Shown here piece by piece: positions 1-38,960 of a DNA stretch of 38,960 bases (position 1 is its first letter; each line of letters opens with the position of its first letter). A program made the position numbers and the translations under genes. Under the pieces are notes generated by a model, which saw nothing but the letters and a program-made list of their open reading frames with translations, was not told the DNA's origin and did no database searches. This DNA is from Kiloniellaceae bacterium (lineage in GTDB: Bacteria > Pseudomonadota > Alphaproteobacteria > Kiloniellales > J153), in assembly GCA_021776055.1 (NCBI GenBank), contig JAJFGP010000045.1, positions 1 through 38,960 on the forward strand, written 5' to 3'.

Positions 1-880
1 GCACGTTCGGGTTTACGTTGGCCCAGAATCCGTACTCGCTGGCCTGAATCTCCTCCCAGAACGTGCGCGGTCGCTGGTCGGTGAACTCGAAGGTCACGAT
101 ACTTTTCACCGACTTGAAACCGTATTTCCACGGCACCGCCAGGCGCAAGGGTGCGCCATTTTGCTTCGGCACGGGCTTGCCATAGAGGCCAGTGGCGATA
201 AAGGCCAGCTCGTTGGTGGCCTCGGCCAGGGTCAGCCCCTCCACATACGGCCAGGGATACCAGGAGGCTTTCTGCCCGCCCGCCACGTCCGCATTCTGGA
301 AGGTGACCATCTTCAGATACTTCGCCGAACCCAACGGCCGCGCCAGTTCGACCAGGGCTTTCAGCGGAAAACCGCTCCACGGCACGGCCATCGACCAGGC
401 CTCGACGCATCTGTGCCGATATAGCCGCTCTTCCAACGGCATCTTCGCCAATAAGTCGTCGATCTCCAGCTCCATGGGTTTTTCGACCATGCCGCTAATC
501 GCCACGCGCCAGGGACGAAGCGGCAGATTCTGCGCCTTCTTCCAAACATTCTTGGACGAACCGAATTCGTAGAAGTTGTTGTATGTGGTGGCCAGTTCCT
601 CGGGCGTAATATCGCGGTCCAGAACAAAGCGCGGATTACGCTCCACAGGATAGAGCGAGGCGGACGGGTCCGCCTCGCCGGCGGCATCGCTGGTCCCAAC
701 GGCCGCCGTCTGCGCGCTTGGGCTCGGCGCCTCGTCGCAGCCGGCCAAAAGTGCGGGCGCCGCCAGCAGGATAGGACCGGCAGCGGCCGCCTTGAGCAGG
801 CGCCGGCGGTTGTGGAAGACATCTTCCGGCGTTGCCGTGGAGTCAGGCAACTCCCAGCCCCGTTTGACCTTGATCAGCAT
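1..880 (-). CDS. msrP: Protein-methionine-sulfoxide reductase catalytic subunit MsrP (3' end cut by window)
   Basis: Translating the minus strand from the ATG at 880 gives an open frame of 293 codons running off the window. It is absent from the ORF track because no stop is reached. The product is the YedY/MsrP molybdoenzyme, which repairs oxidised methionine in envelope proteins with electrons from the membrane haem protein MsrQ. The diagnostic motif RHRCVEAWSM holds the Mo-coordinating cysteine at about residue 158. A Tat-like signal lies near residues 24-48 (RRRLLKAAAA, then a hydrophobic core). Unusually the core ends in LLAGC, a lipobox-like sequence, so the protein could be a Tat-exported lipoprotein. 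The family is usually about 300-335 residues, so roughly 10-40 residues are missing. msrQ would be expected next, outside the window. Family assignment is firm; lipidation is inference. Confidence 0.95.
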   Translation of the reverse strand, partial: MLIKVKRGWELPDSTATPEDVFHNRRRLLKAAAAGPILLAAPALLAGCDEAPSPSAQTAAVGTSDAAGEADPSASLYPVERNPRFVLDRDITPEELATTYNNFYEFGSSKNVWKKAQNLPLRPWRVAISGMVEKPMELEIDDLLAKMPLEERLYRHRCVEAWSMAVPWSGFPLKALVELARPLGSAKYLKMVTFQNADVAGGQKASWYPWPYVEGLTLAEATNELAFIATGLYGKPVPKQNGAPLRLAVPWKYGFKSVKSIVTFEFTDQRPRTFWEEIQASEYGFWANVNPNV

Positions 881-996
881 GACGGCTCTCCCATAGGTAG
901 CGGACTATAATCTCCGGTCCCAGTTAAGGAGTCGCAACGTCCCTGGCAAATCAACGAAACGCGAGCACCGGCCGGATAGCCCCGAATCCCGCCGAA

Positions 997-1290
997 TCAG
1001 TCCCCGTGGCCGACGATTTCGCCATCCCGATAGAGGAAATCATCGACCTGCTCGGCGAAATCCTCGTTATTCCGCCGCATCCATTCGAGGACCATGCAGG
1101 CGTGCTCCATCTCCTCGCGCATGTTGTGCAGCAGGATTTCGCGCAAGCTCGGGTCCTCGCAATCGTCCGCCCGCTGGCGGTACCAATCCACCGCCTCCAT
1201 CTCCTCGATCAACGAGGTGATGGCTTGGTGCAAGGTTAGGGTTTCCTCGCTCAACCGCTCCCGCGGCGCGTGCAGAGACTCGCTCGACAT
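997..1290 (-). CDS. Encapsulated-ferritin-like (EncFtn family) protein without a visible cargo peptide
   Basis: This 97-residue protein matches the Rhodospirillum EncFtn pattern: a first helix with EEMEAVDWYRQR and a second with HNMREEMEHACMVLEWMRR. These supply the Glu, Trp/Tyr, Glu and His residues that form the ferroxidase site at the subunit interface in that family. EncFtn proteins oxidise Fe(II) inside encapsulin shells and are addressed there by a C-terminal peptide of the LGIGSLKGR type. Here the protein stops at GEIVGHGD soon after the second helix, with no such peptide. No encapsulin gene is in the window; the next gene downstream is msrP. The ATG at 1290 has a strong AAGGGGGG ribosome site and lies 31 nt after the EF-G-like stop, suggesting co-transcription. 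Fold assignment is likely; a free-standing iron or oxidative-stress role is inference. Confidence 0.82.
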   Translation of the reverse strand: MSSESLHAPRERLSEETLTLHQAITSLIEEMEAVDWYRQRADDCEDPSLREILLHNMREEMEHACMVLEWMRRNNEDFAEQVDDFLYRDGEIVGHGD

Positions 1291-1321
1291 ACATTACCCC
1301 CCTTCGCCGCCGGTCCGCCGG

Positions 1322-3358
1322 CTAATGTTCCGCTGCTTCCTGCCGCGACTGAATCACCTGTTCCGCGAGCCTGCCGGTAAGTTCCTGCAGGTGGTCGAAG
1401 CGCCATTCGAAGCTACCGACGCCGAACGTCAACGACCGCAACTCGATGATCAAATCCGCAAGTTCCGCCTGTGGCATGTTGCAACTGACCTCGTCCCAAC
1501 CCTCCCAGCCTAACTTGGGTGTCATGCCCAATATCTGCCCCCGCCGGCCGCTGATCAGACCGTGGGTCTTGGCGGTGAAATCGGACGGGACGGAGATGGT
1601 CACGCCGTAAACCGGCTCCAGCAAAACCGGGGCGCAATTCGGCATGCCCTCGGACATGGCCAGACGGCCGGCGGTCTTGAACGCCTGATCCGAGCTATCC
1701 ACCGAGTGGTATTGACCGTCGTACAGGGTCACCTCCACGTCGACCACGGGAAAGCCCAACGGCCCGCGCTGCAGGTATTCCTTGGCACCGTGTTCCACCG
1801 CCGGAATGTATTGCTTCGGAACGGAGCCGCCGACGATCTTGTCGTTGAAGCGGAAACCTTCACCGCGCGGCAACGGCTGAATCTCCACGTGTACGTCGCC
1901 AAACTGCCCATGCCCGCCGCTTTGCCGTTTGAAGCGGGAATGCTGGCGAACGCCTTTGCGGATGGTCTCCTTGTACGCAGTTTGCGGCCGCTCGACCTCG
2001 ACTTCGACGTTATATCGGCTCTTCAACCGTTCGAGGGCGATCTGCAGGTGAATCTCTCCCTGCCCCCACAGCAACATCTGTCTGGTATCGGCGTTGTGTT
2101 CGAGAACGAACGAGCCGTCTTCCTCGATCAACTTGGCAATGCTGCCGGTCAGCTTGACTTCGTCCTGCCGGTTCTTTGGCACAATGGCCTGAGCGAATAC
2201 CGGCTTCGGTGTCTTCGGCCAGAGCATACCCGAATCCCGGTTGGGGCCCGCAGCCGTCAGCAAATCGCCGGTCTGTGGTGATTCCATGCGGCCAAGGGCG
2301 ACCAAATCGCCAACACCCGCCTCCGCGACCTTCTGGTGCTCAGTCCCCATCATCCGATACAGCCCGGAGATGCGCTCGTCGCCGATGTTCATGCCGTCGC
2401 TGACGCTGCCGTGCCAGATACGCGCAACACCGACCTTGCCGGTATGCGATTGATGCAGCACCCGAACAACCGACGCGGCCAGTTCGCCGTCCAAAGCCAC
2501 GCCCAGGCGCTCCGCGGTCTCCGCCGGTGTCGGCGCTTCGTGGCGCAGTGCTTTCCACAGGCGGGTGATGCCATGGCTCGACTCCGCCGAGCCAAAGAGC
2601 ACCGGAACGATGAGATCCTGTTGCAGATCCTTGGTCAGCTGCTCATAGATGTCGCCCGTCGCCGGGACCTTGTCCTCGATAAGCTGTTCGAGCAGCGTAT
2701 CGTCGAAGTCGGCCAGGGATTCGAGCATCTCCTGCCGTGCCTCACCTTCGCGCGCCTTGATTCCCTCCGGCAACTCGATCAGTTCGGACGGCGATTCGCT
2801 GCCATATTTGTAGGCACGCTCGCTCGCCAGATCGACAAAGCCGGTTACCTGTTCGCCATCGCGAATCGGCACCTGCCGAAGCACCAGCGGCCGCGACGAG
2901 ACGGACTGCAAGGCCTCGAGTAACTCGCGCACCCGCGTGGTCGCCTTGTCCATCTTATTGACGAATAGAATGTGCGGAATCTTGAAATCGTCGAGCATCT
3001 TGAACAGCGGCGCCAAGGTCAGGGCGCGGCCGACTTCGGGCTCGGCAACGATAACGGCCACATCCGCCGCCATCAGGGCGGTATTGCGGTCGTGCATCAA
3101 CTCGACCGAGCCAGGACAGTCGACCACCGACCAATGCTCGCCCAAATACTCACAATTAGCGAAGTTGGGCTCGGTGCTCATCTGCCGGTGCCGCGCCTCG
3201 GCCGAGGCGTCGCCAACCGTATTACCCTGGATAATCGATCCCTTGCGGTGAGTCGCCCCGGCTACGTGTAACATAGCCTCCAGCAGCGTGGTCTTGCCAC
3301 TGGTATAGGGCCCAACGAGCACGGCGCAGCGCGCCGCAGGTACCTCCCTATCCGTCAT
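1322..3358 (-). CDS. EF-G-like translational GTPase (divergent paralogue)
   Basis: The protein is about 678 residues with EF-G domain order: a GTPase domain, domain II, then domains III to V. Domain IV shows SGGHGQFGDVHVEI and YHSVDSSDQAFKTAG, and domain V shows ISGRRGQILGM. The GTPase motifs are atypical. G1 is GPYTSGKTT rather than AHIDAGKTT, G3 is DCPGS where canonical EF-G has DTPGH (so the catalytic His is replaced by Ser), and the RGITI effector motif is missing; NKMDKA (G4) is retained. The start was moved from the track's 3529 to the ATG at 3358 because GGGAGGGA lies just upstream and the extra 57 residues look non-coding. The canonical fusA should lie elsewhere in the str operon. The gene is probably co-transcribed with the downstream EncFtn gene. 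Its role is unknown: a ribosome-associated or specialised GTPase is plausible. Confidence 0.88.
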   Translation of the reverse strand: MTDREVPAARCAVLVGPYTSGKTTLLEAMLHVAGATHRKGSIIQGNTVGDASAEARHRQMSTEPNFANCEYLGEHWSVVDCPGSVELMHDRNTALMAADVAVIVAEPEVGRALTLAPLFKMLDDFKIPHILFVNKMDKATTRVRELLEALQSVSSRPLVLRQVPIRDGEQVTGFVDLASERAYKYGSESPSELIELPEGIKAREGEARQEMLESLADFDDTLLEQLIEDKVPATGDIYEQLTKDLQQDLIVPVLFGSAESSHGITRLWKALRHEAPTPAETAERLGVALDGELAASVVRVLHQSHTGKVGVARIWHGSVSDGMNIGDERISGLYRMMGTEHQKVAEAGVGDLVALGRMESPQTGDLLTAAGPNRDSGMLWPKTPKPVFAQAIVPKNRQDEVKLTGSIAKLIEEDGSFVLEHNADTRQMLLWGQGEIHLQIALERLKSRYNVEVEVERPQTAYKETIRKGVRQHSRFKRQSGGHGQFGDVHVEIQPLPRGEGFRFNDKIVGGSVPKQYIPAVEHGAKEYLQRGPLGFPVVDVEVTLYDGQYHSVDSSDQAFKTAGRLAMSEGMPNCAPVLLEPVYGVTISVPSDFTAKTHGLISGRRGQILGMTPKLGWEGWDEVSCNMPQAELADLIIELRSLTFGVGSFEWRFDHLQELTGRLAEQVIQSRQEAAEH

Positions 3359-3551
3359 TCGTCCCTCCCGTCTATCCGCCGATTGACGATGCAAGGGCCG
3401 GCCCGTCGAGGGCTCTGACGCCCCGCCTGGAACCATGTTTTCAAACTCCCGCCGATGCGGCAACAGAAAACGCCCCTGGATGGACGGGTCGGCGGGATTC
3501 CGGGGACGCGATGGTAAACGCCGGGGCATCCAGGCTGGAACGAATAAGGAA

Positions 3552-3571
3552 CCGGACTAGGTCTGGTCCGG
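3552..3571 (-). terminator. Candidate rho-independent terminator after the aminotransferase gene
   Basis: Five bases past the aminotransferase stop, the minus strand reads CCGGAC, an 8-base loop, then GTCCGG, followed by TTCCTTATT. A 6-bp GC-rich stem with a moderately T-rich tail fits an intrinsic terminator of the ggt-like to aspartate aminotransferase transcript. The tail is not a pure T-run, so the call is moderate. Confidence 0.5.
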
Positions 3572-3576
3572 CAACT

Positions 3577-5921
<2,345 letters not shown>

Positions 5922-5928
5922 GGCAGCC

Positions 5929-7521
5929 CTAGTAACCCAGGGCGCAGCCATCCTTGCGCGGGTCGGAGGCGCCAGTCAGCGTTCCGGTCTGCCGATCGAT
6001 GGCAATCGCCTGGGCACCGCCGATCGGCTTTTCGGAGCGCGCTATCGTATGACCGCGCGTCTTGAGGCCATCGAGACTCTCGGCCGGCACACCGCTTTCC
6101 ACCTCCACGGGGCCCATGGGCGGCGCATAGACACGCGGTAAATCGATGGCCTCCTGCAGGTCGAGGCCGAAGTCGAAATGATTGCTCAGGAAATGTGCGT
6201 GACCCATGGCCTGGTATTGACCGCCCATGACGCCGAACGGCATGACCGCGTGGCTGTCCTTGACCACCATGCCGGGGATGATCGTATGCATGGGCCGCTT
6301 GCCCGGTGCGATACAATTCGGATGCGCCGGATCGGTGTTGAAGCTATGCCCACGGCTTTGCAAGACCACGCCGGTCTTCGGACTAACCAAGCCACTGCCG
6401 AAGGAATGGAAAATGGAGTTGATAAAGCTAACCGCGTTGCGGTCGCGGTCGACGACACACAGATAGACCGTATCCGCATGCACCGGGAATAGGCTTGGCG
6501 GCAGATCGGCCATGGCCTTGTCGGGCCGGATACACTCCCGCAGGCGCGCCGCATGATCCGCCGAGAGCAGCACATCGACCGGCACATCGACTTGCGCCGG
6601 ATCGGCGATCAGATCATCGCGGTCGCGGTAGGCCAGGCGCGCCGCCTCTATCTCCAAATGCAGGCGCTCGGCGGAAAGCGGATCGTCCATGCCGGTGAAC
6701 GCGCCAGCGAGGATGTTCAATATCTCCAACGCCACCAACCCTTGTCCGTTCGGTGGGCATTCGTAGACATCGTGGCCGTGATACGCGGTCTTGATCGGCG
6801 TGACATACTCGCCGCGCGCTGCCGCGAAGTCGTCCGCGGTGTGCAACCCGCCCAGACCGCGCAGGTAAGCAACCATGTCATCGGCCACCGGCCCGCTATA
6901 GAACCCATCGCGGCCACGCACGGCGATGCGCTCCAGGGTCGCTGCCAGCGCCGGCTGTTTATGCACATCGCCCACGCGCGGCGGCGCCCCGCCGGGCAGA
7001 AATGTCCGTGCCGCCGTTACGTCACGGCGCAACAGATCGTGTGAGGCCGCCCAATCGGCGGCGACCCGGTCATGAACGGGATAGCCGTCGCGCGCATAGG
7101 ATATGGCCGGCTGCAGAAGCTCTCCCAACTCGCGGCTGCCATGATCGGCCAGCAACTGCGCCCAGGCATCGACAGCACCGGGGATGGTCACCGCGTGCGG
7201 CGATTGCTGCGCAATGGTCTCGATCCCACGCTCCCGGTACCAAGCGGCGTTCGCCGCCGCCGGCGCCCGGCCGGAGCCGTTGAAGGCGACAACCTCGGCG
7301 CCACCGCTCGGCGCATAGAGAACAAAGCAATCGCCGCCGATACCCGTCGACTGCGGCTCGACCACGCACTGCACGGCGCATGCGGCCACCGCCGCGTCCA
7401 TGGCATTGCCGCCATCGCGCAAAACCGCCAGCGCCGCTGCCGTGGCGAGGGGGTGCGAGGTCGCCGCCATGCCATTCAAGGCACGCACGGGCGAACGGCC
7501 GGGAAGTTCAAGATTGCGCAT
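5929..7521 (-). CDS. Gamma-glutamyltransferase-family Ntn-hydrolase, no signal peptide
   Basis: This 530-residue protein has the full GGT layout: NAMDAAVAA and GIGGDCFVLY near the N-terminus, PHAVTIPGAVDAW, then the self-cleavage point before Thr351 in HADTVYLCVVDRDRNAV, FGSGLVSPKTG, and the closing DPRKDGCALGY. GGTs cleave themselves at this threonine and transfer or hydrolyse gamma-glutamyl groups, as in glutathione breakdown. Most bacterial GGTs are periplasmic, but this one begins MRNLELPGRS with no export signal, so it is probably cytoplasmic. It may belong to GGT-like amidohydrolases such as the oxamate hydrolase HpxW group or acylases. It heads an operon with the dehydrogenase and aspartate aminotransferase, which suggests organic-acid or amino-acid catabolism. 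Family certain, substrate open. Confidence 0.9.
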   Translation of the reverse strand: MRNLELPGRSPVRALNGMAATSHPLATAAALAVLRDGGNAMDAAVAACAVQCVVEPQSTGIGGDCFVLYAPSGGAEVVAFNGSGRAPAAANAAWYRERGIETIAQQSPHAVTIPGAVDAWAQLLADHGSRELGELLQPAISYARDGYPVHDRVAADWAASHDLLRRDVTAARTFLPGGAPPRVGDVHKQPALAATLERIAVRGRDGFYSGPVADDMVAYLRGLGGLHTADDFAAARGEYVTPIKTAYHGHDVYECPPNGQGLVALEILNILAGAFTGMDDPLSAERLHLEIEAARLAYRDRDDLIADPAQVDVPVDVLLSADHAARLRECIRPDKAMADLPPSLFPVHADTVYLCVVDRDRNAVSFINSIFHSFGSGLVSPKTGVVLQSRGHSFNTDPAHPNCIAPGKRPMHTIIPGMVVKDSHAVMPFGVMGGQYQAMGHAHFLSNHFDFGLDLQEAIDLPRVYAPPMGPVEVESGVPAESLDGLKTRGHTIARSEKPIGGAQAIAIDRQTGTLTGASDPRKDGCALGY

Positions 7522-7577
7522 GGGTATGACCTATCAGGTCGCTGCCTTCAGGCCAAGAGAACCGATGATGTACCGCT

Positions 7578-8207
7578 TTATTTTAGCCGCAGGTTCGCCA
7601 GGAAGATGGCGACGGCGCTATCCACGGCACGGTCGACCTCGGATTGCGTTGGCGCGTCGCGCACCCCCAGGAGCAACGGCAGCAAGAAGGGACCGCTGAT
7701 AAGTCCAATGAACTGCATGGCCGCCAAATGCGGATCGGGCATGGCCAACTCTTCCTGTTGGGCCAAGTCGGTCAAATAAGTTGCCAGCAGTTCCCGGGCG
7801 CGCCCCGGTCCTTCCTGCCAGTAGGTCCGGCCCAACTCCGGGAATTGGGTCACACCGGCGATCACCGTGCGGAAAAGCGAGATGATCTCCGGTTCCATCA
7901 GTTTGTGCGTAATTGCCAGGCCGATGGTCCGCAGAACCGCCTCCGGCGGGCCGGCCAGATCGTCGCTTACTTGCGGCCCACTCGATTCCTCGCACATTTT
8001 GTGCATAACGCCGGCGAAGAGGGCTTCCTTGTTTTGGAAATGGCTATAGACGGTGGCCTTGGAGACGCCTGCCTCTGCCGCGATCGCGTCCATGCTGATC
8101 ACGTCATAGCTGGCCGTCAGGAACAGCTTACAGGCCGCGCTGACGATCAGCTCCTGCTTCGACGGCGATGCCGCGGCGATCTCGGTCTGCGCATTCTGTG
8201 CCGTCAT
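7578..8207 (-). CDS. TetR-family repressor, probable regulator of the divergent RND operon
   Basis: The protein has 209 residues. The N-terminal helix-turn-helix spans about residues 19-65 (ISMDAIAAEAGVSKATVYSHFQNKEALF), followed by an all-helical ligand domain of the AefR-like C-terminal type (GRTYWQEGPGRARELLATYL). Of two possible starts, the ATG at 8207 is preferred over the one at 8225 because GAGGTG sits 6 nt before it. The gene points away from an RND exporter operon, the usual arrangement for a local repressor that is released when a toxic or lipophilic ligand binds. Two near-palindromic repeats in the shared intergenic region are candidate operators and may also give autoregulation. 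The inducer is unknown. Confidence 0.93.
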   Translation of the reverse strand: MTAQNAQTEIAAASPSKQELIVSAACKLFLTASYDVISMDAIAAEAGVSKATVYSHFQNKEALFAGVMHKMCEESSGPQVSDDLAGPPEAVLRTIGLAITHKLMEPEIISLFRTVIAGVTQFPELGRTYWQEGPGRARELLATYLTDLAQQEELAMPDPHLAAMQFIGLISGPFLLPLLLGVRDAPTQSEVDRAVDSAVAIFLANLRLK

Positions 8208-8233
8208 ACTGTCCACCTCGCGCATTTCGGGTC

Positions 8234-8262
8234 TGGACTAGACCGTACAGTCCAACTATACT
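8234..8262 (+). promoter_or_regulatory. Candidate sigma-70 promoter of the RND operon
   Basis: TGGACT (8234-8239) and TATACT (8257-8262) are separated by exactly 17 bases and point to the RND gene about 105 bp downstream. The -10 box is close to consensus and the -35 is partial. The promoter lies between and under the two operator-like repeats. Confidence 0.55.
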
Positions 8263-8275
8263 AAACCGTACAGTC
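8241..8275. promoter_or_regulatory. Two TetR operator-like repeats
   Basis: The sequences GACCGTACAGTC (8241-8252) and AACCGTACAGTC (8264-8275) share ACCGTACAGTC with a 23-bp period. Each is a near-palindrome centred on GTAC, as expected of a dimeric TetR site. One occupies the promoter spacer and the other lies just after the -10 box at the presumed transcription start, an arrangement that would block RNA polymerase. No other pair like this was seen nearby. Confidence 0.65.
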
Positions 8276-8366
8276 TGGTAGAATGACTGTTTCCGGCGCG
8301 AAAAGCAAGCCTTGAGCGTTCATTAAACCGCCATAAAAACGAACGGGCACAGAGGGGATCTCGACC

Positions 8367-10793
8367 ATGACGTCTGGTACCAGCAATTCGGCCTCCGGCA
8401 ACCGGTCCGGTGGGCCCACCCCAACACCCCCCCGCCAGGGCCTGTTCTCCGACGCCTTTGCGGTGGCCTTTACCCAATGGGTCATCCGCTGGCGCTGGGC
8501 CGTGATTCTTCTGTGCCTCGTTGCCGCCTTCGCCGCCGCCTCCGGTGGCCGCTTTCTCGGCTTTGCCTCGGATTACCGGATATTTTTTAGCAGCGGTAAC
8601 CCGCAGCTGGAAGCTTTCGAGACCATGCAGCGGGTCTATTCCAAGGACGACAATATCAGCTTTGTCATCAAGCCGGCCGAAGGCGAGATTTTCACGCCGG
8701 AGCTGCTGGCCTCCATCCGCGATTTGACGGAAGCCGCGTGGAAGATTCCCTTCTCCACCCGCGTGGATAGCCTGACCAACTTCCAGCACAGCTATGCCGA
8801 TGGCGACGATCTGACCGTACGCGACTTGGTGCCGGCGTCGGCGACACTGGATGCGGCGACCATTGCCGAGGTCCGTGCGGTCGCCATGAGCGAGCCGCTG
8901 CTTATCGACCGCACGATTTCGCCCGATGGCACTACCACCAACGTCAATGTGACCGTCACCCTGCCGCAGAAGAATGTGGAAGAGATTCCCGCCGTCATGG
9001 TCTATGCGCGGGATCTGGCCGCCAAGTTCCAAGCCGAACACCCCGGTGCACGGGTGGCATTGACCGGCTTGGTGGCCCTGAACTCGGCCTTCTTCGAGGC
9101 CAGCATCAAGGACATGGGCACGTTGGTGCCGATGATGTACGGCGTCTTGCTCCTGATGATGGTGCTGTTCCTGCGCTCGGTCTCGGGCACCTTCGCCACA
9201 CTTCTGGTTATCGGCCTATCCGCCGCTACGGCGATGGGCCTGGCCGGCTGGTTCGGTATCCGCTTAACGCCGCCGTCCTCCGTGGCCCCAACGGTCATCC
9301 TGACCATCGCCATCGCCGATTCGATCCACATTCTGGTCTCCATGTTCAAGGCCATGCGCCACGGCATGGAAAAGCGCGCGGCGATCGTCGAGGCCATGCG
9401 CATCAACTTCGGTCCGGTGTTCCTGACCAGCCTGACCACGATCATCGGCTTCTCGAGCCTGAATTTCAGTGATGCTCCCCCGTTCGCCCATCTGGGCAAC
9501 ATCACCTCGATGGGGGTCGCCGCCGCCTGGGCCTATTCGATCCTATTCCTGCCGGCCCTGATGGCCGTCTTGCCGCTGCGAACGAAGGCGCAATCGGACG
9601 GCAAGATCACCGGCATGGAGCATTTTGCCGAGTTTGTAATCCGCAACCGGCGGCCGGTGCTCTTCTCGACTATCGCCCTGGCAGTTGGCCTTGGCGCCAT
9701 GGTGCCGCGGACGGCCGTGAACGACGATTTCGTCGGATATTTTGACGAATCCATCCAGTTCCGCACCGATACGGACTTCGCGATGGAAAACTTGTCCGGG
9801 ATTTACCAGTTGCAATGGTCGCTCCCGGCGACGGGTCCTGGCGGTATCAGTGAGCCGGAATATCTGCAGCGGATCGATGCCTTCGACAATTGGCTACGCG
9901 AGCAGCCTGGCGTCGTGCACGTTCAGACATTGACGGACATCTTCCGCCGCCTGAACAAGAACATGCACGCCGACGATTCGGCTTGGTACAAGTTGCCCGA
10001 GGAACGGGATCTCGCGGCTCAATACCTGCTGCTCTTCGAGATGTCCCTGCCCTATGGCCTGGATCTGAACAACCAGATCAATGTCGATAAATCGGCCATG
10101 CGGGTAATTGCGACAGCCGACAACATTTCGACCAACGAGTTGCGGGCCATCGATGCCCGCGCCGCCGATTGGTTGCAGGCCAACGTGACGTCGGAACGGA
10201 TCGATGCCTCCGGGCCGGTCATGATGTTCGCCTATATTACCCAACGGAACATGATCGGCATGCTCACCGGCACCGCCATGGCCCTTGTGCTTATCTCGTT
10301 CTCGTTGACCATTGCCCTGCGCGATATCCGGCTCGGCCTGATCAGCCTGGTCCCCAACCTGTTGCCGGCGATCATGGCCTTTGGCATCTGGGCGATCGTT
10401 GTCGGCCAGGTCGATGTGGCCTCGTCCATCGTTACCGCAACGAGTCTGGGCATTATCGTCGATGCGACCGTGCATTTCCTGAGCAAGTACCAGCGCGCCC
10501 GGCGAGAAAAGAATTTGGATGCCGAGGGCGCGGTGCGCTATGCCTTCTCGACCGTGGGGGTCGCCCTTTTGGTCACCGCGGTAATTCTCATCGGCGGGTT
10601 CGGCGTCCTGGCGTTTTCGACCTTCAAGCTGAACGAGAGCATGGGCATCCTAACGGCCATCACCATCGCCGTGGCCTTGATCGCCGATTTCCTGCTCTTG
10701 CCTGCCCTGTTGCTGACTATCGACCGGCGCCAATCATCTAAAAACCAGGAGGCTTCACATGCCGAACGCCCTGCACCACAAGCCGCGCAGTAG
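8367..10793 (+). CDS. RND-superfamily exporter (MMPL-type)
   Basis: This 808-residue inner-membrane protein has the two-fold RND layout: a first membrane helix around RWRWAVILLCLVAAFAAA, a periplasmic loop beginning FASDYRIFFSSGNPQL, a block of helices about residues 250-400, a second periplasmic loop, and a final helical block from about 620 to 785. The DYRxFFxxxNPQL start is typical of the single-component predicted exporters related to MMPL and hopanoid/sterol carriers rather than drug-type AcrB pumps, which are about 1,030 residues. GAGGGGAT precedes the ATG. The gene is followed by genes for a LolA-like periplasmic protein and an outer-membrane protein, and the whole set is divergent from a TetR gene. 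Proton-driven export of a lipid or hydrophobic compound is likely; the substrate is unknown. Confidence 0.92.
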   Translation: MTSGTSNSASGNRSGGPTPTPPRQGLFSDAFAVAFTQWVIRWRWAVILLCLVAAFAAASGGRFLGFASDYRIFFSSGNPQLEAFETMQRVYSKDDNISFVIKPAEGEIFTPELLASIRDLTEAAWKIPFSTRVDSLTNFQHSYADGDDLTVRDLVPASATLDAATIAEVRAVAMSEPLLIDRTISPDGTTTNVNVTVTLPQKNVEEIPAVMVYARDLAAKFQAEHPGARVALTGLVALNSAFFEASIKDMGTLVPMMYGVLLLMMVLFLRSVSGTFATLLVIGLSAATAMGLAGWFGIRLTPPSSVAPTVILTIAIADSIHILVSMFKAMRHGMEKRAAIVEAMRINFGPVFLTSLTTIIGFSSLNFSDAPPFAHLGNITSMGVAAAWAYSILFLPALMAVLPLRTKAQSDGKITGMEHFAEFVIRNRRPVLFSTIALAVGLGAMVPRTAVNDDFVGYFDESIQFRTDTDFAMENLSGIYQLQWSLPATGPGGISEPEYLQRIDAFDNWLREQPGVVHVQTLTDIFRRLNKNMHADDSAWYKLPEERDLAAQYLLLFEMSLPYGLDLNNQINVDKSAMRVIATADNISTNELRAIDARAADWLQANVTSERIDASGPVMMFAYITQRNMIGMLTGTAMALVLISFSLTIALRDIRLGLISLVPNLLPAIMAFGIWAIVVGQVDVASSIVTATSLGIIVDATVHFLSKYQRARREKNLDAEGAVRYAFSTVGVALLVTAVILIGGFGVLAFSTFKLNESMGILTAITIAVALIADFLLLPALLLTIDRRQSSKNQEASHAERPAPQAAQ

Positions 10794-11589
10794 TGCCATG
10801 CTCGCGCAATTCGGCCTGGCCGCCGCTATCGTCGCATTCTCGGTCCTGCCCGCCACGGCTCAGACGCCCGAGGAGAAAGGCCGGACTATCGCCGAGGAGG
10901 TGGATAGCCGCGACGTGGGTTGGGGCGACAGCACCACGACCCTGGAGATGATCCTAAGCAACAGCCAGGGCGAAACCAGCACCCGCGTACTGCGGTCGCA
11001 AAACTTGGAGGTCAACGGTGATGGCCTGGGCGATAGGAGCCTGACCATCTTTGACCGACCGCGCGACGTCGAAGGAACCGCGTTCCTGTCGCACACTAAG
11101 ATCACCGAGGCGGACGATCAATGGCTGTACCTGCCCGCGCTCAAGCGGGTGAAGCGGATTTCGTCGGCCAACAAGTCGGGCCCCTTTATGGGCAGCGAAT
11201 TCGCCTACGAGGACCTGCTTAGCCAGGAGGTGGAGAAATACACCTACCGCTGGCTGCGCGACGAGCCGTGCGGCGATCTGCAATGCACCGTCATCGAACG
11301 CTTCCCGGTCTATGAAAACTCGGGCTACACCCGACAGGAAGTTTGGATCGACACGGGCGAATACCGAATCCAGAAAATTGATTTCTACGATCGCAAAGAA
11401 TCGCTACTCAAAACGCTCCTCTATTCGGACTATCGCCAGTATCTTGGAAAATATTGGCGCGGCCACACCCTGGTGATGGCCAACCACCAGACCGGCAAGG
11501 GAACCACGTTGAAATTTGCCGACTACGAGTTTCAAATCGGCGTCCGTGAGAACGACTTCACACCCGACCGATTGAAACGGGTGCGGTGA
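10759..11589 (+). CDS. LolA-like outer-membrane lipoprotein-sorting family protein (periplasmic)
   Basis: The 276-residue product has a signal peptide (LAAAIVAFSVLPATA followed by Q) and the later-family LolA-like beta fold seen in proteins encoded beside RND exporters. Recognisable patches are LTIFDRPRDVEGTAFLSH, DDQWLYLPALKRVKRISS, SGPFMGSEFAYEDL and a closing ADYEFQIGVRENDFTPDRLKR. It probably shuttles a lipid or lipoprotein-like ligand across the periplasm between the RND protein and the outer membrane. The ATG at 10759 has AGGAGG 7 nt upstream and overlaps the RND gene by 35 nt. Its stop overlaps the next start (GTGA), so translation of the three genes is coupled. Confidence 0.88.
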   Translation: MPNALHHKPRSSAMLAQFGLAAAIVAFSVLPATAQTPEEKGRTIAEEVDSRDVGWGDSTTTLEMILSNSQGETSTRVLRSQNLEVNGDGLGDRSLTIFDRPRDVEGTAFLSHTKITEADDQWLYLPALKRVKRISSANKSGPFMGSEFAYEDLLSQEVEKYTYRWLRDEPCGDLQCTVIERFPVYENSGYTRQEVWIDTGEYRIQKIDFYDRKESLLKTLLYSDYRQYLGKYWRGHTLVMANHQTGKGTTLKFADYEFQIGVRENDFTPDRLKRVR

Positions 11590-12815
11590 GTTCGGTCGTC
11601 AGACGGCAGATCGGCTGGGCTGTCGCCGTAGCCGCGGTTCCGCTGCTTGCCGGTACGGTTCCGGCCGGCGCCGGCGAGCTAAGCTGGTCCGCCGAGGTTG
11701 CCAGCGAGGTCCGCGTCTTCCCCTACCGGCCGGCATTTCCGCGCCAAGATAACGACGCCTTGGTCCCGTCGATCTCGGTCGAGCCCGAGATCGTTTACGA
11801 ATGGAATAACCGAGACGACCGTTTCACGTTCGTCCCGTTTGCGCGTCTGGATGCCGGTGACGATGCACGCAGCCACCTGGACGTGCGTGAGGCCAATTGG
11901 CTGCATCTGGACGACGATTGGGATCTCATCGTCGGCGTCGCCAAGGTCTACTGGGGTGTCACCGAATCACGCCACCTGGTGAACATCATCAACCAGACCG
12001 ACGGCGTGGAGGACGTTGACGAGGAAGACAAGCTTGGCCAGCCCATGGTCAACGGAAATATAAACACCGACTGGGGCACCTTCGGGGCCTTCGTTCTGCC
12101 CGGCTTTCGCGAGCGAACCTTCCCCAACGCCGATGCCCGCCTGGGCGGCCCGCTGCCCATCGATGACGACAATGCCACTTATGATTCCGGTGCCGAGGAA
12201 CGGCACGTGGACTTCGCCGCGCGCTGGCGCAAAACCTTCGGCGATTGGGATGTCGGGTTATCGGAATTCGTCGGGACAAGCCGGGAGCCTCGCTTCATTG
12301 CGGGCACTCGAAACGGCGAAAGCGTCCTGGTGCCGCATTACGATCAGATCGATCAGACCGGTCTGGACCTACAATTCACCGGCGAGGCGACGCTGTGGAA
12401 ACTCGAAGCCGTGACTCGTGGTGGCCAAGGCGATCGCTTTTTCGCCGCGGTCGGCGGCCTGGAGCACACCTTCTTTGGCGCCTTCGATACCAATGCCGAC
12501 ATCGGCTTGCTGGCCGAATACCTTTACGATGGGCGGGACGAAGTCGGGGCCCCAGCGACGAGTGCCGACGACGACATCTTTCTCGCCACCCGCCTCACCC
12601 TGAATGACGAGCAGGACACCGCTCTCTTGGCCGGGGTCATCGTCGACCGGGACACCCAGGCTACCCTCCTCACCATCGAAGCGGAGCGGCGCCTGGGCGA
12701 TAGCTGGAAGCTGGAACTGGAAAGCCGCCTGTTCCTGAACGTGCCCTCTGGCGACCCCCTGGTCGCCGTGCGCAACGACGACTTCATCACCCTGCGCCTG
12801 ACCCGATACTTCTAG
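11586..12815 (+). CDS. Outer-membrane beta-barrel protein of the RND operon
   Basis: This 409-residue protein starts with GTG overlapping the previous stop. It has a signal peptide ending near VPAGAGE, then a mature part of alternating polar and hydrophobic strands rich in Asp, Tyr and Trp. It ends in ITLRLTRYF, with the terminal phenylalanine used as the outer-membrane insertion signal. No named domain can be pinned with certainty; it resembles uncharacterised barrel proteins encoded after RND/LolA-like pairs. It probably provides the outer-membrane end of the same export or lipid-trafficking route. A general porin role is possible but less supported by context. Confidence 0.8.
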   Translation: MSSVVRRQIGWAVAVAAVPLLAGTVPAGAGELSWSAEVASEVRVFPYRPAFPRQDNDALVPSISVEPEIVYEWNNRDDRFTFVPFARLDAGDDARSHLDVREANWLHLDDDWDLIVGVAKVYWGVTESRHLVNIINQTDGVEDVDEEDKLGQPMVNGNINTDWGTFGAFVLPGFRERTFPNADARLGGPLPIDDDNATYDSGAEERHVDFAARWRKTFGDWDVGLSEFVGTSREPRFIAGTRNGESVLVPHYDQIDQTGLDLQFTGEATLWKLEAVTRGGQGDRFFAAVGGLEHTFFGAFDTNADIGLLAEYLYDGRDEVGAPATSADDDIFLATRLTLNDEQDTALLAGVIVDRDTQATLLTIEAERRLGDSWKLELESRLFLNVPSGDPLVAVRNDDFITLRLTRYF

Positions 12816-12872
12816 ATCGCGCCAACCCCCCAAGACCACCATTCCGGCCCAATTGGCCCTAAAGTTCCCGAT

Positions 12873-12892
12873 GCGTTACCCTTTATTAACGC
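12873..12892. repeat. Inverted repeat upstream of the patatin gene
   Basis: GCGTTA and TAACGC are separated by 8 bases in the 95-bp gap before the patatin gene, ending 18 bp ahead of its ATG. It could be a regulator dyad or a weak stem at the end of the RND transcript. No T-run follows, so it is not a classical terminator. Confidence 0.35.
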
Positions 12893-12910
12893 TGCTGGCA
12901 CGGATTCTTA

Positions 12911-13939
12911 ATGGCACGCGCGCGAAAATCAGCCATGCACGACACCCCGGACCCGACATGGCGGCCAAAGATCGGACTAGCCCTTGGTAGCGGCGTCGCC
13001 CGAGGTTGGGCCCATATCGGCGTCCTGCGGGCCCTGGAGCGCTATGGCTTCAAACCCGACATCGTCACCGGCACATCCGTAGGCGCCCTGATCGGCGGCG
13101 CTTACGTGGCTGGCCGTATCGACACCCTGGAGGCCTGGGTGCGCGCCCTAAACAAGGTCAAGATCGCCTCCTATCTGGACTTCCGGGTGCGCGGCGGTGG
13201 CATGATCGGCGGCCGTCATCTGGTCGACGCCATGCGGCAGCACCTGGGCGATACCCTCATCGAGGACCTGCCCATCCCATTCGCAGCCATTGCCACCGAT
13301 CTGGTGACCGGTCACGAGGTTTGGCTGCGCAAAGGGAGCTTGGTCGAGGCGATGCGCACCTCTTTCTCTCTGCCGGGCGCCTTCGAACCGATGCAAAAAA
13401 ACCACCGCTGGCTGGTCGATGGGGCGCTGGTCAACCCAGTGCCCGTATCCGTCTGCATGGCCTTGGGCGCGCAGATGACCATCGCCGTCAACGTAAACGC
13501 GGATATCATCGGCAAACAGCGGCGGACCGGCTCTGCGGTCCCCAGCATCGCCGGCTTCGACCTTCTGCAAGAAATCGAGAATGCCAAGACGCCGGGAAAA
13601 CGTTCCAAGCTTAGCGCCCTGGCGCGCCGCGTCTTTAAGCGCGAGCCGACCCAGCCGAGCATGTTCGGTGTGATGATTTCGTCCTTGGGCATTGTGCAGG
13701 ATCGCATTTCCCGCTCGCGCCTAGCCGGCGAACCGCCGGATGTCCACATCACCCCGCGTCTTGGTCACGTGGGCCTGTTCGAATTCGACCGCGCCGACGA
13801 GATCATTGCCGAGGGCGAGGCCGCCGTGGAGCGGGCGCTCCCCGATTTGCGCGATGCGCTGGCGATCTTCGGCCGAGACCTCAACGGCGATGACAACGGG
13901 CAGGACGAGACCGAAGTCCAAAAGAAAGCCGCGCCCTGA
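12911..13939 (+). CDS. Patatin-like phospholipase (RssA type)
   Basis: The 342-residue protein carries the patatin serine-hydrolase signature: the oxyanion-hole loop GSGVARGWAHIG near residues 26-37, the nucleophile elbow GTSVG at about 56-60, and the catalytic aspartate in DGALVNPVP at about 173. These enzymes use a Ser-Asp dyad to cleave acyl groups from phospholipids. There is no signal peptide, so it is likely cytoplasmic or inner-membrane associated. The C-terminal tail is acidic, then basic (KKAAP). The start is uncertain: ATG 12911 has only a weak ribosome site and ATG 12935 is possible. It follows the RND operon by 95 nt and may share its lipid-related role, but could have its own promoter. 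Confidence 0.92.
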   Translation: MARARKSAMHDTPDPTWRPKIGLALGSGVARGWAHIGVLRALERYGFKPDIVTGTSVGALIGGAYVAGRIDTLEAWVRALNKVKIASYLDFRVRGGGMIGGRHLVDAMRQHLGDTLIEDLPIPFAAIATDLVTGHEVWLRKGSLVEAMRTSFSLPGAFEPMQKNHRWLVDGALVNPVPVSVCMALGAQMTIAVNVNADIIGKQRRTGSAVPSIAGFDLLQEIENAKTPGKRSKLSALARRVFKREPTQPSMFGVMISSLGIVQDRISRSRLAGEPPDVHITPRLGHVGLFEFDRADEIIAEGEAAVERALPDLRDALAIFGRDLNGDDNGQDETEVQKKAAP

Positions 13940-13957
13940 CTCTCGTGGGGCAGTCCC

Positions 13958-14983
13958 CTAATCCCAGTCGAGAATGACCTTGCCGGCGCGGCCGGAGCGC
14001 ATCACGTCGAAGCCTTGTTGAAAATCACCGATGGCGAAGGCATGCGTGAGCACCGGGGTAATATCCAGCCCGCTTTGCAGCATGGTCGTCATCTTATACC
14101 AGGTCTCGAACATCTCCCGCCCATAGATGCCTTTCAGGGTCAGGCCCTTGAAGATGACGTGATTCCAATCGATGGGCGCGGCTTCGGGCGGGATGCCTAG
14201 AATGGCAACACGGCCGCCGTGATTCATGGTGCGCAGCATGTCCTGCAAGGCCTGCACATTGCCCGACATCTCCAGCCCCACATCGAAACCTTCGACCATG
14301 CCCAACTCGTCCATGACCTGGTCCAGGCTACCTTTGGTAACATTGACGGTCCGTGTCGCCCCCATCTTGGCGGCCAGGTTGAGCCGGTAGTCGTTCACAT
14401 CGGTAACGACGATGAAGCGGGCGCCTACGTGCCGGGCGATCGCCGCCGCCATGATGCCGATGGGCCCGGCTCCGGTGATCAGCACATCCTCGCCCACCAT
14501 GCCAAAGGACAGGGCCGAGTGGGTGGCATTGCCGAACGGATCGAAGATGGCCGCCAGTTCGTCCGGCACATCGTCCGGTAACGGAAAGGCATTGGCCGCC
14601 GGCAGGCACAGGTACTCCGCGAAGCTGCCCGGCCGGTTGACGCCGACACCTACCGTATTACGGCATAAGTGCCGCCGCCCGGCGCGGCAGTTTCGGCAGT
14701 GGCCGCAGGTCACGTGCCCCTCGCCCGAGACCCGCTCGCCAATATGGAATCCTTGCACCTCGCTGCCGATCTTGGCCACCTCGCCGACGAACTCGTGACC
14801 GACGGTCATGGGCACCGGGATGGTCTGCTGCGACCAGGCATCCCAGTTGTAGATATGGATGTCGGTGCCACAGATCGCCGATTTGCGAATCTTGATGAGA
14901 ACGTCGTTGTGGCCGATCTCGGGAACCGGCACGTCCTCCATCCAGATTCCCGGTTCGGCACGGCTCTTGACCAGTGCCTTCAT
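13958..14983 (-). CDS. tdh: L-threonine 3-dehydrogenase
   Basis: At 341 residues it equals the usual Tdh length. The zinc-dependent medium-chain dehydrogenase features are visible: the catalytic-zinc cysteine in [22 protein letters not shown], the structural-zinc cysteines in [15 protein letters not shown], and the NAD-binding [32 protein letters not shown] near the end is characteristic of Tdh. It oxidises L-threonine to 2-amino-3-ketobutyrate, which Kbl then splits. Its ATG overlaps the kbl stop (ATGA), so the pair is translationally coupled and functionally linked. The gene converges on the patatin gene with an 18-nt gap. Confidence 0.98.
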
Positions 14984-16191
14984 GTACCACCCCCGGATGC
15001 GGACTGGATAACGCCGAGCGCTCGGCCCACCTTGGCAAAGGCATCGATTGCCTGATCGATCTGTGCCCGACTGTGTGCCGCCGACATTTGCGTGCGAATG
15101 CGCGCTTGGCCAATGGGGACCACCGGATAGGAAAAACCGATCACGTAGATACCCTCGGCGAGCAACTGTTCGGCCATATCGCTAGCCAGCTTGGCGTCAC
15201 CCAACATGACCGGAATGACCGGATGCCCCGCCCCCGCCAGGGTGAAGCCAAGATCGGTCATACGCGTGCGGAAATAGGTGCTGTTTTCGCGCAACCGCCG
15301 GCGCAGATCGTCGCTGCCCTGAAGCATGTCGAGAACCTTGAGAGACGCCGCGGCGATGGCCGGTGCCAAGCTGTTGGAAAAAAGATAAGGCCGCGAGCGC
15401 TGGCGCAGCCAGCTCACCACCTCGCCCGGCGCAGCCGTATAGCCGCCGGAGGCGCCGCCCAGGGCCTTGCCCAGGGTGCCGGTAAGAATATCGACGCGCC
15501 CCTCGACGCCGCAATGCTCGGGCGTGCCGCGGCCGTTCTCGCCCATGAAACCGACGGCATGGGAATCGTCGACCATCACCATCGCCCCATATTGCTCGGC
15601 CAAGTCACAGATGGCCGGCAGGTTGGCGACCACCCCATCCATCGAGAAAACCCCGTCGGTCGCGATCAACTTGAATCGGCAGTCGGCGGCGGCCTTGAGC
15701 TGCGTTTCCAGACCGGCCATATCGTTGTTGGCATAGCGCAGCCGCCGCGCCTTGCACAGGCGAACCCCGTCTATAATGCTGGCATGGTTGAGGGCATCGC
15801 TGATGATGGCGTCCTGCTCGCCCAAAAGTGTTTCGAACAAGCCGGTGTTGGCATCGAAACAGGAGGCATAAAGGATCGCCTCCTCCGTGCCGAGAAAATC
15901 CGCGATCCGCTGCTCCAGGGCCCGGTGCACGGTCTGCGTACCGCAAATGAAACGCACCGACGACATACCGAAACCATAAGCATCGAGACCGGCCTTCGCC
16001 GCCGCGACCATGTCCGGATGGTTGGACAGGCCGAGGTAGTTATTGGCACACAGGTTCAGGACCTCCTGGCCATCCTCCAGGCGAATTGCCGCCGCCTGAG
16101 GCGAGGCGATGACGCGCTCGTTCTTGAATAGCCCTTGCTCATGCAAAGCACGGCTTTCCTGCCGCAGGTGCTCAAGAAATTTCGGATCCAT
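14980..16191 (-). CDS. kbl: Glycine C-acetyltransferase (2-amino-3-ketobutyrate CoA ligase)
   Basis: This 403-residue PLP enzyme of the alpha-oxoamine synthase family cleaves 2-amino-3-ketobutyrate with CoA to glycine and acetyl-CoA. Visible marks are [58 protein letters not shown] and the PLP lysine in [14 protein letters not shown]. The family also contains 5-aminolevulinate synthase, KBL's close relative; coupling to tdh and the length support Kbl here. The ATG at 16191 begins [12 protein letters not shown], close to other Kbl N-termini. A small Cys-motif gene lies 73 nt upstream on the same strand and may be co-transcribed. Confidence 0.97.
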
Positions 16192-16264
16192 AAGTGCCGT
16201 TCCACGCCGTTGCCGGGCAACTTAACACATCGCCTCCGGGACGCCAGTAGCGGCAGAGCGCCGT

Positions 16265-16411
16265 CTAGATGATCTCTGTTTTTAACTTACCGCAGCGGCG
16301 GCAGCGCCGCTTGCTGATGCCGCCGGGGGCGCCGAAGCTGAAGGTTGCATCGGTCAGCACGTAGTCGTGCAACCCGAGAAAGCAAAGGACGCGGCCGATA
16401 ATTTCTGGCAT
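16265..16411 (-). CDS. Small 48-residue protein with a C-terminal CxxC motif (DUF1660-like)
   Basis: This ORF is too short for the track. From ATG 16411 it reads MPEIIGRVLCFLGLHDY, a middle segment, then KRRCRRCGKLKTEII and a TAG stop. The layout of Cys and His near the N-terminus with CxxCG near the C-terminus resembles small zinc-ribbon proteins of the DUF1660 type (C-x-x-x-GH ... CxxCG), giving four possible zinc ligands (C10, H15, C37, C40). GAGGAA lies about 10 nt before the ATG. It sits in the 290-bp gap upstream of kbl, same strand. Function is unknown. The ordered motif spacing makes it more likely than a chance ORF, but codon support in 48 residues is limited. Confidence 0.6.
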   Translation of the reverse strand: MPEIIGRVLCFLGLHDYVLTDATFSFGAPGGISKRRCRRCGKLKTEII

Positions 16412-16481
16412 CGCGCGAGTTCCTCGTCAGCGCATGCCCCGACAATAGTCTAACCGGTCCGGCGTCCTTTTGGCGACTCGC

Positions 16482-18119
16482 CTATAGAAGCGGTGGTGGC
16501 AAATCGGGCGAGCGGATGCCCAACCGTTGCAGCCCCAAATCGCGCGCCCTGCGGAAATCCTCGACGGCGCGCACCTTCTCGCCCTTCATATCCAAAGCGA
16601 AGCCACGATTGTAGTAGGCGGCCGGAAAACCCGGCTTGTTGGCAATGGCGGCGCTGTAGTCCTCGATCGCCTTGTCCAGGACACCCAGGTACTGATACGC
16701 ATTCGCCCGGTTGTACAGTGCTGCGGCCAGATGCTCCAACGCCAGGTCACCGCCGTCAATGGCCTGATCGTACAACTTAACCGCGGCGTCATAGTCGCCC
16801 GCCTGGGCAACGCCATAGCCGGCGCTGAAAGCTTGATACCCGTTGCCTGGCGCTACATCGATACCAGCCGACTGCGGCGCGACGGAGCCAAGCGGTGCGG
16901 CATCGCCTTGCGGCCGAGGGGCGGCCGGCCCTGGCGGCGGCGCCTCCACTTTCAAGCGGGCGAACAGTTCCTCGGTAACCCGGCCATCCGCGGGCAAGCC
17001 GCGCGCCCGCTGGTAGGTTTCGATGGCATCTCTGGTCCGCACCCGCATATTGCCATCGGCCGCGCCCGGATCGAGGCCAATCCGCTTAAGTTCCTGCTGC
17101 ACCTTCCAAATCAAGGTACGCTCGTAGCCGGCGCGGTCCGCCATGGCAGAGGGCTTAGCAACCGGCGCGGCAGGTTCGGCCCGCGCGGTCTGTGTGGCAA
17201 CTGCCGACGCCGCCGCCTCGTCCCGTTGTTTCAGCCGCGCGATCATGCCGGTTAGATTGAAGCCAACCTCGGCCTTGGGTACCACTGGCGGCTCGGTCAC
17301 CTCAGGGGTGGCTTCAGAAGCAGCTTCAGGCTGGGGTTCGACCGCCTCGGCCACCTCCGGTTCCGGTTCTGGCTCTGCTGGGGGCGCCGAGGCATCGGCT
17401 ACGTCAGAATCGGATGCCGGTTCTGTCGGCTCTGCGACCGCCGGGTCTGATGTGGGTTCGGGCTCGGGTTTTGGAGCCATCTCTTTCGCCGACTCAAGAT
17501 CGGGTTCCGCTACCTCGGTTTCGGCCACCTCTGGGGTTTCGGCCACCTCTGGGGTATCGGCCACCTCAGGTGCCGGTTCGATTGGCGGCTCCACCGCTTC
17601 AGCCGCGTCAGGCTTGGCAATCGGTTCGGCCGCCCCGGCATCGGCAATCTCGGGCTCTACGGCAGGCTCTACGGCGGGTTCCGTCGCGGGCGGGGGTTCG
17701 GGCGCCTTAGGGGCCGCTTCGGACGGAACCGCGTCTTGCAGCGCATCGGTTGCGGCAACCTCGGCCTCTGCCGCGCTGTCCGGCTCGGCTTCCACCGCCA
17801 CCTCGGGTGCCGCCTCAGGCACCGGGGGAGGCGCCGCCTCGCGCATCTCAACATAAACCTGAGAGACCTGGCGAAGCTCGCGCAGTAAATTGGCGCTGGG
17901 CTCGCCGTTGACGGGCAGGACAGCGAACTCCTGGTACAGACGGATCGCGGTTCGCGTCCGATCGTCGACCTCGCCGTCAATAACCCCCGGATCGAAATTT
18001 AGCTGAGCCAGGAGCTGCTCCATCTCCCGCAGATCGGCCTCGGGCAACTCCGCCGCCCCGGCGGGGAATCCACTGGCAAGCCCGAAAACAATGACCGCGG
18101 AGAACCAACTACCTTGCAT
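16482..18119 (-). CDS. Secreted peptidoglycan-binding / TPR protein with long Ala-Pro-Glu linker
   Basis: The 545-residue protein opens with a signal peptide (SAVIVFGLASGFPAGAAE). A first PG_binding_1-like unit follows at about 28-80 (LNFDPGVIDGEVDDRTRTAIRLYQEF), then a roughly 200-residue low-complexity linker made of Ala, Glu, Pro and Val repeats. A second PG_binding_1-like unit lies near 335-390 (LDPGAADGNMRVRTRDAIETYQRARGLP), and two or three TPR units near 425-525 (AALYNRANAYQYLGVLDKAIEDYSAAI). The linker could span the periplasm between cell wall and a membrane partner. Similar layouts occur in envelope or division-associated proteins. It lies downstream of the binding-protein gene with a 72-nt gap. 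No catalytic domain is visible, so a scaffold role is inferred. Confidence 0.85.
   Translation of the reverse strand: MQGSWFSAVIVFGLASGFPAGAAELPEADLREMEQLLAQLNFDPGVIDGEVDDRTRTAIRLYQEFAVLPVNGEPSANLLRELRQVSQVYVEMREAAPPPVPEAAPEVAVEAEPDSAAEAEVAATDALQDAVPSEAAPKAPEPPPATEPAVEPAVEPEIADAGAAEPIAKPDAAEAVEPPIEPAPEVADTPEVAETPEVAETEVAEPDLESAKEMAPKPEPEPTSDPAVAEPTEPASDSDVADASAPPAEPEPEPEVAEAVEPQPEAASEATPEVTEPPVVPKAEVGFNLTGMIARLKQRDEAAASAVATQTARAEPAAPVAKPSAMADRAGYERTLIWKVQQELKRIGLDPGAADGNMRVRTRDAIETYQRARGLPADGRVTEELFARLKVEAPPPGPAAPRPQGDAAPLGSVAPQSAGIDVAPGNGYQAFSAGYGVAQAGDYDAAVKLYDQAIDGGDLALEHLAAALYNRANAYQYLGVLDKAIEDYSAAIANKPGFPAAYYNRGFALDMKGEKVRAVEDFRRARDLGLQRLGIRSPDLPPPLL
17521..17574. repeat. 18-nt tandem repeat coding for the linker
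   Basis: Three 18-nt units starting TCGGCCACCTC (17521, 17539, 17557) lie in tandem; the first two differ by one base and the third diverges at its end. They encode repeated PEVAET-type residues of the peptidoglycan-binding protein's linker. Such in-frame repeats can change number by slippage and so vary linker length. Confidence 0.75.
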
Positions 18120-18191
18120 ACGCCAGTCTCAATTTAATACCACACGGCGCATCAGACAGAGCACGGGCCAGATGGATCAATTCGGCCCAGA

Positions 18192-19064
18192 TCAATTCGG
18201 CCATGCCTGGATCTGGAACGCCGCCTTAAGCAAGTCGGTCTGCGGCACACCCAGCGGGTCGAACCATTTGGCGTAGATGGCATCGATCTCACCGGAACGG
18301 AACAAATCGGCAAGCACGGTATTCACCACCAGTCTGAAGTTCGAGTCGTCACGTCGCACGATCATGCCGTATGGGTCGTACGACAAGAATCGACCGACCA
18401 CTTCATAATTATCTGGCGATTCGGACTCCGCTGCCAAGCCATGCAACAGAATATGGTCGGTCGCAAAGGCATCGACGCGCCCGCTTTCCATCGCCTGGAA
18501 CCCTTCGGCGTGATCCTTCACCGGTAGAATTCTAAGGTCGAGATTCTGCCGCGCGGCAATTGCCTTGATGGCCCGCTCGTTTGTCGTACCTTGAGTCAGC
18601 GCGATGGACTTGCCGCCCATATCCTCGATTTCCTGAATGCCCGAGCCCTTTTTCACCAGCAGCTTCGTGCCGGTGATGAAGGTCGTATTGGCGAAATCGA
18701 CTTGTTGTTGCCGAGTCAGGTTGTTGGTGGTCGATCCGCATTCGATATCGACGGTGCCATTTGCAACCAAGAGGATTCGGGTTTTCGGATCGACCAGCAC
18801 GTAATCGACCTTGAGATCCGCCCGGCCAACCACATCCTTCACCTTCTCGACGATTCGCAGGCACAGATCGATCGAGTAGCCCATTGGTGGGCCACTATCT
18901 GTCAGGTACGAGAACGGAACGGACGATTCGCGATGGCCGATGACGATAGTTCCGGAGCGCTGAATCTTCAGCAATGTGCCGTGAAGTTCAGCCGCCGCTG
19001 CCGTTCCCGCACCGAAGAAAAAACTAAGCAGCACCAGGAACGCGCAAACTCGGTTTCTTGCCAT
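18192..19064 (-). CDS. Periplasmic amino-acid-binding protein (GltI/family 3 type), orphan
   Basis: The product is 290 residues with a signal peptide (VCAFLVLLSFFFGAGTAAAA) and a bacterial extracellular solute-binding family 3 fold: GTIVIGHRESSVPFSYL, GYSIDLCLRIVEKV, VDIECGSTTNNLTRQQQVDF, GKSIALTQGTTNERAI and FATDHILLHGL. The STTN segment and the arginine after it match glutamate/aspartate binders. The ATG at 19064 was chosen over the GTG at 19079 because AAGGAAG lies just before it. No permease or ATPase gene is adjacent, so it either serves a transporter elsewhere or has a sensing role. Family assignment is strong; ligand is inferred from similarity to GltI. Confidence 0.92.
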   Translation of the reverse strand: MARNRVCAFLVLLSFFFGAGTAAAAELHGTLLKIQRSGTIVIGHRESSVPFSYLTDSGPPMGYSIDLCLRIVEKVKDVVGRADLKVDYVLVDPKTRILLVANGTVDIECGSTTNNLTRQQQVDFANTTFITGTKLLVKKGSGIQEIEDMGGKSIALTQGTTNERAIKAIAARQNLDLRILPVKDHAEGFQAMESGRVDAFATDHILLHGLAAESESPDNYEVVGRFLSYDPYGMIVRRDDSNFRLVVNTVLADLFRSGEIDAIYAKWFDPLGVPQTDLLKAAFQIQAWPN

Positions 19065-19291
19065 GCCAACTTCCTTCACCTAATGGATCGGCGCACCCAC
19101 CCATTCTACGCCCGCACGCCTTGAGGTCATAGTCAGGATCCGTGATGAATGCTCACAAGGGCACCCTTCGCCACCTGTCGAATTCTGCCGTATTCAGGTC
19201 CAAACATATCATAATGTAACTATTTGTTCCCAGATTCATTGATTTTGCCTGGAGGGTCGGCTGTAGGGCCATGCGCTGATCGCCCGCCGGG

Positions 19292-20536
19292 TTATTCTGG
19301 TGCCGCCAGCTTAGCCCGCGCAGATGCCAGCAATGCGGCGCCGAGGGCCAACAGCATCGCCCCCGCGGCAACAACGAAAACACCACCGCCTAGGCCGCGG
19401 TCGATCAGCCAGCCAAAAAAGATCGGCGATAGCGCGCTACCCACGTTCAGCCCTGCGGTGACAAAGCCGAACACGGTGCCCACCGAACCGGGCGGCGCGA
19501 TGCTGCGCACCATCATATCGCGGGATGGCCGAATCATGCCTTGCGCCAAGCCGACGACTCCTAGCCCGACAATCATCGCCGCCAGCGGCAGCGAGACAAT
19601 TCCGAGAGTTGCCGCGATCCCGGCGGCCGCACAAAACCCGGCTACAATTACCAGATCGTGCCGGCGGGTACGGTCGGCGATCAAGCCGCCAAGCAGAACG
19701 CCCAGGGCACTGCAGACGAGCAGCGCCGTCAGGGCGAAGTTGGCGGCGGCCAGGGGCACGCCTCGGGAATCCACCAACACGGTCACGGCAAACCCGTTCA
19801 GTCCGCTGGAGCCGACCGCGGCAAAAACCATGTAGAAGAAAAACAGGATGATCGGCGCCGAGGCCAACATGCGCACAGGTGCCATCTTGGCTCCGGCTTT
19901 AGCAGCGGGCGCCTTGGCGGGCGGCGCCTGTTCAACGCGCGCTCTAACGTCCAGTTCCCGCCCCAGAATCAGGATCCAGGCCGCCGTCAGAATACCGCAC
20001 AGACCGGTGATTGCGAGGGCCAGGCGCCAGTCCCACAAGGCGGTCAGGAATGCCAAGGTCATGGGCGAAACGGCCCAACCGACATGGCCGGCGAAGGTAT
20101 GTAGACTAAAGGCGCGCCCCAGGCGCTGCGGGCTAATGCGTGCCGACATAACGGCGTAGTCGGCCGGGTGAAAGACGCTGTTGCCGACCCCCACGACCAA
20201 CATCAAGGCCACCATCACGCCATAGGCGGGCGCAAAGGCGATAGCGGCGATGCCGCCGCTCATCAGACTCAAGCCAACCACCAGCGGCAGACGGGCGCCG
20301 ACGCGGTCGACAAGAACGCCCACCGGCACCTGGCAAACCATGGTCGCGACGTTCGCCGCGGCCAGCAGGGCGCCGAGCGCCGCGTAACTGACCGCCATAT
20401 CCGCCTGCATCAGTGGGAATAGCGGCGGTAGGGCGATACCAAAGAAGTGTGAGAAGAAATGCCCCGCACCCACCAACCCGAGGATCTTGGCCTCGCGGCG
20501 CATGGGCGCAGCAGTGATGGCGGTTTCAGCGGGCAT
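19292..20536 (-). CDS. Major facilitator superfamily transporter
   Basis: About 414 residues with twelve hydrophobic segments and a charged central loop (RARVEQAPPAKAPAAKAGAK) between the halves. The N-half shows ALLAAANVATMVCQVPVGVLVDRVGAR, the MFS loop 2-3 signature GxLxDRxGxR. The C-half has the equivalent LLGGLIADRTRRHDL. It is an inner-membrane secondary transporter of unknown substrate, most like the predicted sugar/drug/organic-acid porters. The ATG at 20536 (MPAETAITAAP) is preferred; the 28 residues before it in the track look non-coding. The gene is divergent from kynA with about 150 bp between them, so shared control or a role in exporting or importing tryptophan-related compounds is possible but unproven. 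Confidence 0.9.
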   Translation of the reverse strand: MPAETAITAAPMRREAKILGLVGAGHFFSHFFGIALPPLFPLMQADMAVSYAALGALLAAANVATMVCQVPVGVLVDRVGARLPLVVGLSLMSGGIAAIAFAPAYGVMVALMLVVGVGNSVFHPADYAVMSARISPQRLGRAFSLHTFAGHVGWAVSPMTLAFLTALWDWRLALAITGLCGILTAAWILILGRELDVRARVEQAPPAKAPAAKAGAKMAPVRMLASAPIILFFFYMVFAAVGSSGLNGFAVTVLVDSRGVPLAAANFALTALLVCSALGVLLGGLIADRTRRHDLVIVAGFCAAAGIAATLGIVSLPLAAMIVGLGVVGLAQGMIRPSRDMMVRSIAPPGSVGTVFGFVTAGLNVGSALSPIFFGWLIDRGLGGGVFVVAAGAMLLALGAALLASARAKLAAPE

Positions 20537-20689
20537 GGTCGGAGAGAAACCTCGGCAGGCGGCGGCCAGCCAAGTAGGCCAGCTTTCGCCCACGACCGGC
20601 AAGCCACGATTGCCGCACATCCTATGCTAAAATTCTTGTGGCATTGCTGGTGCCCGAGTCGCCCGGCGAGCCGAGTGGGGGATCTACCG

Positions 20690-21790
20690 ATGGCGAAACG
20701 CGACGCAGCACTGACTTATGCCGAACACCTGCAGCTCGAGCGCCTGCTCGATTGCCAAGTGCGGCGCTCCGAAATGCAGGGCCGCCCGGCGCACGACGAG
20801 ATGCTGTTCATCATCGTGCACCAAGCCTATGAGCTTTGGTTCAAGCAGATCCTCTTTGAGCTTGACCGGATCGAGACACTCTTCGCCGGTCCGCGCGCCG
20901 ACGACCGCGATCTTGGCTTGGTGGCACAGGGCATCGAGCGCATCGTCGCGGTGCAACGGCTGCTGATCCAACAGTTAGACGTGCTGGAGACCATGACACC
21001 CATGGACTTCCTCGACTTCCGTGATCTGCTGGTCCCCGCCTCCGGCTTTCAAAGCCTGCAGTTCCGCCTGATGGAAACCCGGCTGGGCCTGCGCCAAGGC
21101 GATCGGGTAACCTTCGAGGGCCGGCCCATCGACGCGCGCCTGACCGCCGCCGACCGCAAGCGCTTGCAAGCGGCCGCCAGCAAACCATCCTTGTCCGATC
21201 TGATCGAGCGCTGGCTGGAGCGCACGCCATTCCTGCATGGCTCCGGCTACGATTTCAGTGCCGTCTACCGGCAGGCGGTGGAGGACATGCTGGATAGCGA
21301 TGCCGCCCTGGTGCGCGCCAACCCGGCGCTGAGCGCGCCCGAAATCGAGGTCGAGACACGGGCCATCACCGCCTCGCGCGCCCGGTTCGAATCGATCTTC
21401 GACGAAGCACAGCACCGCGAGTTGGTAGCACAAGGAGTTTGGCGTTTATCCTGGCGGGCGCTGCAAGCGGCGATCTTCATCAACCTCTACCGCAACGAGC
21501 CGGTGCTGCAGCTTCCTTTCCGCCTGCTCAGCGGGCTCATGGACATCGACGAGACGTTGACCAATTGGCGTTACCGTCATGCCCTGATGGTACAGCGGAT
21601 GATCGGCCGCAAGGTGGGCACCGGCGGCTCGTCGGGCCACGACTATCTGCGCCAGACGGCGGAACGGCACCGTATCTTCGGCGACCTTTTCGCCCTCTCG
21701 ACTTTCTTCATACCACGCTCGCGCCTGCCGGAATTGCCGGCGGCCATGCGTCAAGCCATGGGTTATACCTACGCTGGAAAATCGAGGTGA
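20690..21790 (+). CDS. kynA: Tryptophan 2,3-dioxygenase
   Basis: This haem enzyme opens the indole ring of L-tryptophan to N-formylkynurenine. Conserved blocks are visible throughout: LTYAEHLQLERLLDCQ, HDEMLFIIVHQAYELWFKQIL with a distal histidine, FLDFRDLLVPASGFQSLQFR, GLMDIDETLTNWRYRHALMVQRMIG with the proximal haem histidine, GTGGSSGHDYLRQT and LSTFFIPR. At 366 residues it is longer than the usual 280-300 of bacterial KynA. It keeps the central helical insertion (WLERTPFLHGSGYDF ... FDEAQHRELVAQGVWRLSWRALQAAIFINLYR) seen in animal TDO. The ATG at 20690 follows GGGGGA. It overlaps the kynureninase-like gene by GTGA, giving a coupled two-gene unit. Confidence 0.96.
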   Translation: MAKRDAALTYAEHLQLERLLDCQVRRSEMQGRPAHDEMLFIIVHQAYELWFKQILFELDRIETLFAGPRADDRDLGLVAQGIERIVAVQRLLIQQLDVLETMTPMDFLDFRDLLVPASGFQSLQFRLMETRLGLRQGDRVTFEGRPIDARLTAADRKRLQAAASKPSLSDLIERWLERTPFLHGSGYDFSAVYRQAVEDMLDSDAALVRANPALSAPEIEVETRAITASRARFESIFDEAQHRELVAQGVWRLSWRALQAAIFINLYRNEPVLQLPFRLLSGLMDIDETLTNWRYRHALMVQRMIGRKVGTGGSSGHDYLRQTAERHRIFGDLFALSTFFIPRSRLPELPAAMRQAMGYTYAGKSR

Positions 21791-22953
21791 CCTACAAGGC
21801 TCACTTCCGCCGCTTCTTCGCCGCCGATCCCGACCGCCTGCACGTCGCCGCGCATAGCCACCACCCATGGCCGGATGTGACCTACGAAGCGCAGATGCAG
21901 TGCTGGAACGACGCGGCGCGCTTGGCGGACCGCAAATGGGCGCACCTCTTCGCCGACATCTGGCCCGCCGTGCAAGGACATATAGCCGCCCTGCTGGCCT
22001 TACCCGATCCCAACAGCCTCACGTTCGGCCCGAACACGCACGGCTTTCTTGTGCGCTTGCTCTCCTGCCTACCCAGCGGCCGGCCGATCCGGGTGCTCAC
22101 GACGGATGGAGAATTCCACTCCTTCGCCCGCCAGATACGCCGCTTGGAAGAAGAAGGGTTGGCGACCGTTCACCGCGTTCCCACCGAACCTTTCGCCAGT
22201 TTCTCCGAGCGGTTTGCCGATGCCGCGCGCCATGAGGCCGACCTCGTCTATGTCAGCCAGGTCTTTTACGATTCCGGGTTCGCGGTGGCTGATCTCACCA
22301 CCCTTGTTGATGCCGTAGCGGTCGGCAAGGCGATGATTGTGATCGACGGCTACCACGGCTTCCTCGCCTTACCGACCGACCTTGCCGCCGTTGCCAACCG
22401 CACCTTCTATCTGGCCGGTGGCTACAAGTATGCCATGGCCGGGGAAGGCGCCGTGTTCCTGCATGCCCCGCCCGACATCTGCCCGCGGCCACGCGATACC
22501 GGTTGGTATGCCGCCTTCACCGCGTTGGAGGAATTGAATGACGGCCACGTTGGGTACGCTACGGACGGCAGCCGCTTTCTCGGTGCCACCTTCGATCCCG
22601 TCGGTCTGTACCGCCTGCGTGCCGTCCTCGACTGGCTGACCGAGACCGGCATCGACGTGCCGATGATTCATGCGCACGTGCAGGCCCTACAACAGACATT
22701 CGTCGATGGATTGGCGAAACTGGATTTGCCAACTCTGAACCCGGATCAGCTAATCGTGCCGGTATCGGTTGCCGCACGTGGCCATTTCCTGACTTTCCGC
22801 ACACCCGAGGCGGGACCGATTTACCAACGCCTGTTGGCGGAAAACGTGATCACCGACTATCGCGGCGACAGGTTGAGGTTCGGATTCGGCCTCTATCACG
22901 ACGAACAGGATATCGACCGGCTCTGCCGCACTATTTCCGGCGCCTTGGCCTAG
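21787..22953 (+). CDS. kynU: Kynureninase-like class V aminotransferase-fold enzyme
   Basis: The gene begins with GTG overlapping the kynA stop. Its 388-residue product is a fold-type I PLP protein: SLTFGPNTHGFLVRLLS near residues 79-95, TTDGEFHSFARQIRRLEEEG, YVSQVFYDSGFAV, the PLP-pairing aspartate in VIDGYHGF, and the Schiff-base lysine in LAGGYKYAMAGEGAVFLH. Class V members include kynureninase, cysteine desulfurases and isopenicillin epimerase. Direct coupling to tryptophan dioxygenase makes kynureninase (kynurenine to anthranilate and alanine) the best call. The sequence differs from the Pseudomonas enzyme around the lysine, so it may be a divergent kynureninase subtype. A kynurenine formamidase is not seen next to it. 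Its stop overlaps that of the convergent phoX gene. Confidence 0.8.
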   Translation: MTYKAHFRRFFAADPDRLHVAAHSHHPWPDVTYEAQMQCWNDAARLADRKWAHLFADIWPAVQGHIAALLALPDPNSLTFGPNTHGFLVRLLSCLPSGRPIRVLTTDGEFHSFARQIRRLEEEGLATVHRVPTEPFASFSERFADAARHEADLVYVSQVFYDSGFAVADLTTLVDAVAVGKAMIVIDGYHGFLALPTDLAAVANRTFYLAGGYKYAMAGEGAVFLHAPPDICPRPRDTGWYAAFTALEELNDGHVGYATDGSRFLGATFDPVGLYRLRAVLDWLTETGIDVPMIHAHVQALQQTFVDGLAKLDLPTLNPDQLIVPVSVAARGHFLTFRTPEAGPIYQRLLAENVITDYRGDRLRFGFGLYHDEQDIDRLCRTISGALA

Positions 22954-25322
22954 AGCAGGCGCCCGCCGTCCTTGCGGCGAATGCCCACGACCGCCGGACG
23001 GGGCGGGTCGTCCGGCCGGCCTTCAATATTGCTCGGCCAATTGCTGCCCACGGGCACGGTCCGCCGCTGTGTGAAAACACGGCCATCGAGACCAAGCATC
23101 TCGATATCGCGAGTCACCGTCACGCCAGATTGATCGAGAGGCGCTTTTTTGCCTGGATGTTGAACCGAGAGGAGGAGCGTATCATCGCCGATGAAAGCAG
23201 GGCCGGTCAGCTCGCTGTGCATAGGGCCACTGGCCAGCGGCACGACCGATCCCGCCTCCGGCCCTTGGGCGGGGATAACAAATGCCCAGTTATTGCCAAA
23301 CACGCCCTCGATGGTGGATGCGGCGCGGCCGACGGCCGCATGATCGACGGGCAGCGGCACTGGATCGGGCCCCTCCGACAATCCATTCAGATAGCCGTTG
23401 GAAATATCGGTCAGGCACAACAAGTCGCCTCGGTCGGTAAAGGCGATATTGTCGATGCTGGAAAAGCCGGCGCCGTCTTTCGCGCCTGCTTCACCGCCTT
23501 GCAGAACACGCTCCCAGACGAAGGTCGCGCCAGTGCCGTCCGGGTCATCCTCGGCGATCTTGTAGAGTCCGCCGAACGGCTGGCTGCCCGCAACATCGGC
23601 ATTGAATTTACCGGTTTGGAAGATGCGTGAATCCGGATAGCCGTCGGGACCGGGCTTGCCCCGCGTGAAGGCAATATAGATCTCGCCAGTTGTTGGATGG
23701 ACGGCCAGTTCTTCCGGCCGCGCACTCGGCGTACCACCTATCAGATTACCCGCCGCGAACGCATCGCACAGCACAGCCCCGTACGAATCATAGAAATCGG
23801 CGATGGTCTTGCCACGATAGTCCGGCAGAATGTCCGCCTCGTTCTCAATGGTAACCGCAAGCATGTGACCATCCTCGCTCTCGCCAGCAACGCCGCGGCG
23901 GCGCGGCAAATAAAGCAGGCCGCCGTGGCTGGCCGATCCGGTGGCCGCAAGTTCGGCGGATGCCAGGGCGCTGGGCGATAGGGGCGCCGTCGGCGTCGAG
24001 AGGCGCAAGGGAATCCATGCCCCAGTGCCACGCATCGACTCACCGGTTGGCGGATCGAAACGCGCAACGTAGAGAGTTCCCTCTTCCAGAAGTTTGCTCG
24101 CGCGATCACGGTCGGTGGGATCGTCGAGCACGCCAGAACTCACATATCGCCACACGTGCCCGCCTTTTCTATCGTCGCCCATATACGTCACGACAGGCTG
24201 CCCCTTGGCGGCGCGGAGGGTCACGTTCTCGTGCCGGAAACGGCCGAGGGCTGTGTGCTTACGCACACGAAAATCCGGATCGGCCGGATCGGCCTCGACA
24301 ATCCAGCCGTACTTCTCGCCGACCAGGCCGAAAGAGAAACCGGCGGTGCGCAGAATATAGCCGGTCTGGGTGCCGTCGCGGCGCGTCTGCCCCTGAACGC
24401 CCATATGCCGACGGGCGCTGCCTTCGCTATTCTCTTCACCGACAAGCACGGTTCCCCACGGCGTGACCGTCCCCGCACAGGAAAAGGCGGTTCCGATGAT
24501 GCGATTACCAAGGCCATCAGCGCTGAGCCGCGCGAAGACGTCGGTAGCGGCTGGGCCCGTGCCGATCAGGTAATTGGAATCGCCGATCTGGTGCGCGCGA
24601 TTGCCCCACGACGTCACATCCTTGAAGTGATCTCGCCGCTCCGCATTGATCGCCAGACCCGAAAGACCGTGCAGACGCCGGTTCAGCGCGTGCCGCGCCA
24701 CGACAGCAAAACGCCCGTCCTTATCGCGGCGCAATCGCACCGCCGAGCCACCGAGGTTGTAAAGCTTCTCGCCGAGCAACTCGTGGATATCGTCGCGCGG
24801 CAAGGGAAACCCGACAAAAGTCTCGAAAACACCGCCGGTCCTGCCCATACCTTCCGACCCGTCCGGGGCCTCCACCGAAAACGGATGCGAGACGAACTCG
24901 TGGTTGATCCACAGCATGCCCTCGCCGGGCCGCTGTGGGTCCGGAATGAATCCGTTGAAGTCGTTGTTGTACCCAACGTAGTGACTGGCATCCGGAAACA
25001 CCCGATCGCCCCACCGGGCGATCACGTAACGCTCAAATTCCGGCGGCACGACCACATCATCGATCACCTCAAACGCCGCAAGCTCCGCCGTGGCCGAGGG
25101 TGGGAGGACATTCTGTGCCCCGGCCCGGCCGGCCAGGCTGCTTGGGCGGCGGGTATAGACCGGTAACGGGTGGGGCAATCGGAGTGGCGTAAAGCCGAGC
25201 GGACCCGCCGCCCCGCGACGGTCGCCACTGATCAGCCCGATTGGCAAAGCCCGCGCGGCAATACCCAAAACAGCGGCACCGCCCAAAAGGGCTAGAAGTC
25301 TCCGGCGCGTTACTGGAAGCAT
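22950..25322 (-). CDS. phoX: PhoX-family (DUF839) Tat-exported protein, probable alkaline phosphatase
   Basis: This 790-residue protein begins with a twin-arginine signal (TRRRLLALLGGAAVLGIAA). PhoX-type blocks follow: DASHYVGYNNDFNGFIP, GMLWINHEFVSHPF, FSCAGTVTPWGTVLVGEENSEG, VVTYMGDDRKGGHVWRYVS, RPEELAVHPTTGEIYIAFT and FSSIDNIAFTDRGDLLCLTD. Characterised PhoX enzymes are calcium/iron phosphomonoesterases folded before Tat export. Many DUF839 proteins of this length are uncharacterised, so activity is inferred from the family. No convincing pho box was found upstream. The gene converges on the kynureninase gene with complementary overlapping TAG stops (CTAG). Confidence 0.87.
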   Translation of the reverse strand: MLPVTRRRLLALLGGAAVLGIAARALPIGLISGDRRGAAGPLGFTPLRLPHPLPVYTRRPSSLAGRAGAQNVLPPSATAELAAFEVIDDVVVPPEFERYVIARWGDRVFPDASHYVGYNNDFNGFIPDPQRPGEGMLWINHEFVSHPFSVEAPDGSEGMGRTGGVFETFVGFPLPRDDIHELLGEKLYNLGGSAVRLRRDKDGRFAVVARHALNRRLHGLSGLAINAERRDHFKDVTSWGNRAHQIGDSNYLIGTGPAATDVFARLSADGLGNRIIGTAFSCAGTVTPWGTVLVGEENSEGSARRHMGVQGQTRRDGTQTGYILRTAGFSFGLVGEKYGWIVEADPADPDFRVRKHTALGRFRHENVTLRAAKGQPVVTYMGDDRKGGHVWRYVSSGVLDDPTDRDRASKLLEEGTLYVARFDPPTGESMRGTGAWIPLRLSTPTAPLSPSALASAELAATGSASHGGLLYLPRRRGVAGESEDGHMLAVTIENEADILPDYRGKTIADFYDSYGAVLCDAFAAGNLIGGTPSARPEELAVHPTTGEIYIAFTRGKPGPDGYPDSRIFQTGKFNADVAGSQPFGGLYKIAEDDPDGTGATFVWERVLQGGEAGAKDGAGFSSIDNIAFTDRGDLLCLTDISNGYLNGLSEGPDPVPLPVDHAAVGRAASTIEGVFGNNWAFVIPAQGPEAGSVVPLASGPMHSELTGPAFIGDDTLLLSVQHPGKKAPLDQSGVTVTRDIEMLGLDGRVFTQRRTVPVGSNWPSNIEGRPDDPPRPAVVGIRRKDGGRLL

Positions 25323-25426
25323 TTAAATCTTTCGGACCATGGGATTGCCGCAAGCTGGCGGTTGAGCGGCAGCCTACACGGTGAACCTTTCACCCACATT
25401 ACAGCTGGCACCTACCTGGCGCGGCA

Positions 25427-26176
25427 TCAATCCGCGGCCAGGAATTCTCGATAGTCGGCGGTCAGATCGACGACCGCTCCGTCATAGAGCCGCTTGCCGG
25501 CCTCCGGCGAGGCCAACGCCGGATTCGAGCCGATCCGGCCATCGGGAAACCGGCGGCGATAATCCAGGGCATCCAGGATGGGCCCGTTCGGCGCGATGGC
25601 CGGGGACATCTCCACCGACTTGATGCTTTCCGGAAAAGCATATTGAGTCAGCGCCACTTCCGAGGGGGTGGCGTGGCTACCCTCGGCGTTGCCATAGAGC
25701 TCTCGTGAGAGCCGGCGCACGGCCGGACTGTCGTACCAGTTCTTCAGGCGGCAGCGCAGGCTCGGAGCGTTGCGGCGTTCGCCGTCCAAACTGCTCTCCG
25801 CATAGACCTCGGAGAAGGCGGCGCTAACAGTGGCGATGTTGCCGCCATGGCCATTGAGAAAATAGATGCGGGTGAAGCCGTGCCGGGCGAGCGACTGCAC
25901 CGTATCACGCACCACCGCGATGAGCGTGGAGGGCCGTAGGGTCATGCTGCCGGTAAAGGCCAAATGATGCTGTGCCATGCCCACCGAAATCGTCGGCGCG
26001 ACCAGCGCATCCGCCGCCTCGCCAACGCCCTTCGCGACTACCTCGGCACAGAGCGCGTCGGTACCAACAAGCCCGTTGGGCCCATGCTGCTCGGTCGAGC
26101 CGATGGGAATAATGATTCCCGTATCGCGTGCGAGCCGTTCCTCGACCTCGCGCCAGGTACAATGGTGCAGAAGCAT
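25427..26176 (-). CDS. Creatininase-family metal-dependent amidohydrolase
   Basis: The 249-residue protein has the creatininase fold markers IIPIGSTEQHGPNG (Glu and His metal ligands), GTDALCAEVV, GMAQHHLAFTGSMTL, FLNGHGGNIATV and GSHATPSEVALTQY. The family hydrolyses cyclic or formyl amides, for example creatinine, formamidopyrimidine products, or intermediates in cofactor biosynthesis. Nothing here fixes the substrate. It is upstream of phoX on the same strand, separated by about 100 nt, and could be co-transcribed or independent. It is not a recognised kynurenine formamidase, although it lies in the same neighbourhood as kynA-kynU. The ATG at 26176 (MLLHHCTWREVEERL) fits the family N-terminus. 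Confidence 0.9.
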   Translation of the reverse strand: MLLHHCTWREVEERLARDTGIIIPIGSTEQHGPNGLVGTDALCAEVVAKGVGEAADALVAPTISVGMAQHHLAFTGSMTLRPSTLIAVVRDTVQSLARHGFTRIYFLNGHGGNIATVSAAFSEVYAESSLDGERRNAPSLRCRLKNWYDSPAVRRLSRELYGNAEGSHATPSEVALTQYAFPESIKSVEMSPAIAPNGPILDALDYRRRFPDGRIGSNPALASPEAGKRLYDGAVVDLTADYREFLAAD

Positions 26177-26479
26177 GTCGTTTCCTTCGGGGCCAGCCGA
26201 ATGTTGAGTCGCCGTTTGCCGCGCCGACTATAATCCGCGCCGCGACCGCCACGCCAGCGCCACGATTTGGCCGCGGAAATGCCGGTTGACAGGCGCGAGT
26301 CGCATCCGCACTTTCGATGTACCGATGCGAATCAACATACAGTGGCGCGCCTCGGTTAAGAAATGTTAACGAATGTCTTGCTAGGATACTAAGGAATCAA
26401 GACTGAATGAATCCGGGCGGCCGAGTTCGGTGGTCGCCACGACCAGGCAAGTAGCCGAAGTGACGGGGGATATTCCCAC
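26177..26479. promoter_or_regulatory. 303-bp intergenic region with a CtrA-like box
   Basis: This divergent spacer between the creatininase-family and M23 genes has no supported gene. It holds TTAA at 26356-26359 and TTAAC at 26366-26370, separated by 6 bases, resembling the alphaproteobacterial CtrA site TTAA-N7-TTAA(C) but one base short. The AT-rich stretch around it (to about 26395) probably includes the M23 gene's promoter, though no -35/-10 pair with good spacing was found. Confidence 0.35.
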
Positions 26480-27835
26480 TTGAGACGCGTTTGGCTACAA
26501 ATTCAACCCATCGTACGGTCCGCAAAGGCGACCACGCTTGCCGGCCTCCTCAGTTTGCCGCTGCTTGGCGGTCTCATCTACGCTCTCTGGCCGACCGACG
26601 TTTGGCAGCGCGGACCCAGCTTATCCATCGTCAATGCCGACCAGCTTTCGCGACCCCAGGAGCGCCAACTCGCGTCCGCGGCCGATGCCGAGACAGAGGC
26701 GCCGCAACCAACCCCCATCTCGCGCAACCTGCGCGTGGCCAGCGGCGATACGTTGATGGAAATGCTGACCAATGCCGGGGTTCAGCGGCAAGAGGCCCAC
26801 GAGGCCATCACCGCCCTGCGCGATGTCTTCAGTCCCCGCAAGCTACGCCCGGGACAGGAAATACGCGTTGAGCTGATCGCCGATACGCCCGACGCCGAGC
26901 CGCGTTTACTCGCGCTCAACCTGCAACCGGATGTCGAGCGCGACGTCCGGGTAATCCGATCCGAGAATGACGGCTTTATTGCCGAGGCGATCGCCCGGCC
27001 CTTGCAGGAAACCACCGTCCTGGTGACGGGCCAGATCGAGAACAACCTGTCCGCCGATGCATCCGCGGCGGGTGTGCCCACGCCGGTCCTCATCGAGATG
27101 ATTCGGATTTTTAGCTTCGATGTGGATTTCCAGCGCGGCATCCAGCCCGGCGATCGGTTCGAGGTGCTCTATGACGCCAAGCTGGAAGAGGACGGCTCTC
27201 TGGCCAAGACCGGCGACGTGCGGTACGCCGCGATGACGCTGTCCGGCAAGCGCCTGGATCTCTATGGCTTCACGCCGAAAAGCGGCTACAGCGATTTCTT
27301 CGACAGCAAAGGCCAGTCGGTGCGTAAAACCTTGATGCGCACGCCTATCGACGGCGCCCGGTTGTCCTCGCGCTTCGGCATGCGCAAGCATCCGATCCTG
27401 GGCTACACACGCATGCACCGGGGCACCGACTTCGCCGCCCCCAAGGGCACCCCCATCTATGCCGCCGGCGATGGCACCGTCCGCAAGGCGGGGCGCAAGG
27501 GCGCCTATGGCAAGTATGTGCGCATCCGCCATAACTCGACCTACGATACCGCCTATGCGCACATGAGCCGCATCGCCAAGGGTATGCGGTCCGGCACACG
27601 CGTCAAGCAGGGACAGATCATCGGCTATGTAGGAACCACCGGCCGCTCCACCGGCTCGCACCTGCATTACGAAGTGTTGGTCAACGGCAAGCAGGTCAAT
27701 CCGTCGAAAATCAAGCTGGCCTCGGGCGAGAAGCTAAAGGGCGCGGACTTGGAGCAGTTCGAGGACCAGCGAGCCGAAACCGACGCCCTACGCGGCGTCG
27801 GCCCAAGCATCGCCCAAACGGTCAAAGCCGATTGA
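26480..27835 (+). CDS. M23 (LytM-type) murein endopeptidase with membrane anchor
   Basis: The 451-residue protein has an N-terminal membrane segment (LAGLLSLPLLGGLIYALW), a LysM/OapA-like domain about residues 80-250 (LRVASGDTLMEMLTNAG) and a C-terminal M23 domain about 290-400. The zinc and catalytic residues are seen in MRKHPILGYTRMHRGTDFAAPKGTPIYAAGDG, YAHM and GSHLHYEV. The complete set of ligands suggests active cleavage of peptidoglycan cross-links, as in MepM, rather than an inactive EnvC-type activator. The start is TTG at 26480, with GGGGGA about 10 nt upstream; no in-frame ATG precedes the domain. It ends facing the AT-rich island. Confidence 0.94.
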   Translation: MRRVWLQIQPIVRSAKATTLAGLLSLPLLGGLIYALWPTDVWQRGPSLSIVNADQLSRPQERQLASAADAETEAPQPTPISRNLRVASGDTLMEMLTNAGVQRQEAHEAITALRDVFSPRKLRPGQEIRVELIADTPDAEPRLLALNLQPDVERDVRVIRSENDGFIAEAIARPLQETTVLVTGQIENNLSADASAAGVPTPVLIEMIRIFSFDVDFQRGIQPGDRFEVLYDAKLEEDGSLAKTGDVRYAAMTLSGKRLDLYGFTPKSGYSDFFDSKGQSVRKTLMRTPIDGARLSSRFGMRKHPILGYTRMHRGTDFAAPKGTPIYAAGDGTVRKAGRKGAYGKYVRIRHNSTYDTAYAHMSRIAKGMRSGTRVKQGQIIGYVGTTGRSTGSHLHYEVLVNGKQVNPSKIKLASGEKLKGADLEQFEDQRAETDALRGVGPSIAQTVKAD

Positions 27836-27939
27836 TTTAACGCGGAGAATCAGGCCGCAGGAGGTTGTTGAGGCCGCGAAGCTCTCGCCGGTCCATCTCT
27901 GCAGATCGCAAAGAACTGGTGTGTTTTCTTTTTTCCGTT

Positions 27940-28482
27940 CTAGAAATCCTGAACACCAGCCTTTCTCGCTAAGAATTCCAGCAACCTCGCACTGGAGAGT
28001 CCGAACTCCTCAATAATTGGATCAGGTTTTACCTGATTGCCATCGTCTGCTGCATCCAAATAGCTATCCATGCCTTCCAATGAGGCCTGATACCGAGCAA
28101 CATACGGGTCGATCTCCCGTTGGTATATCAAAGAAAATTCCACCGATCTCCATTGAAGCTTTGAGATATCGGTCTTTATATTCAGAAATATCTCATTCTT
28201 TTTGTCGGCGTCTAATGTCTTTTCGTGTAACAAGTTAAATTTGGCAATCAGCTCTTTCGTATCATTGTTCAACGCATTAATTGTCGATGTGTAAAATGCT
28301 GATCTTCGAGCCTCTTGTTCAAATTTATTGTTCACAAGAGGCGCTACAACTATCGCAACGAAAACGGAAATAGAAATAAGAGTTACCTTGCCTAGCACAC
28401 TCCATCCGGCTGGAAATTCAGGTTTATTCCAATCAGTAAATGAAATTTTGATCGCTCTAAAATATTTGTTTGTCATTTTCAT
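27940..28482 (-). CDS. Island protein B: single-pass membrane protein with predicted coiled coil, unknown family
   Basis: This 180-residue protein is not recognised. It has a cytoplasmic start of about 28 residues (MKMTNKYFRAIKISFTDW), one clear membrane helix about 29-50 (LGKVTLISISVFVAIVVAPLV), and a charged, heptad-like region about 52-115 (FYTSTINALNNDTKELIAKFNLLHE) that may form a coiled coil. It ends with a short helical segment (LSSARLLEFLARKAG). The DNA is markedly AT-rich compared with both flanks, with many AAA, ATT and TTT codons. Its ATG shares one base with the TAA stop of gene A (TAATG), indicating translational coupling and probable complex formation. A membrane effector or anchor partner of A is inference. 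Confidence 0.8.
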   Translation of the reverse strand: MKMTNKYFRAIKISFTDWNKPEFPAGWSVLGKVTLISISVFVAIVVAPLVNNKFEQEARRSAFYTSTINALNNDTKELIAKFNLLHEKTLDADKKNEIFLNIKTDISKLQWRSVEFSLIYQREIDPYVARYQASLEGMDSYLDAADDGNQVKPDPIIEEFGLSSARLLEFLARKAGVQDF

Positions 28483-29627
28483 TATTCAGTTTCAGAAGAA
28501 GTTTTTGCACCCACTTGATCTTTGGCTTTTTTACCTTTATCGTTTGCTTCCTCCGAGGTGCTATTTGATACAGATTTTACTATAGTCTTTATGATATTCT
28601 TTAATTCTTCTTCGCTTCTCCGATCTTTGTATTCACTGCTGTTTTCTATCTGCATACCCTCCACATTTGCCTCATTGAATTTCCCGGAAACCAAGAGCGC
28701 CAAACCCACCGCAACAAATACGCCGAGGCTCCTTCGGCCAACCACTCTGTAAAACCCTGGAGAATGAAAAGATTGCTCAAAATCGACAACATCTTCCTCT
28801 GAATAATATTCTGATATTATCTGCGAGAATGACTTGTTCCTAATCTCACCAAGTTCTTCCCTATCATGAAGGCCATACAGAGCGATCAAGAATGCAATGA
28901 TTTGCTGAGTCTCAAGAGTTTCAAGTGGGTTTCGTCCCCGATAACCAGGGCATTCTATATCAGCACCACTAGCTTCCCGCGACATGAAGCTAAGGAAGAC
29001 ATGCGAGAATACTTCTACGCCAAACGCTTCTCGATGAACCGGTATGACTGCATGTGGATTTTCTAAGCGCCTTGAGAGTTCTGTACTCAAGTCGCGCTTT
29101 GCGAATGAAGGAGAGAGCCAGCGAACTTGCCTATATGGGAAGGGGTCTCTTGGGTAGCGATCTAATGTAATTGTCCCCCTAACGCTTCCTTGACTGCCCA
29201 ATATGCCAGCCAAAATTCTGTTGTATTGACCTCTTGGCGGAATTAGAACGATGTCTCCCTTTTGCATTTCAGTATAAAAGCGCTTTATATTAGTGACATC
29301 GCTAGACATATAGCGATCACTTCTCGCAATATTATAATCACCAGGGCGGCGACTCGGCTCATTTATTTCTTGTCTACTATAATATTTCTTAACTGCCTCC
29401 GACATCATCACGTGTTGCTTAATCAGGTTATCTGATGCAAGCATTCGATTGCTTGCTCGCAGTCCCGGATAATCAAGGAATATCCCTTCCCCAGCTTCGA
29501 TTTGAGAAAAGTACTTTTTGCCCTTTCCTGCGTGAAACGCCCAAATCTTTGCATTGTCTGGTAGAAGCGCCGCGTTGATATCGATTCTCATTTCTTGCAA
29601 TCCATTATCCGGTGCAAATTCACTCAT
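28482..29627 (-). CDS. Island protein A: putative PUA/EVE-like N-domain plus C-terminal membrane helix, unknown family
   Basis: This 381-residue protein is not confidently assignable. Residues about 26-172 follow the layout of N-terminal recognition modules found in some restriction and defence proteins: AKIWAFHAGKGKKYFSQIEAGEGIFLD, then FYTEMQKGDIVLIPP, a turn, LAGILGS and a closing YRQVRWL. These resemble PUA/EVE-like modules, but that is by eye only. A helical middle (about 195-295) precedes a membrane helix at about 299-315 (SLGVFVAVGLALLVSG) and a charged, Ser/Glu/Lys-rich tail. No nuclease or ATPase motif was found. Composition is AT-rich, unlike the neighbours, which suggests horizontal transfer. 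The ATG at 29627 lacks a good ribosome site; ATG 29591 (MRIDINAAL) is an alternative. Confidence 0.82.
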   Translation of the reverse strand: MSEFAPDNGLQEMRIDINAALLPDNAKIWAFHAGKGKKYFSQIEAGEGIFLDYPGLRASNRMLASDNLIKQHVMMSEAVKKYYSRQEINEPSRRPGDYNIARSDRYMSSDVTNIKRFYTEMQKGDIVLIPPRGQYNRILAGILGSQGSVRGTITLDRYPRDPFPYRQVRWLSPSFAKRDLSTELSRRLENPHAVIPVHREAFGVEVFSHVFLSFMSREASGADIECPGYRGRNPLETLETQQIIAFLIALYGLHDREELGEIRNKSFSQIISEYYSEEDVVDFEQSFHSPGFYRVVGRRSLGVFVAVGLALLVSGKFNEANVEGMQIENSSEYKDRRSEEELKNIIKTIVKSVSNSTSEEANDKGKKAKDQVGAKTSSETE

Positions 29628-29647
29628 CGTGTAGTTAGAAAAATGCT

Positions 29648-29663
29648 ATGAAATTAAATTCAT
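29648..29663. promoter_or_regulatory. AT-rich inverted repeat upstream of island gene A
   Basis: ATGAA-ATTAAA-TTCAT is an inverted repeat (with a 6-base centre) about 21 bp before gene A's ATG. Its place near the translation start fits an operator or a leader structure. No regulator gene is present in the island. Confidence 0.4.
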
Positions 29664-29679
29664 GATATCTATACAAAGA

Positions 29680-29783
29680 CCGCTCGGGCAAGCGGGGCTC
29701 ACACTGAAAATGAGTGGTCACGAGACAGCACATACTTGCCCCAGTAACAGGCATCTGAGCGGATGCGAGGACGGTAACTGGGG
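29680..29783 (-). ncRNA. Candidate structured leader or small RNA of the island (three hairpins)
   Basis: Three inverted repeats lie in about 105 bp of otherwise non-coding DNA: CCGCT-N6-AGCGG (29680-29695), CACT-N7-AGTG (29702-29716), and a large element in which CCCCAGTAAC (29739) pairs with GTAACTGGGG (ending 29783; 9 of 10 pairs) around an inner GCATC-N6-GATGC stem. On the minus strand a TATACT box at 29816-29811 could start a leader of about 175 nt that carries these stems into gene A. Strand and function are inferred; a mobile palindromic repeat is an alternative. Confidence 0.4.
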
Positions 29784-29858
29784 AAAGGAAACGGGGAAGA
29801 TATAGGGAACAGTATATAATTTCACATGCTGCCCACATTTAGTCGAGGCGGATGCGTC

Positions 29859-30362
29859 TCAGTTCCAACCCACGCAGTACGGCTCGGGCTTGAGGTCTTC
29901 CGGCTCGCCGGCTAGGCCCGGCGGCGGGAATTTTGCTTTGAATGTAAAGGCGCTCGCAGTCGATCCTTGCTCGTCCAGGAAGCGCAAGCGGTCCAGGCCA
30001 TCTTGCACGCTAGGTTGTGTGCCCGCCGGCACCCACCAGAGCACCTGATAGGCACCCTTCGGCGGCGCGAACCATTCCCGCCGCTGGCGTAAGACCAGGC
30101 GGTGCGCGGACTTATAGGCGAAGTCGAACAGGGCCTCCACGCTTTCCCAGACCGACATGTTGATAATAAGGCGTGGATCATCCGTCGCCTGGATGTCGGT
30201 GGCATTGCCTGATCCGGTTTGCAGCCGCCAGACGAAACCGGGGCTGCTGTCCGCCAGAGCGTTCACTTCGTCCAAGCGTTCGATGAACTCCGCAATGCGC
30301 GGGTCTTCGAGCGCGTAGAGCGCGGTCGCCACGTTCATTTGCGCAATTTGCCAGTCTCGCAC
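29859..30362 (-). CDS. DUF3291 family protein
   Basis: This 167-residue cytoplasmic protein matches the DUF3291 pattern: an opening WQIAQMNVATALY, LDEVNALADSSPGFVWRLQT, INMSVWESVEALFDFAYKSAHRLVLRQRREWF, VLWWVPAGTQPSVQDGLDRLRFL and a closing FPPP segment. The family has a dimeric alpha-beta barrel-like fold related to antibiotic-biosynthesis monooxygenases, but its activity is unknown. The start is GTG at 30362 with GAGAGG just upstream. It lies 32 nt after the clpB stop on the same strand and may be read through from clpB and so be heat-induced. It is the last core gene before the AT-rich island. Confidence 0.88.
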   Translation of the reverse strand: MRDWQIAQMNVATALYALEDPRIAEFIERLDEVNALADSSPGFVWRLQTGSGNATDIQATDDPRLIINMSVWESVEALFDFAYKSAHRLVLRQRREWFAPPKGAYQVLWWVPAGTQPSVQDGLDRLRFLDEQGSTASAFTFKAKFPPPGLAGEPEDLKPEPYCVGWN

Positions 30363-30394
30363 GCCCCTCTCCCCATCCCTGAACGCAGATTAGT

Positions 30395-32986
30395 TCAGGC
30401 AGCCTGCACGATCTCGCCATTGATGACCAGACCGTTGCCGTCGGCGCTTACATCAACCGTATCGCCGTCGCCTATCTTGCCTTCCAGGATCAGACCGGCC
30501 AGGGAGTTCTGCAACTCGCGCTGGATGACACGCTTGAGCGGTCGGGCACCGTAGACCGGGTCATAGCCTCGCTCGGCCAGCCAGGCGCGGGCCTGACCGT
30601 CCAGGTTGAGGGTGATCTTGCGGTCGTCCAGCATGGCCGCCAGGCGGGCGATCTGGATGTCGACGATGCCGGTCATCTGCGCTCGGCTGAGCCGGTGGAA
30701 CAACAGAATCTCGTCCAGCCGGTTGAGGAACTCCGGGCGGAAGGCGGCGCGGACCACCTCCATGACCTGCTCACGCACGGCACCGCTGTCTTCGCCGTCC
30801 GGCTGCGACGCCAGAATGTCGCCGCCCAGATTCGACGTCATGATGATCAAGGTGTTGCGGAAATCCACGACCCGGCCGTGCCCATCCGTCAGGCGCCCAT
30901 CGTCGAGCACCTGCAACAGGATGTTGAAGACATCCGGGTGCGCCTTCTCGATCTCGTCGAACAGGATGACCTGGAAGGGCCGGCGGCGCACCGCCTCGGT
31001 CAGCGCCCCGCCCTCCTCATAACCAACATAGCCGGGCGGCGCGCCGATCATGCGGGCGACCGAATGCTTTTCCATATACTCCGACATATCCAGGCGAATC
31101 ATCGCGCCCTCGTCGTCGAACAGGAAACGGGCCAGGGCCTTGGTTAGCTCGGTCTTGCCGACCCCCGTGGGACCGAGAAACACAAACGATCCGATCGGCC
31201 GCTGCGGGTCCTGCAGGCCGGCCCGGGCGCGGCGCACCGCATTCGAGATGGCGACAATCGCCTCTTCCTGGCCGATGACCTTGGCGCGCAGAGCATCTTC
31301 CATGCTCAACAGCTTGTCGCGTTCGCCCTGTAGCATCTTGTCGACCGGCACCCCGGTCCAGCGCGAGACAATGCCGGCGATCTCGGCCTCGGTGACATCC
31401 TCGTTCAGCATGCCGCCGTGCCCGGCGTCCTCGGCCGTGGCCAACTTGCGCTCCAAATCGGGGATCATGCCGTAGGCCAATTCGCCGGCCCGCTCCAGCT
31501 TGCCTTCGCGTTGGGCGATCTCCAGCTCGCCGCGGGCATGGTCCAGCTCTTCCTTCAACTTCTGAGACCCCGCCAGGGTATCCTTCTCGGCCTGCCATTG
31601 GCTGGTCAGGGTTTCCGACTGTTTTTCGAGACCGCGAATTTCACCGACCAGTTTTTTCAACCGCTCCTTCGAGGCCTTGTCGCTTTCCTTTTGCAGGGCC
31701 GCTTGCTCGATCTTCAGTTGGATCAGCTTGCGGTCGATTTCGTCGATCTCTTCCGGTTTCGAATCGACCTCCATGCGCAGGCGGCTGGCCGCCTCGTCAA
31801 TCAGGTCGATGGCCTTGTCCGGCAGGAACCGGTCGGTGATGTAGCGGTTGCTCAAGGTGGCGGCGGCGACGATGGCCGCGTCGGTAATCCGCACGCCATG
31901 ATGCAGCTCATACTTCTCTTTCAGGCCACGCAGGATCGAGACCGTCTCCTCGACGCTCGGTTCGGCCACATAGACCGATTGGAAGCGGCGGGCGAGGGCC
32001 GCGTCCTTTTCGATGTGCTGGCGATACTCATCCAGGGTGGTGGCGCCGACACAATGCAGATCGCCGCGCGCCAAAGCCGGCTTGAGCATGTTGGAGGCAT
32101 CCATGGCGCCGTCCGCCTTGCCGGCACCGATCAGAGTGTGCAACTCGTCGATAAAGACGATGATCTCACCCTCGGCGGCGGAGATTTCCTGCAGGACGGC
32201 CTTCAAGCGCTCCTCGAACTCGCCGCGAAATTTGGCGCCGGCGACCATGGCCCCCAGGTCCAGCGCCATGAGGCGCCGGTTTTTCAGGCTTTCCGGCACG
32301 TCGCCGTTGACGATGCGCTGGGCCAGGCCTTCGACGATAGCGGTCTTGCCCACGCCTGGTTCACCGATTAGCACCGGGTTGTTCTTGGTCCGGCGTGAGA
32401 GAACCTGGATGGTGCGGCGAATTTCTTCGTCGCGGCCGATGACCGGGTCCAGCTTGCCCTCGCGGGCCACGGCGGTCAGATCGCGCGCGTATTTCTTCAG
32501 GGCGTCATAGTTTGCCTCGGCCGAGGCGCTGTCCGCCTTGCGGCCCTTGCGCAGATCGTTGATGGCGGCGTTCAGCGATTGCGCCGTCACACCTGCATCC
32601 GCCAAAACCCGCGCGGAGGCCGTGCCGCTGGCCATGGCCAGGGCGAGCAACAAGCGCTCGGCGGTGACAAAGCTATCACCGGCTTTCTGGGCGATCGTCT
32701 CGGCTTGCTCGAAGACGCGCGCCATTTCCGCGCCCAGGTATGCTTGGCCGGCGCCGGAGCCTTCGACTCGCGGCAGCTTGCCCAGCGCCGCATCGACCGC
32801 CTGCAAGGCCCGGCCCGCATCGCCACCGGCGGCGCTAATCAGGTTGGCCGCCAGGCCCTCGCTATCGTCAAGGAGCACCTTGAGCAAATGCTCCGGGGTG
32901 ATTTGCTGATGACCAAGGCGCAGAGCCGCTGTCTGGGCGGCCTGCACGAAACCGCGCGAACGCTCGGTAAATTTCTCGAAATCCAT
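30395..32986 (-). CDS. clpB: ATP-dependent disaggregase ClpB
   Basis: At 863 residues this has full ClpB length: two Clp_N repeats in residues 1-145; NBD1 with GEPGVGKT near 205 and [15 protein letters not shown]; the long coiled-coil M domain about 400-525 ([22 protein letters not shown]) that separates ClpB from ClpA; and NBD2 with [15 protein letters not shown] near 605 and [13 protein letters not shown]. The GYVGYEEGG pore loop of NBD2 is present. No ClpP-binding loop is expected or seen. It works with DnaK to rescue aggregated proteins after heat stress. GAGGGAAG precedes the ATG at 32986, and a sigma-32-type promoter lies about 150 nt upstream. Confidence 0.98.
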
Positions 32987-33088
32987 CTTCCCTCGCCCTC
33001 CTCGCCCGCACCCGCGCTAGGCAGCTTGCGGCCAACGATGCCTCAATTGAGCCCTACACCGCGTCCTAGTCTAGCGGCCCGCGGTGAA

Positions 33089-33117
33089 CGGCAGGTTGAT
33101 CAAGATCAGACCTGCCG
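33089..33117. promoter_or_regulatory. Long imperfect palindrome in the clpB leader
   Basis: CGGCAGGT-TGATC-AA-GATCA-G-ACCTGCCG forms a 13-bp stem with one bulged base and a 2-base centre. It lies between the sigma-32-like promoter and the clpB start, about 100 nt before the ATG. It could be a regulator-binding dyad or a leader-RNA hairpin; it does not cover the ribosome site. Confidence 0.55.
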
Positions 33118-33137
33118 GAAGGCCCCCTCCAAGTTCG

Positions 33138-33167
33138 ATATGGGGTGTTGCATTTAGGACACAAGGG
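33138..33167 (-). promoter_or_regulatory. Heat-shock (sigma-32/RpoH) promoter of clpB
   Basis: On the minus strand CCCTTGTG and CCCCATAT are separated by 14 bases, close to the RpoH consensus CTTGAA-N13-17-CCCCATnT. Transcription would start near 33131, leaving a leader of roughly 145 nt before the clpB ATG. Gene identity and motif agree, so this is the best-supported promoter in the window. Confidence 0.8.
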
Positions 33168-33230
33168 CTGATTTCCGCGGCCTGGACAGACGGTTGACAT
33201 GGCCGGCTGCGGCTGGCTCCCTTGATCCTC

Positions 33231-34001
33231 ATGACCGATACAACCTCACGAATCGCCCATATCTACCGATACCCGGTCAAAGGCCTAAGTGCAGAATCCC
33301 TGCAGGAGGTGCATCTCAGCCCTGGCCAGGGCCTTCCGCACGACCGCCGGTTCGCCATTGCTCATGGTGCTACCCGCTTTGACCGGAAGGCTCCGCAATG
33401 GCTGCCCAAGACCAATTTTCTCATGCTCATGCGAGACGAGAAATTAGCACAGCTTAGCGTGGCTTTCGCGCCAGAGACCGGCATGCTGACCATAAGCCGC
33501 GGTGGAAAACCAGTGGTCCAGGCCAAGGCCGACGAGCCCATGGGTCAGACGCTGATCGGTCAGTTCTTCGCCGGCTTCATGGGCGATGCGGCCCGCGGCA
33601 CGCCACGCCTGCTGGAGGCCGCCGGGCACATGTTCAGTGACGTGCGGGAAAAATATATCTCGCTGATCAATCTGGCCAGCGTGCAGGATTTGGAACGGGT
33701 CGTCCGCCAGCCCGTAGACCCCTTGCGCTTCCGCGCCAACATTTACCTAACGGACACGCCGGCGTGGAGCGAGTTTTCCTGGGTTGGGTGCGAGTTTGCC
33801 ATCGGTGACACACGCCTGCGCGTCACTAAGAAAATCGAACGATGCGGGGCTACTAACGTCGACCCTGAAACAGCGGCGCGCGACATGAATATCCCGCGCG
33901 CACTACAGCAGGGTTTCGGGCACGTGGATATGGGCATCTATGCGGAGGTGCTGCACGGCGGCGACATCGCTACCGGCGATACCATCACGGTCCCGGCGTA
34001 G
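33231..34001 (+). CDS. MOSC domain-containing protein (MOSC_N plus MOSC)
   Basis: About 256 residues with an N-terminal beta-barrel MOSC_N domain (IAHIYRYPVKGLSAESLQEV, then LPHDRRFAIAHG) and a C-terminal MOSC domain (FRANIYLTD, then KKIERCGATNVDPETAARD). The cysteine in ERCGATNVDP is the conserved MOSC residue that carries sulfur or coordinates molybdenum cofactor in mARC and YcbX-like proteins. It may act in molybdenum-cofactor enzyme chemistry or N-hydroxylated base detoxification, but no ferredoxin domain is fused. The ATG at 33231 is preferred to the track's TTG at 33222; neither has a strong ribosome site. It is the only plus-strand gene in this minus-strand block. Confidence 0.9.
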   Translation: MTDTTSRIAHIYRYPVKGLSAESLQEVHLSPGQGLPHDRRFAIAHGATRFDRKAPQWLPKTNFLMLMRDEKLAQLSVAFAPETGMLTISRGGKPVVQAKADEPMGQTLIGQFFAGFMGDAARGTPRLLEAAGHMFSDVREKYISLINLASVQDLERVVRQPVDPLRFRANIYLTDTPAWSEFSWVGCEFAIGDTRLRVTKKIERCGATNVDPETAARDMNIPRALQQGFGHVDMGIYAEVLHGGDIATGDTITVPA

Positions 34002-34019
34002 ACCTGTAACCGGCGTCGT

Positions 34020-34709
34020 TTAGACGCTAACAGGCTCGCAATCGCCGCCGTTCGCTTTCGGCTGTGCGTCTGCGTTGTCCGATGCCCCGTTGTCCGATTG
34101 GGGCGCCGCGCCATTGCCCGTAACATTCTCCGCTACGGGTGCCGCCGGCGCTGTCCGCCGCGGCTGCCGGCCACCCCGATTCTCCGACCGTGCGGGCTTT
34201 GGGGGCGCGGGCTTTGGGGGCGCGGGCTGTGGTGATGCTTCCTGGCCATTGGCTGCCGGCGCTACCGGCGTCACCGGCGTCACCGGCTGCTGGCCGTTCC
34301 GAGCCCCGCCCGTCTGTTGGCCACCTTCTTGTCGGGCACCTTCATGACGGGTGTTTTCATGAGGAGCGCGATCCTGTCGGCCACCATCTCGCCGGTTATC
34401 GTCACGTCGGTTATCTTCGCTGCCGCGATCTTGCCGCGCTTGACCGTTCTGCTGTGGATCGGTGCTGGAATTAAGAACGCGGAAATAGTGTTCCGCGTAT
34501 TGATAGTAGGTCTCGGCGGCGACACGGTCGCTCGCCGAAACAGCATCCCGGGCCATGGCCAGGTACCGCTCGTAGACCTGGTGGGCATTGCCCCGAACGC
34601 GACCCTCGGGCCCGCTGCTATCGAAGTTATTCGGCCGTGACGGGCCGCTGTGTTGTTGTTTTCTGTTCGGCCTACCGCGCGGCCGACGCCCATTCGATAC
34701 TGGTTTCAT
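34020..34709 (-). CDS. DUF4167 family protein, RNA-binding-like, repeat-rich tail
   Basis: The 229-residue product has a basic N-terminus (RRPRGRPNRKQQHSGP), the compact DUF4167 domain at about 35-85 (GRVRGNAHQVYERYLAMARDA ... TYYQYAEHYFRVLN), and a long disordered tail rich in Arg, Gln, Pro, Gly and Asn. The family is restricted largely to Alphaproteobacteria and is normally found beside prmC-prfA, as here, which supports the taxonomic reading. Function is unknown; the composition suggests RNA or ribosome binding. Its tail contains short DNA repeats (PPKPA, PVT and NRRD motifs). The ATG at 34709 has only a weak ribosome site, and a 191-nt gap separates it from prmC. Confidence 0.9.
   Translation of the reverse strand: MKPVSNGRRPRGRPNRKQQHSGPSRPNNFDSSGPEGRVRGNAHQVYERYLAMARDAVSASDRVAAETYYQYAEHYFRVLNSSTDPQQNGQARQDRGSEDNRRDDNRRDGGRQDRAPHENTRHEGARQEGGQQTGGARNGQQPVTPVTPVAPAANGQEASPQPAPPKPAPPKPARSENRGGRQPRRTAPAAPVAENVTGNGAAPQSDNGASDNADAQPKANGGDCEPVSV
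34192..34221. repeat. 15-nt tandem repeat in the DUF4167 gene
   Basis: GCGGGCTTTGGGGGC occurs twice in perfect tandem, with a third partial copy to 34228. It encodes the PPKPA repeats of the disordered tail and is prone to length change without a frameshift. Confidence 0.75.
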
Positions 34710-34818
34710 GAACCACTTGCTTCTAATTGTTTAGTTATCTTGCTTGCGCCTTCTAAGCATCGCCAAACTGGCGAGCGCGCGAGCACCTTGCCACAGACAC
34801 AAAATTGGGAGTCGTGGG

Positions 34819-34850
34819 GCGTCCTCTACGGACGCTGGAGCCATAGGCTC
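34819..34850. other. Tandem hairpins between prmC and the DUF4167 gene
   Basis: GCGTCC-TCTAC-GGACGC (34819-34835) and GAGCC-ATA-GGCTC (34838-34850) are two perfect, adjacent inverted repeats in the 191-nt gap. No T-run follows directly on either strand, so a classical terminator is doubtful. They could slow transcription after prmC, stabilise the mRNA end, or be part of a small RNA. Confidence 0.4.
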
Positions 34851-34900
34851 AACACCTCCAACTTAGAGAGGAACCAGCCGCATTCCAACTATTATTTTCG

Positions 34901-35791
34901 CTAATCCACAGGCCGGGCGGCATTTCCGGCCAGAAGACAACGCCAGTTTCCTGCCAAATCCCGCTCGCGGCCGAATTCCGCCAAACCGGCGGCACGTAGC
35001 AGCGTTTCCACGGTATTGATCTGTGTCGTCCCTATTTCCAGCGCGGCGAGCCCTCCAGGGGCCATCAGCCGGGCAATCTCCGGGGCCAAGGCACGGTAGG
35101 CATCGAGGCCATCCGGGCCGCCGGCCAGCGCCAGGGGCGGATCAAAATCCTGCACTTCGAGCGCGAGATCGGGTAATTCGCCTGAAAGTATATAAGGCGG
35201 ATTACTAACAATTACTTGCCAGGCGCCCCCCAGGGCCGCACCCCAGGGCGCACAGAGAAAATCCGCCCGCCTGCCTAAGCCGAGAGCCGCCGCGTTTTCG
35301 CGCGCAACCTTTAGCGCTGCCTCCGAGATATCCACACCCAGACCGCGCGCCGCCGGCAGTTCGCTAAGCAACGCCAATAGCAAACAACCGCTGCCGGTAC
35401 CTAGATCGAGAATATCCAGCGGCGCGGTGCGATCGCCGAGGCGCGTAAGAACGGCTTCGACCAGGGTCTCGCTATCGGGCCTGGGATCCAGGGTATCGCA
35501 TGTAATCTTGAACGGCAGACTCCAAAATTCCCGCGTCCCGAGGATACGCGAGACCGGTTCGCGCCCCGCCCGGCGATCGAGCAAGACCTCGAACGCCGAC
35601 CGCTCGACCGCATCGAGGCGCCGCTCCGGCCGCAGCCGCAGCATATCCGGATCGGCCCCGAGTGCTGTGGCCAGAAGCAGCAGGGCATCGCGCCGCCCCG
35701 CCTCCACCCCGGCCTCGCGCAAGCGCGCCGCGCCGGTGGCCAGGGCCTGCGCTACGGTATCGTTATCTTCCTTGCTTGCCAGCGCCGTCAT
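34901..35791 (-). CDS. prmC: Peptide chain release factor N5-glutamine methyltransferase
   Basis: The 296-residue enzyme methylates the GGQ glutamine of release factors with S-adenosylmethionine. It has an N-terminal helical domain ([19 protein letters not shown]), [22 protein letters not shown], the SAM site [17 protein letters not shown] and the catalytic NPPY in [13 protein letters not shown]. Its ATG overlaps the prfA stop (ATGA), so it is made together with its substrate RF1. Length and motifs are normal. It is followed by a gap with two hairpins and then the DUF4167 gene. Confidence 0.97.
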
Positions 35792-36864
35792 TGCATCGCC
35801 GCCAGGCGCGCGGCTTGATCCTCGGCGATGAGGGCATCGACGAACTCGTCCAATCCTTCACCAATCATGATCCGGTCCAGCTTGTAGAGGGTCAGATTGA
35901 TACGGTGGTCCGAAACTCGCCCCTGCGGAAAATTGTAGGTGCGGATGCGCTCGGAGCGGTCGCCGCTGCCCACTTGGCTACGCCGCGTCGCCGCCAGCTT
36001 GTCTTCCTGCTCCTGGCGCATGCGGTCATAGAGGCGGGCAAGCAGTACCTTCATGGCCTTGGCCCGGTTCTTGTGTTGCGATTTTTCGTCCTGGCACTGC
36101 ACGACAATGCCGCTGGGCATGTGCGTGATGCGCACGGCACTGTCGGTGGTATTCACATGCTGTCCGCCCGCGCCCTGCGACCGGTAGGTGTCGATTCGCA
36201 GATCCTTCTCTTCGACATGCACGTCCACGTCTTCGGCCTCGGGCAGCACCGCGATGGTCGCCGTCGAGGTATGAATGCGTCCACTGGATTCGGTCGTCGG
36301 CACGCGCTGTACCCGATGCACACCGGATTCGAACTTCAGCCGGGCGAACACCCCGGCGCCGGAAATGAGCGCGCTGCCTTCCTTGCAGCCGCCGATTTCC
36401 GTATCGCTGTAGGCCAGCGTCTCGAAGCGCCAACCGCGCGCCTCGGCATAGCGTTGATACATACGAAACAGATCGGCGGCGAACAGCGCCGCTTCATCGC
36501 CGCCCGTACCGGGGCGCACCTCCAGGATCGCGTTGCGCTGATCCGCCTCGTCCTTCGGCAGAAGCTGTAGCATGACCTGGCGCTCAAGCGTGGGCAGGCG
36601 GGTGTTCAACTCGTTGCGCTCGCTTTCCGCCAGCTTGCGCATTTCGGCATCGGTATCGTCCGCTGAGATCATATCGGTGAGGTCGCGCAACTCGCTCTGC
36701 GCCTCGCGCAGTTCCGTGATGCTTTCCACCGTCGTCGTGAGATCGGCGTATTCCCGCAGCATGCGCGTATAGTCGGCGGAGCCGGGTTGCTCGTGACTCG
36801 CGACACGGGCGCTCAGCTCGTCATAGCGGCGCAGCACACGATCCAGGTTTTCGTCCAAGTTCAC
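35788..36864 (-). CDS. prfA: Peptide chain release factor 1
   Basis: At 358 residues this is a standard RF1, which ends translation at UAA and UAG. The stop-codon reading motif is the PxT type in [18 protein letters not shown] (PAT in E. coli RF1), not the SPF of RF2. The peptidyl-transferase motif GGQ is in [21 protein letters not shown] at about residue 233. The start is GTG at 36864, overlapping the hemA stop as GTGA, with GGAGAAG upstream. The hemA-prfA-prmC order matches the E. coli operon. Confidence 0.98.
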
Positions 36865-38135
36865 CTGTCTTCTTCTCCACTTTGATCAAGTTTGAACAGG
36901 CGGCGCAGGGCCGCGTCCAAATCCGTATCCGTATTCGCGTCCGCCGCCGCCTTGCGCAAAATCTCTGACGGATCGTGCAGTAGCCGGTTCAGGAGCAAAC
37001 GCGTCGCTTCATCGGGGCTAAGCCGCGAATCCGCCAGCACCTCGGCCCGCATGGCCTCGAACCGGCGGCGCAGCGCGGTTACGGAGGGCCCGGCGCCACG
37101 TTCGGCGCGACGCCGCTGAAACGCGGCGATCTCGTCATCCAGGATACGCCAGGCCGCGGCGGTGGCCGCTTCGCGCGTCGCCTTACCTTGCCGCGCCACC
37201 CGTTCCAAATCCGTCAAGTCAAACACGAAAGCGGCGTCAAGCTGAGCCACCGCCGGGTCGATATCGCCGGGCAGGGCAGCATCGATGAAGAATATCGCTT
37301 CGCGCCGGCGCCGTTTCAATGCCGTTTCGGCCAATTGGGCGGTAACCGCGTAACGCCCGGTGCCCACGGCAGAGACAACAATATCGGCGCCGGCCAAGGC
37401 ATCGCCAAGCTCCTCCCAAGGACGGAAATGGCAATCCAAGCGCCGCGCCGCCGCTTCACTGCGGGCAACGGATGTGTGCACGACCACCAGATCGCCGATA
37501 CCCGCATCCTTGAGCTCGGCAGCCAGGAACTCGCCCATTTCCCCCAAGCCAATCAGCAAGCCGGTGCGCCGCCCCAGATCGCCGTGAACATCGCGGGCAA
37601 CAAGCGTCGCCGAGGCGGCGATGGAAACCGGTTGCTGCGCCAACGGCGTTTCACCACGCACCCGTTTGGCGGCGCCATAGGCGGCCTGCAAAACCGGCTC
37701 GATGGTAGGGCCGATCAGCCCCGCTGCCGCTGCCTGCCGGTGGCACTCCTTTATCTGGCCAAGAACCTGCGGCTCACCGACCACCTGGCTATCCAGCGAG
37801 GCGGCCACGGCAAAGATGTGCCGGGCGGCTGCGTCGCCCCGATGACAGTAAACCTGCTCGCGCAACTCGGCCGTCTCGACGCCCGTCTCGCGGGCCAGCA
37901 GGTCAAGAAACACGGTGACCGGGTCGGGCTCGCCCGCCGCCGCCCACAACTCCATCCGTTCGCAGGTCGCCACCGCCATACATTCGGCAATACCCGACTC
38001 GCGCACGATCGCGAGCAACGCCGCCTGATCCGGCTCGCTGGCGAACAACCGCTCGCGCAGCACCGCCGACGCAGAGCGGCCGCTGATGCCGACCGCAACA
38101 AGGGATGTGTGCGATTCCACGGCCACCTGGGCCAA
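36861..38135 (-). CDS. hemA: Glutamyl-tRNA reductase (C5 pathway of tetrapyrrole synthesis)
   Basis: The 424-residue protein reduces glutamyl-tRNA to glutamate-1-semialdehyde, the first committed step of haem formation by the C5 route. The catalytic cysteine is in [10 protein letters not shown] (usually TCNR), with [17 protein letters not shown], a Rossmann segment [18 protein letters not shown], and a C-terminal dimerisation helix. Most described Alphaproteobacteria make 5-aminolevulinate with ALAS (also called HemA) instead, so a GluTR here is notable. The TTG start at 38135 follows AGGA and lies 9 nt after the hisS stop. Co-transcription with prfA is clear. The Asn to Glu change next to the catalytic Cys is an oddity. 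Confidence 0.94.
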
Positions 38136-38144
38136 CGTTCCTAG

Positions 38145-38960
38145 CTAACGGAACCGGGCCAGGTGCTCGCTCAACGCATCTAGGGAGACGAGCTCCTGTT
38201 CACCGGAATCGAGGTCGCGGACCGTAGCGGCGTTGCCGGCCAATTCATCCTCGCCCAGGATGACGGCGGCGCGCGCGCCCACCTTGTTGGCCCGGCGCAT
38301 ACGTTTTTTCAGGTTGCCGGAGAAGCCCAGATCGACCGCGAACCCGGCCTGGCGCAACGCCTGGACAATGCGCAGGGCCCTGCTCTCCGCCGCATCACCC
38401 ATGGGAACCATGGCAATGGGCCGCGGCGCTGGTTCTTCGGACATCAGCATGGTCAGCCGCTCGATACCCGCCGCCCAGCCAACACCAGGCGTCGGCGGGC
38501 CGCCGAGTAGCTCCACCAATCCGTCATATCGGCCACCGCCGAGAACCGATGCCTGCGCGCCCAGATCCTCGGTGGTGAACTCGAAGATACTGTGGGTGTA
38601 GTAGTCGAGGCCGCGCACCAGTTGCGGGTTTTGCCGATAGGCAATCCCCAACTCATCGAGCCCTTCGGTCACCGCCGCGAAAAAGTCGCGGCTGGCCTGA
38701 TTCAGATACTCGCTCAACGCGGGTGCCCCTGCCGCTACCTTGCGGTCACCCGCGTCTTTCGAGTCCAGGATGCGCAACGGATTGCGTGCCAGGCGCTCAA
38801 CGCTCTCGGCCGAGAGTTTGTCTTTGTGATCGGAAAAATAGGCAACCAGAACGTCGCGATACGCCTTGCGGCTTTCGGGATCGCCGAGGGTGTTGATTTC
38901 CAGCTGCGTGCGCCCAAGCACACCGATCTCCGCCAGAATATCGACGCCAAGGGAAATCAT
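38145..38960 (-). CDS. hisS: Histidyl-tRNA synthetase (N-terminal part outside window)
   Basis: The frame is open to the window edge, and the Met at 38960 is only an internal codon. The visible 271 residues are the C-terminal part: the end of the class II catalytic core with LVRGLDYYTHSIFEF (the histidine-specific motif), LGGGRYDGLVELLGG and WAAGIERLTMLM (motif 3 with the ATP-binding arginine), then the anticodon-binding domain from about residue 175 (AMVPMGDAAESRALRIVQALRQAG). It charges tRNA-His. The stop at 38145 is 9 nt before hemA, so it probably leads the hisS-hemA-prfA-prmC transcript. Confidence 0.96.
   Translation of the reverse strand: MISLGVDILAEIGVLGRTQLEINTLGDPESRKAYRDVLVAYFSDHKDKLSAESVERLARNPLRILDSKDAGDRKVAAGAPALSEYLNQASRDFFAAVTEGLDELGIAYRQNPQLVRGLDYYTHSIFEFTTEDLGAQASVLGGGRYDGLVELLGGPPTPGVGWAAGIERLTMLMSEEPAPRPIAMVPMGDAAESRALRIVQALRQAGFAVDLGFSGNLKKRMRRANKVGARAAVILGEDELAGNAATVRDLDSGEQELVSLDALSEHLARFR

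Follow-up and report, generated by a model that had tools for sequence, protein, structure and literature searches.

Four genes that lie close together on one strand of a contig from a Kiloniellaceae bacterium (38,960 nucleotides, analysed as a whole and called the window here) encode an RND transporter, a LolA-like protein, an outer-membrane barrel and a patatin. A sequence-only reading of this locus had proposed that the four could form one path for lipid export or remodelling across the envelope. Here we ask which of these genes belong together, how they may be controlled and what they might carry.

Gene organisation of the locus

A check of the open reading frames returned all four genes at the positions given by that reading, all on the forward strand (Table 1). 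The proposed coupling of the first three genes was also borne out, as the last 35 nt of the RND gene also belong to the LolA-like gene, whose ATG follows an AGGAGG ribosome-binding site, and the stop of the LolA-like gene and the start of the barrel gene share GTGA. The patatin gene starts 95 bp past the barrel gene, as claimed. A divergent TetR-family gene, absent from the sequence-only reading, lies 141 bp from the RND gene, and the cassette probably comprises the genes for TetR, RND, LolA-like carrier and barrel.

Table 1 Features of the cassette region, in positions of the window
Feature	Position	Strand	Size and evidence
TetR-family repressor gene, AefR-like C-terminal domain, divergent from RND	7578..8225	-	215 aa; Pfam
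Promoter-like site TGGACT-17-TATACT	8234-8262	+	consensus match only
Two exact ACCGTACAGT repeats, candidate TetR operators	8242-8251, 8265-8274	+	motif match only
RND transporter, MMPL/HAE3 type	8367..10793	+	808 aa; Pfam MMPL, AlphaFold2 model, fold matches
LolA-fold periplasmic carrier, N-terminal signal sequence	10759..11589	+	276 aa; PF17131, DUF1329, 3bk5 match
Outer-membrane beta-barrel of an orphan family, with signal sequence, probably a distant DUF1302 relative	11586..12815	+	409 aa; model, hhalign
RssA-like patatin, cytoplasmic, neighbour outside the exporter	12911..13939	+	342 aa; synteny, NF007623

Elsewhere in the window, positions 27940-29627 have a GC content of 44% against about 62%, and hold two ORFs (180 and 381 aa) that lack a Pfam family; PADLOC gave weak hits to ZorC and PDC-S02. 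This segment is possibly a small acquired island.

Transporter, carrier and barrel

The RND protein matched Pfam MMPL with 122 bits, which passes the cut-off, and scored 10.9 bits against ACR_tran (cut-off 28, not reached) and 150 bits against the HAE3 family TIGR00921 (cut-off 352), well below the curated HAE3 threshold. Its AlphaFold2 model (pLDDT 86) gave MmpL4, MmpL5, NPC1L1, MmpL3 and HpnN as best folds, with AcrB absent among the best 50 fold matches, in support of the earlier assignment of the protein to the MMPL type and not the HAE1 drug-pump type. D699, H321 and H703 were invariant in 63 homologues, and D318 was conserved in 52 of them, being replaced by N in nine and by H in two.

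The LolA-like protein belongs to PF17131 (LolA_like, 209 bits), also exceeded the cut-off of DUF1329 (40.1 against 23.1 bits) and matched the crystal structure 3bk5 with an E value of 9.6e-95; this structure is of a Vibrio parahaemolyticus protein (PMC13103446). LolA3 of Porphyromonas gingivalis (9tp6), a more distant relative of the window protein, possesses a hydrophobic groove, and its binding to LolB is very weak (PMC13103446); having a LolA fold is therefore not enough to make a protein a lipoprotein carrier.

No Pfam family matched the window barrel protein, and its barrel nature was confirmed by the AlphaFold2 model (pLDDT 92.6), which has about 18 long strands. AlgE was the nearest fold, at a modest TM-score of 0.58 at best, and AlgE and porin folds were among the matches. 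Pfam DUF1302 matched weakly in two of 40 barrel family members, hhalign of the family against DUF1302-like barrels gave a probability of 96.7% (E 3.8e-10), and the one classical DUF1302 sequence compared gave no match. Residues 117-154, the most conserved part of the barrel and rich in invariant positions (consensus G..KVFWGVTES.HLVDIINQTD), align with GKQQIVWGQADGLKVLDVVNP of DUF1302-like barrels and fall largely in the modelled loop between strands 5 and 6, which may fold into the lumen, where porins keep their constriction loop. By these comparisons, the window barrel is assigned to an orphan family that appears distantly related to DUF1302.

Conservation of the triad

A profile search of genome contigs with the LolA alignment found at least 588 relatives, of which the best 80 loci were retained, and gene order was counted in the 79 of these where the script recognised the LolA gene. 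RND lay directly upstream in 74 and the barrel directly downstream in 73 of these 79 loci. Since the complete order was kept in 70 of the 79 (from the best 80 of at least 588 relatives), the juxtaposition is not due to chance; the RND, LolA-like and barrel genes form one unit, in agreement with the idea of a coupled inner-membrane, periplasmic and outer-membrane assembly. Across the 79 loci, RND-LolA gaps were mostly between -50 and +50 bases and LolA-barrel gaps mostly within about 12 bases; these figures use the longest possible starts, so that overlaps are upper limits. Pairwise distances of the three proteins correlated at 0.73-0.81, compared with at most 0.21 in shuffles, and shared species history explains part of this correlation.

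Hosts among the best 80 of at least 588 relatives were mainly Gamma- and Alphaproteobacteria, followed by Nitrospinota, with single loci in Nitrospirota, Thermodesulfobacteriota, Rhodothermota and Planctomycetota; many hosts are metagenome bins, which makes the rarer phyla provisional. The triad is widespread and occurs in cultured marine bacteria such as Vibrio and Kiloniella. LolA-like genes were distributed patchily, in 34 of 60 related genomes, a count that takes in more distant LolA paralogues.

In the neighbourhoods of relatives, RND, barrel and TetR were the only recurrent partners of the LolA-like gene, and neither biosynthetic nor catabolic genes were found to recur near the triad. 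Reading the substrate from neighbour genes was tried and given up, because only TetR recurs beside the triad and the downstream clusters are small and clade-specific. A limited literature search revealed no described function for the triad cassette.

Four genomes of genus g14 (G018, G050, G054 and G055) carry two to four LolA-like genes each, of different kinds. Some of these adjoin DUF1302-like barrels, and a separate DUF1302 gene is also present, with a DUF1329-like neighbour where this was read (L161). The variety in g14 is repeated diversification of one module.

The TetR gene and its putative control region

The TetR protein matched TetR_C_7 (114 bits) and TetR_N (57 bits), and genes of the TetR type are repeatedly found ahead of the triad in relatives, 45 loci falling into one similarity cluster. 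Even with up to one mismatch allowed, ACCGTACAGT occurs in the window only as two exact copies, at 8242 and 8265; both overlap the sole promoter-like site of the TetR-RND region, as judged by consensus matches, and are candidates for the TetR operators of the window cassette. The sister genome G001 has similar sites. Upstream of the RND genes of distant relatives, the exact window motif is mostly absent and a different palindrome is found: several relatives carry a longer one, GTAAACTGCACAGTGTAGTTTAC or close to it, at the same place. Such a palindrome is shared by the loci L035, L036, L037, L038 and L055, where it is the likely TetR operator.

Probable acquisition of the cassette beside the patatin gene

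The patatin matched Pfam Patatin with 110 bits, and a search for a signal sequence found none. It resembles RssA in its patatin type, its GTSVG and DGA motifs and its lack of a signal peptide, and with 249.7 bits against NF007623 (RssA) it stays just under the equivalog cut-off of 272; on this match it would be called RssA-like, not formally RssA.

The order GGT-patatin-Tdh without the cassette was found in six genomes of the same family (G002, G003, G004, G006, G007 and G008, from genera g2, g3 and g4), with Kbl next after Tdh in the five of them where Kbl was found. The cassette lies on the GGT side of patatin in the window and in G001 only, the two genomes of one genus, and the neighbourhood comparison found the adjacency of patatin and cassette in the window's genus alone. 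The G001 assembly is in pieces: the contig with GGT has a TetR-like gene at its end, and patatin and Tdh are separated by antiporter genes. Downstream of the full patatin gene in G001, two antiporter-like genes flank a fragment that corresponds to patatin residues 212-310 (L031:7539-10404), which points to rearrangement or misassembly at this place.

In relatives with the triad, patatin either lies on a different contig or is separated from it by hundreds of kb, and in the g3 genomes G006-G008 the triad is on contigs other than that of patatin. G002 and G003 have the patatin, and a LolA-like relative was not found in them. In the last 40 bp upstream of the window patatin, 37 positions are identical to G001. 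A stretch of 19 columns also aligns with the spacer between GGT and patatin in G002, a match equalled by 3 of 2000 shuffles, and with that of G008, equalled by 6 of 1000, the comparisons with G004 and G006 not being significant. From these matches to G001, G002 and G008, the patatin gene probably keeps ancestral upstream DNA and its own old promoter. A pattern scan of the 95-bp gap between barrel and patatin gave neither a promoter nor a terminator, a negative of little weight since the hits of such a scan do not exceed chance.

When the C-terminal part of RND was concatenated with the LolA-like and barrel proteins, the resulting tree joined the window's genus to g14, a genus of family f4 (support 99), apart from genus g3 of its own family. 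A constraint holding the own-family (f1) rows together was rejected (p-AU 4.5e-43); identities had already pointed to the conflict when this group was put to the test. Tdh, in contrast, shares 80-82% identity with the own family and 69% with g14. An old duplication with loss could yield the same tree picture, and G018 has a second, diverged triad. Transfer is nevertheless the simpler reading because the tree conflict goes together with a clean insertion between GGT and patatin; the cassette was probably acquired horizontally and inserted there.

That the exporter and the patatin make up one pathway for lipid export or remodelling, as the sequence-only reading had it, is thus highly improbable. 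The two share a strand at a distance of 95 bp and sit side by side in the window as well as in G001; transcription from the cassette promoter may run on into patatin, and no terminator-like site was found in the gap. Against this stand the GGT-patatin-Tdh order in three other genera without the cassette, the separate position of patatin in triad-bearing relatives, its presence in the two genomes where the LolA-like relative was not found, the missing signal peptide and the conserved upstream DNA of its own. On the strength of this synteny and of where the gene lies in relatives, apart from the triad, patatin was ruled out as an exporter partner; the gene is unrelated to the cassette and older at this place, and its adjacency is an accident of insertion.

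Comparison with characterised systems

The closest characterised system is AmeABCD of Castellaniella defragrans, in which an HAE3 RND protein is found with a LolA-superfamily (DUF1329) protein and a DUF1302 barrel; its deletion lowered monoterpene tolerance and raised Nile Red accumulation, and the measured action is outward (PMC6394551). Both cassettes combine an MMPL-type RND and a LolA-superfamily periplasmic protein with a barrel, which in the window appears distantly related to DUF1302. However, the window cassette has three such genes without AmeC (COG4447), and its order is inner membrane, periplasm, outer membrane with RND first, whereas AmeABCD runs outer membrane, periplasm, periplasm, inner membrane; its LolA protein is shorter, its barrel is unrecognised by Pfam DUF1302 and a TetR gene is attached. 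Because of the missing AmeC, the other gene order and the other barrel family, the window cassette is a variant of AmeABCD and not a member.

Other systems share single traits. HpnN is likewise an MMPL-type RND for a hydrophobic lipid, but the window RND scored 102 bits against its cut-off of 752, and no hopanoid or sterol genes were found near the cassette. Identity with the hopanoid transporter was ruled out, as a true HpnN is encoded elsewhere in the same genome, on contig C93 (967 bits). On that contig, HpnN and HpnL-like domains occupy one 1220-aa frame (L184:1664-5326), an apparent HpnN-HpnL fusion. The sterol system BstABC also has an MMPL-type RND, together with inner-membrane, periplasmic and outer-membrane-associated parts (PMC10942540), but the window RND reached 39 bits against the BstA cut-off of 1400, and BstB is a phosphonate-type binding protein (PMC10942540), unlike the LolA-like window carrier. 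MmpL4/5-MmpS4/5 provide the best fold matches of the RND protein, whereas MmpS and the coiled-coil domain of MmpL are lacking here, and a Gram-negative barrel is present instead. LolABCDE shares the LolA-like fold of the carrier, but the window protein is of a different Pfam family (LolA_like, PF17131), RND replaces the ABC transporter, and neither LolCDE nor LolB genes were found in the cassette. Compared with the AcrAB-TolC (HAE1) pump, the cassette contains no MFP adaptor and no TolC gene, and its RND misses the ACR_tran cut-off.

Discussion

On balance, the cassette is probably a proton-driven exporter under TetR repression that carries a lipid or a hydrophobic small molecule, and the patatin is unrelated to it. 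An inducing hydrophobic molecule would release TetR, and the proton-driven MmpL-type RND would then lift the hydrophobic substrate out of the inner membrane. The LolA-fold carrier would take it into a hydrophobic cleft and cross the periplasm, and the barrel would pass it into or through the outer membrane. Extraction by RND, shuttling by LolA and exit through the barrel are proposed because MFP and TolC are missing from the cassette. Among the relatives of the RND protein, MmpL4/5 and AmeD transport siderophores, a drug or monoterpenes, and the lipid substrate of the sequence-only reading is thus retained as one option but not as the sole one; bulk phospholipid is less likely than a minor lipid or a small hydrophobic compound of endogenous or foreign origin.

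A role in lipid homeostasis, with an endogenous hopanoid-like, sterol-like or phospholipid molecule placed in the outer membrane, would suit the RND fold, which is common to HpnN, MmpL3 and NPC1L1, and a carrier of the LolA type with a hydrophobic cleft. We regard it as unlikely, given the separate HpnN of this genome and a cassette that is patchy even with distant LolA paralogues counted, mobile and under a local TetR; an inducible exporter therefore fits better. Movement in the opposite direction, with hydrophobic substrates brought inward from the outer membrane to RND, is suggested by the fold of the RND protein, which is close to NPC1/NPC1L1, and these eukaryotic proteins move sterols inward. 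DUF1302/DUF1329 relatives also sit in a monoterpene-degradation island (PMC6394551). Such an uptake line nonetheless appears distinctly unlikely, as no catabolic gene recurs near triad cassettes and the measured analogue AmeABCD acts outward (PMC6394551).

Beyond the favoured export reading for this locus, we suggest tentatively, and with more doubt than confidence, that such cassettes make up a widespread class of mobile TetR-controlled envelope exporters. In this view, the adaptor/TolC tunnel of RND pumps would give way to a shuttle of LolA fold, with the orphan barrel (about 18 strands) as exit, and hydrophobic substrates would be ferried through the periplasm instead of being channelled. 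The patatin case is a warning that adjacent genes need not be partners. The question of how hydrophobic molecules get past the aqueous periplasm arises for most MMPL-type RND transporters, and this cassette sets a candidate carrier and a candidate exit beside the RND pump. With cultured marine hosts and the 3bk5 structure of a close carrier relative at hand, the choice between shuttle and tunnel is directly testable.
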